Assembly: GCF_038396765.1 (NCBI RefSeq)
Contig: NZ_CP150096.1
Coordinates: forward strand, 229,501 to 293,500
Reading direction: 5' to 3'
Length of the DNA: 64,000 nucleotides
From: Chitinophaga caseinilytica
GTDB lineage: Bacteria; Bacteroidota; Bacteroidia; Chitinophagales; Chitinophagaceae
The stretch's first letter is position 1. Each line of letters begins with the position of its first letter. The notes under the pieces are model-generated. The model was not told the DNA's origin. It did no database searches and saw only the letters and a list, made by a program, of their open reading frames with translations. Made by a program: the position numbers and the translations under genes. Positions 1-64,000 of the stretch are shown here, piece by piece.

Positions 1-1350
1 TTCAGTTCCCCGAGGCGCAGCGCGCCGATTTCCGCCAGGGCCGTTTCGCGGCCGGTCTGTTTGTAGAAGCGGCTTACGTTTTCGAGGGTTTCGTGGTCGT
101 GCGAGGCGGCGATCGCGGCACGCATGTGCGCTTCGCCGTCACCGTCTTTCCCTTCCAGCATATCGATGAGGCCGAGCATCGACAGGAGGTTCCCCTTTGC
201 CTGGGCGGTTACCGCCCGGCGGGTGCTGTCGTCTACCAGCGGGATGATATGCCCCGTTTCCGGGAAATACCGGATGAGCCCGGCGGGCCAGCGGTCGGCC
301 ATGGCCAGCGCCATGTTGGTGTATTGGCGCGCCAGCGGCAGGGCCACCGCATTTTCGATGAGTGTTTCGGCCATGCTTTTGTAGAAGCGCGGGAGATGGG
401 GGCTTTCCATGTCGTGGCGCACTTTCCCTGCATGGAATACCGTTTTTGCGGAGTCTTTGGCACGGGCGTACAGTTCGAACAATTGTTCATGGAATGGCGA
501 GAAATCCGCTTCGGTCTGTTCCGTTTCTTTGTCCAGCGCCAGTTCCAGCAGGGCGATGCGGCGGGCGGAATCTTTTTCCCGGCTGATGAAATCCGCATGC
601 AGGCTCCGGCCCAGCGCGGTTTCCGGGTAGCGGACGCCCACTTGTTTCCGGATGGAATCCAGGCGCGAGGGTTCCCCGATGATGAGATAACCCATCGTTA
701 CCCGGTTGAGGTTCCCGCGGTCGGAAGGCGCTTCATTCCACTTGGCTTCGATGACGTCGTGCATCCGGCGACGGATGGCTTTCTTTTCGGAAGCCAGTTT
801 CGCCACCTGCTCCTGGTATACCAGCAGCCGCAATTTAGCTTCGTAGTTGTCGGGGAACGCTTTCAATTCCTGTTCGTACAAAGCCGCGGAAGCCGCCGCG
901 GTACCGGGTGCTTTGCCCATTTGCGCGGCCATGCTGCCACCACGGTACAACAAGGCATGGCGGACGGGCAGGCCCTTTTTATATACCATCACTTCGAAAA
1001 GCCGGTCGGCCGCGGGCCGTTCGATCGCGTTGCCGCTGGTAAGCTGGAACGTGGCGAAGGCCGCGTAGGGCGCCAACCGGAAGCTGGCGGTCCATTTCCC
1101 GTTGGTTTTCACCATCGGGATGCGGATGGGCAGGTCGTAGAAGTTGGAGGTGACGAACTGTACCGTTACGGCGGTGGCGCCGGCCGGGATGGGGCCTGTG
1201 GCCACGGAGGGGTCGAGCGTAACGGTGACGGTTTCCCCGGCCTCCGGTTTCGCCGGCGCAATCACCACACGCTCCTGCAGAGCGCGCGGTGAGGCCGGTG
1301 GTTATGAGGAGGAGGATTACAAAAAGTATTTTATTTCTTATAGCCTTCAT
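1..1350 (-). CDS. TlpA-like exported protein, frameshifted near the signal peptide, C-terminus outside window
   Basis: The first ~23 codons from the ATG at 1350 encode a clear signal peptide (MKAIRNKILFVILLLITTGL). That frame then turns into arginine-rich out-of-frame peptide. The coding frame from about 1283 down to position 1 is open for about 427 codons and reads like a real protein: an N-terminal beta-rich part (KPEAGETVTVTLDPS) followed by an alpha-helical, TPR-like part. One extra base between about 1268 and 1290 would explain the break. A caller that ignores this would start at GTG 1268 with no signal peptide. The ATG overlaps the end of the SusD gene by 20 bases, so it is co-transcribed with the SusC/SusD pair. 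By layout it resembles the TlpA-family disulfide reductases found behind SusD genes in this family, whose thioredoxin domain would lie beyond the left edge. The TlpA label is inference; the frameshift is seen. Confidence 0.55.
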
Positions 1351-2716
1351 TCTGCGTCAGGTTAATGTTGGTGCTGATGGCATAGGCGGGGATCGGGTAC
1401 AGCGTATCGGTCGGCTGCCAGTTGGCGCCTTTGATGGGGCCCAGTACATCGGTGGCGCGTTGGGTACGTTTCAGATCGAACCAACGGTGGCCCCATTCCG
1501 CGAACAGTTCGAATTTCCGTTCATGCTCCACAGCCAGGATCAATTGCGGCTGCGTGAGGGCGGTATTCAGTTTCTGCAGGTTGGCGCGCTCGCGCACCGC
1601 ATCCAGGTCTTTACGGCCATCGTCCAGTTTATTTTGGCGGATGCGCGCTTCAGCCCTGATGAGGTATTGTTCCGCCACACGCATCACCATGGTATGCTCC
1701 TGTACCGGAGTTGCGTTACGCACTTTGTATTTGGCAGGCCAAAAATAGGTAGCGCCCGTTGCCAACGTCCTGTTACCCGTCCAGTTGGCGAGGCGCGCGT
1801 CCCCAGCTTCGAACTTCCGGATCAGATTAAGCGTATCCAGCCGGAACAGCGGGCCGGAAGTAGCGTTTGCCGGAATGGCCACCTGTGCTTCCCAGGTGTT
1901 CCGTCCTCCCCCTACATTCACCGACTGCAGTTGGAAAATAGCTTCGCGGCTGTTGGCGAGGAACACGGTGTTCAGGTCTTTCAACAGTTCATAATTACCG
2001 TTCCCGATCACGGCATTGGACTCCGTTTCGGCCAGCGCCCAATCGTGACGGTATAGGTACACCCGCGCCAGCAGCGCAGATGCGGCCGTTTTGTTGGGAC
2101 GTACGCGGTTGCCATTGGGGTAATTATCGCCCAGCAAACGTTTGGCTGTCTGCAGGTCCGCTACCACCTGGTCGTATACTTTTTCCGTTTTCTCGCGGGG
2201 CAGTTTCTCGGAAATGCGGTAATCCGTCGTCAACACCAGCGGCACGTCGCCATACATATTCACGAGGTAGAAATAAAAGTAGGCGCGCATGAAGTAGGAT
2301 TCGCCCAGCAACTGATCTTTCAGCGCCGGCGTCAGCTTCGTGGAAGCCGTCAATCCTTCAATGCAGGCGTTGGCGGAATAGACGTAACTATAAACAGCGT
2401 TCCAGAACCGCTCCACATAAGTACTGTTGGGCAGCAGGCGCGTTTGTTTGAACACGTCGTAATCTTCAAAATTGCTGGCATAATACACATCATCGGCATG
2501 GATCCCGGCGAGGAAGTTCATCATCACGTTCCCCCAGAGGTAATTGAGGCTGTTCATGCTGATGTAAATGCCGGTAACGGCGGATGTGGCGGTTTTATCG
2601 TCGGCGAACACCTTTTCGTCCCCCACTTCCGTTTTCGGCGTGGGCGTGTCGAGGTATTTGTTGCAGGACGCGGAAAGCGTGGCTGCGAATATGATAAGAA
2701 GCGAAAATCGTTTCAT
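1331..2716 (-). CDS. RagB/SusD family nutrient-binding outer-membrane lipoprotein
   Basis: The 461-residue protein starts with a lipoprotein signal ending in LSASC, lipidated at Cys18, followed by the NKYLDTPTPKTE stretch typical of SusD N-termini. Helical SusD/RagB segments follow (RAYFYFYLVNMYGDVPLVL; RAEARIRQNKLDDGRKDLDAV) and the usual C-terminal block (ELFAEWGHRWFDLKRT). SusD proteins sit on the cell surface as the lid of the SusC transporter and bind the substrate. The gene lies 21 bases downstream of the SusC gene. The substrate cannot be read from the sequence. No carbohydrate-active enzyme is directly attached, while a TlpA-like protein follows and a peptidase is nearby, so peptide or glycopeptide uptake is possible (inference). 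Confidence 0.95.
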   Translation of the reverse strand: MKRFSLLIIFAATLSASCNKYLDTPTPKTEVGDEKVFADDKTATSAVTGIYISMNSLNYLWGNVMMNFLAGIHADDVYYASNFEDYDVFKQTRLLPNSTYVERFWNAVYSYVYSANACIEGLTASTKLTPALKDQLLGESYFMRAYFYFYLVNMYGDVPLVLTTDYRISEKLPREKTEKVYDQVVADLQTAKRLLGDNYPNGNRVRPNKTAASALLARVYLYRHDWALAETESNAVIGNGNYELLKDLNTVFLANSREAIFQLQSVNVGGGRNTWEAQVAIPANATSGPLFRLDTLNLIRKFEAGDARLANWTGNRTLATGATYFWPAKYKVRNATPVQEHTMVMRVAEQYLIRAEARIRQNKLDDGRKDLDAVRERANLQKLNTALTQPQLILAVEHERKFELFAEWGHRWFDLKRTQRATDVLGPIKGANWQPTDTLYPIPAYAISTNINLTQNEGYKK

Positions 2717-2737
2717 CTTGATGCTTTTGGATGATTG

Positions 2738-5700
2738 TTAGAAACTCAGCTGGATACCTGCGGTAATGGTTTTAACGGGCGGCAGGCGGATGCCTTGCGT
2801 TTCCGGGTCCATTCCCTTATAGTTCGTGAACGTCAGCAGATTTTGCGCGTTCATATACACCGAAGCACTGTTCAGCTTGATTTTACGTGCGTATTCAGAC
2901 AGGTCGTACCGCAGCGAAACGTTCTTCAGGCGGATGAAGCTGGCGTTGCCCCACACCGCGCTGGATAACCGGTAAACGTCGAACAGGGTGTTGGCGGGGT
3001 TGGTGGTGGCACGGGGAACATCGGTCACATCACCCGGTTTCTGCCACCTGTCCAGCGCCTCCCGGCCCTGGTTGAAACGCGTTCCGTAAGCGTTCGCCAG
3101 CCGTCCGTAGTTATATTCGCCACCTTCCTGCTCCACGAACTGGAAGAGGAAATCCAGCGATACTTTTTTATACCGCAGCGTATTCTGCAAACCGCCATAG
3201 TATTCGGCCATCGCGTTACCGAGGATCACGAAATCCGTGAATTCCACCGGCCGGCCGCCGCTGCCGTCTTTCGTCCAGAAAACGGGCACACCGGTAGCCG
3301 GGTCCACATATTCGTACTGGTAACCTTTCACGATGGTAAGCGGCTCGCCTACCACGTATTTGTCGCGGTAAACGGTTTTCTCGATGCCGTCGAATTTCTT
3401 CAGCTTGTTTTTCGGAATGGTAATGTTGAACGAAGACGTCCAGGAGAAATGATCACGGCGGATATTATCTGTTGTGATGTCCATTTCCCAACCGGAGTTC
3501 TGTACCACTGCATCGAAGTTGTCGCGCAGGCTGGAGAAGCCTACCTGCGGCGTGAGCGAAAGATCGATGAGCTGGTTATCGGTGAGACTGTAATAATAAC
3601 CGGCATTGACAAGGATGCGATTTTTCAGGAAACCCAGCTCGATCCCGCCTTCCGATTTACGCGATTCTTCCCAGCGATATTCCGGATTGGCGATGCGGGA
3701 AGGTGTGAGACCGGTGCTGCCGTCGTACACGTACGCGCTGTTGGAAGCGGCCCAACTGGCGAGGTAATCGTAATATCCGATGTTATCACTTCCCACGGAA
3801 CCATAACTTCCGCGCAGCTTACCGTGCGACAACCACGGTAATTTCTTTGCCCAGGACTCTTCCGAGAAAATCCACGCGGCGCCCACAGAGCCAAAATTGC
3901 CCCAGCGGTTATCCGGCCCGAACCGGGTGGAACCGTCGCGACGGAACGTGGCGTTCAGGACATACTTGCCATCCCAGTTATACGTAGCGCGACCAAAAAT
4001 GGAATTATAGCGGTACATATAATAATTGAGGTTCTCGTTGCGGACGCCGGCGGAATCCAGGATGTGCATGAACTCTTCGCCGGAGAACCTGCTGGCATCG
4101 GTACGTTTCCCGTCGCGGACGCTCTCCTGCCAACTGGTGCCCACGAAAACGGAAAGGTCGCCCTTGCCGATGGCGCGTTTATATTCCAGTTGCGGCTCCA
4201 CCACGTAAGAATGCGCTTTCACATCGCCGAAATACGTAAAGGCGTTGGCGGCGTTCTGCGCGTTCAGGCTCGACGGCGGTGTGATCTGCATCTGGTCCAT
4301 GGAGTTGTGCGTGTACCCACCGGTTACCCTTGCCGTAAGGCCGGGCAATACCGTGTAGCGGATTTCGCCGCTGGTGATGAGGTTCCGGGATTTGGAAGCA
4401 TACGTGCGGGAAAGCGGCGCGATGGGATTCTGATCGCTGCTGAACCAATAGAATTTCCCGTCGCTGTCATACACCGGGAAGTTCGGCGAGAGGTTATATA
4501 CGTAAGACATGTCGCTGGGCAGCGAATTGCTTTTATCGCCGCTGTAGCTGGCGGAAACTTTGAACCCGAAGCGATTGTCTTTGCTGTTATGATCGAGGCT
4601 GAAGCGGCCCGTTCCCCGTTTGTACGCAAGATCGTTGGGCAGTACGGTGGATTCCTTTCTCCAGGTGCCGCTCAGTAAATACCGCGTTTGCTGCGTACCC
4701 CCAGACATCGAAAGCTGCGCTTCCGTTTGGTTGGCCGTGTTGCCGATGAGGCGTTTCTGCCAGTCGTTCGTTTCGGTCTGGCTCCATTCCAGCAGATCCG
4801 GTGCATTATCAGTCGAAGGTGTAAGATTATCATTGGCGAATGCTTCCTTCCGCATGGTAATATATTCGGAAGTGTTCAGCATCGGCATGCGGTTCACCAC
4901 TTTGCTGCCGCCGCTGTAAACGTTGGCATTTACGGAAAACTTGCCGCTGCGGCCTTTCTTGGTGGTGATCATCACCACACCGTTGCCCGCGCGCGAGCCG
5001 TAGATCGCCGTTGCGTCTGCATCTTTCAGCACATCGATCCGCTCGATATCGGCGGGGTTCAGCGCCGCGAGGGGGCTTTGGTTGCCGCCGGCTACGGGGA
5101 TGGTCGTGTTCATGGGTTCGTCCAGATACGGTACCCCGTCAATGACGTACAACGGCCCGTTGGCCTTCAGCAGCGAGTTCTGGCCGCGGATGGTGACGTT
5201 GAACGAGGCGCCCGGCAAGCCGCTGTTCGAGGAAATGAACAGGCCGGGCACGCGGCCCTGCATGGCGGCGAGCGGGTCAGTTACCGGGCTGTTGGCAATG
5301 TCTTTGCTTCTCACGGAAGACACGGAGCCGGTGAGGCTTTTCCGCACGGCGGAGCCATAACCGATGACCACGGCTTCGTCGAGCGCGCTGATGTTCGGTT
5401 TGAGGCGGATGCTGAGGGCGCTGGCGCCTACGGTCACTTCCTGCGGTTCGAAGCCGATGTAAGAAATTACCAGCACATCACCGGGCTCGGCGCTCAGTTT
5501 GAATTTCCCGTCGGCATCGGAGGTGGCGCCCGTCTGGGAACCTTTGATGCGGATGGTGACCCCGGGCAGCGGGGTGCCGTCCGTTCCGGTAACGGTACCC
5601 GTCACTTCCTGTCTGGCTGCTTTGGCGGAAGGAGCGGCGGGAGCAACTGGTTTCGGTTTGATGAAAATGGTCTTGTCCTTCACGGAATAATCCAGCGGCT

Positions 5701-6010
5701 GGTCTTTAAAAACCGCCAGCAGGAAAGATTCCAGCGGTTGATTGCTGGCCTCTACCGTCACTTTTTCAGCACCGCGCAACAGGTCCCGGTCGTAAAAGAA
5801 CAGGTACCCGGTCTGGCGCTTCACGGCAGCAAACACTTCTTCCAGCGAAGCGTTTTGCAGCTTCACGGTCACCCGTTGGGCATAGGTAGTGGCGGAAACG
5901 TTGAGGCAGGCCGCCAGGATAAGAAATGCTGTCCATCTCATGATACGTCTGAGTTTGGTTGAAAGCAGCCCCTTTCCAAAACAGGGGCCGGCATGATCGG
6001 TCAATTGCAT
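2738..6010 (-). CDS. SusC/RagA family TonB-linked outer-membrane receptor
   Basis: From the ATG at 6010 the protein has about 1090 residues. In order: signal segment (MRWTAFLILAACLNVSATTYAQ), STN domain (VTVKLQNASLEEVFAAVKRQ), carboxypeptidase-regulatory-like domain (GTPLPGVTIRIKGSQTG), TonB plug with SusC signatures (YGSAVRKSLTGSV; DADATAIYGSRAGNGVV) and a beta-barrel ending in aromatic LSF. The STN domain means it can signal through the FecR/ECF sigma pair upstream. The frame is open to 6085, but residues before 6010 do not look like an export signal. ATG 5941, directly before the signal sequence, is an alternative start. With the downstream SusD protein it forms a TonB-driven importer. Confidence 0.95.
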   Translation of the reverse strand: MQLTDHAGPCFGKGLLSTKLRRIMRWTAFLILAACLNVSATTYAQRVTVKLQNASLEEVFAAVKRQTGYLFFYDRDLLRGAEKVTVEASNQPLESFLLAVFKDQPLDYSVKDKTIFIKPKPVAPAAPSAKAARQEVTGTVTGTDGTPLPGVTIRIKGSQTGATSDADGKFKLSAEPGDVLVISYIGFEPQEVTVGASALSIRLKPNISALDEAVVIGYGSAVRKSLTGSVSSVRSKDIANSPVTDPLAAMQGRVPGLFISSNSGLPGASFNVTIRGQNSLLKANGPLYVIDGVPYLDEPMNTTIPVAGGNQSPLAALNPADIERIDVLKDADATAIYGSRAGNGVVMITTKKGRSGKFSVNANVYSGGSKVVNRMPMLNTSEYITMRKEAFANDNLTPSTDNAPDLLEWSQTETNDWQKRLIGNTANQTEAQLSMSGGTQQTRYLLSGTWRKESTVLPNDLAYKRGTGRFSLDHNSKDNRFGFKVSASYSGDKSNSLPSDMSYVYNLSPNFPVYDSDGKFYWFSSDQNPIAPLSRTYASKSRNLITSGEIRYTVLPGLTARVTGGYTHNSMDQMQITPPSSLNAQNAANAFTYFGDVKAHSYVVEPQLEYKRAIGKGDLSVFVGTSWQESVRDGKRTDASRFSGEEFMHILDSAGVRNENLNYYMYRYNSIFGRATYNWDGKYVLNATFRRDGSTRFGPDNRWGNFGSVGAAWIFSEESWAKKLPWLSHGKLRGSYGSVGSDNIGYYDYLASWAASNSAYVYDGSTGLTPSRIANPEYRWEESRKSEGGIELGFLKNRILVNAGYYYSLTDNQLIDLSLTPQVGFSSLRDNFDAVVQNSGWEMDITTDNIRRDHFSWTSSFNITIPKNKLKKFDGIEKTVYRDKYVVGEPLTIVKGYQYEYVDPATGVPVFWTKDGSGGRPVEFTDFVILGNAMAEYYGGLQNTLRYKKVSLDFLFQFVEQEGGEYNYGRLANAYGTRFNQGREALDRWQKPGDVTDVPRATTNPANTLFDVYRLSSAVWGNASFIRLKNVSLRYDLSEYARKIKLNSASVYMNAQNLLTFTNYKGMDPETQGIRLPPVKTITAGIQLSF

Positions 6011-6020
6011 AGATTTGCAT
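6006..6020 (-). promoter_or_regulatory. 15-bp element shared by both SusC gene starts (copy 1)
   Basis: Read on the minus strand the sequence is ATGCAAATCTATGCA. An exactly identical 15-mer lies at 60115-60129 at the start of the other SusC gene, while flanking bases differ. It overlaps the chosen start codon at 6010 and contains a second ATG in another frame at 6020. It may be a conserved translation-start or leader element of SusC genes; its role is inferred only from the conservation. Confidence 0.5.
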
Positions 6021-6106
6021 TGTCTGGTTAATAGTAATTCAAGTTCGTTGCTAAGATGCCTGACATTCGCCGGGGGTGGGTCCAATCACCTCCGGTTTCT
6101 GTTTTT

Positions 6107-7291
6107 TTATAATGGTTGTATGATGATCTTCGATCCTTCGATGGTGAACGAGATGCCCGAAACCCGCAGTCCATCGAGCACATCCTGCAGCGGCAGGTCC
6201 CGTTGAATTTCGCCGTCGAACCGGCGGTCGGGCACATTTCCGCGATATTCCACTTCCACGTCGTACCACCGTTGCAGTTGCCGCATAACGGCTTTCACGT
6301 CTGCGTTTCTGAAATAGAAAACGGCGTTCCTCCAGGCCAGGGCTTCTTCCACATCCGGCCGCGCATCCACCACCGGGGCGCCGCCGCTGATCGCCGCCTG
6401 TTGCCCGGGCGCCAGTTTCCGCGTTTGCCCGGCCGCCGTCACGGCCACCGAGCCTTTCACCAGCGTGGCGCGGATCGCAGGCTCGTCGGCATAGGCGTTG
6501 ATGTTGAATTCCGTTCCCAGCACCGCCACTTCGGCCTTCCCGTCTACCGCCACCGTAAATGGTTTCGCGGCGTCGGGGCGCACCTCGAAATACGCTTCGC
6601 CCGTCAGCTCCACTTTCCTCGCTCCCGGCCCGAACGCCACGGGGAACCGCAGCGATGATCCGGCGTTCAGCCACACCTGCGACCCGTCGGGCAAAGCGAT
6701 GCGGAACTGTCCGCCGCGCGGCGTGCGCAGGGTATTGTATTGCAACGCCCCTTCCTTTCCGCCGGGCTGGTACACGAGCGATCCGCCGTGCTGGCTGGCC
6801 GTGGCGCCCTGCTGCGCGAAGGTCTGGTTGCCGGCGCTGTCCAGCGGAATGGTGGTCCCGTCTGCCAGGGTGAGCACGGCTTTGCTGGTGGCCGGCAGGA
6901 TGGTTCGCTGGACCGCGGCCACGGGGGCTTTGGTGGCTTCCTGCCCCGGCTTCCAGAGCCAGATACCGGCTGCGGCAGCTACGATAACGGCCGCAGCGGC
7001 CCACCAGCGGTAATCCATGCGCTTCACTTTCTCCCCTTCGCTATCCGCCGGGGCGGGAAAGTGTTTTTCGGCAAACCGTTGCCAGGCGGCGCCTTCGTCG
7101 GGCACACCAAATTTCTGCAGCCGGCTTTGCAGGCCGGGCGCGCTGGTCATCCGTTCGTAAAACGCACGATGTTCCGCATCGGCGGCCAGCCAATCCTGCA
7201 GTTCGCGGGCCTCGGCTTCCGTCTGTTCGCCGCGCAGTTCCTTCAGGATCAGTTCGGCAGGTCGTTGTATCAGTTGTGGGTCCAACATCAA
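6107..7291 (-). CDS. FecR family anti-sigma factor
   Basis: This is a 394-residue FecR protein. A cytoplasmic N-terminal part (about 1-90) would hold the ECF sigma factor. One membrane segment follows (about 94-113, YRWWAAAAVIVAAAAGIWLW), then the periplasmic FecR domain with TPRGGQFRIALPDGSQVWLN and LTGEAYFEVRPD, and a C-terminal DUF4974-type domain (AVMRQLQRWYDVEVEYRG). It should relay the state of the downstream SusC STN domain to a sigma factor. It is followed by SusC after about 96 bases. Unusually, the sigma-factor gene is not directly upstream: a plus-strand hydrolase gene lies between. Confidence 0.93.
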   Translation of the reverse strand: MMLDPQLIQRPAELILKELRGEQTEAEARELQDWLAADAEHRAFYERMTSAPGLQSRLQKFGVPDEGAAWQRFAEKHFPAPADSEGEKVKRMDYRWWAAAAVIVAAAAGIWLWKPGQEATKAPVAAVQRTILPATSKAVLTLADGTTIPLDSAGNQTFAQQGATASQHGGSLVYQPGGKEGALQYNTLRTPRGGQFRIALPDGSQVWLNAGSSLRFPVAFGPGARKVELTGEAYFEVRPDAAKPFTVAVDGKAEVAVLGTEFNINAYADEPAIRATLVKGSVAVTAAGQTRKLAPGQQAAISGGAPVVDARPDVEEALAWRNAVFYFRNADVKAVMRQLQRWYDVEVEYRGNVPDRRFDGEIQRDLPLQDVLDGLRVSGISFTIEGSKIIIQPL

Positions 7292-7503
7292 TATTTTTAT
7301 GGATTACTATAGAAACAACGGGTTTGTTATTTCGATGACAAGGTTTGATGGATTTTTTTGAAGATTTTTTAGACCGGCTCAAATTTCAATGGCTTTGTTC
7401 GCCCGGAAATTATCCTTCCGCAACAAAATTTTCCTTCCTCCCCAAAATATTTCCCTTTTTCGATCGTCAACTTAAACAACCGCGGGATGCGGCCGATCTA
7501 TCC

Positions 7504-8634
7504 ATGAAGAGATTATATAAAATACTGAAATACATGATGTTAGTACTGCTCGTACTGGTAATGCTGCTGACCGTCACTACTTATTTTTATATGAAGCGCC
7601 CCCAGTTCGGGGCCTTACCGGAAGGCAAAAGGTGGGAATCCATACAAAAGTCGCCGCACTTCAAAGAGGGCCGCTTCCGCAATCTCGTGGAAATGCCCGT
7701 GATCGCTGAAGGGTATTCCATGCCGGGGGAAATTTTCAAAACCCTCTTCAAAAAATTCCCCAACCGCGAGCCGGTAGATTCCCTCCCGTCGGTTAAAACC
7801 GACCTCCGCAACGCCCCGCGCGACAGCGACATGATCGTCTGGTTCGGGCATTCGTCGTTCTTTTTGCAGCTGGATGGCGTGCGTTTCCTCGTAGACCCCG
7901 TGTTCAGCGGCAAAGCCTCGCCCCTGCCGGGCGGCGTGAAGGCCTACAAAGGCAGCGATGTCTACACCGCCGCCGATATGCCCGATATCGATTACATGCT
8001 CCTTTCCCACGACCATTACGACCACCTCGATTTCGAAACGGCCGTGGCCTTGAAAGACCGGGTAAAATTCGTGATCTGCGGGCTGGGCGCGGGCGCGCAC
8101 TACGAAAAATGGGGATACCGGCCGGAGCAGATCATCGAAAAAGATTGGTACGATCAACAGGAGATCAAACCGGGATTTACCATCTTCACCGAATCCACCC
8201 ATCATGATTCGGGCAGGGGATTCACCCGCGGCCAAAGCCTCTGGCTGAGTTTCTACATCCGCTCGCCCCGGGGGAGCGTCTATTATAGTGGAGACGGTGG
8301 ATACGACGGCCGGTTCCAGGAGATTTTCCGTAAACATGGCGCGCCCGATTGGGCGATCATGGAATGCGGCCAGTACAACGAAGCCTGGCACTCCGTGCAC
8401 GAACTGCCGGAAGAAGTAGCGAAAGCGACGGAAGAACTGCATGCCGGGAACCTGCTGACGGTCCACCACTCCAAATTCACCTTGGCGAACCACCCGTGGA
8501 ACGAGCCACTGGAGAAGATTTCAGCATATTCACAAAACAAGCCTTACCGGCTGGTAACGCCCATGATCGGGGAACCTGTCCGGCTACACGATCACGCACA
8601 ACAATTTGAACAATGGTGGAAAAAGATACAGTAA
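7504..8634 (+). CDS. Membrane-anchored metallo-beta-lactamase-fold hydrolase (NAPE-PLD/UlaG-like)
   Basis: The 376-residue protein begins with an N-terminal membrane anchor (residues about 8-28) and carries the MBL metal motif HxHxDH as LLSHDHYDHLD. Further conserved pieces are GHSSFFLQLDGVRFLVDPVF, STHHDSGRG and YYSGDGGYDG, with late histidines in LTVHHSKFTLANHPW. This pattern is that of the NAPE-PLD-like and UlaG-like branch, which hydrolyses phosphodiester or lactone bonds; the substrate here is unknown. The start at 7504 was chosen because it precedes the hydrophobic anchor; the frame is open upstream to 7345 but reads as noncoding. It converges with the sigma-factor gene, leaving only five bases between the stops. 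Confidence 0.88.
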   Translation: MKRLYKILKYMMLVLLVLVMLLTVTTYFYMKRPQFGALPEGKRWESIQKSPHFKEGRFRNLVEMPVIAEGYSMPGEIFKTLFKKFPNREPVDSLPSVKTDLRNAPRDSDMIVWFGHSSFFLQLDGVRFLVDPVFSGKASPLPGGVKAYKGSDVYTAADMPDIDYMLLSHDHYDHLDFETAVALKDRVKFVICGLGAGAHYEKWGYRPEQIIEKDWYDQQEIKPGFTIFTESTHHDSGRGFTRGQSLWLSFYIRSPRGSVYYSGDGGYDGRFQEIFRKHGAPDWAIMECGQYNEAWHSVHELPEEVAKATEELHAGNLLTVHHSKFTLANHPWNEPLEKISAYSQNKPYRLVTPMIGEPVRLHDHAQQFEQWWKKIQ

Positions 8635-8639
8635 CCCTG

Positions 8640-9302
8640 CTAATGGAAGTGCCGGGTAAACGCCAGCCAGGCGTAGAATACGGGCAGGAGATCGCGTTTG
8701 AGAAGAGCCGCGCGGATGAGTTTCAGGGCGCGGAGCTTCTGGGTACGGACGGTGTTGTAGGAAATGGACAGCTCCCCGGCGATCTCCTCGTTTTTCTTCC
8801 CTTCCAGGTAACTCATCTTGAAGATACGCCGGCATTGAGTGGGCAACTCATCGATCTCCCGGTACAGACTGGCGATGATCTCGGTCTCGGCCAGCCGCGG
8901 GTCGAAAGCGCCCGTGTCGGGAAGAGCGTCGCCGGCAAGGTAAGCATAGTCTCTATCGCGCGATTGCTGCCTTTCCTTTAGTTTGAGATGATTGAGGCAT
9001 GCGTTGCGGACAGACACGTACAGCCAGGAGCGGAGCGCGGCGGCGTTGGGGAACACCGGCCTTTTATCCCACAGCCGGGAAAACACTTCCTGTATAAGGT
9101 CTTCCGCTTCCTGCCAGTCGTCCACGATAGTGCCGGCATAATAGCAAAGCGCCTTATAATGCTGCTGAAAAACTAATCTGAAAGCTTCCTGATCTCCCAG
9201 GGCTATCCGCTCCAGCCATTCCTGTTCCGTATTTCGATGCGCAGGCAATAAAGTCCTCCCGGTTGTTTTGTTGGTTTCGATTCGAAGCTTTAAAAATACC
9301 AA
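8640..9302 (-). CDS. RNA polymerase ECF-type sigma factor
   Basis: This is a 220-residue sigma-70 family protein. Region 2 is seen in FRLVFQQHYKALCYYAG and AEDLIQEVFSRLWDKRP, and region 4 in LPTQCRRIFKMSYLEGKKN followed by the helix-turn-helix ELSISYNTVRTQKLRALKL. It belongs to the group that works with FecR and SusC. Its likely partner FecR lies 1.35 kb downstream on the same strand, beyond the convergent hydrolase gene. The N-terminal ~20 residues before TEQEWLERIALGD look poorly conserved and the true start may lie inside; no internal ATG is available before region 2. Confidence 0.92.
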   Translation of the reverse strand: MVFLKLRIETNKTTGRTLLPAHRNTEQEWLERIALGDQEAFRLVFQQHYKALCYYAGTIVDDWQEAEDLIQEVFSRLWDKRPVFPNAAALRSWLYVSVRNACLNHLKLKERQQSRDRDYAYLAGDALPDTGAFDPRLAETEIIASLYREIDELPTQCRRIFKMSYLEGKKNEEIAGELSISYNTVRTQKLRALKLIRAALLKRDLLPVFYAWLAFTRHFH

Positions 9303-9652
9303 AAATCAGCCGTTTTCCCATCTTGTCCGCTTTTGAAACGGCGTGTCCGGTTTCGTAAACTGTCGTTCCGCGCGCACCGGTCGTCATAGAGCCGCTCCTT
9401 CCGGTTTTTCCGCCCATCGTTGCCCATCCATCGTCAAACCAATGCCCAGCCGATGTTTTCCGCCACCGCCCGAAAGCGGACAACGGCGCCTCCCATCCTC
9501 CACCCTTCCCATTTCACTTGCCGTCCGCCATTTCCGGTACTAATTTTACACCGCAGTTAGTTTAACAGAATTTTAGTCAGTTGCGCATGAAGGTTAGACC
9601 ATACGCCGCTGTGGGCATACGGTGCAGAACGTATGTTCCGTTTGTTCTCCTC
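9303..9652. other. Noncoding stretch upstream of the ECF sigma gene
   Basis: About 350 bases with no convincing gene on either strand. The short frames present are arginine- and proline-rich and have no start signals. It should hold the promoter of the sigma-factor gene. I see no clear TANNTTTG box in the right place. Confidence 0.4.
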
Positions 9653-9684
9653 AAAAAAAGGGCAGCCATTTCTGGCCGCCCTTT
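9653..9684 (-). terminator. Rho-independent terminator of the M1 peptidase gene
   Basis: A hairpin with 12-base arms (9657-9668 and 9673-9684, one mismatch, TTTC loop) is followed on the minus strand by seven T (9653-9659). It lies 25 bases after the stop codon of the aminopeptidase gene. Confidence 0.85.
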
Positions 9685-9708
9685 CCTTATTCCAATTGGT
9701 ACGAACTT

Positions 9709-11562
9709 TTACTTTTTGATGATCTTGTCCAGCGTTTCCTGCGCCAGCGGATGATAGTTACCGCGGTATTTACCGTAAATGGAACGCGCCATGGCCGTAC
9801 CTTCCGGCGACTTCATCATCTCCGAATACAGCGGCGTGAGGAATTTGCGGCGCCCCACCTCGCTGAGGAACTTTTCCATATTCCCGAAAGCCGGCTTATA
9901 CCCCGCCGCAACCGACATGATGAACCACTGGTTCGCCACCTCACTGTTGCCGGTTTGGGTGAACCGGAATGCCCCGTCCAACTGCTGCATCTGCGCCAGC
10001 TGCAAAGGTTTCGGCATTTTGCGGAGGAAATGCAGCCATTCGTGGGACGTCCAGCCCTTCGTTTGCAATCCACCCGCGGCATCGCCTTTGAGGAATTTCT
10101 CCCTTTCCGCATCCACCTTCCCGAACCGGGCTTGCGGCACGCGCGGGCAATTATCCGGGATCCCCGGGCCATAGACCCAGTCCTTCACCCGGATCTTACT
10201 CACCAGCGCCGTATCCCCTTTCATCAGTTCTGCGTTGAAATATTCGAGGAATTGCTCGGTAGACATGGTTTTGAACGCATGCGAATTGAAATATTTATAC
10301 AGGAACGAATCGATTTTCTGCCTTCCCACTTCTTCTTCGACACGGCGGAGGAAATGCGCGCCTTTTTCATATGCAACGTCCGTGAGCCCGTCTTCCGCGC
10401 TGCGCCCTTTCAGGTCGAGCTTCAGCCAGGTGTCGCGGCTGTCTTTGCCGAGGTCGTTCACGGTTTCCTGCATATCCTGGTACCCCAGTTCCCACAACAT
10501 ATCGGCGTAATCGGCGCCCATCATGGCTTCCATGATCCGGCGCTCGAAGTAGACGGTAAACCCTTCGTTGAGCCAGAAATCGTCCCAGGTGGCGTTGGTC
10601 ACGAGGTTGCCGCTCCAGCTATGCGCCAGTTCATGCGCGATGAGCGACACCAGCGAGCGGTCTCCCGCAATGATCGTAGGCGTTGCGAAGGTGAGGCGCG
10701 GGTTTTCCATGCCACCCAGCGGGAAGCCGGGAGGCAGCACCAATACGTCGTATACGCCCCAGCGGTAGGGCCCGTACAGCCCCTCGGCCGTGGTCACCAT
10801 TTTGCCGACTTCCGCGAATTCGTAATGCGCCCTGTCCAGCATCGCCGGCTCGGTATACACGCCGGTGCGCCCGTCTATGGCGCGATACGCCACATCTCCC
10901 ACGCCCAGCGCCATGAGGTACGCCGGAACGGGCTGGTCCATCCGGAAATGATACACCCCGCTATCGTTCTTCTGGCGCGGGTTTTCGGCGCTCATGAGGG
11001 CCATGAGGTCTTTGGGAACGGTCACGCGCGCGGTGTACGTAAAGCGGATACCGGGGCCGTCGGGGCCGGGAATCCAGGTGCGGGCATAGGTGGGTTCCGA
11101 CTGCGTATAGAGGAACGGTTGTTTCTTGCCCAGGGTCTGCGCGGGTTCCAGCCATTGCAGCGCCGTGGCCGTGGTGGCGGTTTTGTACCAAATGCGCACG
11201 AGCGTATCGGATTTTTCGATGGGCACGTTCAGGCGATGGCCGAGGAACGCAACAGCGGAATCCAGCGTGTGCGGCACTTTGCGGCCGCCGGCGGTCACGC
11301 TGTCGATCGTGAGGCCGTCGGTATCGAGGCGGAGCACGGAAAGGCCGTCGGGATTGGCGAAATGCCAGGCCGCCGAACCTTCGATACGGTGCGCGGCAAA
11401 ATCCACCCGGATGTCGAGGTCGAGGTGGCGGATCCGGATGCTGTCGGCGTTCGACAGGGTATGGAGGTCCCTGGCCGGCGGCGTGTCCGCGGTTTGATCT
11501 TTGGTTTCCGGGGATTGGCAGGCGGCGGCGAGGAGCGCCCCTGCCAGCAATGCATATCTCAT
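9709..11562 (-). CDS. M1 family aminopeptidase lipoprotein (LTA4-hydrolase-like)
   Basis: The protein has 617 residues. The signal ends in AAAC, lipidated at Cys15, so it is exported and membrane-anchored. The M1 substrate motif GGMEN is at 283-287. The zinc site HELAH is at 310-314 with the third ligand Glu333 in FWLNEGFTVYFE, so the active site is complete. The C-terminal helical part fits the leukotriene A4 hydrolase-like group. It should remove N-terminal residues from peptides outside the cytoplasm. It ends at a strong terminator and begins about 36 bases after the hexosaminidase stop, so the two minus-strand genes may share a transcript. Confidence 0.95.
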   Translation of the reverse strand: MRYALLAGALLAAACQSPETKDQTADTPPARDLHTLSNADSIRIRHLDLDIRVDFAAHRIEGSAAWHFANPDGLSVLRLDTDGLTIDSVTAGGRKVPHTLDSAVAFLGHRLNVPIEKSDTLVRIWYKTATTATALQWLEPAQTLGKKQPFLYTQSEPTYARTWIPGPDGPGIRFTYTARVTVPKDLMALMSAENPRQKNDSGVYHFRMDQPVPAYLMALGVGDVAYRAIDGRTGVYTEPAMLDRAHYEFAEVGKMVTTAEGLYGPYRWGVYDVLVLPPGFPLGGMENPRLTFATPTIIAGDRSLVSLIAHELAHSWSGNLVTNATWDDFWLNEGFTVYFERRIMEAMMGADYADMLWELGYQDMQETVNDLGKDSRDTWLKLDLKGRSAEDGLTDVAYEKGAHFLRRVEEEVGRQKIDSFLYKYFNSHAFKTMSTEQFLEYFNAELMKGDTALVSKIRVKDWVYGPGIPDNCPRVPQARFGKVDAEREKFLKGDAAGGLQTKGWTSHEWLHFLRKMPKPLQLAQMQQLDGAFRFTQTGNSEVANQWFIMSVAAGYKPAFGNMEKFLSEVGRRKFLTPLYSEMMKSPEGTAMARSIYGKYRGNYHPLAQETLDKIIKK

Positions 11563-11598
11563 AATTACAGGTTTGTTTCGGTGTTTTGACGGGTTGCC

Positions 11599-13212
11599 TT
11601 AGCGCAGGGGCTCCGGTGTTTTCTTCGGCGATTCCATCACATACAGCCCCCGTTCTTTCAACAGCGGGATGAATTTCGCCAATCTTTTCTCAAATCCCGC
11701 GAAATCCTTTTTCTCCGGAGCCGTCCACGCCGCTTCGGCCATGGCCAGCAAGCGCGGGAAGGTCATGAAATAAAGGCGCTCTTCGGATTGGATGACCTCC
11801 GTCCACTGGTTGGCCTGGTAGCCAATGATCTGCCCACGGTTGGCGGCAGTTATGGCCGGATAATCGTTCAGGTTGAAATCGTACACCCGGCGAAGCGGGT
11901 TGAACTCCTTGCCCATTCGCCGCCCCACAGTATGGGAACTATCCTGCACGAAATCGAAATAAAACGGCAACCGCGGGCACATCACTACCTTGTACCCCTT
12001 ATCCAGCGCGTTTTTCAACTGCTCGGGCCTTTCCTGCCGCCACCAGAATACGATGGTTTCGTTCACCGGAAGGTCGGCCGCGGTCACTTCGTCCCAACCC
12101 AGCATTTTGCTTTTAATGGCCATGAGCGAGTCAGACATGCGGCGGATGAAGTAATGCTCCACATCCACCAGCGTTTTCATATTCTCGCGCTTCATCAGGC
12201 TTTGCACATGCGGATCGGTGTTCCAGCTCGCGGACCCGAAACTCACTTCGTCGCCGCCGATGTGGATCATTTTTGCCGGGAACAGGCCGTTCACTTCCCG
12301 GAGGATGTTCGTCAAATATTGATAAGTCCCCTCTTTCCCGGGATTAAAAGTGAATTCGGGATATTTCGCCGTGCCGCCGCCGCTGAATTCGGGATATGCC
12401 TTGTTGGCCGCCGTGGCATGGCCGGGCATATCGATCTCGGGGATCACGGTGATGCCCCGCGCCGCCGCGTAGGCAACGATTTCCTTCACGTCTTCCTGCG
12501 TATAATAGGCCGCCGGCGCCAGGGTATCCGTTCTGTTGCCGATGCCGCCCACAGTCGCGAGCCGCGGATACTGTTTGATCTCGATGCGCCAGCCGGGCTC
12601 GTCGGTCAGGTGCCAGTGGAAACGGTTGAGCTTATACAACGCCATTTCGTCCAGGAGTAATTTGACGGTTTTCTTCCCGAAAAAGTGGCGGGACTCATCC
12701 AGCATGAAACCCCTCCAGGCCATGGCCGGGGCATCCTGAATCCGCCAGCAGGGGACGGATATCCCGGCCGCTTTTTTCCCGGAAACCCGCGCCAGCTGGA
12801 CCAATGTCATGACACCATGAATATAGCCGTCGTCGGAACCGGCTTCTATCTTTATGTGTTGGGGATTGACTTCCAGCTTATACGCATCGCCCTGTTTCAG
12901 GACACCGCCGACAACGATCAGGGGCGGGAACGAATCGTCCGGGTTGCCGGCCAGCGATTTGATATATTTTTCCCGGTTAACGGAATGCGCGATTTTCACT
13001 TTCACGCCGGTATGTTTCAGGAGCTCCTGCTGCAGGAGGTCTCCCACGGCATTCTGCCAGGGATCGATCACAAAAATTTCCGTGTTGGCGCTTATCGTAA
13101 ACTGGCCTTTCAGCTTGTCGGCCTGTTGCGGCCTGGGAATAACCGGGCATTCCTGCGCCTGTGCAAAAAGGCTGATGGCAAAGGTCGTAATGAAAAGGAG
13201 CGTTCTGAACAT
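11599..13212 (-). CDS. Beta-N-acetylhexosaminidase, GH20
   Basis: From ATG 13212 the protein has 537 residues, with the signal peptide MFRTLLFITTFAISLFAQAQ. The N-terminal GH20b-like domain (about 25-150) is followed by the TIM barrel with RHFFGKKTVK, HWHLTDEPGWRIEIKQYP, VIPEIDMPGHATAA and the catalytic Asp-Glu pair at about 321-322 (HIGGDEVSF). It releases terminal GlcNAc or GalNAc from chitin oligomers or glycoproteins by substrate-assisted catalysis. The frame is open upstream to 13293, but those residues are not signal-like. It is divergent from the aminotransferase gene across 92 bases that must contain both promoters. Confidence 0.95.
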   Translation of the reverse strand: MFRTLLFITTFAISLFAQAQECPVIPRPQQADKLKGQFTISANTEIFVIDPWQNAVGDLLQQELLKHTGVKVKIAHSVNREKYIKSLAGNPDDSFPPLIVVGGVLKQGDAYKLEVNPQHIKIEAGSDDGYIHGVMTLVQLARVSGKKAAGISVPCWRIQDAPAMAWRGFMLDESRHFFGKKTVKLLLDEMALYKLNRFHWHLTDEPGWRIEIKQYPRLATVGGIGNRTDTLAPAAYYTQEDVKEIVAYAAARGITVIPEIDMPGHATAANKAYPEFSGGGTAKYPEFTFNPGKEGTYQYLTNILREVNGLFPAKMIHIGGDEVSFGSASWNTDPHVQSLMKRENMKTLVDVEHYFIRRMSDSLMAIKSKMLGWDEVTAADLPVNETIVFWWRQERPEQLKNALDKGYKVVMCPRLPFYFDFVQDSSHTVGRRMGKEFNPLRRVYDFNLNDYPAITAANRGQIIGYQANQWTEVIQSEERLYFMTFPRLLAMAEAAWTAPEKKDFAGFEKRLAKFIPLLKERGLYVMESPKKTPEPLR

Positions 13213-13304
13213 GGTCGTTGGTGGAATATTGGTTGAAGTTTTAAAGATAATCATCAATTCCGAACGAACATATTTACTACCTTTCTCCTCCAAACGCGAA
13301 AATC

Positions 13305-14345
13305 ATGCTGAACCTTAGCCTCAATTACCCATCGGTACCGAAAGAAATGGAGATTTTCCGGGAATTTACCAGCCGGCTCAACGAGCGCGACCAGTTCGAC
13401 CTCCTTCATCCGCCCTACGATCCCCTCAACGAATATGCCCTGTCAGTTTTAGGGAGCCATCTCCGCTTCGATCCAGCCGCCGTGGCCGTTACGCCCGTGC
13501 CCAGCGCCAACAGCGGGCTTTTCACCATCGCAAAATACCACCGCCCACAGACGGCCGGAGTGGCCATCGAGCCGTTTACTTTCCCGGGCTGGCGCATGAT
13601 CGCGTCAGACGCGGGTTTTAACCTGCATGTGGTGGAATCCGACGGGGAAGGCATGCTGCCGGAAAAACTGGCGGAATGCCTCGAAAAAAACGACTGTAAA
13701 CTTATCTACCTCCAACCCACGCTGCATAATCCCACGAACGCCGTCATGAGCCTGGAACGGAGAATGGCTATCGCGGAAGTGGTGCGCAGTTTTCCGGGAA
13801 CGTATATCGTGGAAGACGACGCCTATCGTTTCCTCCATGCCGATCCGCCGCCGTCGTTCCTGGAACTGGCGCCAGACGTGACGATGCATGTATTCAGCCT
13901 GTCGAAGCCGTTCAACCCCATGTTGCGGTCGGGCTATGTGGTGCATCCGGCGGAATTGCTGAAAGGCGCGTCGAATTTCGTCAAAATGACCAGCAGCGGC
14001 ACTTCCACCCTTTTCAACCAGTTCGGCGTGCAGGTCATGGCCGGCGGATGGCTCGGCAAACTCGCCGACCTGAAGCGCGAAGCCGCCACGGCCGGGCGTG
14101 TGCTCATGGAAAGTTATTTCCGCGGGAAGGAATATCTCAGCCACCCGAACAGTTTCCATTACTGGATCCCCTGCCGCGAGCCGGAAAAAGTGACCGCTTT
14201 CCTCCTTTCACGGCAGGTAGACGTCAGCAACGGAAAAATGTTTTCGCTGACGGCCGACGATCAATATATCCGCGTGGCCCTCGGCGGCGCGTACGACGCG
14301 CCCGAACTGCCGGAAGCCCTGCGCATGATCGCCGAACTGACCTGA
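13305..14345 (+). CDS. PLP-dependent aminotransferase, class I/II (MocR-like catalytic domain)
   Basis: This 346-residue fold-type I enzyme has the PLP lysine at about 201 in FSLSKPFNPMLRSGY, the pyridine-contacting EDDAYRF (about 170-176) and the HNPTN loop (142-145). It resembles the aminotransferase half of MocR/GntR regulators and AAT-I/II enzymes, but no helix-turn-helix domain is present. It is also somewhat short for a full aminotransferase. The substrate is not predictable. Its stop is one base from the end of the convergent RteC-family gene. Confidence 0.85.
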   Translation: MLNLSLNYPSVPKEMEIFREFTSRLNERDQFDLLHPPYDPLNEYALSVLGSHLRFDPAAVAVTPVPSANSGLFTIAKYHRPQTAGVAIEPFTFPGWRMIASDAGFNLHVVESDGEGMLPEKLAECLEKNDCKLIYLQPTLHNPTNAVMSLERRMAIAEVVRSFPGTYIVEDDAYRFLHADPPPSFLELAPDVTMHVFSLSKPFNPMLRSGYVVHPAELLKGASNFVKMTSSGTSTLFNQFGVQVMAGGWLGKLADLKREAATAGRVLMESYFRGKEYLSHPNSFHYWIPCREPEKVTAFLLSRQVDVSNGKMFSLTADDQYIRVALGGAYDAPELPEALRMIAELT

Positions 14346-14346
14346 T

Positions 14347-15177
14347 TCAGTCCATCTCCTCGATCCGTTTCAACAACCCGTCTTTCAACCGCGTGAGGAA
14401 AGACGCCATCTCCTTTTTGCGCATGCGGATGTCGCGGAAATTGCTGTACACATTCCCGAAATCCACGTCCAGCGAGTTTTCCAGCCATTCAAACACCTGT
14501 TTGATATCGGCTTCGCCGTTATTGAAACTGCCGTTGAGGTGAAGGGCGTACCCCAGTTCCACGAGGTCGGTTTTGGATTCCGTCCACCGCAGCCGTGGCT
14601 TGTACTGGAGGTTCCGGGGCAGGGCGTAGAGGTTTTCCAACCGCGTGATCAGGTATTTGCTGACCCCTTCCAGCGCGATCAGCTCCGCCAGCTTGAAAGA
14701 GGTGACGGTGCAGAAACGCGTGTCCAGCATACCGTCGAGGTCAACGGGATATTCGTTGTTGTAGGTGCTGTTGCGCAGGAAATATTGTTCGTCCCGCTCC
14801 GTGGCGCCGCCGCGGAAATAGAGGAACAGCGCGTTATGGACTTCAAAAAACATCGTGATGCGCTGCAGTTCCTGGTCGAGGAACTTGTGGTAATCGTCGC
14901 GGATGGTCTTGGGCCTGTCGGCCTCGATCCGGAAGAGTTGTGCGTAATAGATTTTTTTGGCGAGGATATGCGGCTGGATGTGTTTGAAGAAAAATATTTC
15001 ATCGATAGTGCTGTCGAAATGCTGCGGCACGAGGTGTTTGAGCTGGGTTACGGAATCGTCGGCCAATTGCGCGCCGGTTTTGAAACGCTCGAGGAGATTG
15101 GGAACTTGGGCTTCCATAGCCATGAGATCTCCTTCCAATTTTGACAGGATTTGCCTGAAATCGGTTTTCATATGCAT
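14347..15177 (-). CDS. RteC domain-containing protein
   Basis: The 276-residue protein matches the RteC family in length and pattern: DEIFFFKHIQPHILAKKIYY, then ALFLYFRGGATERDEQYFLR, and near the C-terminus TDLVELGYALHLNGSFNNGEAD. In Bacteroides conjugative transposons RteC regulates tetracycline-induced excision. No integrase, mobilisation or rteA/rteB-like gene is visible here, so that role cannot be assumed. An ATG at 15171 (MKTDFRQ) is an alternative start. It is the last of three same-strand genes; the next upstream gene ends 24 bases before its start. Confidence 0.8.
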   Translation of the reverse strand: MHMKTDFRQILSKLEGDLMAMEAQVPNLLERFKTGAQLADDSVTQLKHLVPQHFDSTIDEIFFFKHIQPHILAKKIYYAQLFRIEADRPKTIRDDYHKFLDQELQRITMFFEVHNALFLYFRGGATERDEQYFLRNSTYNNEYPVDLDGMLDTRFCTVTSFKLAELIALEGVSKYLITRLENLYALPRNLQYKPRLRWTESKTDLVELGYALHLNGSFNNGEADIKQVFEWLENSLDVDFGNVYSNFRDIRMRKKEMASFLTRLKDGLLKRIEEMD

Positions 15178-15201
15178 GTTGTTTTCCGGATAAGTAATGG
15201 G

Positions 15202-16365
15202 TTAGTGATCGGCGCTGGTACGCATCTGCGATTCATAATCGTTGAGCCTGTCGAGGATTTTCCCGATCCATTGTTTGCAGGCGGTGACGGTGGACAGGCT
15301 CGGGTTCTGGTACTTCACGCGAAACGCGTCTTCCGCTATGGTATCGGCTTTGCGGAGATGCAGCATGTCGGCCAGGGAAACGAACACCTGTTGCAGCGAC
15401 GCGGTTTTCACCAGGCCTTCTTCCAGGTATACCCGGGCCATGAGCGCGGCCTGGGGCACGGTGAGGCGGGTGGTCCACGGCGCGCCGTCGGCGTTGCGCG
15501 CAACCGGCGCCATGAGGTGGCGGATGAAGATGCGCTCTTCTTCGAGCCAAACGATCAGCTGGTCGCGGATGGGGAAAGATCCCGGGCGGAGGCCTTTTTG
15601 CCTGTCGGCCGGCGGAATGCGCTTCACTTCGCGGAGGCACCAGGCGAGCACGCGCATCCGTTCGCGGAAGCTGCGGTACTTTAACATCTCCCGGCGCACG
15701 GATTCCACGCAGAACACGAAATAGCCTGCGGCATTGAAGTTGAGGTCTACCAACAGGTGGTGCACGTCAATCATCGCCCTGTCTGCCGTGGTGCTGCCCG
15801 GGTAGGTGAAAAAGAGGAGCCGGGTGAGGAGGTCGCGGAGGAAGAAAATTTCGCCGAAGGTGATGCGTTCTTCCGGGCGTTCGAGGAAATTCCAGACCGG
15901 CTCGAGCATGAGGCGGCGGAAGGGCGCATCGATGTTGAGGCGCCCCATCCCCCGTTCGGCCTGCAACATTCGCGGGAGCAGAATGGAACGGGCAGACCGG
16001 GCGTAGGCGTGAGGAAGGAGGAGATCGGGCGCGAGATCATCGCGGAAATGCTGTTCGAGGCCGGTCATGACCTGGAGCAACTGCTGCGTGGCGGCGGCGT
16101 AATGCCGGGTGAAGCCCTGCGTGCCGGGCGTGTCTTCATAACTCCGCAAAACATCGAGCAGGCGGGCGATGGTGCGCTGCCAATACCTGACGGCGGCCAT
16201 GCGCCGGGAATTGCCGGCGGGGAGGTCAGACAGGCGGAGGAGCAGCGCGGTGACGCGGTTTTTCTCGGATTGCAACTGCTCCAGGCATTGCGGGACTTCC
16301 CCGATCATTTCGGTGAGCGCCTGTGGGCAAAGTTGCACGGTTACGATGTGGTTGAGCAAAGTCAT
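15202..16365 (-). CDS. Uncharacterised protein with an RteC-like C-terminal part
   Basis: The ATG at 16365 gives a 387-residue protein starting MTLLNHIVTVQLCPQALTEM. It is alpha-helical and soluble, with no signal peptide. Residues about 1-290 align by eye with the whole upstream neighbour: GLEQHFRDDLAPDLLLPHAYA versus ALEQYFPEHLAKDLFLPGPYA, and IRDQLIVWLEEERIFIRHL versus IRDQLLQWIKEEKHFMHNL. The last ~90 residues resemble the end of RteC (an LxxxxYLEEGLV helix, then a LxKILDRLNDYE tail). The frame is open to 16491, but residues before 16365 are not conserved with the paralogue. No function is assigned. Confidence 0.7.
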   Translation of the reverse strand: MTLLNHIVTVQLCPQALTEMIGEVPQCLEQLQSEKNRVTALLLRLSDLPAGNSRRMAAVRYWQRTIARLLDVLRSYEDTPGTQGFTRHYAAATQQLLQVMTGLEQHFRDDLAPDLLLPHAYARSARSILLPRMLQAERGMGRLNIDAPFRRLMLEPVWNFLERPEERITFGEIFFLRDLLTRLLFFTYPGSTTADRAMIDVHHLLVDLNFNAAGYFVFCVESVRREMLKYRSFRERMRVLAWCLREVKRIPPADRQKGLRPGSFPIRDQLIVWLEEERIFIRHLMAPVARNADGAPWTTRLTVPQAALMARVYLEEGLVKTASLQQVFVSLADMLHLRKADTIAEDAFRVKYQNPSLSTVTACKQWIGKILDRLNDYESQMRTSADH

Positions 16366-16569
16366 TGGCTTACTAAAAAAAGGTGAAGCTGGAATATCGA
16401 ACGGCCGGCGCGCGATTACACAAACATATTTGTGAGACTGATTGGACCGGTGAGCGATTCGGATCATTGCGACACGAAAATGGTGAAACAATGCGGACCG
16501 CTTTCACAGGTGGGAAATATTTTCTCATGTCTGCCGGCTGAGGGGTTAACCGGGGCGAACGCACGAACA

Positions 16570-17408
16570 TTAAGAGTTCCAGGTGGTAAAAAGATTATGC
16601 ATGAAATGTTTTTCTTCCTTGATCCACTGCAGGAGCTGATCCCGGATGGAGCCTTTGCCGGGGTACAGCGCATACTCGTTGGAGGGCAGGTAGCGTAATT
16701 CCTTTTCGTACCAGGACAGGAGGCCTTTTTTTCCTGCAGGGTGCGGAGGCCAACGGCTCTTCTGCGGAGCACTGCGGCGGCATGGCGGAGCAGTTCGGGG
16801 CAGTTGAAGTTATGGGCGAAGAGGATGAACAGCGTTCGTTCTTCGGGGTCCATGTAGTAATGATGGTCGGGCTCGCGGAGGTCGCGCATGAGGCGGCGGA
16901 AGTATTGTGCGGTGCCGAAGGTGGGTTGTGCGCCATCGCGGCGCAAGGGCGCGAAGATGATCTCCATGAGCCGCGGATCGGCGCCACGGTCCAGCAGTTC
17001 CGCTTCCGTTTCCCGCATGCGGGATTCCTGCATGGCGAGGATGTGTTGGGCGTAGGGCCCGGGGAGGAAGAGATCTTTGGCGAGATGTTCGGGGAAATAT
17101 TGCTCGAGGGCCATGATGAGTTCCATGAAGAGCGTGGTCGCTTCCCGGTAAAACGCCTGCAGCGCGGGGCCGGCCTGTAGCTCGAATAGATGGAGCACAT
17201 CCGTGATGGCGACGAATTGCAGCTGGTACCTGCGGACCGCCTGTGCGGATTCCGCGGAATCGGGCTGGCTTTCGATCTCCAGCATTTGCGCCGTCATCCG
17301 GAGCTTCGCCGCGCGAAGCGCCGCGAGCAGGCCCGGTACGTCTGCGGGATGGGAAGATAGTTGCGCCGGCATCAACCGGGCATATACTAACTGATTTACG
17401 CTGTCCAT
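16570..17408 (-). CDS. Uncharacterised protein, paralogue of the downstream gene, frameshifted in an A7 run
   Basis: It starts at ATG 17408 (MDSVNQLVYARLMPAQLSSH). The first ~225 codons align with the downstream gene. The frame is lost in a run of seven A (minus strand, 16726-16732). As printed, the ORF continues in the wrong frame to 16464 with serine/proline-rich nonsense. Adding one A restores GLLSWYEKELRYLP and IRDQLLQWIKEEKHFMHN, matching the paralogue, and ends at TAA 16570-16572. The repaired length is 279 residues, close to that of RteC. This may be a sequencing error, a mutation or a phase-variable switch. It lacks the C-terminal ~90-residue part present in the 387-residue relative. 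Confidence 0.65.
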
Positions 17409-17668
17409 GATTGATAACTTTAATTGGCTGCGATGGGGTTCTCTCAGGCTAATACAATATGTAATTAAAGATGGCCGATGTTCCCGAAAGGGTGAATTAA
17501 CAACTGTAGATTTTGATGGCCGGAAACATGCCCTGTTAACAAATCCCCGCGCTTCCGCGGCCTGTTTGCGGTGTAAAATTTCCATCCATTAACAAACGAA
17601 AAAAATATTCCGGTTTTTTCTTTCCGACGTTCACCCCACATACCTCAAAACTGTATCTATATATTCGG

Positions 17669-18792
17669 ATGGAAAATGAAAATCACATACGCATCCTGCT
17701 CAACAAAGAGTTATTCGGAACGATTACTCCCGAAGAGCAGCAAGCGTTGGATGATTTACTGGCTACCAGCGCAAAGGCGCGCGCCATCAGGAGCGAGATG
17801 CGGGACCCGGAACGGTATGGCGGGCAGTCGGTTTTTCCGGCGAAGGAATTGGAAGCGGATTATTTCGCCGTGTTGCAACGGCATCGCCGCCGCCGCATGC
17901 AGCGGATATGGAACTGGTGGATCGGCGCCGGGCTTACGGCAGGGGCCGCCATCACCGCCCTGCTCATCTGGCCGCGCGATCCTGCACCCGAACCTCCCCA
18001 GGCCGTGATCCCTGCTGAAATACAGGAAATCACCCTGCAGTTCGCGAACGGTGAAACGCTCGCTTTCCGGGATGGCGGCCAGCAACGCTACCGCGTGCAA
18101 TCCACCGGCATCGTTTTCGAAAACGGCACACTGCACTTCGAAAGCGGCACCACGGGCGCCCCGGGATGGAACAGCCTCAACGTTCCCCCCGGCCAGGAAA
18201 CCCGCCTCCAGCTGGAAGACGGTACAGCAATAGTCCTGAACAGCGCATCGAAGATCCAGTTCCCCTTCCACTTCGGCTCCGGCATCCGTGAAGTGTACCT
18301 GGAAGGCGAAGGTTACTTCCGCATCGCGCCCGCCGGTAACCGGCCATTCGTCGTCCACGCCGGCCAGGCAGACATCCGGACGAAAGCAGGCATATGTAAC
18401 ATCAACGCATATACGCCAACAAACGTATCTGCCCAGATCGTGAACGGCATGATGGAAATGGAAGCCGGAGGCGTAAAGGTACCTGTCTCCGCCGGAGAAG
18501 AAGCCACCGCCGCCACCGGGAAAACGCTCACCGCCGCACGGATGCAGGACCAGTACAGCCTTTCCTGGCTGAAAGGGGAACAGTTTTTCAGGGATTTGCC
18601 CGCCGCAGATGTAAGAGATGTCATCGCCCGGTGGTTCAATACCACGTTATACATCGATTCGCGGGAAGCGGAAAAAAATTATTAAATGGAAGGATTTATC
18701 GCAACCAAACGCTTTCCGAATTTGTTGATAACATGAACGCGCAAAACGAAGTGGAGTTTTACTGGAAAAACGGTTTGCTTCACTGCAAATAA
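17669..18792 (+). CDS. Orphan FecR family protein, frameshifted in an A7 run near the C-terminus
   Basis: The FecR pattern is clear: a cytoplasmic N-terminal helix region, a membrane segment at about 86-104 (WWIGAGLTAGAAITALLIW), FecR-domain blocks (LNVPPGQETRLQLEDGTAIV; REVYLEGEGYFRIAPAG), then VRDVIARWFNTTLYID. As printed the frame stops at 18685 right after an A7 run (18672-18678). One more A gives LLNGRIYRNQTLSEFVDNM and HCK, a normal C-terminal domain, ending at TAA 18790-18792, for 374 residues. No sigma factor and no SusC gene lie next to it, which is unusual for FecR. It is divergent from the RteC-like trio across about 260 bases. Confidence 0.8.
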
Positions 18793-18854
18793 AAAAGACT
18801 CAAAATAGTTGTGTAGATAAATGATAGCGTCCTCCAAAAGGAGCTTAGACTTTC

Positions 18855-18884
18855 AAAAAACCGCTCCCGTAAGAGCGGTTTTTT
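18855..18884. terminator. Bidirectional terminator hairpin, unit 1
   Basis: A perfect 12-base stem AAAAAACCGCTC / GAGCGGTTTTTT with a six-base loop. The A and T runs make it usable from both strands. Confidence 0.8.
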
Positions 18885-18949
18885 GATCCAGCCAGCAGAA
18901 AACATGTGTAGATAAATTGATAGCGTCCTCCTAAACCGAGGCAAACAAG

Positions 18950-18978
18950 AAAAACCGCTCCAACTGGGGCGGTTTTTT
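18950..18978. terminator. Bidirectional terminator hairpin, unit 2
   Basis: A 12-base stem with one T-G pair (AAAAACCGCTCC / GGGGCGGTTTTT) and an AACT loop. It lies 28 bases beyond the stop of the minus-strand SDR gene. Confidence 0.75.
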
Positions 18979-19005
18979 CATGCTGTTAAAGCTGGGGAAG
19001 AAAGG

Positions 19006-19746
19006 TTAAATGTTCGTTCCGCCGTCTACCGTAAATCCGGCACCGGTAATAAATCGACTGTCTGGCCCGGCGAGGAAAGCCACCATCGCAGCGATATCTT
19101 CCGGTTTTCCGTAAGTCCCGAGCGCCGTGATAGAACGCTGATAATCGGACCCCGGGCCGTCGGCCGGGTTCATATCCGTATCGATGGGGCCGGGATGGAC
19201 GATGTTCACATTGATCTTCTTCGGGCCCAGTTCCCGCGCCAAAGCCTTGGTGAGCCCAGTGATGGCGGCTTTGCTCGTGGAATACAGCGCGCATCCGCCG
19301 AAGGTGATCCGGTCTACCAGGCAGGTGCCGATATTGACGATGCGCCCACCGTGCTGCATGTGCTGCACCGCTACGCGGGATGCGGCGAATACGGCGCGGA
19401 CGTTCACCGCCATGGTTTCGTCGAAATCTTCGAGGGAGCATTCTTCCAGGGGTTTGATGTTGCCGATGCCCGCATTGTTGACGAGCACATCGAGCCGGCC
19501 GAAATGTGCCGCCGCCTGGTTCACCGCCGCTTCCACGGCATGCGGGTCTTTGCTGTCGGCCGCAATGGCGAGAGCTTCCACGCCGAGGGCTTTCACTTCC
19601 GCTACCAATATTTCCGCTTTTTCTTTGGATGATTGATACGTAAACGCCACATTGGCGCCTTCCTGCGCGAGCTTTTTCACGATGGCCGCGCCAATGCCCC
19701 GGCTGCCGCCGGTTACGAATGCTGATTGCTGATGTAGATTTTTCAT
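19006..19746 (-). CDS. SDR family NAD(P)-dependent oxidoreductase
   Basis: This is a 246-residue classical short-chain dehydrogenase. The cofactor motif is TGGSRGIGAA (about 13-22), the structural motif NNAG, and the catalytic YSTSK (Tyr/Lys). The usual catalytic serine segment reads NIGTC, so threonine or cysteine stands where serine is common; close BdcA-like relatives have serine here. It ends in the typical AGFTVDGG. The reaction is a ketone/alcohol redox step on an unknown substrate. The gene is divergent from an HxlR regulator that probably controls it. Confidence 0.92.
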   Translation of the reverse strand: MKNLHQQSAFVTGGSRGIGAAIVKKLAQEGANVAFTYQSSKEKAEILVAEVKALGVEALAIAADSKDPHAVEAAVNQAAAHFGRLDVLVNNAGIGNIKPLEECSLEDFDETMAVNVRAVFAASRVAVQHMQHGGRIVNIGTCLVDRITFGGCALYSTSKAAITGLTKALARELGPKKINVNIVHPGPIDTDMNPADGPGSDYQRSITALGTYGKPEDIAAMVAFLAGPDSRFITGAGFTVDGGTNI

Positions 19747-19770
19747 ACAGCAAAACTATTTCAAACACTT

Positions 19771-19808
19771 TACCTTTGCAGGTACTGACGCGATTGTCAA
19801 GTACTAAC
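19771..19808. promoter_or_regulatory. Putative promoter box and direct-repeat operator between SDR and HxlR genes
   Basis: A TACCTTTG box (19771-19778, fits -7 TANNTTTG, plus strand) is followed by two direct repeats GTACTGAC (19782-19789) and GTACTAAC (19801-19808), 19 bases apart. The spacing of about two helical turns suits a winged-helix dimer such as the adjacent HxlR protein. No good -33 box is visible. Confidence 0.45.
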
Positions 19809-19820
19809 ATTAAAGTAAGT

Positions 19821-20168
19821 ATGCGTAAAGCCAACTCTACGAATAGCATCAACGAAACCCGGCTCCATCTGCTCTGCGGCATGTCTCACGCCCTGTCCGT
19901 CATCGGCGGCCGCTGGAAAGCATCGATCCTTTTCAGTCTTACCGACGGCTGCAAGCGGTACAGCGAATTGCGGAAAGACATTCCCGGTGTTTCGGAAAGG
20001 ATGCTCGTGGCGCAGCTCCGCGAACTGGAGGCCGATGGACTGGTAGCGCGTACCGTATTCCCGGAAGTGCCGCCGCGTGTGGAGTATGCGTTGACGGACT
20101 TCGGCCGGTCTACCCAGCCGATGTTGCGGGAGATTTCCGCCTGGGGAGCGAAGCACCGGAAAAGCTGA
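19821..20168 (+). CDS. HxlR family winged-helix transcriptional regulator
   Basis: The 115-residue protein starts at ATG 19821. HxlR signature parts are visible: LSVIGGRWKASILFSLTDG, RYSELRKDIPGVSERMLVAQLRELE and the wing YALTDFGR. The conserved N-terminal cysteine found in redox- or aldehyde-sensing members is present in LLCGMSH. It is divergent from the SDR gene and probably regulates it and itself through the repeats between them. The frame is open upstream to 19719, but that part covers the promoter. Confidence 0.9.
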   Translation: MRKANSTNSINETRLHLLCGMSHALSVIGGRWKASILFSLTDGCKRYSELRKDIPGVSERMLVAQLRELEADGLVARTVFPEVPPRVEYALTDFGRSTQPMLREISAWGAKHRKS

Positions 20169-20190
20169 CCGGATATTTTTTCAGATATTT

Positions 20191-20221
20191 TTTGGAATTG
20201 TAACGGAATCCCCTACCTTTG
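20191..20221 (+). promoter_or_regulatory. tRNA-Glu promoter
   Basis: TTTG at 20191-20194, 19 bases of spacer, then TACCTTTG at 20214-20221. This matches the Bacteroidota housekeeping promoter -33 TTTG / -7 TANNTTTG. The tRNA begins 19 bases later. Confidence 0.75.
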
Positions 20222-20239
20222 CAATCCCAAACGGGAAAT

Positions 20240-20311
20240 GCCGCGTTGGTCAATCGGCTAAGACGCCTCCCTTTCACGGAGGAATGACGGGTTCGACTCC
20301 CGTACGCGGTA
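20240..20311 (+). tRNA. tRNA-Glu (anticodon TTC)
   Basis: The cloverleaf can be folded by hand. The acceptor stem is GCCGCGT with ACGCGGT (one G-T pair at the top). The D arm has a GTC/GAC stem. The anticodon stem is CCTCC/GGAGG with loop CTTTCAC, giving anticodon TTC. The T arm is ACGGG/CCCGT with loop TTCGACT. CCA is not encoded. It is followed by a terminator and by an AT-rich nuclease gene. Confidence 0.93.
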
Positions 20312-20316
20312 CGAAC

Positions 20317-20347
20317 AAAAGAGATGGTCTAATCAGCCGTCTCTTTT
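20317..20347. terminator. Bidirectional terminator after tRNA-Glu
   Basis: Arms AAAAGAGATGG (20317-20327) and CCGTCTCTTTT (20337-20347) with one G-T pair. It serves the tRNA on the plus strand and overlaps the last codons of the minus-strand nuclease gene, which it could also terminate. Confidence 0.7.
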
Positions 20348-21435
20348 ATTTTTTGCACCTTTCCTCTCTCCTCCTTCAAAATCCTTTCAAGTTCAACTTC
20401 ACTCGGTAGATTGATAAGATACTTTGACACGAATAATTTGTGTGTCAAACCCGCTGTCGCATACCTTACCAATGCTTCATTCTTTCCAGAACAAAGTATG
20501 ATACCAATAGGCGGATTATCTCCGGAAACGGACTCGTTCTCTCTGTAATAATTTAGATACACGTTCATCTGGCCTGCATCAGCATGTGAAAAATCGCCCA
20601 GCTTCAAATCTACCAACACATGACATTTCAGGATACGATGATAAAAAACGAGGTCTATTCGATAGTGCGTATTATCAAAAGTGATGCGTTTTTGCCTTGC
20701 TTCAAAACAAAAGCCCTTTCCAAGTTCTAATAGAAATGATTGCAAATGATCAATAATTGCTGCCTCCAGATCACATTCGGTATATTGCGCTTTATCTTCT
20801 AACTGAAGAAACTCAAGCAGATAGGGATCCCGAAAAAACTGTTCCGGCACCAGCGCATCAACACTTGTCCGTTCGCAACGAATCTCCCTATGATCGCTCA
20901 AACCTGTTCTTTCGAATAAAAGGCTGCTCATTGCACGTTGTAATGCTCGTACAGACCAGCTGTTCCTAAGAATTTCGGCTTCGTAAAAGAAACGACTGGC
21001 ATCAGAATTGGCCTTAAACAATTCAATAAAATGAGAAAAGGATAGCCGATCCAATAAGTCCCCTGCGGGATGGCAAATTGCTGGTGGCTTGCATGCCGGA
21101 GAATCTACAACTATTTGACATCCAATATTTTCAAATTCAACAGACACTGTCTGATGAATCTGTGGATAAAGCAAATAGAACTGTCTGAACAATCTCAGGT
21201 TAGTTGCAGACATTCCTTTAATGCCGGCTACCTTTAAATTTTGAGACAACCGCTCAAATAAATGTTGGCCATATGCTGCCCTATCCTCTCCATCCTGCTC
21301 ATACTCAACTATATAGTAGCCTATTATCCAATTCCTTATAGTATACGCGGCATTTACCTGCTTATATACTTTATTGAGAAAGTAAGTATTCGTTTCATGT
21401 ATTTTTCCAGCTAGCAGTTGAAGATTTGTAATCAT
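20329..21435 (-). CDS. YhcG/DUF1016 family PDDEXK nuclease domain protein
   Basis: The protein has 368 residues. The DUF1016 N-terminal helical domain (about 1-150, RNWIIGYYIVEYEQDG and LRLFRQFYLLYPQI) is followed by a PDDEXK nuclease domain with RIDLVFYHRILKCHVLVDLK and AGQMNVYLNYY. The likely catalytic residues are the Asp of RIDLVF, the D-x-K of VDLKLG and the Gln of GQMN. Such proteins are often carried on mobile DNA, sometimes with restriction systems; their exact role is unsettled. The gene is clearly more AT-rich than the flanking core genes and lies directly beside a tRNA, both signs of transfer. Confidence 0.9.
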   Translation of the reverse strand: MITNLQLLAGKIHETNTYFLNKVYKQVNAAYTIRNWIIGYYIVEYEQDGEDRAAYGQHLFERLSQNLKVAGIKGMSATNLRLFRQFYLLYPQIHQTVSVEFENIGCQIVVDSPACKPPAICHPAGDLLDRLSFSHFIELFKANSDASRFFYEAEILRNSWSVRALQRAMSSLLFERTGLSDHREIRCERTSVDALVPEQFFRDPYLLEFLQLEDKAQYTECDLEAAIIDHLQSFLLELGKGFCFEARQKRITFDNTHYRIDLVFYHRILKCHVLVDLKLGDFSHADAGQMNVYLNYYRENESVSGDNPPIGIILCSGKNEALVRYATAGLTHKLFVSKYLINLPSEVELERILKEERGKVQKIKETAD

Positions 21436-21664
21436 CTAAAGTGAATTTTTCGGGAGGTTAACAATCGCTAATTATCAAATTTTCCTGCATGAAACAGTTA
21501 AACTCGTGTTATTAGAAAAAAGGGTGAGGGGTCCTCAAAAAATCCATGCTCGCACATTTTCCAACGGAAGAAGAATTTGTAAAATATACGTACGAATAGG
21601 TCACAACGGACAAATAGTAACAAACACATTGCGAATAGCCAACCAGATTTGTATTTTAGGGATT

Positions 21665-22726
21665 ATGATAATATCGTCCCGCCTGTTGCTTTCAGTTATA
21701 CTCCTGTTTTCCACTGCCGCCTCTTATGGTCAGCACACCGATAAAGGTTTGAAAGACTTTTACGCCAACTACTTCCCCATCGGCGTAGCCATCACGCCCC
21801 GCCATTTGCAGGATTCCGCCACCAGCGCTTTCATCGTCAGGCATTTCAATAGCCTTACCGCGGAGAACGTGATGAAAATGGAGCCCATCCACCCGGAAGA
21901 AAACCGCTACAACTGGGGCGGCGCCGATGCCATCGTTCAATTTGCCACGGAAAACGGACTGAAAGTAAGGGGCCACACCCTCTGCTGGCACAACCAGGCA
22001 CCCAAATGGATGTTTTACGACGCAAACGGCAAACTGGTGAGCAAAGACGTGCTGCTCGACAGACTGCGCAAACACATCTACGATGTGGTAGGCCGTTACA
22101 AAGGGAAAATCTATGCCTGGGATGTCGTCAATGAAGCCATCTCGGACCAGCCCGGTGAATTTCTCCGCAATTCGCTATGGTACCAGATCTGCGGGGAAGA
22201 TTTTATTGCAGCGGCATTCCGGTACGCGCACGAAGCCGACCCGGACGCCGTTTTGTTCTATAATGATTATGGCACAGAATTTCCGGGAAAAAGGGACAAG
22301 GTCTACCGCTTACTAAAAACCCTGCTCGATGCAAACGTACCGGTGCATGCGGTTGGTTTGCAAGGCCATTGGTCCATCAACGACCCAACAAAGGAATTAC
22401 TGGTGGCTGCCATCGAGAAATATGCATCGCTGGGGATTAAAATGCAGGTTACGGAGCTGGACGTATCCGTTTACACCAACAATAACATGCCGGAACAACG
22501 CAGTTTTACGGCTGAACAAGACCAGCTGCAGCAACAGCAATACGCCATGCTTTTCGAGACGTTCAGGAAATACCGCGACAAAATTACCGGCATTACTTTC
22601 TGGAATGTTTCAGACCGCTTTAGCTGGCTGGATAATTTTCCCGTGAGGGGCCGGAAAAACTATCCGTTACTGTTCGATGCAAACCTTCAGCCCAAAAAAT
22701 CCTTCTGGAAAGTGATCGATTTTTAA
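21665..22726 (+). CDS. Endo-1,4-beta-xylanase, GH10
   Basis: From ATG 21665 the protein has 353 residues with the signal peptide MIISSRLLLSVILLFSTAAS. GH10 motifs are complete: the acid/base Glu157 in WDVVNEAISD, the nucleophile Glu264 in QVTELDVSVY, and substrate-binding HTLCWHNQAPKW. It should cut beta-1,4-xylan chains in the periplasm or outside. A single catalytic domain is present with no carbohydrate-binding module. The frame is open upstream to 21506 but is not signal-like. It stands alone rather than in a SusC/D operon. Confidence 0.96.
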   Translation: MIISSRLLLSVILLFSTAASYGQHTDKGLKDFYANYFPIGVAITPRHLQDSATSAFIVRHFNSLTAENVMKMEPIHPEENRYNWGGADAIVQFATENGLKVRGHTLCWHNQAPKWMFYDANGKLVSKDVLLDRLRKHIYDVVGRYKGKIYAWDVVNEAISDQPGEFLRNSLWYQICGEDFIAAAFRYAHEADPDAVLFYNDYGTEFPGKRDKVYRLLKTLLDANVPVHAVGLQGHWSINDPTKELLVAAIEKYASLGIKMQVTELDVSVYTNNNMPEQRSFTAEQDQLQQQQYAMLFETFRKYRDKITGITFWNVSDRFSWLDNFPVRGRKNYPLLFDANLQPKKSFWKVIDF

Positions 22727-22745
22727 GCGGTCCTTCAAATATCGC

Positions 22746-23108
22746 CTATTTCTTTTTCGACGGCCCTACCCGCTTCGACGATTTAGCCTGATCGTTATAT
22801 GCCAGGCACAATTCAATCCAGAACACGAAATCCTTCCTGCTTTTATACCCTTCCGGTGCTACATAGCAATAGCCCGGTAACTCCTTCCCCTTCATGATCA
22901 TGGGAAGAAATCCCGTCCTTTCCGATAACGCCTCCGTTTGATCAGGATCGAACCGGCACATGAGCCTGTCTTTCGACACATTGACGCACATTTTATCCCC
23001 GACCATAAAAGCCAAACCGCCAAACATCGGCTTCTCCGTCAATTCCAACACCTTTTTATCATACAAGTATTCCCTGACACGGTCTGCCAGGCTGAGATCA
23101 TACGCCAT
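22746..23108 (-). CDS. TfoX/Sxy N-terminal domain protein
   Basis: This is a 120-residue single-domain protein. The TfoX N-terminal pattern is seen in KPMFGGLAFMVGDKMCVNVS and LMCRFDP, then GYCYVAPEGYKSRKDFVFWI. Family members such as Sxy control competence in Proteobacteria, but short Bacteroidota members have no proven role. It has a lysine-rich tail (KRVGPSKKK). It lies 19 bases downstream of the DUF1761 gene on the same strand, so the two are probably one transcript. Confidence 0.85.
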   Translation of the reverse strand: MAYDLSLADRVREYLYDKKVLELTEKPMFGGLAFMVGDKMCVNVSKDRLMCRFDPDQTEALSERTGFLPMIMKGKELPGYCYVAPEGYKSRKDFVFWIELCLAYNDQAKSSKRVGPSKKK

Positions 23109-23127
23109 GGTGATTCGTTTTATTTGC

Positions 23128-23544
23128 CTATCCCATCAACCCGATAACGAGCGACATGCTTAACATCAGCACGAGCTGATACCCATTATTTATCCAGGTC
23201 AGCTTGGCAGGTTTCAGCTCGAACGCATTATGCGTAGCCAGCGTGGTGGCTGAAAATGCCAGCCATGCCACGAACCCGGTCAACAGCGCAACACCGGCAT
23301 TCTTCGTTCCGAAAACGATGCTGCCTGCATGTATCAAAATGGCCAGCGCAATTGCGGTGATGAAATTAGCAAATAAAGTAATGACGATCGGCCGCTTACC
23401 CGCTGCCTGGGACGCCGCTTCGCCGATACCGGTCAATTTTCTCCAGACCGGCCCGAATGCCGTTTTCCGATACCAGGTTTTTGCACAGATCATTCCGGCG
23501 ACGGTCGCCAAAACAACAGCAAGCCAATTCACTTTAATGTCCAT
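23128..23544 (-). CDS. DUF1761 family small membrane protein
   Basis: The ATG at 23544 (MDIKVNWLAVVLATVAGMIC) gives a 138-residue protein with four predicted membrane helices: residues about 5-22, 55-72, 82-100 and 115-137. The layout and WYRKTAFGPVW motif fit DUF1761, whose function is unknown. It is divergent from an HxlR regulator over a strong palindrome, so its expression is likely under that regulator. Confidence 0.85.
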   Translation of the reverse strand: MDIKVNWLAVVLATVAGMICAKTWYRKTAFGPVWRKLTGIGEAASQAAGKRPIVITLFANFITAIALAILIHAGSIVFGTKNAGVALLTGFVAWLAFSATTLATHNAFELKPAKLTWINNGYQLVLMLSMSLVIGLMG

Positions 23545-23574
23545 ATAGTCAGGTTTTAAGTTTAATTTGCACTT

Positions 23575-23616
23575 GCGATTTGCAAGAACTAAAATAAATA
23601 AGTTCTTGCAAATTGC
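23575..23616. promoter_or_regulatory. Inverted-repeat operator between DUF1761 and HxlR genes
   Basis: Arms GCGATTTGCAAGAACT (23575-23590) and AGTTCTTGCAAATTGC (23601-23616) with a 10-base spacer. The inner 13 bases pair perfectly, with one mismatch in 16. It lies 23 bases before the HxlR start and 31 before the DUF1761 start, the expected place for an autoregulatory operator. Confidence 0.75.
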
Positions 23617-23638
23617 AATAACTATTTTCGTTTTTTTT

Positions 23639-24046
23639 ATGGAAAAGAGCAGATCTGACTGTCCGATTAGCTGTGCGCTGGATATTTTCGGCGACAAGTG
23701 GTCTTTATTGATTATCAGGGACATTATGTTACGGGGGAAGGTTTCCTACAGTGAATTTCTGGGGTCGGAGGAAAAAATAGCCACCAACATCCTGGCCAAC
23801 CGGCTGGGCGTGCTGGAGAAGGAAAACATCCTCGTCAAGGAAACATCGCCGGCTAACAAATCGAAGTTCCTTTACAGCCTGACCCAAAAAGGCGCCGATT
23901 TACTGCCGATCGTTATCGAGATCATGGATTGGGGAGCGAAATATAACGCCAATTCTCCCCGGCGCGAGCTTGGGAAAAAGATCCAGCAGAATAAAGCTGA
24001 CGTGATCAGGGAATTGCGTGAGGAATTGAAGAAGAAGGTGAAGTGA
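23639..24046 (+). CDS. HxlR family winged-helix transcriptional regulator
   Basis: The 135-residue protein starts at ATG 23639. It begins MEKSRSDCPISCALDIFGDK, with the conserved cysteine position of HxlR regulators, followed by KWSLLIIRDIMLRGKVSYSE, a recognition helix (NILANRLGVLEKE) and the wing YSLTQKGADLLP. The C-terminus is a lysine-rich helix. It probably represses the divergent DUF1761-TfoX pair and itself. Confidence 0.92.
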   Translation: MEKSRSDCPISCALDIFGDKWSLLIIRDIMLRGKVSYSEFLGSEEKIATNILANRLGVLEKENILVKETSPANKSKFLYSLTQKGADLLPIVIEIMDWGAKYNANSPRRELGKKIQQNKADVIRELREELKKKVK

Positions 24047-24069
24047 AAGACATACTTACGGTAACTTGC

Positions 24070-24369
24070 TTAAACCGCGCGACCAGGTTTAATTCGATGT
24101 ATATGCGCAACTTTCCCGCTATGCTGTACTTTCCAAAGATCATATTTCGCTTGCAGGCTCAACCAAAACTGCGCATCAACACCAAAACCTTTCTCTAAAC
24201 GCAAAGCCATTTCCGCAGTAATTGCTGCGTTCTCATTTACTATTTCCGATAATGTTTTTCGACTTACTTCGAGCCCTTCAGCAGCTTTTGTTATCGTCAA
24301 ATTCATTTCTTTCAGGATGTCTTCCCGCAATATTGCACCTGGATGACTTGGCTTCATTGCACGTTTCAT
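24070..24369 (-). CDS. higA: HigA family antitoxin of a type II toxin-antitoxin pair
   Basis: A 99-residue HTH protein. It has HPGAILREDILKEMNLTITK followed by a Cro/XRE helix-turn-helix (AAEGLEVSRKTLSEIVNENA) and the conserved EMALRLEKGFG and WLSLQAKYDLW, all typical of HigA. It neutralises the adjacent toxin and represses the operon. It follows the toxin gene by 15 bases, the toxin-first order usual for hig loci. Confidence 0.95.
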   Translation of the reverse strand: MKRAMKPSHPGAILREDILKEMNLTITKAAEGLEVSRKTLSEIVNENAAITAEMALRLEKGFGVDAQFWLSLQAKYDLWKVQHSGKVAHIHRIKPGRAV

Positions 24370-24384
24370 AAATCAGCGGATTCA

Positions 24385-24666
24385 TTAATGATAATCAGTA
24401 TAGTCGACATCATAGATATTTTCATGCTCAAATCTGAATACGATACGATAGTTTCCGGTAATCGTTATCGACCAAAACCCTTTTAAGTCTCCCGACAAAC
24501 TATGCAACTTATACCCCGGGATTTGCCGCAAGGGCTCGAGCGTCTTGATGGTATCCAAAACCGATAATACTCGTCTGATCTTGTCCACTTGCGCCGGCGG
24601 CAGTTTTGAAGGATCATTATTTTCCCACAACAACCGCAACTTCTTGTGCGCGATGGTCTGTATCAT
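24385..24666 (-). CDS. higB: HigB/RelE family toxin
   Basis: From ATG 24666 (MIQTIAHKKLRLLWENND) the protein has 93 residues. The RelE/ParE fold is seen in LEPLRQIPGYKLHSLSGDLK, GFWSITITGNYRIVFRFE and the C-terminal YDVDYTDYH. Conserved basic residues and the final Tyr/His fit a ribosome-dependent mRNA interferase. The frame is open eight codons further up, but ATG 24666 sits directly behind the operator palindrome. Confidence 0.93.
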   Translation of the reverse strand: MIQTIAHKKLRLLWENNDPSKLPPAQVDKIRRVLSVLDTIKTLEPLRQIPGYKLHSLSGDLKGFWSITITGNYRIVFRFEHENIYDVDYTDYH

Positions 24667-24672
24667 TTCAAA

Positions 24673-24698
24673 GTTACAATGTAACCCCAAAGGTTACA
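24673..24698. promoter_or_regulatory. Overlapping palindromes at the higBA promoter
   Basis: GTTACAATGTAAC (24673-24685) is a perfect palindrome around one central base. It overlaps a second inverted repeat, TGTAACC (24680-24686) with GGTTACA (24692-24698). Both lie 7-32 bases upstream of higB, where the HigA antitoxin would bind. Confidence 0.7.
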
Positions 24699-24911
24699 AA
24701 TTAAATTTCACAAAAAGCAAAATCCGTCTTTGGGCCGCGACATGCGTTATAGTTAATGCTATTTATAAAGAGCGCATATCTTATGATGGGGTGAAGCACC
24801 GGGGAACAGCACGGCTCGATTCAATTTAACCAGCGATCCCAGATTGAATTTTTTTCAGTTTAATTCAATAATTTTATCAGCGATCTATAATAACCGCATT
24901 TTCCAACGCAG

Positions 24912-26054
24912 ATGCTCCACATAGCAGGAATCATCATTTCCATCTTTCTTGCATTCCTACTTTTTGCCAAGAAAGGCAAATCCGCCGCCGATCCCGTGCT
25001 CGCCGCCTGGCTCGTCGTGATTTCGTTTCACCTGCTTTGCTATCACCTCCTCATCTCCGGCGCCTACACCGGATTTCCGTACCTCCTCGGCACCGAGATC
25101 CCCCTTCCGCTCGTGCATGGCCCATTCCTGTATTTGTACACAGCATTACTCACCGGGCAAACGCAACAACGCATCCCCTGGCCCATACATTTCCTCCCGG
25201 CCGCCATCGCCTATCTCCTGCTGTCGAAATTTTATTTACTGCCAATGGCAGACAAAATCGCGGTATACGAAAACCATGGAAAGGGATTCGAAACCATCAC
25301 CGCCATCATCCGCTACCCCATCGTGCCTTCGGGAATTCTTTATGTGGTATTGTCGCTCATGATGCTGCGGAAACACCGGGTCAATATTTCGAAGCAATTC
25401 TCCTATTCCGAAAAAATCGACCTGAACTGGCTGGTCTACCTGGCCCTGGGCATGGCCGCCATCTGGCTGTCCATCATTTTCGGCGGCGATGTTTCCACCT
25501 TCATTTTGGTAGATCTCTTCGTTTTGTTCATCGGGTATTTCGGGATCAAACAGGTCGGAATATTTACCAACCGGCCGGAACCCGCCCTCCCGCAAACCCG
25601 CGAAACACCGCTTCCGGAAACCATCCTTCCTTCCGAGACCCCGAACCACAGCGCCGAAAAAACCAAATACCGGAAAACGGCCCTGGGAGATGACATGTTG
25701 TCAAAAATCCACCAGCAACTCACCGGGCTCATGGAGTCGGAAAAACTTTTCACCGATCCGGAATTGAACCTGGACGACCTCGCCGCCCGACTTTCCGTCA
25801 GCAGCAACGCCCTGTCGCAGGTCATCAATTCCCTCGAGCAAAGGAATTTTTACGACTACATCAACGACCTCCGCGTCCGGGAATTCAAACGGCTCGCCGT
25901 TCTGCCCGAAAACAGCCGTCTCACGTTGCTGTCGATCGCCTACGAAGCCGGGTTCAATTCCAAAACCTCCTTCAACCGGAACTTCAAAAAAGCCACCGGC
26001 ATCTCCCCCCGCGAGTTTTGCCAGCAGGAAAAAATCCTTCCCGACCCAGAATAA
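24912..26054 (+). CDS. Membrane-bound AraC family transcriptional regulator
   Basis: A 380-residue protein with about seven N-terminal membrane helices (residues 1-215), a linker, and a C-terminal AraC DNA-binding domain: LDDLAARLSVSSNALSQVIN, YINDLRVREFKRL and SIAYEAGFNSKTSFNRNFKK. This is the Bacteroidota type in which the sensor part lies in the inner membrane. It precedes a run of small plus-strand genes (DUF2306, DUF1330, GNAT) that it may control. Confidence 0.92.
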   Translation: MLHIAGIIISIFLAFLLFAKKGKSAADPVLAAWLVVISFHLLCYHLLISGAYTGFPYLLGTEIPLPLVHGPFLYLYTALLTGQTQQRIPWPIHFLPAAIAYLLLSKFYLLPMADKIAVYENHGKGFETITAIIRYPIVPSGILYVVLSLMMLRKHRVNISKQFSYSEKIDLNWLVYLALGMAAIWLSIIFGGDVSTFILVDLFVLFIGYFGIKQVGIFTNRPEPALPQTRETPLPETILPSETPNHSAEKTKYRKTALGDDMLSKIHQQLTGLMESEKLFTDPELNLDDLAARLSVSSNALSQVINSLEQRNFYDYINDLRVREFKRLAVLPENSRLTLLSIAYEAGFNSKTSFNRNFKKATGISPREFCQQEKILPDPE

Positions 26055-26162
26055 CCCTAGCAAAACGGCCCATTCGCCCCGGCGGCACCTCGAAAAGAGA
26101 GACCACCTTACCTTCTGGAACGTTCAATACCCGCAACCACGCTTCCTTTGCCGAAAAAACGC

Positions 26163-26783
26163 ATGGCAAAAAAACTTTCCTGGGGACTAGTGGCGATCCT
26201 GTCGATTTTCATCGGGCTGTATCCCGGCCTGTTCCTCACCGGCAATCAAAAAGCCGGCATCCTTAACATCAAACCTGAATCTCTTTTTTCCAATCCTTTC
26301 TGGCTGATCAGCTTTTACACACACATCACCCTCGGCGGATTGGCCCTGTTGACCGGGTGGCTACAGTTCAGCCAAAAAGTCAGGGCCGCAAGCATTGTAT
26401 TGCACCGCACCCTCGGCAAGATATACGTCATTTCCGTGCTGGTGAGCGCGGTGGCGGGGATCAATATTGCCTTTTACGCAACCGGCGGATGGCCCACCGC
26501 CCTGGGATTCATGAGCCTGGGCATTACCTGGTTTTACACCACGCTACAGGCTTACCGCTCCATCCGGCAGGGAAACATCCTGGCGCATGGGAACTGGATG
26601 ATTTATAGCTACGCCTGTACTTTCGCGGCGGTCACCCTCAGACTCTGGATGCCGTTGCTGGTACCGCTGTTCGGGAGTTTCATGACGGCTTATACCGTTG
26701 TAGCGTGGTGGTGCTGGCTGCCCAATCTTGCCGTCGCCCATTTCCTGACCAGGCAGCCGAAATCCATGGTTAAAATTCGATAA
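26163..26783 (+). CDS. DUF2306 family membrane protein
   Basis: The ATG at 26163 gives 206 residues with about six membrane helices. The family pattern includes SFYTHITLGGLALLTGWLQF, LHRTLGKIYVISVLVSAVAG and HGNWMIYSYACTFAAVTLRLW, with histidines that could bind heme or a metal. No function is established. It starts 109 bases after the AraC gene and is probably in the same transcript. Confidence 0.85.
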   Translation: MAKKLSWGLVAILSIFIGLYPGLFLTGNQKAGILNIKPESLFSNPFWLISFYTHITLGGLALLTGWLQFSQKVRAASIVLHRTLGKIYVISVLVSAVAGINIAFYATGGWPTALGFMSLGITWFYTTLQAYRSIRQGNILAHGNWMIYSYACTFAAVTLRLWMPLLVPLFGSFMTAYTVVAWWCWLPNLAVAHFLTRQPKSMVKIR

Positions 26784-26825
26784 CTTCGTCCACCAACATT
26801 CTTTAACCCGTCAACGCCTACAACC

Positions 26826-27128
26826 ATGGCAGTCTATTACATCAACAGTTACGACATCACCGATCCCGAACTGTTCAAAACCTACGGCCCGAAACTCCTC
26901 CCCATCCTCCGCAAATACGGCGCGGAAATCCTCGCGTCGGATACGGCAGGGATTGCGGTGGAAGGGAACCCCAGGCTCATGAACGCCGTGGTCAAATTCC
27001 CGTCCGAAGAAGCGGCCATGCAATGTTACAACGACCCGGAATACCAGCCCGTAAAGGCGATCAGGCAGCAGGCCACCGCCAATTGCACCATGGTTTTGGT
27101 GAAGGAATTCCAGCTACCGGCGAAATAA
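26826..27128 (+). CDS. DUF1330 family protein
   Basis: A 100-residue dimeric alpha/beta-barrel-type protein with the DUF1330 layout: MAVYYINSYDITDPELFKTY, GNPRLMNAVVKFPSEEAAM and YNDPEYQPVKAIRQQA. It is cytoplasmic and its function is unknown. It lies between the DUF2306 gene and the acetyltransferase gene with short gaps, so it is probably part of one operon. Confidence 0.88.
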   Translation: MAVYYINSYDITDPELFKTYGPKLLPILRKYGAEILASDTAGIAVEGNPRLMNAVVKFPSEEAAMQCYNDPEYQPVKAIRQQATANCTMVLVKEFQLPAK

Positions 27129-27144
27129 TTGCAAAACTAACGGC

Positions 27145-27894
27145 ATGAACTGGTCGATCCGAAAAGCCTCCCTGCAAGACATCCTCCCGCTGCGGCCGCT
27201 GTTCCTCCAGGAAAATAATTTCCAGATCAGGTACAACGCACGGCACGAACGCGGCTGGACGGATAGCTACCTCATTTCCACCGACGGCGGTGCCATCGGT
27301 TACGGCGCTGTGGCGGGCAAAAACGATCATGGCGACCGCGATAGCCTGTTCGAGTTTTACCTCATGCCGCCATTCCGGTACCTGGCTACGGAGATTTTCG
27401 CGGAACTGCTGCGGGTTTCGGGCGTTACTGAGATTACCTGTCAAACCAATGATCTGTTTTTTTCGTCGCTGTTCTACCGCTTTGCAAAGAACATCCGGGC
27501 GGAGGCTTTCCTTTTCAGCGATCAACACACCACTCATTTCAGGAAGGAAAACCGTGTGTTCCGGAAACGGGAGGCGGGCGAAGTGATGGATCGGTACGAA
27601 GAAAACCAAATGGGTGGTTATGTGGTGGTAGAGGACGGGAAACCCATTGCCACAGGAGATTTCTACCTGCATTACAACCCGCCGTTCGCGGACTTGTGGA
27701 TGGAAGTGACAGAAAGTCACCGGCGCAAAGGGATCGGCAGTTTCCTGCTCCAGGAACTGAAAACCGCCTGCTACCTCGCCGGGCGCATCCCCGCGGCCAG
27801 GTGCAATATCGATAACGAAGCTTCCAAAGCCAGTTTACTGAAAGCGGGGCTGCAAGTGGCGGGATGTTTGGTGAGCGGAGACGTAAACGGGTGA
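27145..27894 (+). CDS. GNAT family N-acetyltransferase
   Basis: This 249-residue protein has the acetyl-CoA-binding motif in WMEVTESHRRKGIGSFLLQE (residues about 191-210), with the last acetyltransferase helix AARCNIDNEASKASLLKAGL. The N-terminal half looks like a second, degenerate GNAT-like fold (YLISTDGGAIGYGAVAGKN). The substrate is unknown. It is 16 bases downstream of the DUF1330 gene. Confidence 0.88.
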   Translation: MNWSIRKASLQDILPLRPLFLQENNFQIRYNARHERGWTDSYLISTDGGAIGYGAVAGKNDHGDRDSLFEFYLMPPFRYLATEIFAELLRVSGVTEITCQTNDLFFSSLFYRFAKNIRAEAFLFSDQHTTHFRKENRVFRKREAGEVMDRYEENQMGGYVVVEDGKPIATGDFYLHYNPPFADLWMEVTESHRRKGIGSFLLQELKTACYLAGRIPAARCNIDNEASKASLLKAGLQVAGCLVSGDVNG

Positions 27895-27911
27895 TGATTT
27901 TATTTCCCCTA

Positions 27912-28871
27912 TTATTGAACGGCATCGGCGATGAGTTCCAAACCCTTTTCCGCGGCGGTTTTCGTAGCACCGAACACCACGATCGTATGCGCCATACCTG
28001 CAAATCGCACGGCGGAAACAGGCACGCCGGCCTGGTGCAACGCTGCGGCGTAGGCTTCGCCCTCATCGCGGAGCGGGTCGTATTCGGAAGTGATGACCAG
28101 CGCCGGCGGGAGATCGCGGAGATCGGGAGCGTCTAACGGAGATGCATATACGGAATAAGCGTCGGCCGGTTGGCGGAAGTACCGGGAACTGAAGTAATCC
28201 ATCGCCACGCGGGAAAGGCCGTAGCCTTCGGCAAACTGATCGATGGACGGGAAATGCCGGACATTGGACAGGCGGGCGTTGAGGAGGATTTGCCGGTAAA
28301 CGGGCAACTGCAGCTCGTCGCGGTTGCGCAACGCCAGCCCTGCAGCGAGGTTGCCCCCGGCACTGTCTCCCGCGATGGAAATCCGCCGGGGATCGAATTG
28401 GAACGCGGAGGCGTTGTTGTGCGCCCAGGCGAGGGCGGCCAGGGCATCGTCGAGGCCTGCGGGGAAAGGGTGTTCCGGCGCCCGGCGGTAATCAACGGCT
28501 ATCACGGCGGCATTTGCGGCGAAGGCGATGTTTTTCAGGACGCGCAGGTAACTGGAGCTATCGGTCAGCAATCCGCCGCCGCCATGGAGATACACCACCG
28601 CGGGCAATACGCCGCAACCGGCCGGCCGCACGATCCGGAGGCCGAGCAGTTGGTTTTGGACCGGGATGTGGAGGTATCTGCAATCGAAATCCCCTTCGTA
28701 AAGGCGGGGCGCCATGAACCGGGTGGCAAGGTGCACCATCCCGCGCATAAGCGCCAGCGGCATGTTGGGGTTAAAGCTCCCTTGTCGCCGGAACTGCTTC
28801 AACAATTTGGGATCGGGAGGAAGGGAAGCCACGCCCTCGGGCCAGGTGCCCACGCGGAATGATGTTTCCAT
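27912..28871 (-). CDS. Alpha/beta hydrolase, hormone-sensitive-lipase family esterase
   Basis: The 319-residue protein has the HSL oxyanion motif HGGGG in VVYLHGGGGLLTDSSS, the nucleophile GDSAGG, the acid Asp in TSEYDPLRDEG and the catalytic His in FAGMAHTIV. There is no signal peptide, so it is probably a cytoplasmic carboxylesterase. It converges with the GNAT gene, 17 bases between the stops. Confidence 0.93.
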   Translation of the reverse strand: METSFRVGTWPEGVASLPPDPKLLKQFRRQGSFNPNMPLALMRGMVHLATRFMAPRLYEGDFDCRYLHIPVQNQLLGLRIVRPAGCGVLPAVVYLHGGGGLLTDSSSYLRVLKNIAFAANAAVIAVDYRRAPEHPFPAGLDDALAALAWAHNNASAFQFDPRRISIAGDSAGGNLAAGLALRNRDELQLPVYRQILLNARLSNVRHFPSIDQFAEGYGLSRVAMDYFSSRYFRQPADAYSVYASPLDAPDLRDLPPALVITSEYDPLRDEGEAYAAALHQAGVPVSAVRFAGMAHTIVVFGATKTAAEKGLELIADAVQ

Positions 28872-29477
28872 GATACGGGGTTAAATATGCGCACAAATGT
28901 ACGCGAATCCGCCGCGTGGAACATACCGCACACCGTACGGCGTCAATTCTGCCGGATGAAATGTATTTTCTGCAACATGAATCGTATCAACCCGCCTCCC
29001 AACAAAAGAAAAATCCCGCTGCGAAAGCGGGATTCCGGCTAATTACAATACTATTTATCAAATTCAGGTTAGTGGGTTTAAATTTTATATCCGTATGCCG
29101 GATGCAAGGCTCCGTCACCCGGATCCCGGTCTGAAATCCGGATTTCGAAGGATGAACGAAACCTTTTCGCGCCACGACAGGACATTCCATCCCCATCGCG
29201 TTTGCGCCGGTTCGTGTTTTATTAATATTTCGTCAATTTGATTGTCTGTCCACCAGGATATCCTGATGGATAGCGTTATCGAGCATAACACTTGCCGCTA
29301 TGGGCGTGCGGATATGCTTATCATACAATAAAGTCTTCCGAAAATTACTGAATTTATCCGGTGCGGGTAACATTATTTTAGCGGATACGCACCCAAAGTT
29401 GACAAAACACCCTTTTTAAGGTTCGTCCGTATATCTTTATGATACCTCCGTGCCCGGCGCGGAGCCAATCTTCCCGT
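28872..29477. other. 606-bp intergenic region with an isolated hairpin
   Basis: No convincing protein gene is seen on either strand. A 9-base stem AATCCCGCT / AGCGGGATT lies at 29012-29034, preceded by an A-rich run, so on the minus strand it would work as a weak terminator although no minus-strand gene ends there. A 12-base palindrome CAGGATATCCTG lies near 29260. The promoters of the flanking divergent genes must also be here. Confidence 0.45.
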
Positions 29478-31115
29478 ATGAAAAAACTGCTTTTCCTGTT
29501 CGCGGCCCTCGCTTTCGGCCCATCCGTTTCGGCACAGAAAACCATCGGTATTTCCTGCATCGGCGACAGTATCATGTTTGGCAACGGCCTCCCCAGCCGG
29601 GAGCGCAACAATTTTCCCGCGCAACTGCAAAATATGCTGGGGAAAGGGTATGTGGTTACGATGGACGATGATCCCGGCAAACTGGCCGCACAACTGCAAA
29701 ACATGTTGGGAAAAGGGTATGTGGTAAAGGTGGATAAGAATTCCCGCGTACCAGACATCGCCGTGATCTGCTTCGCGGACGAAAAACGGATAGACAGTGC
29801 GGTATTGGCCAGCAAGGCGAAACGCATCATCATCGCCCTGCCGCCTGTTCTCCCCGGCAGCGACCTGGAGGATCGGGAGCGGCGGATGTCGGCCATTCGC
29901 GCGCGGGCGGCGGAACGGATGTGCGAGATCGTGGACCTGGCGCCGGTTGTATCGGCGAAGTCCGAAAATTTCCAGGACCCGGCGCATCTTTCGTCGCTGG
30001 GCGCAACGGAGATCGCGCGACGGCTGTATGAAGCCGTGCAATTCCGCGCCGCAGCGCCATTCGATATCGTTCGTCGTTTGGGAGCACAAGCCGGCGTGTC
30101 GTTTTTCGGGTTCAGGACTTTCGATGTTTCGGGAGATAACAATCATATTACGGTTATAAGTCCGCATCAGCCGGCGAAAGGGCTCCCCTGGGCGCAGGTT
30201 TCCGGTGAAAAATCAGACAGTATCACCCTATTGGGATTGCTGGAACGGGGCGTCCATGTCGTGATCTCCGCCAATACCACACCCGAATCGCAATTGCAAA
30301 AGGCAGGACTGGCGACCCGACCCGCGATTGCATCCAACAACAGCTGGACATACGACGGGCAACCACTTGTGCAATTTAATGAGCGGCCGCTGCCGGCGAT
30401 TTTGCGCGCCCTTGGGCTGCAACCCAATTTTGCGGCCATCGCGGCGCCGGGCAGTGAATACCGTTCGGGCGCAGGATGGTATCCGGGGAAAGATTGGTGG
30501 GCGCAACACGCGAACATCGACAGCCTGCTGCGCGCCCCCGGCCAGCTGGACATCGTTTTCCTGGGGAATTCCATTACACAGGGAACGGGCGGCCACCGGA
30601 CTACCACCACATACAAACCCGGTTTTCCCGCATTCGATTCCGCGTTCGGGATGTACCGATGGGAATCTGCAGGCATCAGCGGCGACCGTACCCAAAACGT
30701 GCTTTGGCGCCTTCAAAACGGTGCGTACCGCGAAGCCGCGCCGCGGCTCATCGTGCTGACGATCGGCGTCAACAACTTCCCCGACAACGATCCCGAAGAA
30801 GTGGCCGCGGGCATCAAAGAGATCGTGAACTGGATCGGGAAGAACATGCCGAAAACCAAACTGTTGCTGCTCGGCCCGCTTCCTGCAGGGAACCGGCCCG
30901 GCGAAATGCGCCGCGTCAAATTCGAAAAAACGCAGACGATCATCCAGGGGCTCGCGGTGCGGGGGCGTTACCTCCCGCTCGCCGGGGCTTTCATTCTCCC
31001 CGATGGTTCGCTCGATCCGAAATTATACAGCGGAGACGGGATCCATTTGCAGACAGCGGGGTACCAGGCCTGGGCGAAGGCGCTGAAACCCGTAGTGGAT
31101 GAGATGTTGCGGTGA
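29478..31115 (+). CDS. Secreted multidomain esterase with two SGNH/GDSL domains
   Basis: From ATG 29478 the 545-residue protein has a signal peptide (MKKLLFLFAALAFGPSVSAQ). Domain 1 (about 22-190) has GDSIMFGNG with Ser31 and a D-x-x-H in FQDPAHLSS (167-170). Its block III reads VICFADEKR where GxND is expected, so it is partly degenerate. It also holds an internal duplication, AQLQNMLGKGYVV at 48-60 and 71-83. A middle part (about 195-350; FFGFRTFDVSG, KGLPWAQ, LLERGVHVV) resembles the start of an alpha/beta-hydrolase esterase domain. Domain 2 (about 355-545) has FLGNSITQG (Ser365), GVNNFPDND and DGIHLQTAGY, a complete SGNH set. It probably removes acyl groups from carbohydrates (inference). 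Confidence 0.85.
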   Translation: MKKLLFLFAALAFGPSVSAQKTIGISCIGDSIMFGNGLPSRERNNFPAQLQNMLGKGYVVTMDDDPGKLAAQLQNMLGKGYVVKVDKNSRVPDIAVICFADEKRIDSAVLASKAKRIIIALPPVLPGSDLEDRERRMSAIRARAAERMCEIVDLAPVVSAKSENFQDPAHLSSLGATEIARRLYEAVQFRAAAPFDIVRRLGAQAGVSFFGFRTFDVSGDNNHITVISPHQPAKGLPWAQVSGEKSDSITLLGLLERGVHVVISANTTPESQLQKAGLATRPAIASNNSWTYDGQPLVQFNERPLPAILRALGLQPNFAAIAAPGSEYRSGAGWYPGKDWWAQHANIDSLLRAPGQLDIVFLGNSITQGTGGHRTTTTYKPGFPAFDSAFGMYRWESAGISGDRTQNVLWRLQNGAYREAAPRLIVLTIGVNNFPDNDPEEVAAGIKEIVNWIGKNMPKTKLLLLGPLPAGNRPGEMRRVKFEKTQTIIQGLAVRGRYLPLAGAFILPDGSLDPKLYSGDGIHLQTAGYQAWAKALKPVVDEMLR

Positions 31116-31250
31116 TCAGGATAATTTGCTGTCATGCATTTGCATGTTCCCCCATTTAATTTCCGTTTTCCATAAATCTTTCTCCCATATAGATAAACAC
31201 ACCGTTCGCATAAGCCCGATTTTTGCGACCCAAAACAATGTGAACGGACC

Positions 31251-33698
31251 ATGCAACTTAACTATCATGCAATATTCCTATCCCTGTTCGGCACAACCTT
31301 GCTGACGGGGCTTCCCCGCGCTTTCGCGCAAAATGTTCCCTCCGGCCCAACAGTGCGCGCGGTGATCGCAGACTCCTCGTCCCGGCAGGTACTGCCTTAC
31401 GTAACGATCGGCGTGGTGAACGAACACGGCTCCCCCGTAGCCGCGGCGTATTCAAAAGAAAACGGCACTTTCAGCCTGCAGCTCCCGGGATCGGGGCACT
31501 TCCGCCTCGTGGTGTCTTCCGTAGGCCACCGCCCGCTCCACCTGCCCCTCAATGCCGCGCATGGCGCGCCTGCCCTGCCCGATACCCTCTGGCTCGCCAC
31601 CAGCTCCCGCCAGCTGGGCGAAGTGCAGGTAGTGGCCCGGAAACAACTCATCGAACAGAAGCCGGGCATGCTCGTGTACAATGCCGGCAACGACATCGGC
31701 AACAAGGGCGGCACCGCGGCAGATGTGCTCCGCAAAGCCCCGGCCCTCAATGTAGACCCGCAGGGCAACGTCACCATGCGCGGCAGCGGCACCCTCCGGA
31801 TTTTGGTAGACGGGAAATACTCCGGCCAGATGGCCCGTTCAGCCGCCGATGCGCTGAACATGATGCCGGCAGACATCATCCAGTCCGTCGAAATCGTCAC
31901 CACCCCATCGGCCAAATACGATGCGGAAGGCGCCGCCGGTGTCATCAACATCATCACGATAAAAAACGGCAAAAGCTTCAGCGGCGCACTGGAAGTAACC
32001 GCCAGCAACTGGGAACAGGCCATCAATCCGCGCGTGTCTTTGTCGCGCGATAAATGGAACATGAGCTTCCACGGCCACTTCCACCGGCTGCAGGATAAAT
32101 CGGCCGCCATCACCGAACGAACTTCGCTCAAAGACGGCGCGCCAACGCAAACCCTCTTCCAGGAAAAACGCCAGAACAACGTCATGCCCCACACATCGGG
32201 CGAACTGACCGTCGGGTTCACGCCGGATTCCGTCAGCGAGCTCAGCCTCAACGTAAACGCATGGCTGGGATCATGGCCCGACGGCAGCCGTCAAACCACC
32301 CGCATCCGCCTGCCGAATGGTACTTTCGCGGATGCCTATCTGCAGGACGCCCGTAAAAAAGAGCGTTTCCTAGGGGCAGACATTTCCCTCGGCTACAACC
32401 GCAAACTGAAACGCCCCGGACAGGAATTCACCGCCATGGCGCAGGTTTCCCCGACCGGCGGGAACTCGTCTTACGCCAGCACGCAATCTGCCGAAGACGG
32501 AAAATTCCGTTCCCGCGAGGAAAACTTCAGCAAGACCCGCAACACGGAATACACGCTGCAGGCGGATTACAGCCATCCGCTTTCCGCAGACGGCGCGTTC
32601 ATGCTCGAAAGCGGCATCAAATCCATCTTCCGCGATGCCAATAATAATTACGACGTCTGGTACGCCGACGCACCGCCGCCCGCGGCGCTCGATTTCCTGG
32701 CCGACCGTTCCGATAAATTCAGCTATTCCCAAACCGTTCTGGCGGGATATGTGTTGATGAAAATGAAATTCAAACATGGATGGTACGCCGAAGCTGGCGC
32801 CCGCCTCGAGCATACCGGTATGGAAGGAAAAATGCGCGGCGGGAAAGACGCCTTCAGCAATACGCTCCTCAACTTCGTGCCTACCGCTACCCTTTCCAAA
32901 AAACTGACGGACGAGCAAACGCTCAGCCTGAGCTACGCCAAGCGCCTCACCCGTCCTTACATCTGGGACCTCAATCCCAACGCAGACGCCAGCGATCCCA
33001 GCAACATCGTGGTGGGCAACCCTTCGCTGCTGCCGGAGATCATGCACCAGGGAGAACTGTCGTACGGGTTTACGCCATCCTCCGGCCTCTTCCTCAACCT
33101 TGCTGCATTCTACAAACAAACCGATCAATCCATCTTCGACCTCACCACTACGAACGATAACGGCGTTGCTACCACGCAGAAGCAGAACCTGGCCGGCAAC
33201 CGCCGCTACGGAATGAACTTCAGCAGCGCCTTTAGCATAACGCCCAAATGGAATATGAACGGGAACTTCAACCTCAACCGCCTCGATTACGAAAGCCGCG
33301 CGCTTTTCATCGTGAGCAAGGGTTGGGCTACGGACGTGAACGTGAACACGATGTACAAACTCCCCGGCAACGTGTCCCTACAGGCTTTCGGCGAATACTC
33401 CACCCGCCAGGTCACCTTCCAGGGCCACCGAACGCCGTGGTTCTTCTACAGCTTCTCCGCGAAAAAAGAATTGAAAGAAACGAAGATGACCGTTACCATT
33501 TCGGCCATCAATCCGTTCAATAACACCCTCAGCCAAACGGAAGTCATCAACACCGCGGCGTTCCGGTCCAGCGTGCTGAACAGGTATTACGACCAGTCGC
33601 TCAAGCTGACGCTCAACTGGGAATTCGGGTCGATGTTCGAACAGAAAGCGCGGAAAAAGATCAGTAACGACGATGTGCGGGAAAAGGGCGGAGAATAA
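31251..33698 (+). CDS. Outer-membrane beta-barrel receptor, TonB-dependent type (OMP_b-brl_3-like)
   Basis: An 815-residue protein. Signal peptide to about residue 26, then a carboxypeptidase-regulatory-like domain (VLPYVTIGVVNEHGSPV to about 100), a plug-like domain (GGTAADVLRKAPALNVDPQG and ADIIQSVEIVTTPSAKYDAE) and a large barrel. There is no STN domain and no partner SusD, so it is not a classical SusC. Such receptors are common in Bacteroidota and their cargo is mostly unknown. It ends at a strong terminator. Confidence 0.9.
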   Translation: MQLNYHAIFLSLFGTTLLTGLPRAFAQNVPSGPTVRAVIADSSSRQVLPYVTIGVVNEHGSPVAAAYSKENGTFSLQLPGSGHFRLVVSSVGHRPLHLPLNAAHGAPALPDTLWLATSSRQLGEVQVVARKQLIEQKPGMLVYNAGNDIGNKGGTAADVLRKAPALNVDPQGNVTMRGSGTLRILVDGKYSGQMARSAADALNMMPADIIQSVEIVTTPSAKYDAEGAAGVINIITIKNGKSFSGALEVTASNWEQAINPRVSLSRDKWNMSFHGHFHRLQDKSAAITERTSLKDGAPTQTLFQEKRQNNVMPHTSGELTVGFTPDSVSELSLNVNAWLGSWPDGSRQTTRIRLPNGTFADAYLQDARKKERFLGADISLGYNRKLKRPGQEFTAMAQVSPTGGNSSYASTQSAEDGKFRSREENFSKTRNTEYTLQADYSHPLSADGAFMLESGIKSIFRDANNNYDVWYADAPPPAALDFLADRSDKFSYSQTVLAGYVLMKMKFKHGWYAEAGARLEHTGMEGKMRGGKDAFSNTLLNFVPTATLSKKLTDEQTLSLSYAKRLTRPYIWDLNPNADASDPSNIVVGNPSLLPEIMHQGELSYGFTPSSGLFLNLAAFYKQTDQSIFDLTTTNDNGVATTQKQNLAGNRRYGMNFSSAFSITPKWNMNGNFNLNRLDYESRALFIVSKGWATDVNVNTMYKLPGNVSLQAFGEYSTRQVTFQGHRTPWFFYSFSAKKELKETKMTVTISAINPFNNTLSQTEVINTAAFRSSVLNRYYDQSLKLTLNWEFGSMFEQKARKKISNDDVREKGGE

Positions 33699-33716
33699 CC
33701 GCAACCTGTAAATAAT

Positions 33717-33755
33717 AAAAAACGCCGTTGATGCATATTCAACGGCGTTTTCTTT
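33717..33755. terminator. Bidirectional terminator between the receptor and PepSY genes
   Basis: Arms AAAACGCCGTTGA (33719-33731) and TCAACGGCGTTTT (33739-33751) pair perfectly over 13 bases with a seven-base loop, with A and T runs on both sides. It separates two convergent genes. Confidence 0.88.
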
Positions 33756-33757
33756 TA

Positions 33758-34915
33758 TCAGGCTTCGGCCTGCTGTGGCCGGTTTGCGGGTTTCTTTCGT
33801 TTCTGTTTCTTCTTCTTTCCCCACCAGATGATAAACCCCGTGATGGGCAAACTGGCGGCGATGAGCGCGCCAATGAAATAAATGATTTTGGAAGGGATGC
33901 CCCATATCAGGCCAACATGCAGGGAATAATTCAGCCGGCGGAGCTTGTCGCCGAGGTTGGCATCGTCGTAAGGCATTACATCCACCCCGGTACCGGCCAG
34001 TTTGGCGCCGGTATACTGATCGAAGTAATGGCCCTGGTAATAAGCGCCTTCCATATTGGTGTAAACGTAGATCGATGCGTCCTTTTCATCGTCTTCCGGG
34101 ATGCCCATGAGCAACGCGGCGCTTTTGGGCGCGGAGTATTCGTTCACCGACCGGCGCCACACATCGTCTACCACCTGCCATTTGGGCAACACATGGGTGT
34201 TCGTGGTATCTGACGGCGGCTGATAATATTCGGGCATGGCCTTTCCGCCGGAGGCGAGCCAGTACGAAGGCTTTTGCACCCATCCGAGCCCCATGTACAT
34301 GCCCGTGTAGGCCATGATGATCGTAACGGGAAGGGTATAAAAACCCAGCACGTTATGGAGATCGTAATTGACGCGTTTGATTTTTGCTTTCCAGTTGATG
34401 GAAAAGGCGTTCTTGATGTTGTGGCGGTTCCATTTCTTCGGCCACCATAGCACCAGGCCCGTCAACAACAGGAAGAAAAAGATGAGCGTACTGTACAGCA
34501 CGATCTTCGTTCCCACTTCATGCGGCAGCCAGAGGTGAACGTGGCCCATTTCCACCCAGGTGATAAAATCGTGCTTGTGCACGATGCCATTCACTTTACC
34601 GGTATAGGGATTGACGTACACCACCGAATCGGAATGGAACGTTACTTCGGCGGCGTGCCCCGGCACGTGGTACTGGATGCCATGGACGTGCATCCCCGGC
34701 ATGGCGGCCTCCGCAGCGGGGATCAGCACCGATGGCGGCAGTTGCTTCGCGCCGGCAGGCGCTTCGGCCCTCCGTTCGGGATAGGCCCAGTCGCGCAGCT
34801 CCCATTCAAATACCAGGATGGCCCCGGTAATGGAAACGATGAACACGATGGTGCCGGTCACGATACCTATCCACAGGTGGAACCAGGCGTTGAATTTGGA
34901 AAATGCTGATTTCAT
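33758..34915 (-). CDS. xusC: PepSY-domain inner-membrane protein (XusC-like)
   Basis: The ATG at 34915 gives 385 residues. Four membrane helices are visible (about 12-35, 130-155, 190-215, 345-370), with PepSY-type periplasmic loops and conserved histidines (KFNAWFHLWIGIVTG; DFITWVEMGHVHLW; NYDLHNVLGFYTLP). It belongs to the PepSY-TM group linked to siderophore use, in which the protein may act as a ferric reductase. It is the last gene of a three-gene operon with a TonB receptor and a DUF4374 lipoprotein, the same set as the Bacteroides XusABC xenosiderophore system. The symbol rests on that synteny. Confidence 0.8.
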   Translation of the reverse strand: MKSAFSKFNAWFHLWIGIVTGTIVFIVSITGAILVFEWELRDWAYPERRAEAPAGAKQLPPSVLIPAAEAAMPGMHVHGIQYHVPGHAAEVTFHSDSVVYVNPYTGKVNGIVHKHDFITWVEMGHVHLWLPHEVGTKIVLYSTLIFFFLLLTGLVLWWPKKWNRHNIKNAFSINWKAKIKRVNYDLHNVLGFYTLPVTIIMAYTGMYMGLGWVQKPSYWLASGGKAMPEYYQPPSDTTNTHVLPKWQVVDDVWRRSVNEYSAPKSAALLMGIPEDDEKDASIYVYTNMEGAYYQGHYFDQYTGAKLAGTGVDVMPYDDANLGDKLRRLNYSLHVGLIWGIPSKIIYFIGALIAASLPITGFIIWWGKKKKQKRKKPANRPQQAEA

Positions 34916-34986
34916 GGTCGTCGTACATATAAACGACGATTCCCGGCGGTTGCCGGGGAATCGTCCCAACCCGTTTCCAGGCGTGA

Positions 34987-36204
34987 TTATTTCAGTTTGT
35001 CTAATCGCAGCAGGTAATCATATCCACCGGCGATTTCGAGGCCGGGCGTTACCGCATCCTTTTCAATATCGTATACCCAGATGTAATCTTTCCCGACTTT
35101 GGAATTCACCATGATATAGGCGTTATTCCCTTCCACGGTAATGGTTTGGAGCATTTCGCCCTTGTCCAGCGGCAGTTCGGTGAGCTTGCGGATGAGGGAT
35201 CCTTTCGCCAGGTCTACCAGCGCATAGGCCATGATGTGTTCCGCGTCGGTACCATCGTCGGGCAGCGCCTTGTATTTCACGAGGGCGCGACCGTTGCCGA
35301 TGCCATACATCGCCACACCGGAGCCGCCCAGCAGCTGGTCCAGGTTCACGAAGTAGGCGGGGTCGTATTCCGTCGTGCCTTTTTTAATGCAGTAAAGGGC
35401 GGATGACATGGTTGCCGACAGCCATCCCGGGTAAGCCAGCATGTAGTAATCGCCTTTGTTATCGACCGCCGTGGCAGACATCCACATGTTGCCGATCCCC
35501 GCGCCTACAGACCTTCCGTCTTCCAACTGCTTCACGAGCGTGAGCGTGGGAAAATCGAAAATGGCGACGATGGCTTTGGGATATGCGGGATCGGGCCAGT
35601 TGGCGGTATAGGCGAGTGTGAGGTAAAGTTTGCCGTCCACGAAGTCGAGGCTCCGGGCGCCGACGCCCGCATATCCGCCGGGGATCGGGTTTACCGGAAG
35701 CTCGGCGTTGCGGGTCGCCAGTGTGTTGGTATTCACCACGGAGCAGAGCAATTTGTTCCGGTCGCCATTGGTGCCCACGAGCACAAGCGTACTGTCGTTC
35801 GCGAAGCAGTAGCTCGATATGCCCGACTGGTAAGTAAACGGCACCTGGCGCACGGTGGTGAGCTGGTTATCCTTGAAGGAGAATTTCGACAGTTTGCTAT
35901 TGTCTGAGCTGGTGCTGGGGTAATAGTAAAACCCGTCTTTGGCGATGATCCCGTAATCCGCTTTGGACGTCACTTCCACCCCGTTCCCTTTCAAACTCAC
36001 GGCACCTTTCAGCAGCGATTCCGCGCCTACCATGTATTGCGTGGTGTTGGGCCAGGAGCCGAGCTGGATCCAGATGGCGAAGTTTTCGGAACCGTTGCCG
36101 GGACCGATGGAGATTTTGTCGTCGTATTTCACACAGGCGCCGAGCGATGCCATCCCCAGTACGAGGGCGGCGGTACGGCTCCATTTTGCTATTGCATGTT
36201 GCAT
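34987..36204 (-). CDS. xusB: DUF4374 lipoprotein (XusB-like siderophore-binding protein)
   Basis: A 405-residue lipoprotein. The signal ends in MASLGAC, lipidated at Cys24, and the rest has repeated beta-propeller-like strands (GARSLDFVDGKLYLTLAYT; VDNKGDYYMLAYPG). DUF4374 is the family of XusB, a surface lipoprotein that holds ferric enterobactin-type siderophores for uptake. It lies 18 bases downstream of the TonB receptor gene. Ligand identity cannot be read from this sequence. Confidence 0.82.
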   Translation of the reverse strand: MQHAIAKWSRTAALVLGMASLGACVKYDDKISIGPGNGSENFAIWIQLGSWPNTTQYMVGAESLLKGAVSLKGNGVEVTSKADYGIIAKDGFYYYPSTSSDNSKLSKFSFKDNQLTTVRQVPFTYQSGISSYCFANDSTLVLVGTNGDRNKLLCSVVNTNTLATRNAELPVNPIPGGYAGVGARSLDFVDGKLYLTLAYTANWPDPAYPKAIVAIFDFPTLTLVKQLEDGRSVGAGIGNMWMSATAVDNKGDYYMLAYPGWLSATMSSALYCIKKGTTEYDPAYFVNLDQLLGGSGVAMYGIGNGRALVKYKALPDDGTDAEHIMAYALVDLAKGSLIRKLTELPLDKGEMLQTITVEGNNAYIMVNSKVGKDYIWVYDIEKDAVTPGLEIAGGYDYLLRLDKLK

Positions 36205-36222
36205 ATCGGAAAGAAGGTAAGG

Positions 36223-38580
36223 TTAGTGAATGAAGTAGCGCAGTTTCACGAAGAAGGAACGGCCGGGCTTCTGGAGGCGCCAGTTGTCGTACGCGCGCTG
36301 ATCCGTGAAGTTGCGGCATTCCGCGGTGATGTTGTACCGCCCGTTTTGCAGGGAGTACGTGAGCCCGAGGTTTTGGATATATTGGTTCGGCACTTTTTCG
36401 TTGGAAACGGCGAAGTCTTCCCAGGTCAGGTAAAACCAGTGAACGTATTGCAGGTCCCAATTCAGCTGGATGCGTGTTCCCTTGCCGAGCAGGCCGTTTT
36501 TACCGATACTGGCCAGCGCGTTGCCGAAGAGCCAGGGCTGGTTCGGGATTTTGTTGCGGTAGGACGCTTCTTCCGTTTCGTCTTTCCCTTCGCCGCGTTT
36601 CGTATTGTTGATGGAATGCTGGTAAGTGGCGTTGAGGGTGAGATGGAAGAGATCGCGGTAATCGTACTGCACTTCCGCTTCCCCGCCGGTCACCCGCACT
36701 TTGGAAGTGTTTTCGTAGCGGATCACCTGGGAGTTGGACTGGTAGGTTTTCGGGAAAATGAAATCCACCGCATCGCGGAAGAATCCGCCGCCTTCCGCGT
36801 AAAAGCGGCTGTTGCCGCGCTGGGTGCCGTAATAGGCGCCGAGGTTCACGTTGTGGCTCGATTCGGGTTTGAGCAGCGGATTGGCGATCTGATCGTACCC
36901 GTTGCCGAATATTTCGCTTACTTCAGGAAGGCGGTAGGCTTTTTCGTAGGATGCTTTCACGCCGAAGTCGGGCATGATCTTGTACCGCGAAGCCACGCCG
37001 TAACCGAAAAAGCTTTTGGAATCGTTGCCGGAAATGTATTCGCCGCTGCCGGTGAGGATGGCTGCTTGGGTAAGCTGCATGCCGTAGAACTTGCCGAAGA
37101 AGGTGTTGGTCCACCGGGCGTTCAGCAGGTTTTGCTGGTAACCGAAGCCAACGATGTGCTTGGCGATCTTGCCGGGATTGTCGTCTTTATCGCTCACCAG
37201 CCCGTTGTATGTTTTGTTCGACATTTCATCGAACGTATAGTTCAGGTTGAAGGAATGCTCCGGGCTCAGGGTGTAGCTGAAATTGGCGCGGGCATAGTTG
37301 CGGGGGCGGCTCACATGCGTCAGTACCTTGACGTTGCTCATTTCCGCTGCGTTGAGCGGCACGCGGGAGCCGTCCCAGAAGTAGCGGTAGCCGGTGGTGT
37401 CGGTCACCAGGTATTTGTCTTGCGTGTGCGACGCGAAGATGTTCAGGTCGAGCCCTTCGGTGAAGAGGTTGTTCTTTTTATAGCGCAGGGTGGCGTTGAA
37501 CGCGTCGCCGTTCTGGAGCGCGGCGCCGTACACGCGGTTCTGGTTGGAGCCGGTCTGGATTTCGCGGTCGGTATTGGAATAGCCGGCGCCGAGGAAAAAC
37601 ACGTCGGCCCATTTCTTTTGCACCACGCCGATCTCGCCCTGTACCATGGTGGAGCGGTATTGGTCGTGGAATCGGCGGACGTCGCGCAGTTCGTATTCCT
37701 GTTTTTCGTCGTTGAACAGTTCGATGGCTTTCATCTTGTAATCGTTGTCGGAATAGTTGAGGAAAGCGCTCACCCGGCCCACGATCCCTGTTTTCCCGGT
37801 TACCTGTCCGGTAACGGCGGCGCGGTGGGTGTTGAAGGAACCGAAGCTGTAGGAGGCGTCGAGGTAATTTTTGATGTTTTGGTTGGTGACGAGGTTGACG
37901 GCGCCGCCGAGGGCGTCTGCGCCGAGGGAAACGGGCAGCACGCCTTTATATATTTCCACTCTTTCGGCGAGGTTCACGGGGATGTTGTTGAGCGTCATGG
38001 CGCTGCCCATTACTTCCAGGGGGATGCCGTCGATGAAATAGCGGACGGCGCGGCCGGAAAGGCCGTTGATGGAAAACTGGAAATCGGACCCTGTACCGCC
38101 GGACTCCCGGATTTTCACGCCGGTGGTGCGGTTGAGGATGGTGTTCATATCGGCGGAAGAGTTGGCGAAGCGGCGGGTATCGATGGCGTTCACTGCGAAC
38201 CCGCTTTCCTTGAGCTGGCGGCTCTGGCCTTTCCCGGTAACGGTGACGCCTTCGCGGGTTTGGGTGGCTTCGGTGAGGGTGATATCGAGCTGGAGGTCGG
38301 AATTGCCGAGCTGGATGGCAAGCTCCTGGCGGGTGAAGCCGAGCATGTTCACGATGAGGGTGTATTTGCCGGGTTTCAGTCCGGGTATGCGGAAGCGCCC
38401 GTCGTTTTTCGTGTAGGCGCCGGCATGGGTGCCCTGGATGGTGACCGCCGCATCGGAAAGCGGCTGGCCGGAGGGCGACTTCACCTGGCCGGTGACGGCG
38501 GCGGTGGATTGCGCCCTGGCGGTGAGCGCCAGGCAGCTACATACGATCGGGATAATGAAAAGTCTGATAAGCTTGAACAT
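36223..38580 (-). CDS. xusA: TonB-dependent siderophore-type receptor (XusA-like)
   Basis: From ATG 38580 (MFKLIRLFIIPIVCSCLALT) the protein has 785 residues. A carboxypeptidase-regulatory-like domain (about 25-110, SPSGQPLSDAAVTIQGTH) is followed by a TonB plug (about 125-235) with TTGVKIRESGGTGSDFQFSI and GALGGAVNLVTN-type motifs, then a 22-strand-type barrel ending in FFVKLRYFIH. No STN domain, so no FecR signalling. It leads the operon with the DUF4374 and PepSY genes; together they fit import of an iron-siderophore. Confidence 0.88.
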   Translation of the reverse strand: MFKLIRLFIIPIVCSCLALTARAQSTAAVTGQVKSPSGQPLSDAAVTIQGTHAGAYTKNDGRFRIPGLKPGKYTLIVNMLGFTRQELAIQLGNSDLQLDITLTEATQTREGVTVTGKGQSRQLKESGFAVNAIDTRRFANSSADMNTILNRTTGVKIRESGGTGSDFQFSINGLSGRAVRYFIDGIPLEVMGSAMTLNNIPVNLAERVEIYKGVLPVSLGADALGGAVNLVTNQNIKNYLDASYSFGSFNTHRAAVTGQVTGKTGIVGRVSAFLNYSDNDYKMKAIELFNDEKQEYELRDVRRFHDQYRSTMVQGEIGVVQKKWADVFFLGAGYSNTDREIQTGSNQNRVYGAALQNGDAFNATLRYKKNNLFTEGLDLNIFASHTQDKYLVTDTTGYRYFWDGSRVPLNAAEMSNVKVLTHVSRPRNYARANFSYTLSPEHSFNLNYTFDEMSNKTYNGLVSDKDDNPGKIAKHIVGFGYQQNLLNARWTNTFFGKFYGMQLTQAAILTGSGEYISGNDSKSFFGYGVASRYKIMPDFGVKASYEKAYRLPEVSEIFGNGYDQIANPLLKPESSHNVNLGAYYGTQRGNSRFYAEGGGFFRDAVDFIFPKTYQSNSQVIRYENTSKVRVTGGEAEVQYDYRDLFHLTLNATYQHSINNTKRGEGKDETEEASYRNKIPNQPWLFGNALASIGKNGLLGKGTRIQLNWDLQYVHWFYLTWEDFAVSNEKVPNQYIQNLGLTYSLQNGRYNITAECRNFTDQRAYDNWRLQKPGRSFFVKLRYFIH

Positions 38581-38698
38581 TTGATTCGGTTCTTGATTCG
38601 ACCGGCAAAGGTCGACCAAGGCGGGGGGCGCTTCATGTCGAAAAGGGAAAAATATTGATCCGATCCGGAAAACCGCTGTTTGAACATGGAATTCCTTT

Positions 38699-38943
38699 CC
38701 CGATCGGGCAGATCACGGAAACGGGTAACGGTATCGGGAAAACGGGCGGCATTCCCGCCGGTGTTGAATTTGAGCTGCCGCGATTAGGCCCGGCCAGCTG
38801 CCTTCCGTTGAATTTTCCCGATCGGGCGTGCCGGGCAGACCACGGAAACGGGAAACGGGTAACGGAAACGGGAAACGGGCGATATTCCCGCCGATGTTGA
38901 ATTTGAGCTGCCGCGATTGCGCCCGGCCAGCGGCCTTCCGCTA
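38699..38943. repeat. Imperfect tandem repeat of ~120-130 bp
   Basis: Two units lie upstream of the TonB receptor gene. Each starts with the palindrome CCCGATCGGGC (38699-38709 and 38817-38827) and passes through GAAACGG-type short repeats, which are expanded in unit 2. Each ends with a near-identical ~60-base block; a 23-base core is identical at 38763-38785 and 38895-38917. The rest of 38581-39000 holds no gene that I can support. The repeat may be regulatory or a decayed intergenic element. Confidence 0.75.
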
Positions 38944-38997
38944 AAGCGTGCGACGCAACGGCGGCCCAATAGCGAAAAAATGACCGGCTACACCCAT

Positions 38998-39026
38998 AAA
39001 AAAACCCGCGACCTGGTAGCCGCGGG
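38998..39026 (-). terminator. Terminator of the DinB gene
   Basis: A hairpin CCCGCG (39005-39010) with CGCGGG (39021-39026) is followed on the minus strand by seven T (38998-39004). It lies 27 bases after the DinB stop codon. Confidence 0.7.
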
Positions 39027-39052
39027 CAATCAATAATTTGTAATTCAATGAA

Positions 39053-39583
39053 TTAGAATAATTTCTCCTGCGGAGGCGTCACGCCGGCGAGGCGAAGGTA
39101 AACGGTGGTTTGGCCGCGGTGGTGCGTCTGGTGCTCGAACGATTTGGCCATGGCGGCGCCGCGGGTCATCTCGAATTTATCGAACAGTTTGATTTTCTCG
39201 CCCGGCTGCACGGTCGTTTTGCGGATGTTGTCGATCACCCAGTCGTAGCTCGCCATGGTGAGCTTGATGACGTTGGCTTTCGATTTATCGGCCACTTTTT
39301 CGGATTCCCCGAAATTCACGGGACTTTGCACCCCCAGCGCGGCCGCTGTGAGGCCGTAATTGGCGTCTGTGATGTGCAGCATCTGTTCGGCGAACGAGCG
39401 CATTTCGGGAGTGGGTTTGAGACTGTAGCCGGATTCGGGCATGGCTTCCAGGTATTCGAGCGTATAGGCTTTGGCCCGCTCCCATTCCTTGGCGATGCCT
39501 TCTGTGGTGGATTGCGCTTGTGCGAAGCTGCCAGCGCCCAGGGCGATGGCGAGAACGGCCAGGATTCTTTTAATGAACGTCAT
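39053..39583 (-). CDS. DinB family protein, exported
   Basis: A 176-residue protein with a signal peptide (MTFIKRILAVLAIALGAGSF). It has a four-helix DinB/YfiT-type bundle whose metal-binding histidines are seen in AEQMLHITDANYG and in SFEHQTHHRGQTTVYLR. DinB-like enzymes are metal-dependent, often thiol transferases, but most are uncharacterised. The export signal is notable because classical DinB is cytoplasmic. Confidence 0.88.
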   Translation of the reverse strand: MTFIKRILAVLAIALGAGSFAQAQSTTEGIAKEWERAKAYTLEYLEAMPESGYSLKPTPEMRSFAEQMLHITDANYGLTAAALGVQSPVNFGESEKVADKSKANVIKLTMASYDWVIDNIRKTTVQPGEKIKLFDKFEMTRGAAMAKSFEHQTHHRGQTTVYLRLAGVTPPQEKLF

Positions 39584-39751
39584 GACGGATTTTTTTGGTG
39601 ATTAAAAACGGGGGACCAGGGGATTATTGACAGTATCAAAGGTAATGAGGTATTTTCATTTGCCGTTGATCCACTTTTCAGGGATTTTCCGCTGCGCGAT
39701 GCGTATTTTGACAAGGTTCACCACAATACTGAATCGATTTAGCAAACCGTT

Positions 39752-41899
39752 ATGAAAAGGAACTGGCTCCTGATTTGCCTTGCAGGCATATTTTCCCTGC
39801 CGGCGCTCGACAGCTACGGGCAAAAGGGAAAATTCACGCAATACGTCAACACTTTCCTGGGCACCGAGCCCCTGAACGATTCCGCCATCGTAGGCTACCG
39901 GCTGCCGGACGGCTTGCGCTCCTGGGCAGGGCTCACCTTTCCCGGCAGCTCGCTCCCCAATGCCATGGTACAACTGAGCCCCATGACCGAATACGGTTCC
40001 GGCGCGGGGTACGAGTACGAAGACTCCCTCATCCTGGGATTCACTCACACCAATAAAGGCCACTGGAACCTTTGCCATGTTCCCGTGTTACCCTTTTCCG
40101 GGGAAGCACCGGGCAATGGGTCGCGCTTCTCGCACAAACGAGAATCCGCAGCGCCAGGGTTTTACCAGGTATATCTCGATGACTATAAAATAGATGTGCG
40201 CCTCACTTCCACCCTGCGCTGCGGGTTCCACCGGTATGTATACCCGCTTTCCACCGGCCGCCGCATCCTCTTCGATCTGGCCCGGGCCAATAACCGGGTG
40301 GGCGACTGGCAGATAGAACAGTCGGGCAGCCGCGCGCTGCAAGGTTTCCAGCAAACCGGCGAACGAATCTATCTTTACGCCGTGCTCAATACGCCGGTGG
40401 CGAAACTGGAGAAAACCGAAGAAGGGAAACGCAGCGGTCGCGCCATTGCAATATTGGAAAATGGGAAAGGCCCGGTGGAAATGAAGATCGGTTTCTCTTT
40501 CGTAAGCATTCAAAACGCAAAAGAAAATCTGGAAAAAGAGATCGGGGAACGATCGTTCGAAACGGTTCGCGCCGCCGCGAACACATCGTGGGAACAGCTG
40601 CTGTCGAAAGTGGAAGTGAAAGGCGGGACGGAAAAACAGCGGACGTTGTTCTACTCCAGTCTTTACCGCTCCTTCCTCTGGCCCGCGCTGCGCAGCGATG
40701 TGAACGGCGATTTCACGGGGGCCGACCGGCAGAAGGCGAATACCGGTTTCCGGTATTACACCGAACCGTCGCTCTGGGATACGTACCGGAACAAAGATGT
40801 GCTGCTGGGGCTGTTATCGCCCGATGTGGCGCTGGATGTGATCAAGTCGATGAAAGACGTCGGTGATAAAAAAGGCTTCATCCCCACGTTCTTCCACGGC
40901 GACCATGGCGCGTCTACCATCGCCGGGGCGTACCTCCGCGGGATCGACGGGTTCGATGTGAAGGGAACGTACGACATCCTCCTGAAAAACGCGAACCTGG
41001 AGCCCGGCGCGCGGCCGCATATTAAGGAATACATCGAAAAAGGGTTTATTTCCGATCCCGATATCGAAAAACCGCATGTGGAAACCAAAGCCAAAGCAGG
41101 TGTTTCCAAAACACTGGAATATTCGTACGACGATTATTCCCTTGCCCAGCTGGCCCGCGCGCTCGGCGATTCCGCCAACTACCGCACGCTCATGCAACGT
41201 TCGAAGAACTACCGCAACATGTTCGACCCTTCGACCCGGTTCATGCGCGGTCGACTGGCGAACGGCGACTGGATCACGCCTTTCGATCCGCAATATCCTT
41301 ATTACGAATACATGTACCGCGAGGCGAACGCCTGGCAGGTATCGTTTTACGCACCGCACGACATGCCCGGCCTCATTCAGTTGTACGGCGGCGCGGCGGG
41401 TTTCGAATCGAAGCTGGACTCGCTGTTCACCGTGCCCTGGAACCCGCGCCACATCGCGCGGAACGTGGAATCGATGATCGGGCAGTACTGTCATGGCAAC
41501 CAGCCCGACCATGAAGCGCCATTCGCTTATTATTTCATCGGCAAGCCGGAGAAATCGCAACGGATCATCGATACCATTCTCAATCACCTGTACGGCATCG
41601 GTGAATTCGGGAACGCGCTCTGCGGGATGGACGATGCCGGTGAAATGTCTGCTTGGTATGTGTTCTGCGCGGCGGGTCTGTATACTTTTTCCGCAACGGA
41701 CCCAGCGTATCTCGTAACCGTTCCGCTGTTCGATGAAGTAAAATGGAAGGCGGCCAACGGCAAATGGCTGACGTTGCGCAAACAGGGCCGCAGCCGCAGC
41801 CTGAAAGGCGTTCGGGTGGATGGGGAACCGCTGGACGGGTGGTTTGTGCCGCACCGTTTGTTCAGGAACGGCGGGGAGGTTTTGGTGGAAACGAAGTAA
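39752..41899 (+). CDS. GH92 family alpha-mannosidase
   Basis: The protein has 715 residues with a signal peptide (MKRNWLLICLAGIFSLPALD). GH92 landmarks: YVNTFLGTEP near the start, LGFTHTNKGHWNLC, YREANAWQVSFYAPHDMPGL with the likely general acid Glu, GNQPDHEAPFAYYF, and GMDDAGEMSAWYVF with the Asp pair for base catalysis. GH92 enzymes are calcium-dependent exo-alpha-mannosidases acting on N-glycans and mannans. It stands alone on the plus strand. A 36-codon ORF overlaps its stop codon. Confidence 0.96.
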   Translation: MKRNWLLICLAGIFSLPALDSYGQKGKFTQYVNTFLGTEPLNDSAIVGYRLPDGLRSWAGLTFPGSSLPNAMVQLSPMTEYGSGAGYEYEDSLILGFTHTNKGHWNLCHVPVLPFSGEAPGNGSRFSHKRESAAPGFYQVYLDDYKIDVRLTSTLRCGFHRYVYPLSTGRRILFDLARANNRVGDWQIEQSGSRALQGFQQTGERIYLYAVLNTPVAKLEKTEEGKRSGRAIAILENGKGPVEMKIGFSFVSIQNAKENLEKEIGERSFETVRAAANTSWEQLLSKVEVKGGTEKQRTLFYSSLYRSFLWPALRSDVNGDFTGADRQKANTGFRYYTEPSLWDTYRNKDVLLGLLSPDVALDVIKSMKDVGDKKGFIPTFFHGDHGASTIAGAYLRGIDGFDVKGTYDILLKNANLEPGARPHIKEYIEKGFISDPDIEKPHVETKAKAGVSKTLEYSYDDYSLAQLARALGDSANYRTLMQRSKNYRNMFDPSTRFMRGRLANGDWITPFDPQYPYYEYMYREANAWQVSFYAPHDMPGLIQLYGGAAGFESKLDSLFTVPWNPRHIARNVESMIGQYCHGNQPDHEAPFAYYFIGKPEKSQRIIDTILNHLYGIGEFGNALCGMDDAGEMSAWYVFCAAGLYTFSATDPAYLVTVPLFDEVKWKAANGKWLTLRKQGRSRSLKGVRVDGEPLDGWFVPHRLFRNGGEVLVETK

Positions 41900-42009
41900 T
41901 GGGTGACTTTGAAGTTGAGTTACCGATCAGTGTTTATGAATTAACGGAAGATGAGTACAACGAATGGGAAACTGAGATTCGTGCGGATTGGGAAAACCAC
42001 GGTACTTGA
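41899..42009 (+). CDS. Small acidic ORF, 36 codons, translationally coupled to GH92
   Basis: The ATG shares its A with the TAA stop of the GH92 gene (taATG), an arrangement typical of coupled translation. The product begins MGDFEVELPISVYELTEDE and is rich in Asp and Glu. It resembles no family I recognise. The next plus-strand gene is far away, so it would be the end of the GH92 transcript. It could also be a chance frame. Confidence 0.4.
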   Translation: MGDFEVELPISVYELTEDEYNEWETEIRADWENHGT

Positions 42010-42014
42010 ATCAT

Positions 42015-42488
42015 TCACAACTCCGCTTCCATATAGATCGCGCCTTGCATGGGATTGAACCGGTAAGGCGCGATCCTTTTGAAGCCATGGGCTTCGTAGA
42101 GTTTGATGGCGGAGGTCATATCAGGCAGGGTATCCAGCCGAAGCTTTTGGTAGCCGAGGTCTTTGGCGGCCTGAAGGGCACGGAGGAGAAGGGTTTCGCC
42201 GAGTTTCATACCGCGGAACCCCGGGAGCACGTACATTCTCTTCAGTTCGGATTCCGTGCCGGATAATTTGCGGACGGCTACGCAGCCGATTACTTCGGAA
42301 TTGCTGTAAGCAAGGATGAGCGCGCCTTCCGGAGGGCCGTACTGCTGATCGATGTCTTCCAGTTCTTTTTCGAACCCCTGGAATTGCAGATCGAAATCCA
42401 GCGAACGGGCGTAGGCGCGGAAGATGGCGCGGGCAGCTTCGTATTGCTGCGGCGTGGCGGCGATGAGGTAAGTGAAGTTCGTTTGCAT
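42015..42488 (-). CDS. GNAT family N-acetyltransferase
   Basis: A 157-residue single-domain GNAT. Motif A is seen in ELKRMYVLPGFRGMKLGETL and the family end in SAIKLYEAHGFKRIAPY. The family group acts on small amines or amino acids; the substrate is unknown. A perfect 10-base inverted repeat lies just upstream (42507-42533), suggesting control by a MarR-like repressor. Confidence 0.93.
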   Translation of the reverse strand: MQTNFTYLIAATPQQYEAARAIFRAYARSLDFDLQFQGFEKELEDIDQQYGPPEGALILAYSNSEVIGCVAVRKLSGTESELKRMYVLPGFRGMKLGETLLLRALQAAKDLGYQKLRLDTLPDMTSAIKLYEAHGFKRIAPYRFNPMQGAIYMEAEL

Positions 42489-42506
42489 GGCATTCCAAAA
42501 CTAATT

Positions 42507-42533
42507 AATTTAGTTGCTTTTGTCAACTAAATT
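42507..42533. promoter_or_regulatory. Perfect inverted repeat upstream of the GNAT gene
   Basis: AATTTAGTTG (42507-42516), spacer CTTTTGT, CAACTAAATT (42524-42533). It lies 19 bases before the GNAT start codon. The pattern TAGTTG-N7-CAACTA is like MarR-family operators; no MarR gene is in the window. Confidence 0.6.
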
Positions 42534-42656
42534 TGCGATCGCTTACAACTATCTTATTTTCAATAACATAACTTTTATATTTATCCAGTAAACTGTGTGT
42601 TTTCAGCAGTTATATTTCGTATATTCAGGATATGAATTGCCAATAAATCCCCCGTT

Positions 42657-43094
42657 ATGCAACACCCCATCCTTATCGCAGCATGCTTCCTGTTCTGCGC
42701 CGTTTCGGCCAGCGCGCAAGACGCCGACCACAACGCGCTCCGCAATCACAATGCCGACTGGATCCAGGCGTATCCCGAAAAAGACACCACCGTCATCAAG
42801 CGAATTGTGGCAGACGACCTGGTGATGATCACTTCCAACGGAACGCGCCTGAGCAAGAAAGAACTCATCCGCAACGTGGCCAAACCCGCCACACCGATCA
42901 CTTCCGCAACGATCGACAATGTAGACATCACCGTGAAGGGCAACATCGGGATCGTGGTGGCGCAGGTGGAATTTATTATGGTCGTTAATGGAAAAGAAAC
43001 AACCGTCAAGAACAATTACATGGACATTTATGAGAAGCGCGACGGCCAATGGGTGGCCATTGCAGCGCATGTGACCCGGCTCGAAGGCAAGTGA
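42657..43094 (+). CDS. NTF2-like/DUF4440 exported protein
   Basis: A 145-residue protein with a signal peptide (MQHPILIAACFLFCAVSASA) and a single NTF2/SnoaL-type cone fold: HNADWIQAYPEKDTTVIKRI, DDLVMITSNGTRLSKKE and the end MDIYEKRDGQWVAIAAHVTR. Such proteins are periplasmic or secreted and of unknown function. It is 61 bases before the KTSC gene. Confidence 0.88.
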   Translation: MQHPILIAACFLFCAVSASAQDADHNALRNHNADWIQAYPEKDTTVIKRIVADDLVMITSNGTRLSKKELIRNVAKPATPITSATIDNVDITVKGNIGIVVAQVEFIMVVNGKETTVKNNYMDIYEKRDGQWVAIAAHVTRLEGK

Positions 43095-43155
43095 ATTTCT
43101 TCACCCTTTTTTTACCATCCATTGTCTTTTATTAGTTACACCAAAACATATCTCC

Positions 43156-43383
43156 ATGCAAGCTTATCAAAACCTTGGCGGCACTTCGGCCGTGAAGGCC
43201 TATGAAATGGACGACCGGTATATCAACGTACATTTCAGTGACGGCACCGCCTATCATTACAATTACGTGGTACCCGGCGCAACCTATGTGGAAAGGATGA
43301 AATCCCTCGCCCGGCAGGGCCTCGGGCTGAATACGTTCATTAACCAGTTCGTGAAGGATAAATATGCGGCGCGGTTGAATTGA
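43156..43383 (+). CDS. KTSC-domain-like small protein
   Basis: A 75-residue protein following the KTSC pattern: SAVKAYEMDDRYINVHFSDG, YHYNYVVPGATYVERMK, then a C-terminal helix with FINQFVKDKYAARL. KTSC domains are small, often found near lysyl-tRNA synthetase or phage genes, and their role is not clear. No signal peptide. Confidence 0.75.
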   Translation: MQAYQNLGGTSAVKAYEMDDRYINVHFSDGTAYHYNYVVPGATYVERMKSLARQGLGLNTFINQFVKDKYAARLN

Positions 43384-43464
43384 TCGTTGCAGCATGAGAT
43401 GGTTGTGTTAAAGGTTGCAGCCGTTTTCCAAACATAAACGATCGACAATCCAGCTGGGAGACGA

Positions 43465-46400
43465 TCAGATTGGCGTGTTGAGGGTTACGGCCGCCACCGA
43501 CACATCGCTTCCCTTCGCGGCGCTTACATGCAAACGGTAAGCCGCCGGGTTGAAAGGGATTTCCACTTTCATGACGGCGCCCTTGCCCAGGCGCTCTTTA
43601 CGGACGGCTTTCCCTTCCCTGTTGAGCCGCACCAGCACCCATTCAAAAGTAACATCCCCGTCAACGGCGTATCGCCAGTTTCCGTGCTCCATGATGAGTG
43701 CACGGTACTCCAGCGTTTTGCCTTCGCTGGCGGTCACCGCCGGGCGCAGAATGTTGACGGGTGGCAGTGATTTTGACGGGAGGGTTGGATGCCAGATAGC
43801 GCGGAGCCGGTGCCAGTCGGGCTTATGACGCCCTTCCACATCCAGGAGCCCGTTGAAGGTGACGCGGTTCGTGGCTTCCTCGTCTTGCCAGGCCGCCACG
43901 AAAACGCCGGTTTCCTCCGGCCCCGCGGTCGCATACAACTGCACCGGCGTGGCACTGAGGAACCATGGCGCAGCAACGTCTTTCAGCTGAACCAGTCCCT
44001 CCCCGCCGGGAGGCAGCACCACGCCGAACGCCGCCGCCTGCGGGATTTCGTCGGTCAGGTACTGGAGCATGCCCGCCAGGTTCCCCTGAGCGTCTACGTC
44101 TATCGTAACCGGGCGGCCGGGATCGGTTTCGCGGATCCTTTGCACCAGGCCTCGCAGCCAGGCGGTATAAGCCTTTTGCTGATAGAGATAGGCCGGTTTC
44201 ACGAACCGGTACTGCAATAATTTGAACGCCGTGTTCGCCAGGCTCCAGGCTTTGATTTCCGGATGATGCTTCATACGGCCGACTTCCGCCACGATCGCAT
44301 CTGCCTTCTTCTGCATGGTTTCCGCATCCGCCAGGGCATCGCCGACCGGCGGCAACCAGAAGCCGTAATGCAGGCCTATTCCCGTTTCCGCCGCGGCCAC
44401 CAGCACGTTCCGGTCGTATGCGCCCGGGCCGTAGCGTCGCACGGTATTGACCCCGACGGTCCGCATCTCCCTGAAATCGTTCACCACTTCGGCCCGCGTG
44501 AGCGTATGCAGATTGCGGAACCAGTTACCGCCTTTTTGATATTGCATGCCGCGCAAAGTGTCCGTCCACCGGGGGCGGGAAGCCATCTGAACAGGCGGTT
44601 GGATGAAATGTAGTTGCTTGAGAGGCGCTACGGCACCGGGTTTCCCGCGGGTCAACCGGAAAAAGTCGCCCCCATCCTGCAGCTGCCAATCGATTTGCGG
44701 AACATTAGCACCGGGCGGTACATTTTTATCGAAAGCCGAATTGAACACCACGAACGCCTGTACTTCGCGGAAGCTGCCGGTGATCGATTTCGCGGCGTCT
44801 TCCATCCATCTTTTCTGCCGCTCGCCGCGCAGCGATCCGCCTTCTGCCACCATCACCGGCAGGCCCGACCGGAAAATGGATTTCCGGCGGAAGGGCGCGT
44901 ACAATTCCGCAAACGTGTAATCCTTTCCGTTAGCAGACAGCGTATCGTAGTTCAGCATCGTTACCCCGATCCAGTCTACATACCGCCGCCCTGGAAACCC
45001 CGGCTCCACCGCTTCGGGCTTCCAGGGATTCCACACCCACACGGCGTTGTAGGCACGCTCGGCCTGGAAGAGATCATGCACATGGCGCCAGGCGTTTTTC
45101 GCTTCCCCGGCCGTGTTCCCGCCTTCGGGCGACCATGGGTAGGCGGGATTGTCGGCCTCATGCGCGAACCGGATAAACACGGGCCGGTTCAACGCCCGCA
45201 CCTGCCGCGCGAATTTTTTCACGTATCCGTCGAACACGCCTGCCGTGATGCGCGACATTACTTTCCGCTCCCTGGCGAGCTCCGGATCGTTGGCGGAAAA
45301 AGCAAACCCCGAGGCCCAGGGCTCCCAGGTGATCATCGGCGCCGATCCGTTCCTGTAAATTTCCTCCGCAAGCGGGAACGGCAGTTCCGACTGCGGCCCG
45401 TCGCCCCAGGGGATGTACAGGGAAACGATGTCGGCATGCGTAGCAAACTCCCGCTGGAAGCCTTCCCAACCTTCCCGCCGTGTGATCCCTCCAGGCTCCG
45501 AAGGCTGGAAAACGCCGGTGTAAAAGATAGGTTCCCGGGCCTGCGAACCCGGCTCGCCCGATAAATACGCCTGTTGCGTGCTGCCGAACAAGTACAGCGT
45601 GGAAATGGCCATCAGCAACATGATCGGGAAGGCGAACTGGCGCAAGCCCGCGTAGATGCCGTGCCGGAAGTTCCAGAAGTATTGCTTCAACGTACGGTAA
45701 TACGAAAAACTGTTGCGCAGCACGCGGAACTGCGTCCGCATTTCCTGCACGTCCTTTTGCCGGCTGATGGCGATGTTGCAACTCATCACGAGGAAATTGA
45801 TCCCGGCGATGCCGGCCATGATCCAGGTGTAAGGGTTCCAGTCGATATACAAACCATACACGATGGCCGTCAGTGAACATACGGCCACAATGATGTTAGG
45901 CAGGTTGAGTATCCAGTTGTCTTTTTCCTTATCGTCTTTCGGTGTGGGGATGTAAGGCACTTTTTTCCGGATGATCGTGTAAACGAGCCCCACGATATGC
46001 ACCCACCAGGTGCCGATGAGCAACACGCCTCCCAGCACATGGTTCCCCCGTTCGCCGCGGCCCATCACCCATCGCTGCACGAAATGCCGGATCGCCAGGA
46101 TGCTCACCAGGAACGGAAGTCCGGCGAGGGCAAACAGTACCAGGTCCATTTTGAACGGGATGATCCCCATCGACAAGGCCAACACCGGTACGATGAAATT
46201 CAATCCGAAAATCAGCCCGGATAAGTAATGCAAAGGCGCCGTCCCGTAATGGAGCCGTTGCGCCCAGGTGAATTTCCGGAACAGCTTCGGATAGGTGACG
46301 AACAACAATTCCAGGCTTCCGCGCGCCCATTTCAACTGTTGTTTGTAATAGGCCGACAAGGTAGACGGGACGCGCCCTTCCGTGAGCACGGCGGGCAGGT

Positions 46401-47226
46401 AGGCCGATTTCCAGCCTTTCGCGTGGAGCTGCATGGCCGTGTGCATATCTTCCGCCAAACCGGCCGCATGCCCGCCGATGGAATCCAGCGCCGCCCGCCG
46501 GAAGGTACAGTTGGCGCCGATAGCGAGCACCGTGCCGTAGCGGTTCATCGTCATCATCATCGGGCCGTAAAAATGGAACGTCTGCTGCGCCGCACCTTTG
46601 GCGATCAGGCTGTCGCCGAGATTATAATACGCCTGCACGATCTGCACATACCCGATATTTTCGTCGTTGAAGAAGGGAACGATGGGATCGAGGAGGTCGG
46701 GAGACGGAATATGGTCCGGGTCGAGGATGACGCAAAGCTCGCCCGTGGCGAATTGCAGCGCGTTGTTGATATTCCCGGCTTTCGCGTTGGTGCGGTGGTT
46801 GCGGGTTACATGCCGGACGCCCAGTTTGCGGCACACTTCCTTGAGATAGGGATCGTCGGCTTCGTCGCAGAGCCAGGAAGTATGCGGATAAGTAACGGCC
46901 TGCATGGCTTCGAGGGTTTGCACGATCATTTCGTAAGGTTCCCCCGGGCAGAAGGTCGTCAGGATATCCACTGAAAACTGCCGGTTACCGGGTTTGGGCT
47001 TCGGAACGGAAATGAAGAGATAGTGATACCATTCGTGCAATATCCGCAGACAGGCAAAAACCGTTGCGCTCACGAACATCCAGTACAGCACGGGGTGCCC
47101 GATGTGCGTGGGCCGAAGCAGGCAATACAGGAAAAAACACAAGCCCAGCGTGCCGATGGCGATCATCAGCCGCAGAGAGAGCATATCGCTCCGGGTGGGT
47201 TGTGGGGCTTGTTTCAGTTCACGCAT
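43465..47226 (-). CDS. GT2 membrane glycan synthase fused to GH26 and a second TIM-barrel domain
   Basis: A 1253-residue fusion. Residues 1-75: two membrane helices. 85-330: a cellulose-synthase-like GT2 domain with CDEADDP (120-126), DPD (169-171), the catalytic AED (258-260) and QQLKW (296-300, variant of QxxRW). 330-550: several membrane helices. 565-830: a GH26 domain with ITWEPW, acid/base Glu690 in RFAHEADN and nucleophile Glu795 in VAEGG. 880-1110: a GH2/GH5-like barrel that reads WSLANTAF where LGNE is expected, so the acid/base Glu is missing. 1110-1253: beta domains. It may make a beta-linked glycan and trim it on the periplasmic side (inference). The gene follows a secreted hydrolase with a three-base gap. 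Confidence 0.88.
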   Translation of the reverse strand: MRELKQAPQPTRSDMLSLRLMIAIGTLGLCFFLYCLLRPTHIGHPVLYWMFVSATVFACLRILHEWYHYLFISVPKPKPGNRQFSVDILTTFCPGEPYEMIVQTLEAMQAVTYPHTSWLCDEADDPYLKEVCRKLGVRHVTRNHRTNAKAGNINNALQFATGELCVILDPDHIPSPDLLDPIVPFFNDENIGYVQIVQAYYNLGDSLIAKGAAQQTFHFYGPMMMTMNRYGTVLAIGANCTFRRAALDSIGGHAAGLAEDMHTAMQLHAKGWKSAYLPAVLTEGRVPSTLSAYYKQQLKWARGSLELLFVTYPKLFRKFTWAQRLHYGTAPLHYLSGLIFGLNFIVPVLALSMGIIPFKMDLVLFALAGLPFLVSILAIRHFVQRWVMGRGERGNHVLGGVLLIGTWWVHIVGLVYTIIRKKVPYIPTPKDDKEKDNWILNLPNIIVAVCSLTAIVYGLYIDWNPYTWIMAGIAGINFLVMSCNIAISRQKDVQEMRTQFRVLRNSFSYYRTLKQYFWNFRHGIYAGLRQFAFPIMLLMAISTLYLFGSTQQAYLSGEPGSQAREPIFYTGVFQPSEPGGITRREGWEGFQREFATHADIVSLYIPWGDGPQSELPFPLAEEIYRNGSAPMITWEPWASGFAFSANDPELARERKVMSRITAGVFDGYVKKFARQVRALNRPVFIRFAHEADNPAYPWSPEGGNTAGEAKNAWRHVHDLFQAERAYNAVWVWNPWKPEAVEPGFPGRRYVDWIGVTMLNYDTLSANGKDYTFAELYAPFRRKSIFRSGLPVMVAEGGSLRGERQKRWMEDAAKSITGSFREVQAFVVFNSAFDKNVPPGANVPQIDWQLQDGGDFFRLTRGKPGAVAPLKQLHFIQPPVQMASRPRWTDTLRGMQYQKGGNWFRNLHTLTRAEVVNDFREMRTVGVNTVRRYGPGAYDRNVLVAAAETGIGLHYGFWLPPVGDALADAETMQKKADAIVAEVGRMKHHPEIKAWSLANTAFKLLQYRFVKPAYLYQQKAYTAWLRGLVQRIRETDPGRPVTIDVDAQGNLAGMLQYLTDEIPQAAAFGVVLPPGGEGLVQLKDVAAPWFLSATPVQLYATAGPEETGVFVAAWQDEEATNRVTFNGLLDVEGRHKPDWHRLRAIWHPTLPSKSLPPVNILRPAVTASEGKTLEYRALIMEHGNWRYAVDGDVTFEWVLVRLNREGKAVRKERLGKGAVMKVEIPFNPAAYRLHVSAAKGSDVSVAAVTLNTPI

Positions 47227-47229
47227 GGT

Positions 47230-48567
47230 TTATTCTACTACATAAAAAGGCGTATTGGCGGTGGCGACGTGCCCTTCCCGGTCTGTGACCTGCACGAATA
47301 TCCGGTAGGGCCCGCCGCGCCGGGGCGTCACAAAAGACAGCTCCAGTCCGTCTTCCGCACGAACGGTGGTGTCGATCATAATATCGGGTTTCTTTGGTCG
47401 CCCGGTGCCGTGATACCAGTTTTCCTGCGTCACTTTCCACGCCAGTGTGGCGATGGGCGCGCGATTGGCGGCATCGAGGAAGAGGCTGGCCGTTTGCCGG
47501 CTGCCGGGTGTGAGCAGGATGTTGTCGCGGGCGCCTTTGCCGCCGAGGAGCATATATTTTATCTGCGGCCAGGTGGTGTTGGCGGATTTTCGGCCCCAGG
47601 ATTCGCGGAGCGCCGCTACGGCTTCGGTGGGCTGGCCGGATGTGGAGAAAAGGCTGAACCATGTGCCGGTGGCTTCGTCCCGGTATCCCCAGTAAAATGC
47701 GAGGGCGCCCAGGCAGCGGGGGTTTTGCAATGGCAGGTCGGTCACCATTTTGCGTAACTGTTCCGCTTTTTTGCTGCTCGTATTTTCGACGGGCGCTTGC
47801 CAGGCGGTGTATTCCGACTCCCAGGGTCCGTATGCGCCCCATTCCGCAACGAGGAACGGCCCGTTCCAGATGCGGGAAAACTGCTCCAGCCGTTCGCCCA
47901 GTTCATGCAGCCGCCCGAAGGTATTGAAAGAGATCACATCGAGCCCCGGCACGCATTGCCGGATCATCCAGATCTGCGCGATATTGAAATTGGGAAGCGT
48001 AGTGGTGACGGGATGGTCGGGATCGAGCTCGTGGATCGAGGCCAGGAGGCGGTTGTAGGTGGAATAGAACCCCCTGTGCCCGGGCCTCCACGTCATCACC
48101 GGCTCATTCCCCAAACACCACATGAGCAGCGCCGGATGATCGCGATAACGCAGCACGGCGGCGCGAACGCCCGCCTCCAGTGAATCGGTCTTGCGTTTGT
48201 CCCGGTAAAAAAACTTTTCATAAGGGCTCGAAGGAATGGGCAATCCTGCGATCACGGCGAGGCCCTGGCTTTGCGCTTCGTCGAGGAACGCGCGGAGGTT
48301 GGCGGTATCATACGTTCTGACCGTGTTGCCGCCGGCCGCGGCGAGCGAAGCGAGGTCTCCCCGGCCGGAGGCGCCCTGCACAAAAAACGGGCGCCCGTTG
48401 CGGTAGAGCGTATATTTCGCGCCATCCTGCCGGATATGCACCTTTCCCTTATTCCGCAACGGCTGCGCCAGCGGCCCGCCACCGTTCAGCAATGGCATAC
48501 CCCAGGCCGCAACGGCCATCAGGGCGGCAAGCGCCCCCGTCCATGTCAAAATTCTCCGTATCTGCAT
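47230..48567 (-). CDS. Secreted TIM-barrel glycoside hydrolase (GH2/GH5-like)
   Basis: A 445-residue protein with an N-terminal export signal or anchor (residues 5-25). The barrel has RNGRPFFVQGASGRGDL, GGNTVRTYDTANLRAFLDEA, the acid/base Glu155 in WCLGNEPV and the nucleophile Glu242 in FLVAEWGAYG, then a C-terminal beta domain. The architecture fits beta-glycan hydrolases or transglycosylases of clan GH-A. It is first in an operon with the GT2-GH26 fusion and is related in fold to that protein's third domain, but with intact catalytic residues. It may process the polymer made by the synthase. Confidence 0.85.
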   Translation of the reverse strand: MQIRRILTWTGALAALMAVAAWGMPLLNGGGPLAQPLRNKGKVHIRQDGAKYTLYRNGRPFFVQGASGRGDLASLAAAGGNTVRTYDTANLRAFLDEAQSQGLAVIAGLPIPSSPYEKFFYRDKRKTDSLEAGVRAAVLRYRDHPALLMWCLGNEPVMTWRPGHRGFYSTYNRLLASIHELDPDHPVTTTLPNFNIAQIWMIRQCVPGLDVISFNTFGRLHELGERLEQFSRIWNGPFLVAEWGAYGPWESEYTAWQAPVENTSSKKAEQLRKMVTDLPLQNPRCLGALAFYWGYRDEATGTWFSLFSTSGQPTEAVAALRESWGRKSANTTWPQIKYMLLGGKGARDNILLTPGSRQTASLFLDAANRAPIATLAWKVTQENWYHGTGRPKKPDIMIDTTVRAEDGLELSFVTPRRGGPYRIFVQVTDREGHVATANTPFYVVE

Positions 48568-48624
48568 CCGTCTGTTTGCGGAGGGAAAATTAGCGCATTG
48601 GGGGGCCTCAAAAGACTACTCATT

Positions 48625-48665
48625 CGAGTAATACGGCGGGTATACGACAGATGCCGTGTTACTCG
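48625..48665. promoter_or_regulatory. Dyad operator upstream of the GT2-GH26 operon
   Basis: Arms CGAGTAATACGG (48625-48636) and CCGTGTTACTCG (48654-48665) pair with one mismatch across a 17-base spacer. It lies about 60-100 bases upstream of the operon start, a typical place for a regulator. Confidence 0.6.
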
Positions 48666-48914
48666 TTTGAATATAGACCGGCGTTGTTCTTCTTCGGTGT
48701 TACGCCTTATGATATAGTACGGAGGGGGTTATGCGATGAAATGCATGGATTAACGGTTGACAAAAAATATCGCTTCATTGCCTGCATGCGGAAAAGAAAG
48801 AAGGTGTGAGGTATGAGTTTCGAAGTAGCATTGCGTTGTTATGCATTTCGCCAGTGCACATCCCAATCAAATAAAAACGATCTGAAATTCGCCACTGATC
48901 TGCATTTCATCACA

Positions 48915-48941
48915 TAAAAAAAGGCGGCCCGAAAGCCGCCT
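48915..48941 (-). terminator. Terminator of the Gfo/Idh/MocA gene
   Basis: Stem AGGCGGC (48922-48928) / GCCGCCT (48935-48941), loop CCGAAA, followed on the minus strand by a run of T. It lies 10 bases after the stop. Confidence 0.85.
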
Positions 48942-48950
48942 CCCAGGTGG

Positions 48951-50381
48951 TTACACCTTGTAATATTGTTCCCAACCCTTGCGCGGCGGCGGGCCCACGA
49001 GGAGCGCATTGGCCGCTTTGTCGTTGGTGATGATTTTCTTTTCGCGGTCGAACTGGATCTTACGACCTGTCCACTGCGCCACCACGCCGAGGCAGAACAC
49101 CTGGCTGAGCGGACCGGCGATTTCGAAGGGAGAACGGGTCTTTTCCTCGCCTTTGCAGGCCAGCAGGAAGTTGGCGTAGTGATTGGAAGGGCTCTTTGGC
49201 ACTTCGGGCAGTTTGCCGGCCATCTCTTTCGCTTTTTCTTCAGGGATGATGGAAAGCGTAGACGCGTGCGAACCGCCTTTGAACGTCAGGTCTTTGCTGT
49301 AAATGATCTTGCCCGGATTAAGCTTGGCGGGTTTGATGGTGCCTGTGCTCGGGGGCGGAATGTTCGGATCGAGGCCGGAAACGCCGTAGCCGGCGGGGAT
49401 CGGCGGAAGGTTGTCTACCCCGTCGTACCACATTACATCCACCGCAGGCATTTGTTTGCGGGCGGGGAATTTAAACGAAAGCGTGGTAGATGTGGGATAG
49501 AAGAAATTGTTGTGGCCCGTCAGCTTGATGGGATCTACTTCGTGGGGCAGGCCCAGGTCGAGGAACTGGTGGGCCGTATCGAGGATGTGCGCGCCCCAGT
49601 CGCCGAGGGCACCCATTCCGAAGTCGAACCAGCAGCGCCATTGGCCGTTGACGAAGTCCTTATTATAGGTGTGCCCCTGCGTTTGCATCTGCCAAACGTT
49701 CCAGTCGAGCGTTTCGGGCGTGGGCTCGGTGGCGGGGAAAGATTTGATATTCGTATCCCATCCGTGCCAGCGGCGGGGCGAGTTCATATGTGCAACGATC
49801 TTGTCGACGTCTTTGATGATCCCGGCTTCCTTCCAGGCTTTGAACTGGAAATAGTTGGCTTCGGAATGGCCCTGGTTGCCCATCTGGGTCACTACTTTCG
49901 GATGTTTGCGGGCGGCTTTCATCATGAGCTCCACTTCCTGGAAAGTGCGCGCCATGGGCTTTTCGACATACACGTGAATGCCGAGGCCGATGGCCATCAT
50001 GGTGATGGGGAAATGCGCGAAGTCGGGAACGCCGACGGAAACGGCATCGATCTTTTTGCCCATTTTGTCGAACATCTGCCGGAAATCCTGGAACCGGGGT
50101 ACGTCCGGGAACAATTTCATGACTTCCAGGGTGTGGGGAGCGCCCATGTCTACGTCGCACAGCGCAACGATGTTGGCCAATCCGGTTTTATGCAGTTCGC
50201 GGATGATTTCTCCTCCCCGGTTGCCGATACCGATGCAGGCCAGGTTCACTTTTTCGTTGGCCCCGATCCTGCGGGGCAAGGCGCCGCCGCGGGCCATGAG
50301 AATGCCGGGCGTAGCAAGAGCAGCAGAGGCCATCATGGCCTGTTGGAGGAACTTCCTCCGGGAGTATTCGTTATGCATCAT
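48951..50381 (-). CDS. Gfo/Idh/MocA family oxidoreductase, Tat-exported
   Basis: A 476-residue protein with a twin-arginine signal (SRRKFLQQAMMASAALATPG). The NAD(P)-binding Rossmann part has ACIGIGNRGGEIIRELHKTG and ALCDVDM, and the family motif EKPMAR follows in HVYVEKPMARTFQEV. The C-terminal part is the Gfo/Idh/MocA substrate domain. The likely activity is on sugars or inositols in the periplasm, with the cofactor bound before export. It is transcribed alone, ends at a terminator and is divergent from the plus-strand trio. Confidence 0.94.
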   Translation of the reverse strand: MMHNEYSRRKFLQQAMMASAALATPGILMARGGALPRRIGANEKVNLACIGIGNRGGEIIRELHKTGLANIVALCDVDMGAPHTLEVMKLFPDVPRFQDFRQMFDKMGKKIDAVSVGVPDFAHFPITMMAIGLGIHVYVEKPMARTFQEVELMMKAARKHPKVVTQMGNQGHSEANYFQFKAWKEAGIIKDVDKIVAHMNSPRRWHGWDTNIKSFPATEPTPETLDWNVWQMQTQGHTYNKDFVNGQWRCWFDFGMGALGDWGAHILDTAHQFLDLGLPHEVDPIKLTGHNNFFYPTSTTLSFKFPARKQMPAVDVMWYDGVDNLPPIPAGYGVSGLDPNIPPPSTGTIKPAKLNPGKIIYSKDLTFKGGSHASTLSIIPEEKAKEMAGKLPEVPKSPSNHYANFLLACKGEEKTRSPFEIAGPLSQVFCLGVVAQWTGRKIQFDREKKIITNDKAANALLVGPPPRKGWEQYYKV

Positions 50382-50515
50382 ACAATTATTTCATTCGATT
50401 GCAAAAACAAGATACAGAAATAAAATCCAGTATTCGCACAGTTTTTGCAGGAGTGGAGAAAAAATTATGCGGGCGCGGGGGATTGCGCCTTTCACCACTG
50501 AAAAACCGATATAAA

Positions 50516-51175
50516 ATGAAAGCCATATCTGCTGTATTGTATTTTCTGAGCCAGCATCCTGCCTGGTCGTTCTTTATTATCCTCGCCGTTTTTGCGGGGC
50601 TCGCGGTATTGTTGCGCCGCCTGTGGCTGCTCGTTCCGGGTTTCCTGCTCGGGATGGCCAATATCTTCTGTGCTTCGTTCCTGAACGCATGGTTCCTCCA
50701 GACCTGGGGCACGCCGGGAACGGCCGTCGTCATCCAGGCCACCCAAACCAATTCCACCCTCAACGATCAGTACATCTTCGAGTACGCGGTCATCGCCAAA
50801 GCCGGCGGGAAAGATGTGAAAACGAACTTCTCGTCCATGTCCGCCGCCATCTGGCCCATCCGCAACGAAATATTGATCCCACCGCCCGGACAGGTTTTCG
50901 TTACCAAATACATCCCGGGGTATGAGGAAAACATCGTGATCATGGCCGACGAATCCACGTACGGCAAAATGCGCATCATCGCCTCAAACCGCGAGGCGGT
51001 AGACCGTGCCCGCAATCAACTGGCCGCCAGTCCGTCGAACGAATCTTACCAGGAAGAGTACCGCCAGGCGCTTCAAACCTTCCTGTCAGACCCCGCCAAC
51101 CGCCTCGATTCCGTGAGCATACGCCAGTTCAGCGACGCCCTCGGCCAGCTGAAAACCGCCGCTCCGTCGCCGTAA
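50516..51175 (+). CDS. Uncharacterised membrane protein
   Basis: From ATG 50516 the protein has 219 residues. Two N-terminal membrane helices (about 13-32 and 35-58; FFIILAVFAGLAVLL) are followed by a soluble beta-rich part (YIFEYAVIAKAGGKD, ILIPPPGQVFVTKYIPG) and a helical tail. I do not recognise a family. It is the first of three plus-strand genes; the next starts 78 bases after its stop. Confidence 0.7.
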   Translation: MKAISAVLYFLSQHPAWSFFIILAVFAGLAVLLRRLWLLVPGFLLGMANIFCASFLNAWFLQTWGTPGTAVVIQATQTNSTLNDQYIFEYAVIAKAGGKDVKTNFSSMSAAIWPIRNEILIPPPGQVFVTKYIPGYEENIVIMADESTYGKMRIIASNREAVDRARNQLAASPSNESYQEEYRQALQTFLSDPANRLDSVSIRQFSDALGQLKTAAPSP

Positions 51176-51253
51176 CACGAAATCACCATAATATTTGCGG
51201 GGAATTTGGATAATTTGCGCGCCAATCCCTTTACCTTGAAATCACCATCCACG

Positions 51254-52318
51254 ATGGAAGAATACACGTATACCCCCGAAGCACCCCCCGCAACTTCGGT
51301 AACCTGCTCCCACTGCGGCAGTCCGCATGTGGAACATGGCCACGCCTCGGCGTTGTGCCCAGAATGCCGGCAGGCCTTCATCAATTATCCCATTCCGCGG
51401 TGGCTCTGGATTTTCGCCGGCGTCGTAGCGATGGTACTGGTCATCAACCTGCTGAAATTACCCGCATCCATCAAACTTGCCGGCCACCTCATCCGCGCAG
51501 AACGGGCGGTGGACGAGCATAATTTCCTTACCGCGCAACATGAAGCTGACTCGGTGCTGACCGCTTTCCCGGAACATTTCGAGGCGCATTGTTATCACCT
51601 CATCGCATCCGCTTATAATTTCGATTATGATGCGTACGACAGATCGATCAGCTTCCTCGGAGAAAAAACATACATCAAAGAGGGACTGGTAGTGAGTTGT
51701 AATGCCGCCACGGATTATCTCAACCGGCATTTCTGTGAAGACACGCTCCTCCTCGCGCAACTGGACCTCATAACGGCCCAACCGCCTCGTGAGCAATTGC
51801 GTTTCATCGATTCGCTGGCAGGCAGCAAGCAGACGCATGCGGTGCTGGCTTATTGCGGCGCGCGCATCGGGAGTTACCTGCTGGAACATGAACAGCTTCC
51901 CGAAAGCCGGGCCATCCTCGAAAAAACGCTGGATGCCAATCCCGATCATTATTTCGCTTCGATAGATTACGCCACGGTGCTGAGAAAAATGAACGAGCTG
52001 GAAAAAGCGGATTCCGTGTGCGACATCCTGCTGGAACGCAACCACCAGGATTCCTACGCCATGTCGGCCAAATCGCGGGTGGTGCTGCGCAAAAAGCAAC
52101 TACCGGCAGCCGAAGAACTGGCCATGGAAGCTGTCCGCCTCGATCCCCTTTCCTCCCATGCCCTGGCTTCGCTGGCGCTCGTACTGGAGGCCAAAGGCCA
52201 GAAAGCCGATAGCCGGCAACTGTTGCAGGCCGTAGTTAAATTATCCGCCGAACGCGAGGATACCGCTTCGGCGCCCCAACTCCGCCGCGTGCTCGACGGC
52301 GAAACCGTTTACCAATAA
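51254..52318 (+). CDS. Zinc-ribbon, membrane-anchored TPR protein
   Basis: From ATG 51254 the protein has 354 residues. An N-terminal zinc ribbon (CSHCGSPHVE and ALCPECRQ) is followed by one membrane helix (about 50-70, WLWIFAGVVAMVLVINLL) and then TPR-like helical repeats (LEKTLDANPDHYFASIDYAT; AEELAMEAVRLDPLSSHALA). It probably scaffolds other proteins. It ends 11 bases before the HELAH membrane protease gene, so the two are likely functionally linked. Confidence 0.8.
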   Translation: MEEYTYTPEAPPATSVTCSHCGSPHVEHGHASALCPECRQAFINYPIPRWLWIFAGVVAMVLVINLLKLPASIKLAGHLIRAERAVDEHNFLTAQHEADSVLTAFPEHFEAHCYHLIASAYNFDYDAYDRSISFLGEKTYIKEGLVVSCNAATDYLNRHFCEDTLLLAQLDLITAQPPREQLRFIDSLAGSKQTHAVLAYCGARIGSYLLEHEQLPESRAILEKTLDANPDHYFASIDYATVLRKMNELEKADSVCDILLERNHQDSYAMSAKSRVVLRKKQLPAAEELAMEAVRLDPLSSHALASLALVLEAKGQKADSRQLLQAVVKLSAEREDTASAPQLRRVLDGETVYQ

Positions 52319-52329
52319 ATGCGTTGAAC

Positions 52330-52860
52330 ATGTTTATTCCCGGCATCATTATATCCGCCCTTACCTTCCCCGGCGTCATCGTCCACGAGCTGGCGCATCA
52401 GCTGTATTGCCGCGCGCTCAAAGTGCCCGTTTTCAAAGTGGTGTATTTCCAGATGGAGAACCCCGTAGGCTACGTGCTGCACGAAAAACCGAAATCCCTC
52501 CTGCATTCCGCGCTGATCTGCCTCGGGCCGTTCATGATCAACACACTACTGGGATTCCTCATCGCACTGCCATCGGCCATCCAGTACAACCTGGGCGCCG
52601 GTATGAATATCCTCGATTACGCCATGGTGTACCTCGGCGTTTCCATCGCCATGCACGCCTTCCCCAGCACCGGCGACGCCAGCGCGCTGTGGCAGGCCGC
52701 GAAGGAAGACGACAGGCCCTGGTTCACAAAAGTGATCGTGTTGCCCATCATCGGCTTCATTTACCTCGGCGCGTTGGGCTCCTTTTTCTGGCTCGACCTG
52801 ATATATGGTATCGCCATCGCCGTGGGATTGCCCTGGATGGTGTTGCAGTGGGCCGCCTAG
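52330..52860 (+). CDS. Membrane zinc metalloprotease-like protein (M50/DUF3267-like)
   Basis: From ATG 52330 the protein has 176 residues and about four membrane helices. The zinc motif HELAH lies near the start in GVIVHELAHQLYCRALKVPV. A later Asp within HAFPSTGDAS could be the third ligand. It is small for an M50 site-2 protease and lacks a PDZ domain, so it may be a minimal family member. It closes the plus-strand trio and converges with the glycosidase gene. Confidence 0.75.
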   Translation: MFIPGIIISALTFPGVIVHELAHQLYCRALKVPVFKVVYFQMENPVGYVLHEKPKSLLHSALICLGPFMINTLLGFLIALPSAIQYNLGAGMNILDYAMVYLGVSIAMHAFPSTGDASALWQAAKEDDRPWFTKVIVLPIIGFIYLGALGSFFWLDLIYGIAIAVGLPWMVLQWAA

Positions 52861-52864
52861 CGCA

Positions 52865-53947
52865 TTACCCCGCTGTTTCGCGGAGAATGGCCAGCAGCTG
52901 GGAATTCACCGATCCGAAGATCGACACGCCAGCGGCTCCGTTATCTATCGCGAGGCGGATGGCTTTGCGGATATCATCGTTATTACCGTGGAAATCGGGG
53001 AGGAAAAGCCCGGCGTAGAGCGGGAATTTCCCTTTCAGCGCATTCACGCCTTCCGCCACCGCATCGCCGATCCATTGCACGTTTTCATTGTAAAAACCGT
53101 GGTAAATCATGGGGCAAACGGCGTCCAAAGGCCAGTTCGTCCAGTCTTGCCTTACGATCCGCTTCGCAATTTCAGGTGTGGGGAAAACGGCTGCCGTGAT
53201 GGGTTTCTTCTTCGCATGGGCTACTTCCGATAAATTCCGGACGATGTTCGTAATACTGTCGTACCGGAACTTGCGCCACGACGGACTTTGGTCTGGATGC
53301 GCCATTTCCAGCGGATCCTTTCCATACACGGCCGCATATTTGTCCCGGCAGGTTTTGCAATAGCAGAAATCGTATTCCGGCAATTCTTTCGACTGATCGA
53401 TATTGTATTTGGCCCAGAGGTTCACGGGGAGGATGACGTCCACGAAGCGGACATAATCCAGGTGCAGCCCGTCGATATAATCTTTGGCGACCTGTTCTTC
53501 CGCTATGGATTTGAGGTATTGGAGCGTTCCCGGCTGGTTGGGGCAAAGGAAGCGGTAGTACCCCACATACGGCGGTTTATCCGCGCAGGATTCGCCTTTG
53601 CGGTTCACGGAAAAAAGCTCGGGATGTTTTTCACGCAGTTCGGGCTCGTTTCGGTTCATGGTCCAGAACCATCGGTGGGCTTCCATTCCGGCGGATTTGG
53701 CGGCGCGGAAATGGCGCTCGCTGTCTTCCTCGAAATAAATCACCCCGATACCGGTGGCGCGGTATTCCGCATAACGTTGTTTCAATTCGGCGTCGGTATC
53801 TTTTTCGCTGGGGTTGATCCAGATGCGATGGCGTACCGGTGCTTTGGGCTTTTTCTCCTCATCGCGGTTGCCGGCGATGGAAATTCCGGGTTCCATGAGC
53901 GCGAGGCTTCCCAGCCCGAGCGCCTTCAGAAAATGACGTTTATTCAT
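52865..53947 (-). CDS. GHL10/DUF187-type putative glycoside hydrolase
   Basis: A 360-residue protein with a Tat-like N-terminus (MNKRHFLKALGLGSLALMEP; only one Arg, so Sec is possible). The TIM-barrel shows HLDYVRFVDVILPVN, CYCKTCRDKYAAVYGKDPLE and DAVCPMIYHGFYNENV, as in GHL10 proteins. The catalytic acids are not certain. It overlaps the end of the CBM9-like gene by eight bases, showing a shared transcript. Confidence 0.78.
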   Translation of the reverse strand: MNKRHFLKALGLGSLALMEPGISIAGNRDEEKKPKAPVRHRIWINPSEKDTDAELKQRYAEYRATGIGVIYFEEDSERHFRAAKSAGMEAHRWFWTMNRNEPELREKHPELFSVNRKGESCADKPPYVGYYRFLCPNQPGTLQYLKSIAEEQVAKDYIDGLHLDYVRFVDVILPVNLWAKYNIDQSKELPEYDFCYCKTCRDKYAAVYGKDPLEMAHPDQSPSWRKFRYDSITNIVRNLSEVAHAKKKPITAAVFPTPEIAKRIVRQDWTNWPLDAVCPMIYHGFYNENVQWIGDAVAEGVNALKGKFPLYAGLFLPDFHGNNDDIRKAIRLAIDNGAAGVSIFGSVNSQLLAILRETAG

Positions 53948-55010
53948 AGCGGTTGAGTTTTCCTTCCTGATCGATAATAATGGTGCGGCGGCCCTGCCGG
54001 ATGATGGCGGAGAATTGCCGGCTCGTGGATTCCAAATCCACTTCGAACTTTTCCTTATCCAGTTTCAGCTCGCTCATGGTGGATGCGAACTTCCCGTTTT
54101 CCCGGCGGAACCGGTGCTGGCGGTAATAAACCTCCCAAAGCAAGGCCTCTGCTTCTACCCAGGCGGGCTCTGCGTAAAGTACCTTTTCTCCCGGTGATTT
54201 TGTCGTGAACTGCAGGAAACCCCATCTTTCGGGGGCGTGCATGTCCACGATCCCCTGGGGCGACCACACCCAGTTGTATTCCGGCGTCCCTTTCCGCTTG
54301 CGGTAAGTATTCCCTTCCACTTCGTGCTGCCACTGCACACGTGAAAAATTCACGCGCCAGGTGCTGCCGTCCCGCGGCACGATGCGGGTATGATACGCGG
54401 CCAGCGCACGGAACGGGATGGCCATCTCCAGCGTCCAGCGGGTGTCTTTGTCCCGGGGATCATTGAGCGTCCCTTTGATGTGGACGGCCGTTTGCAGCCC
54501 CTGCACGTCCCAGTTGAGGATCGCGCGGCCGCCGGCGCGGTAGGCGCGGGGCATGAGCAGGTCCATCACGGTGTTGAGGGCATTCACTTCGATCTCGAAA
54601 TATTCATACGCGTTGCCGTCGGGGTCGAGGAACATTTCGAAATCGTTGTCTGCATATATGATGGTGTCGCGCTGGCGGAGGCTGCCCCAGACATGCGGTT
54701 CCTCCATTTCGGCGAACACGTAGAGGTAATTTTCATCCCACAGCATTTTGGCGCGCGTCCGGTGAAGGGGCGCGGGTTTGCGATGGCCTTCGATGTCGAT
54801 GAAATCATCCGTCCACATTGCCTTTTTCCAAACCTCTTCCCCATCTTTCCCATCGATTTCCATGGATGATGCAATGTGGTGGCAAACGTAATGGCGGGGC
54901 GTGTCCGTAAATACACGCAAATGTTCACTGTGTTGTTGCGCGCGCAGGGCAAAGGGGAGCAAGATCATCCCGCCTGCCATCGCTGCAACCAAATTCCGTA
55001 AATGCTGCAT
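53940..55010 (-). CDS. CBM9-like carbohydrate-binding protein
   Basis: From ATG 55010 (MQHLRNLVAAMAGGMILLPF) the protein has 356 residues with a signal peptide. The CBM9-like fold (about 45-260) shows MEIDGKDGEEVWKKAMWTDD, RAKMLWDENYLYVFAEMEEP and DNDFEMFLDPDGNAYEYFEI. The C-terminus is helical with a basic tail. Such proteins bind glycans or act in sugar-acid degradation. A strong terminator separates it from the SusD gene upstream. Confidence 0.85.
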   Translation of the reverse strand: MQHLRNLVAAMAGGMILLPFALRAQQHSEHLRVFTDTPRHYVCHHIASSMEIDGKDGEEVWKKAMWTDDFIDIEGHRKPAPLHRTRAKMLWDENYLYVFAEMEEPHVWGSLRQRDTIIYADNDFEMFLDPDGNAYEYFEIEVNALNTVMDLLMPRAYRAGGRAILNWDVQGLQTAVHIKGTLNDPRDKDTRWTLEMAIPFRALAAYHTRIVPRDGSTWRVNFSRVQWQHEVEGNTYRKRKGTPEYNWVWSPQGIVDMHAPERWGFLQFTTKSPGEKVLYAEPAWVEAEALLWEVYYRQHRFRRENGKFASTMSELKLDKEKFEVDLESTSRQFSAIIRQGRRTIIIDQEGKLNRYE

Positions 55011-55088
55011 TATGGTTAAATATAAAGAATGGGGCGGGATGAAGGCGCGCTGTGCTGACATACGGCTGATTTCATATACCGGCGGCAT

Positions 55089-55118
55089 AAAAAAAGCCCG
55101 CCGTTTACCGGCGGGCTT
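55089..55118 (-). terminator. Terminator between SusD and the CBM9-like gene
   Basis: Stem AAGCCCGCCG (55094-55103) / CGGCGGGCTT (55109-55118), loop TTTAC, followed on the minus strand by seven T (55089-55095). It would end most SusC/SusD transcripts before the downstream enzymes. Confidence 0.85.
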
Positions 55119-55149
55119 GTCACAAAAAGAGTAGCACCTAAGGGTTTTA

Positions 55150-56727
55150 TCAATAATTCGGATTCTGTTTCAGGTTCTTGTTCACATCGATTTCTTTCTG
55201 CGGGATGGGCCACAGGTAGTTCTTGGATGCGTCGAACTTGCGGGTTTCCACCACCACGTTGGTCCCCGTGAGGGTGAGCGCGCCGGTGTTGGGATCTACC
55301 TTTCCGGGGCGAACGCCGTGGATGGCGCCTTTCCGCACCAGGTCACCGATTTTCCAACGCTGGATATCATACCAGCGCATACCTTCGAGCGCCAGTTCCA
55401 CCCTTCTTTCGCGGCGTACCAGTTCGCGCATTTTCGCCTGGCCGGTGTAAACCGCCTGATCCACATCGGGCATTCCGGCGCGGTTACGAACGTCGTTGAT
55501 GGCGTCGTACACGCTCTGGTCGATCTGGCCTTTCTCGATCTTCGCTTCGGCATAAGTGAGCAGCACTTCCGCGTAGCGGATGAAGATCGCGTTCTGACCG
55601 GTATTCCACATATCCGCGAAATCGTTCAGGTCGTAAGTGAACTTGCGGAAGAGGTAACCGGTTTTGGCGTTGTTATCTCCCTGGTAGTAATCGCCGGATT
55701 CGGGATCGATCGGGTCGTAGAATTTGCCGCCGTATTGCTGGCCGGGCACCACGATGGAAGCCTGGAGGCGGGGATCGCGGTTGGTGTAGGGATTGGCCGC
55801 ATCGTAGCCGGAACCGGCTTCGGTGATCAGCTTCCCGTTCTTCATTTCATAAGCGTCTACCAGTTCCTGCGTAGGACTGATAGAGCCCCATCCGCCGTAG
55901 CCGGACGACGGCATGATGCCGAGCCAACCATTGGAAAGGGTGTTTTCCATGTACTGCAGATCGAGGATCACTTCTGAATTGTTTTCGTGCTGGATCCTGA
56001 AAAGGTCGGAATACACGGGGTACAACTGATAGCCGAGCTGCATTACTTTCTGTGCGTCAGCGATGGCGTCGTCGTATTTAGCCATGAACAGTTCGAGGCG
56101 CGCACGGAGGGCCAGCGCGGCGCCACGGGTGACACGGCCCTTGTCGGCGGCGGTTACCTCCAGCTGCGGCGCGATGGCGGCCAGCTCGTCGAGAATGAAC
56201 TGGCGCACCTCGGCCTGAGGGGCTTGTTTGATCGTATTGGCTTCATCCATGGTCACCGTTTTGGTAACCAGCGGAACATCGCCGTATAGCTGTGTCAGTG
56301 TAAAATACTTATACGCGCGCAGGAAGCGGGCTTCGGCCTTCATGCGGTTCTTTTTGGCATCGTCCATTTTCACCTGGTCCACATTCTCCAGGAAGTTGTT
56401 GCATTTCTGGATGGTGGTATAGGTGAAGCGGTTTTTAGCGTCCGGGTCAGAAGGCGTGGCATCGCCGTTGCCGTGTGCGGTGAACCCTTCCCAGAAATAC
56501 TGGTTGTAGGCGTTATCAGACACGCAATCCATGTAGATAAGGTTTTCCGCGTCTTCCCAATCTTTATAGCAGCCATTGAGCGCTGCCAGGGCGTCGGATT
56601 CCGTTTTCCAGAGCACGTTGTTGCTGTAAGCATCCAGCGGCGTGCGTTCCAGGAAATCTTTATTACATGCCGAGAGAAGGGCTCCGGCAGATATTGCAGT
56701 TAATATGATGAAGTTCTTCCTTTTCAT
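55150..56727 (-). CDS. RagB/SusD family nutrient-binding outer-membrane lipoprotein
   Basis: A 525-residue protein with a lipoprotein signal ending in ALLSAC (lipidated Cys) followed by NKDFLERTPLDAYSNN. SusD blocks: RAYKYFTLTQLYGDVPLVTK, AEAKIEKGQIDQSVYDAIND and RRERRVELALEGMRWYDIQR. It lies 29 bases downstream of its SusC partner. It binds the glycan captured by this locus; the substrate is not identified. Confidence 0.95.
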   Translation of the reverse strand: MKRKNFIILTAISAGALLSACNKDFLERTPLDAYSNNVLWKTESDALAALNGCYKDWEDAENLIYMDCVSDNAYNQYFWEGFTAHGNGDATPSDPDAKNRFTYTTIQKCNNFLENVDQVKMDDAKKNRMKAEARFLRAYKYFTLTQLYGDVPLVTKTVTMDEANTIKQAPQAEVRQFILDELAAIAPQLEVTAADKGRVTRGAALALRARLELFMAKYDDAIADAQKVMQLGYQLYPVYSDLFRIQHENNSEVILDLQYMENTLSNGWLGIMPSSGYGGWGSISPTQELVDAYEMKNGKLITEAGSGYDAANPYTNRDPRLQASIVVPGQQYGGKFYDPIDPESGDYYQGDNNAKTGYLFRKFTYDLNDFADMWNTGQNAIFIRYAEVLLTYAEAKIEKGQIDQSVYDAINDVRNRAGMPDVDQAVYTGQAKMRELVRRERRVELALEGMRWYDIQRWKIGDLVRKGAIHGVRPGKVDPNTGALTLTGTNVVVETRKFDASKNYLWPIPQKEIDVNKNLKQNPNY

Positions 56728-56756
56728 TTGTCAGTTTTTTTAAATGATACCTTCCG

Positions 56757-59700
56757 TTAGAATGTTACGTTCAGGCCCAGCGTATTCACTTTCACCTGCG
56801 GATAGTAGTAGATGCTGGAAGAGCTCGGTGCTTCGGGATCTACCCATTTGTACAGACCGCTGAAGGTCAGGATATTCTGGCCGCTGTAGTAAACCCTTGC
56901 ACGCTTGATGCCGATACGGCGGAGCATGTTTTCAGGCAAGGTGTACCCGAGCTGCAGGTTTTTCAGGCGGAGGTAAGAAGCGTCTTTCACCCAGAAGGAA
57001 GAAGGCATGCTGGATTGGTCGTTCTGCTTCCAGGTGTATAGGATCCTGGGAAGGGAAGCGCCCGGGTTCTCGGGAGACCAGGTATCGAGGAGGGCTGAAG
57101 TGGGCTTGCCGGCCGAAGTGCTGACGTTACCCAGTTTACCACCGTCGATGTAGGTTTTAACACCTGCAGCGCCCTGGAAGAACACCGTCAGGTCGAAACT
57201 TTTCCAACCACCGTTGAGCGTAAGGCCGTAGGTAGCTTTCGGATAATAGTTGCCGATATAGGTTTTGTCTTTGGTATCGATGACGTTATCGCCGTTGAGA
57301 TCGCGGTAACGGATATCGCCTGCATTGGTATTGCCGTTCTGCTTGGCGTGGGCGTCCACTTCAGCTTTCGACTGGAAGATGCCGTCGGCGATGTAACCCC
57401 AGAATGCATTGATGGGCAACCCTTCCTGTTTGATCGTATAGCCGGAGGGGCCGCTCGAAATGAATTTCTCGATGTTGTTGCGGATAAACGATACGTTACC
57501 GTTGGCGCCCCAGTTGAAGTCGCCCTTGCTGTCGCTATACCCTACCGTGAATTCCCAACCTTTGTTCACCACGATACCGGCGTTCTGCGCAGGCGGTTTG
57601 AGGCCGTACACGGCGCTCACGGGCACTTCGATGAGGATGTCGCGGGTACGTTTCTTGAACCAGTCTACCGTCAGGTTCACCTTGCCGCCCAGGATCGATG
57701 CGTCCAGGCCAACGTTGGTTTCTGCCGTGGTTTCCCAAACGATGTCGGCATTGGCGCCGCGGAGCAGGGAAATCCCCGGAGCGATCGCGCCACCGAAACC
57801 GTAGTTCTGGCTGCCGAAGTACATCGGGATGTAAGGATAGAACGGCGCTGCGGGGTTATCCGCATCGTCTGCGAGCGTCTGGTTGCCCAGTTCGCCCCAG
57901 GAAGCACGCAGCTTCATGGCCGATACATATTGTTTCACACCCTGGAAGAAGTTTTCACGATCGATGTTCCAACCTGCGGAGAACGAGGGGAACGTGCCCC
58001 AGCGGTTCTTCTTCGCAAAACGGCTCGAACCGTCGCGGCGGATGTTGGCTTCGAAGAGATATTTACCGTCGTAGTCGTAGTTGATACGGCCGAAGAGCGA
58101 CTGCAAAGCGGACTCATATGCATAGCCGCCCGTGGTCTGCCCGTCTGCCGAACCGAGGTTGAGCTGGCTGAGGTTGTTGTTCAGGAAGTTTTTCCGGAAA
58201 CCTTCGTTGAAGGTGTATTTGGTATACTCCTGGAAATAACCGGCAAGGGCTTTCAGGTTGTGTTTGCCGAAGCTGGTGCCGTATTCGAGGAGGTCCTGGT
58301 GGGTCACTACCATGTTGGTCTGACTGCCGTCTTTCAGCGAGTTGGGACCGGGGTACATGGTCGGATTACCGTTTTTGTCGTAATACTGGATGTCGGAGAT
58401 GAAGGATTTGGTCTGTACCGTACGCTGGGTATACGCCAGCGAAGGCTTGAAGTGCAGGCCTTTTATGATTTCCAGGTCGGCAGACACGTTGCCGAGCAGG
58501 TCGGAAGTATTATCGTTCCGGAAGCTGGGCGATTCCAGCCATGCAGCCGGGCTGCCGTCGGCGATGTAACCGTAGTGTCCATTGGCGAACTTGTACGGCA
58601 CCGTCGGCGAAATACGGTTGAACTGGCGGATGATCTGCGTGAAATCGGGTACGCCGGGGTAGCTCGACTGCGGTTCTTTCACCGGGTTGTACGTGTAGGC
58701 CAGGTTACCGGAAACGCGCAGGCGCTGGCTCAGTTGCTGGCTGATGTTGAAGCGGGTGGTGTAGCGTTTGGCGTTGGTTTTCTCTACGAGACCAGCCTGG
58801 TCGAACATCCCGAGCGACAGCGAGTATTGCCCTGTTTCGCTACCTCCGCTGAGGCCGAGGTAATAGTTTTGCTGGATACCGGAGCCCTGGTAGGCGAGGT
58901 CGAGCCAATCGGTGTTCGGGTAGTTGAAGGGATCGGATCCGTCTTTGAATTTCTGGATCTCTTCCGGTTTATAGTAAGCCGCATTGCCCTGGTTGGTCTG
59001 GGCCTGGTTGTACAGCGAAGCCGATTGCCAGGAGGGCAGGAAGTCGGGCAGCGCGGTGGCTTTTTGCTTGCCTACATAAGTATTGAATACGATCTGGGGC
59101 GCGCCTTTCTTTCCTTTCTTGGTGGTGATGAGGATCACGCCGTTGGCCGCGCGGGAACCGTAGATGGATGCGGAGGCGGCGTCTTTCAGTACGGAAATGG
59201 ATTCGATATCGTCGGGGTTCACATTGTTCATACTGGAGATCACACCGTCTACTACCACCATGGCGCTGGAATTGTTCAGCGTGCCGATACCGCGAACGCG
59301 GATGACGCCACCGTCTTTACCGGGCTGGCCGCTGTTGGCTGCCGTTACGGCCACACCGGCCATGGTACCCTGCAAGGCGCTGGCTACGTTGGTTACGGGG
59401 CGGTCGGCCAATTGCTTGGAAGTTACGGCGGCTACTGAGCCGGTGAGGTTCACTTTCTTCTGGGTGCCGTAACCCACTACAACTACGGCTTCCAGGTCGG
59501 ATTGCTTCGGCTTGAGGACCACCTTCATGTTTTCTGTCGCGGGCAATTCCAGGGTTTCGAAACCCATTTGGGAAACCAGGAGAACAGCGCCGGCGTCGGC
59601 CTGCAGCTGGAAGTTCCCTTCGCCGTCGGTAACGGTACCGCGTTGGGTGCCTTTGATTTGAATGGTAGCGCCGGGAAGCGGTTCACCCTTTTCGTCGGTT

Positions 59701-60119
59701 ACCTTGCCTTTAATTTGCATGAGCGGTTTGGCATCGGGAATTTCCGAACGGGGTGCTGCGGAAGCAGCTTTTTCTTTCACGATCACCACATCGTCCAACA
59801 GCGTAAATACCAGCGGCTGGTTCCGGAAGCAGGCTTCCAGCACCTCGCTGATATGACGGTTTTTCACGGAGAGCGTTACCGGTGCGGCCTTTTCGAGTTG
59901 CTTGGCCGTGTACACGAAAGAAAAGCCGGTCTGGCGCTTGATCTCCCGGAACACCTTTTCCAGGGGAGCGTTCTTCTCCGAAATAGTTACCTGTTGACTG
60001 AGCGTTTTGGCGCTCACGCACATACATGCAGACAACAGGAACAAAGCGGTGAGTTTCATGATCCGCAATTTTTTGTTAATACCCTCCGGCAGGAAGGCAT
60101 AAAGGAGCTTTAAATGCAT
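56757..60119 (-). CDS. SusC/RagA family TonB-linked outer-membrane receptor
   Basis: The protein has up to 1120 residues. The signal segment is MKLTALFLLSACMCVSAKTL, the STN domain QVTISEKNAPLEKVFREIKR, then the carboxypeptidase-regulatory-like domain (GEPLPGATIQIKGTQRG), the SusC plug (VVGYGTQKKVNLTGSV; DAASASIYGSRAANGV) and a barrel ending in VTF. ATG 60119 overlaps a 15-base element shared with the other SusC gene. ATG 60059 before MKLTALF is an alternative start. The STN domain links it to the FecR/sigma pair directly upstream. Confidence 0.95.
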   Translation of the reverse strand: MHLKLLYAFLPEGINKKLRIMKLTALFLLSACMCVSAKTLSQQVTISEKNAPLEKVFREIKRQTGFSFVYTAKQLEKAAPVTLSVKNRHISEVLEACFRNQPLVFTLLDDVVIVKEKAASAAPRSEIPDAKPLMQIKGKVTDEKGEPLPGATIQIKGTQRGTVTDGEGNFQLQADAGAVLLVSQMGFETLELPATENMKVVLKPKQSDLEAVVVVGYGTQKKVNLTGSVAAVTSKQLADRPVTNVASALQGTMAGVAVTAANSGQPGKDGGVIRVRGIGTLNNSSAMVVVDGVISSMNNVNPDDIESISVLKDAASASIYGSRAANGVILITTKKGKKGAPQIVFNTYVGKQKATALPDFLPSWQSASLYNQAQTNQGNAAYYKPEEIQKFKDGSDPFNYPNTDWLDLAYQGSGIQQNYYLGLSGGSETGQYSLSLGMFDQAGLVEKTNAKRYTTRFNISQQLSQRLRVSGNLAYTYNPVKEPQSSYPGVPDFTQIIRQFNRISPTVPYKFANGHYGYIADGSPAAWLESPSFRNDNTSDLLGNVSADLEIIKGLHFKPSLAYTQRTVQTKSFISDIQYYDKNGNPTMYPGPNSLKDGSQTNMVVTHQDLLEYGTSFGKHNLKALAGYFQEYTKYTFNEGFRKNFLNNNLSQLNLGSADGQTTGGYAYESALQSLFGRINYDYDGKYLFEANIRRDGSSRFAKKNRWGTFPSFSAGWNIDRENFFQGVKQYVSAMKLRASWGELGNQTLADDADNPAAPFYPYIPMYFGSQNYGFGGAIAPGISLLRGANADIVWETTAETNVGLDASILGGKVNLTVDWFKKRTRDILIEVPVSAVYGLKPPAQNAGIVVNKGWEFTVGYSDSKGDFNWGANGNVSFIRNNIEKFISSGPSGYTIKQEGLPINAFWGYIADGIFQSKAEVDAHAKQNGNTNAGDIRYRDLNGDNVIDTKDKTYIGNYYPKATYGLTLNGGWKSFDLTVFFQGAAGVKTYIDGGKLGNVSTSAGKPTSALLDTWSPENPGASLPRILYTWKQNDQSSMPSSFWVKDASYLRLKNLQLGYTLPENMLRRIGIKRARVYYSGQNILTFSGLYKWVDPEAPSSSSIYYYPQVKVNTLGLNVTF

Positions 60120-60129
60120 AGATTTGCAT
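60115..60129 (-). promoter_or_regulatory. 15-bp element shared by both SusC gene starts (copy 2)
   Basis: ATGCAAATCTATGCA on the minus strand, identical to 6006-6020. It covers the chosen start of this SusC gene. Confidence 0.5.
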
Positions 60130-60191
60130 AGTTTGAGTGATTCAATAAACTTTCTATCAGAGTGGACTGTTTTAAGTACTCAGACCTTCAG

Positions 60192-60214
60192 CGCCCTGCG
60201 GACCAGGCAGGGCG
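60192..60214. promoter_or_regulatory. Intercistronic hairpin between FecR and SusC
   Basis: CGCCCTGC (60192-60199) pairs with GCAGGGCG (60207-60214), seven-base loop. On the minus strand, the direction of the operon, no T run follows, so it is more likely a processing or stabilising hairpin than a terminator. Confidence 0.4.
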
Positions 60215-60247
60215 TTTTCTATGTCCGGTACCTGCGTACGTGGTGTT

Positions 60248-61411
60248 TTACTTCATAACGACGATTTTTTTGCCTTCTATTTTAAATTTGACTTTGCCTG
60301 TTAATTCGAGTGCCTTCAGCACATCGGAGAGTTTTTTGCTGCGGGGCAGGTCGAGGTAGAAGCGATCGTCTACCTGCTCGATGTCCCCCACTTCCACATC
60401 GTACCAGCGGGAAAGCTGGTTCATGACGCGGGCGATGGGCTCCCCTTCAAACACGAACCGCCCGTTCTTCCATCCCATCACCTGGTCCAGATTTACGTGC
60501 TGATGCACATCCAGCCGGCCGTTGCCGGCCTGCGCCTGCTCGCCCGGGGCGATGGTGCGGGAACCTGCTGCGGTGGAGACTTTCACTTTCCCTTCCAGCA
60601 GCGTGGTGCGCACGGCGCCGTCTTCAGGATATGCGCTTACGTTGAAATGCGTGCCCAATACGGCAATATCTACCCCGTTGGCTTTTACCGTGAAGGGCAT
60701 CTTCTCGTCTTTCGCCACCTCGAGATATACCTCACCCGTTATCGTCACGCTGCGCGAGGCGCCCGCGAACGCGGTGGGGAAAGTGATGGAGGAAGCGGAA
60801 TTGAGCCAGGCTTTCGTGCCATCGGGCAATGTGAGGCGGTATTGGCCGCCGCGGGGCGTGGTCATCGTATTATATACGATTTCCCCTTCCCGATTGTCTT
60901 CGCCGTCATAAACAAGCTGGCCGTTGGATAGTTTATTGACGGAAGTGCCGCCCTGTTGCGCCAGGAGCCCGTCTGCCGCGCTATCCAGCACGATCTGCCG
61001 GCCGTTGGAGAGGGTGAGCACGGCTTTTTCGCCGCCGGGCATTACATCGTTGGTAACTTCTTCCTGTACGTTTGCGAGGGGCTCCTGCGCCGATCTTGTG
61101 CCCTTCCAGATGCCAAGGCCCGCCAGGAACAGCACAGCGGCCGCAGCGGCGGGTTTCCACCAGGCGATGCGCATCCGCGTACGGTCCGTTTCCTCGGAAA
61201 TCCGGGTATATACACGCTCCATGGCGGCTTCGCCACGTTGCCGGTCGGCCGCCGATGGCTCGTAATTGCGCCAGGCTTCTTCCAGCACCGATTGCAATGC
61301 CGCGTCGGATGCAGACCGGTTTACCCAGTCGGCCAACTCCTGCCGTTCGTCTTCCGAACTGGCGCCCTCAAAAAAGCGGTTGACGAGATATTGGATCCTT
61401 GCGTTAGACAT
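60248..61411 (-). CDS. FecR family anti-sigma factor
   Basis: A 387-residue protein. The N-terminal sigma-binding part (to about 83) is followed by a membrane segment at about 84-102 (WWKPAAAAAVLFLAGLGIW). The FecR domain has TTPRGGQYRLTLPDGTKAWL and VTITGEVYLEVAKDEKMPF, and the C-terminal DUF4974 domain IARVMNQLSRWYDVEVGD. It lies between the sigma-factor and SusC genes in the classical order. Confidence 0.94.
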   Translation of the reverse strand: MSNARIQYLVNRFFEGASSEDERQELADWVNRSASDAALQSVLEEAWRNYEPSAADRQRGEAAMERVYTRISEETDRTRMRIAWWKPAAAAAVLFLAGLGIWKGTRSAQEPLANVQEEVTNDVMPGGEKAVLTLSNGRQIVLDSAADGLLAQQGGTSVNKLSNGQLVYDGEDNREGEIVYNTMTTPRGGQYRLTLPDGTKAWLNSASSITFPTAFAGASRSVTITGEVYLEVAKDEKMPFTVKANGVDIAVLGTHFNVSAYPEDGAVRTTLLEGKVKVSTAAGSRTIAPGEQAQAGNGRLDVHQHVNLDQVMGWKNGRFVFEGEPIARVMNQLSRWYDVEVGDIEQVDDRFYLDLPRSKKLSDVLKALELTGKVKFKIEGKKIVVMK

Positions 61412-61507
61412 ATGGTTGAAAATTAAGATAACGTGAGCCCGCCCGTAGCGTTGCTACAGATAAAGACAACCGCCGGAAGCGATAGGCATAGTGGTCAGGA
61501 AAAAAAT

Positions 61508-62107
61508 TTAACAAAATGGAAACACGAGGCAGGGCAACAGGAGGATTTCGAGGGAATGGGGGTGCCGGCTGAGCGTTTCGCGGAGGGTGCGCAGCGCCTG
61601 GATCATATGGTTTTTCACCGTACCGGTGGTGATTTGCAGCCTCCGGGCGATTTCTTCGTGCTTGACGCCCTCTTCGCGGCTGAGGAGGTAAATGGCTTTT
61701 TGCCGGGGCGGCAATTGCTGGATGGCCCGGTGCAACAGCTCCCGGGTCTCTTTCAGGGAAATATGGGATTGGGGGCTGCTGTGTGCCGGCGCTTCGTCCG
61801 TTTGCAACTGGCGGATAACGTTCTCTTCCCGCGCCATTTTCCGGAAACCGTTGATGGCGTGGTTTTGCGCCATGCGGAAGAGATAACTGCCGAAGGAATC
61901 CACGTCGCGGAGCGACTTCCGGTCTTTCCAGAGCTTCAGGAATACGTCTTGCACCACATCCTCCGCCGTGGCCGGCGAACCGGTCAGCTTGCTGATGAAG
62001 CCGTACAGCTTGAACTTGTATGCATGAAAAAGATGCGTAAACGCTAGCTCATCCCCATCTGCAGCCATTTTCAGCCATTCCTCCTCGTATTGAATAGACG
62101 TAGACAA
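61508..62107 (-). CDS. RNA polymerase ECF-type sigma factor
   Basis: A 199-residue protein. Region 2: FTHLFHAYKFKLYGFISKLT and ATAEDVVQDVFLKLWKDRKS. Region 4: LPPRQKAIYLLSREEGVKHE and the helix-turn-helix IARRLQITTGTVKNHMIQAL. The C-terminal tail is hydrophobic (LEILLLPCLVFPFC). It should activate the FecR-SusC-SusD operon when the receptor is loaded. It lies 96 bases upstream of FecR. Confidence 0.95.
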   Translation of the reverse strand: MSTSIQYEEEWLKMAADGDELAFTHLFHAYKFKLYGFISKLTGSPATAEDVVQDVFLKLWKDRKSLRDVDSFGSYLFRMAQNHAINGFRKMAREENVIRQLQTDEAPAHSSPQSHISLKETRELLHRAIQQLPPRQKAIYLLSREEGVKHEEIARRLQITTGTVKNHMIQALRTLRETLSRHPHSLEILLLPCLVFPFC

Positions 62108-62138
62108 CGTGTTTAATCCCCTTTGAAATTGGTCTCGA

Positions 62139-62146
62139 CAAATTTA
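62139..62146 (-). promoter_or_regulatory. Possible -7 box of the sigma-factor gene
   Basis: TAAATTTG on the minus strand fits TANNTTTG exactly, 31 bases upstream of the start codon. No matching -33 TTTG is seen at 19-21 bases. Confidence 0.35.
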
Positions 62147-62316
62147 TCGACATTTCAATAATTGCCGCAGAACTTTTTTAGCGGGAATCTGCATGGATAT
62201 CTGACTGAGAATCAAGCGATATAATTTTCATATCCCGATACATGACAATTCCTGCCGGTTGATACGGCCTAAAATTGCGGGACCGTTCCCAATTTTTGGC
62301 GAGCATCCCTCCAAAA

Positions 62317-62343
62317 AACGAAAGCGCCCCCGGCCGGGGGCGC
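62317..62343 (-). terminator. Terminator of the GH78-type gene
   Basis: A perfect 20-base palindrome at 62324-62343 (GCGCCCCCGG and its complement) is followed on the minus strand by TTTCGTTTTTT. It lies about 30 bases after the stop. Confidence 0.7.
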
Positions 62344-62371
62344 CCTCTTATCGCTACAGGCTACAACGCGA

Positions 62372-64000
62372 TCATTTCTCAGATTCGAACCGCCACTTTC
62401 CCGGCCCCACCAAAAACCGCACATATCCCCCTTCCGTCCCGAAGGGCTTCGCCGCGCCCGGTTTTGTGAAATTCCCGTTGGCAAACACCACTTTCCCGTT
62501 CATTTTGATCTTTTTAGCCGACGGTACCGCGATCACCGTGGTGGTGCCGCCGGGCGTTTCCGCATCAAGGGAGAATCGGCCGTTGCGGTTCACGAATGCG
62601 GTACGGATGGGGCCTTTGACGGAAGGTACCGTGGCGGCCGCTTCTTCCATCTTCCCGGGCCGGGGCATGATGCGGAGCGTGTCGTACCCCGGGCTCAGGG
62701 GCTCCACGCCGCAAAGGAACTGTCCCAGCACCGTGAGCCCGCCGCCGCTCCAGGCGTGGTTCACCGTTCCGCCACCGAAACCCTTCGGCCCGATGCCCCA
62801 TCCTTCGAACAGGGTCGTGAACCGCGGATCGTTCACCATTTCGGAAAAACGCTCCTTGTGGCGGGCCAGCGCCTCGTCTGGCCGGCCCATCCGGAACATC
62901 GCTTCGAATACATATTTTTCCATATACGGGCTGGCATGCCTTTCCGCTGCAAATACCTGCATGATGGCCGGGTATTTCTCCGGCCCGGCAATCCCCGACA
63001 CCACGGCCAGCGCCTGTGTCCGGTCGTCGGTTTTACCTTTGTAGGCGGGGTCGCGGTACGATTTCCCGTTCCAGAATCGCGCATTGAAAGCGGGATGGAA
63101 TCTGGCGCGGGCGGCGGCGAACATGGCGGCGTCTGCCGGTTTGCCGAGCTCGCGGGCCATGCGCTCCATCCCGTCGAGCGCGATGTAATACCAAAGGTTG
63201 TACATGCAAAGCATATCGCGGTTATCGCCCCAATCGCCCCAGGTCCAGTCTCCCCGACGGAACTGCATCAGCCCCTGGCCGTCGGGCTCCCAGAGCTGCA
63301 GGTATTTTTTGGCGCCGTCATACAAATCCGCGATGGTGGTTTTGTCGCCGGTATTGAGGTAATACGTCCAGATGCCGTAATATCCCAGCGTGGCGAGCAC
63401 CTGGCAGGGCAGTTCATCGAACCAGTTGCCGGCCGGAACGGGCGCGTAAATCTTGCCATCGGGCTGCTGCCAGGCAATGATTTCATGCAGCCATTTACGG
63501 ATGAGCAGATGCGCGGAGGGCGACATCGCATAAAAAACCTCGCCGGCTTCATTGACCGCATCGCCCGTCCACTGGCCTCTTTCACGTTCCGGGCAATCCA
63601 TGAAATTATCGCGCATCGTTACGTACAGGGTACGCAAAGCTTTGTCGCGGAGTTTGTTGAAAAAGGGATCGGAGCAACTGAAACTCCCCGAAAACTGCGT
63701 ATCGTAGCCGGTTTCGCGGAATTTCAGGGATTTGATCTTCGTGCCTTTCGGGAACACGTAATATACTTTATGGCCGTTCATCCAGAGCAGGTGCTCATAA
63801 GCCTGCGGCCCTTCCTTCGTCAGGTATTCGGCGCGCAGGTTGGCTTCGCCGCCGCTGAAGGAAAGATAATTATCGGTGAAGATGGAAATATGCCCGCCGG
63901 CCGCGGCCTCGATGTCGAAATACGGCGTCACCTGGGCGTTGTAGGGCAGATCGCAGACGATGGTGTCGCCCGTGGCAACGATGGAAGTTTTGGGAAACTC
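62372..64000 (-). CDS. GH78-type alpha-L-rhamnosidase-like protein, N-terminus outside window
   Basis: The frame is open to the right edge without a start, so the N-terminus is missing. The (alpha/alpha)6 barrel shows the GH78 signature MDCPERERGQWTGDAVNEAG, with the acid residues used in catalysis, and then DWTWGDWGDNRDMLCMYNLW and SGGGLTVLGQFLCGVEPLSP, followed by a C-terminal beta-sandwich. It should release rhamnose from plant or bacterial polysaccharides. Related six-hairpin glycosidases of other families are possible. It is upstream of, and on the same strand as, the second SusC/D locus. Confidence 0.85.
   Translation of the reverse strand, partial: EFPKTSIVATGDTIVCDLPYNAQVTPYFDIEAAAGGHISIFTDNYLSFSGGEANLRAEYLTKEGPQAYEHLLWMNGHKVYYVFPKGTKIKSLKFRETGYDTQFSGSFSCSDPFFNKLRDKALRTLYVTMRDNFMDCPERERGQWTGDAVNEAGEVFYAMSPSAHLLIRKWLHEIIAWQQPDGKIYAPVPAGNWFDELPCQVLATLGYYGIWTYYLNTGDKTTIADLYDGAKKYLQLWEPDGQGLMQFRRGDWTWGDWGDNRDMLCMYNLWYYIALDGMERMARELGKPADAAMFAAARARFHPAFNARFWNGKSYRDPAYKGKTDDRTQALAVVSGIAGPEKYPAIMQVFAAERHASPYMEKYVFEAMFRMGRPDEALARHKERFSEMVNDPRFTTLFEGWGIGPKGFGGGTVNHAWSGGGLTVLGQFLCGVEPLSPGYDTLRIMPRPGKMEEAAATVPSVKGPIRTAFVNRNGRFSLDAETPGGTTTVIAVPSAKKIKMNGKVVFANGNFTKPGAAKPFGTEGGYVRFLVGPGKWRFESEK

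Follow-up and report, generated by a model that had tools for sequence, protein, structure and literature searches.

A widely conserved, apparently undescribed glycan synthase–hydrolase fusion carrying a degenerate GH158-like barrel, next to a GH158-like partner gene

The window, that is, the whole stretch of DNA analysed here (64,000 nucleotides; G000:C1:229501-293500, C1 being a single 6.5 Mb contig), carries on its minus strand a widely conserved and apparently undescribed unit, in which a gene for a GH158-like enzyme, ORF B, is followed by one for a fusion of a BcsA-like GT2 synthase, a GH26 domain and a degenerate GH158-like barrel, D3. On the reading of the whole towards which we cautiously lean, a β-glucan would be synthesised at the inner membrane, passed through the channel of the synthase, cut by GH26 in the periplasm, bound by D3 and trimmed by ORF B. 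An earlier note on this DNA had seen here a candidate for an undescribed exopolysaccharide system; the domains found support a glycan-making system, and the literature searched, which reached little into subscription papers, contained no account of a GT2-GH26 fusion.

Architecture of the two-gene unit

43465..47226, minus strand: GT2-GH26-D3 fusion protein, 1253 aa, in which D3 is a GH158-like barrel without the catalytic pair
45550..47226, minus strand: BcsA-like GT2 core and membrane part, residues 1-559 of the fusion
44632..45549, minus strand: GH26 domain, residues 560-865, with acid/base E690 and nucleophile E795 (by alignment)
43468..44631, minus strand: D3, GH158-like TIM barrel and Ig-like tail, residues 866-1253 of the fusion
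47230..48567, minus strand: ORF B, GH158-like enzyme, 445 aa, with N154/E155 and E242 intact
48919..48944, minus strand: terminator-like hairpin of 11 pairs with a T tail, directly 3' of the stop codon that ends the upstream oxidoreductase gene

ORF B lies 3 bp upstream of the fusion gene on the same strand, and most simply the two form a two-gene operon. The upstream neighbour is a GFO/IDH/MocA oxidoreductase gene with its stop at 48951, which the hairpin may close off from the unit; since the hairpin scan gave 7 terminator-like sites against 7.8 expected in shuffles, it is only the position of this hairpin that backs it. The downstream neighbour, a DUF4440 gene, is convergent to the synthase unit, and the four window neighbours scanned by Pfam comprise GFO/IDH/MocA, DUF4440, GNAT and GH92. 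A scan of the window with the Bacteroidota promoter pattern returned two matches, neither upstream of the unit, with no excess over chance.

The GT2 motifs of the window protein are DPDH (169-172), ED (259-260) and QQLKW (296-300), accompanied by a gating-loop-like TPK at 428-430. The D, DxD and ED motifs are kept, whereas QQxKW departs from the Q(Q/R)xRW quoted for BcsA in the part of PMC10237404 consulted. In a comparison set of 198 rows (the window protein with 119 proteins from the database and 78 ORFs of named loci; 193 rows distinct, with some genomes appearing twice), the named GT2 residues are invariant, all 198 having lysine in place of arginine. The GT2 core, the channel and the position of the gating loop are shared with BcsA, from which the fusion differs in K for R in QxxRW, in having neither PilZ (absent among Pfam hits at E<=1) nor a BcsB found, and in an extra transmembrane helix leading to the hydrolase domains. 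Its score against TIGR03030, the NCBIfam model for BcsA, is 158.8 bits, below the cut-off of 699.1. By hydropathy, GT2 is preceded by two segments and followed by a BcsA-like set; a further segment, the last hydrophobic stretch of the fusion, lies at 531-549, just before GH26. Segment 397-415 fits the counterpart of the interface helix preceding the BcsA gating loop; if so, three segments follow that loop, which would place GH26 and D3 on the periplasmic side.

PF02156 matches the GH26 domain at 27.5 bits (cut-off, 20.2). By both fold and sequence, the nearest GH26 relative is the lichenase CtLic26A, not the mannanases, with 26-28% identity to GH26 relatives. The two catalytic glutamates are intact, as the earlier note had stated, and conserved: E690 is present in 196 of the 198 rows and missing in two, and E795 is present in 194 and missing in four. 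The domain is predicted to be an active enzyme of the lichenase type.

The "further barrel domain" of the earlier note is indeed present, and is now refined to a GH158-like fold that lacks its catalytic pair in the window. Fold assignments come from structure prediction, with Foldseek matches re-examined by alignment for the families listed; in the models, D3 shows the TIM barrel and Ig-like fold of GH158 type (15-19% identity to relatives). In BuGH158, E137 and E220 follow strands 4 and 7, and the substitutions N136A, E137A and E220A abolish activity, according to the portion of PMC7157763 consulted. The window D3 has T999 at the acid/base place and A1092/T1093 at the nucleophile place, both catalytic glutamates being gone. 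Place 999 is well anchored, with W994/N998 matching W150/N154/E155 of ORF B directly after strand 4 (residues 991-997 of the model), and holds Glu in none of the 198 rows, Asp in 26 and a gap in two. The nucleophile place is less firmly anchored: at 1093, where strand 7 ends, Glu occurs in 0 of 198, and at 1092 in 31, the spacing from 1092 to the conserved Pro1087 equalling that of E242 to P237 in ORF B. Asp999 and Glu1092 occur together in 12 rows, from Flavobacteriaceae, Prolixibacteraceae, Balneolaceae, Lewinellaceae and one unclassified Bacteroidota, whose D3 might retain some activity. These counts, together with the loose anchoring, led us to drop the idea of a D3 dead in the whole family; D3 can be read as a gradation from enzyme to pseudoenzyme. 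That D3 is not uniformly dead, that some rows lack Glu795 or Glu690, and that QQxKW is universal in the set are observations counting against the reading that we favour.

ORF B matches the PDB entries 9oro (1e-58) and 6pal (BuGH158; 1e-46), its residues 50-444 being aligned to the latter. N154 and E155 are kept in 80 of 81 rows, the remaining one being truncated with a gap, and E242 in 81 of 81; to judge from these residues, ORF B is a GH158-like and catalytically intact-looking enzyme. The founding structure of GH158 is that of a β-1,3-glucanase (BuGH158; PMC7157763, in the part consulted). The N-terminal hydrophobic segment of ORF B is a signal peptide or an anchor by hydropathy. A crude lipobox-like match falls within the first 70 residues in 30 of 80 ORF-B-type proteins, and none is seen by eye in that of the window.

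Linkage, distribution and domain variants

A contig scan with two synthase peptides returned 586 stretches, 544 of them relatives, of which the top 80 were retained and correspond to 79 loci. The separate hydrolase that the earlier note saw upstream, now refined to GH158-like, is a constant companion: a same-strand GH158-like ORF accompanies the synthase in 79 of these 79 loci, the best 79 among the 544 relatives. With start codons set mechanically, the gap between the two genes runs from -155 to +55 bp in 77 loci, being -4 in 36; L034 and L109, whose matches run to the contig end, are left out of this count. Among the earlier loci L001-L031, 30 of 31 have the GH158-like gene, the exception, L031, having GT2 and GH26 apart. 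The next commonest neighbour cluster, represented by a tandem GH26-like protein, occurs in 19 of 79 loci, and the remaining clusters, mostly housekeeping or local by the representatives given, in at most 11 of 79.

The fusion of synthase and hydrolase in one polypeptide (GT2, membrane part, GH26 and third barrel) is real, since it recurs in many genomes, and an assembly artefact, which the earlier note had named as a possible refutation, is ruled out. The survey that it suggested found the unit in taxa that include Chitinophagaceae, Sphingobacteriaceae, Spirosomataceae, Flectobacillaceae, Fulvivirgaceae, Flavobacteriaceae, Prolixibacteraceae and Lewinellaceae, and also in Balneolaceae. Matches at E = 0 occur in 26 of 59 other same-genus genomes; the match in G035 is frame-broken, and G057 matches without GH26. 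The split of G035 at the GT2/GH26 border was rejected as a variant, because frame breaks in both copies (in one, also in the GH158-like gene) point to sequencing error or decay. An even draw of 395 genomes from the phylum gave 48 with a match at E <= 1e-30, of which 33 match through a GT2 alone or a GH26 alone; three-domain proteins occur in G000, G218, G176, G286, G267, G199 and G200, and G432 has one apparently split over two contig pieces. Within the genome of the window, both PF02156 domains and both GH158-like genes found sit in two synthase units, the second at C1:5331435-5336368.

Several domain variants occur among the relatives. GT2 and GH26 are separate neighbouring genes behind a TPR protein in L142, L143 and L144 (TPR by Pfam in L142 and L143, and by weak NCBIfam matches in L144); GT2-GH26 without D3 occurs in L149-L152, with an adjacent GH158-like gene on the other strand; and GT2-D3 without GH26 occurs in L146-L148. 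The operons of L147 and L148 continue with a tandem GH26-like gene, the protein of L147 being GH26-like by BLAST and assigned to no family by Pfam, while in L145 (G072) GT2 is accompanied by no more than the D3 tail. In a GT2 tree built from 98 rows, 95 of them different, the nearest named rows to the window synthase are Chitinophaga, and the full proteins all fall in a 90-row group (96*); the separate and the GT2-GH26 kinds stand outside this group, and four GH26-less rows lie at three places inside it. The likely history starts with separate genes, passes through GT2-GH26 and reaches GT2-GH26-D3, after which GH26 is again lacking at three places; this order of gains is likely rather than proved, since the tree is rooted by the midpoint and by a single, very long outgroup row (L153).

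Searches with PF02156 and with the tandem GH26-like protein found no GH26 in G057 (a congener on one contig, 99% complete, which has the GH158-like gene and the GT2-D3 synthase) or in G072 (93% complete). As the single-contig genome of G057 yielded none, GH26 is usual in the synthase units and not essential. It should be noted that the two genomes in which none was found count against the reading that we favour, in that cutting by GH26 is not needed in every member, and so does the finding of no GH158-like gene in G290, G061 and G095, the three relatives with separate GT2 and GH26.

Known systems and rival readings

The rival that survives best, although we regard it as doubtful, sees GH26 as a transglycosylase and the product as a cyclic or short periplasmic β-glucan instead of an exopolysaccharide. 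Its model is the pseudomonad Orphan/NdvB, a GH17-GT2 protein with a proposed cyclic β-1,3-glucan product, which is likewise a single polypeptide, encoded outside bcs operons, with a BcsA-like GT2 in the cytoplasm and a hydrolase barrel in the periplasm, as described in the part of PMC10237404 consulted. The absence of evident export genes would also suit it: the neighbour clusters of the 79 loci include no conspicuous gene for outer-membrane export, and the genome of the window yielded no BcsB, which was detected in the E. coli control, and no BcsC barrel over the cut-off, with one sub-threshold BcsC-type match (21.5 vs 23.5 bits) some 1.1 Mb from the unit. For these reasons a periplasmic product is as likely as an exopolysaccharide, and the latter term of the earlier note is not retained. 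However, outer-membrane export genes could sit elsewhere in the genome, and transglycosylation by GH26 is a supposition. Moreover, the fusion lacks the GH17 of NdvB/Orphan, having GH26 and GH158-like folds instead, and its GH26 is C-terminal, at the opposite end of GT2 from the N-terminal GH17 (PMC10237404 and PMC11005184, in the parts consulted). The motif there is QRFRW vs QQLKW in the fusion, and neither D3 nor the separate GH158-like enzyme has a counterpart in the part of PMC10237404 consulted, in whose main text the terms GH26, GH158 and Bacteroid- do not appear.

An unlikely alternative is a mixed-sugar polysaccharide like the arabinose-containing one of Sinorhizobium, with GH26 serving its making. 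The S. meliloti pSymB row of UDP-glucuronate decarboxylase, epimerase, glycosyltransferase, DUF995, GH26 and DUF995 fits the published order uxs1-uxe-apsS-apsH1-apsE-apsH2, apsE fitting the GH26 gene by position, and this operon combines a BcsA-like GT2 and a GH26 enzyme for one polysaccharide (PMC7902896, in the part consulted). The Sinorhizobium GT2 and GH26 are 27% and 30% identical to the window domains. Yet they are separate proteins, the GT2 has QEFQW vs QQLKW, and the row includes nucleotide-sugar genes and no GH158, with arabinose in the product (PMC7902896, same part). The window has the GH158-like enzyme instead, the Pfam scan of four neighbours of the unit showed neither a DUF995 gene nor a nucleotide-sugar gene (uxs/uxe included), and among the representatives given for neighbour clusters 2-15, no epimerase-type gene occurs in more than 6 of 79 loci.

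A cellulose-type system, a pure β-1,4-glucan synthase with unusual trimming enzymes, is highly improbable: the TIGR03030 score, the lack of PilZ among Pfam hits and the failure to find BcsB argue against it, and GH158 and a lichenase-type GH26 point to β-1,3 bonds. GH26 is best known for mannanases and D3 also resembles GH2 mannosidases, but a β-mannan system is extremely unlikely because the GH26 lies nearest to the mixed-linkage glucanase CtLic26A, so that of the two substrates raised by the earlier note the mixed-linkage glucan is the likelier.

Two further comparisons bear on a glucan product. BgsA of Sinorhizobium and Rhizobium etli shares a GT2 of the CelA-like group, and its mixed-linkage product is cut by lichenase; it differs in the two-gene bgsBA arrangement, an HlyD-like partner and a c-di-GMP-binding C-terminus, with no fused hydrolase mentioned in the part of PMC9495663 consulted. 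BuGH158 (PMC7157763, in the part consulted) and CtLic26A share folds and catalytic residues with ORF B and the GH26 domain, respectively, whereas they are free degradative enzymes; D3 shares the fold of GH158 but lacks its catalytic pair.

A possible mechanism and its meaning

On the favoured reading of a β-glucan unit, the cytoplasmic GT2 would use a nucleotide sugar as donor, most probably UDP-glucose, to build a β-glucan with β-1,3 or mixed β-1,3/1,4 linkages, a specificity read from distant relatives. The chain would leave through the BcsA-like channel, and the extra C-terminal transmembrane helix, standing where BcsA has the cytoplasmic PilZ, would bring GH26 and D3 close to the channel exit on the periplasmic side. 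There D3, as a degenerate GH158-like barrel, may bind or guide the emerging chain, GH26 may cut or transfer it to set its size, and ORF B may trim the product or clear stalled chains. A bolder version, speculative and improbable, would make the fusion an ancient assembly line for glucan in Bacteroidota and Balneolota, contained in one polypeptide, in which D3, turning from enzyme to binding module, holds the chain while GH26 cuts or re-joins it, giving a set-size or ring glucan made by no described system.

The natural domain variants provide test material for what a hydrolase does at the exit of a synthase. Bacteroidota are known mainly as glycan eaters. If a conserved unit of this kind does make glucan, soil, marine and plant-associated lineages would be expected to carry a polymer at the surface or in the periplasm. 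The GH26 and GH158 genes of such units, where annotated as foraging enzymes, may be misannotated.

A second synthase unit and further copies

The C. caseinilytica genome that contains the window carries a further unit of the same architecture, recovered as loci L002, L141 and L166:

G000:C1:5331435-5336368, GH158-like gene and GT2-GH26-D3 synthase gene (D3, GH158-like barrel)

Its synthase shares 52% identity with that of the window. C. deserti likewise has both synthase types (L032, L042), as does C. pinensis isolate 3 (L033, L059). In genome G035, both synthase copies (L158, L159) and the GH158-like gene at one of them are frame-broken, probably through sequencing error or decay. In the window, a GH92-family gene (39752-41899) lies on the opposite strand beyond the 3′ end of the synthase unit, with no sign of membership in it.

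GH26 partners encoded separately

Near the synthase, 19 of the 79 best named loci among 544 synthase relatives encode a tandem GH26-like protein (about 560-590 aa) that Pfam detects barely or not at all; in two genomes its gene lies immediately behind that of a GH26-less synthase. Examples include:

L049:4869-6638, tandem GH26-like gene
L147:9991-11679, the same
L148:5469-7148, the same

Rows of GT2 and GH26 genes also occur in a phage and in Sinorhizobium:

L162:5794-9577, phage Caudovirales GX15bay (MK557849.1; source, mangrove soil), GT2 in a row with GH26-similar genes annotated as endoglucanase and mannanase
L160:2953-6920, Sinorhizobium meliloti pSymB, aps-type row (arabinose-containing polysaccharide)

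The S. meliloti GT2 has QEFQW at the expected QxxRW position, and its GH26 is, by E-value, nearer the tandem GH26-like protein than the fused GH26.

Possible earlier and intermediate states

Three loci encode a TPR protein, a GT2 and a free GH26 in a row:

L142:5684-10198
L143:6922-11225
L144:7383-11699

The GT2 here, about 530 aa long, carries QQLKW, the motif of the window synthase, and no GH158-like gene was found in these three genomes. This arrangement is perhaps an older, exported version of the system. Within D3 itself, 12 rows (L079, L082, L084, L086, L089, L093, L098, L099, L101, L102, L103, L108) combine Asp at the acid/base place with Glu at 1092; these domains are perhaps intermediates between enzyme and pseudoenzyme.
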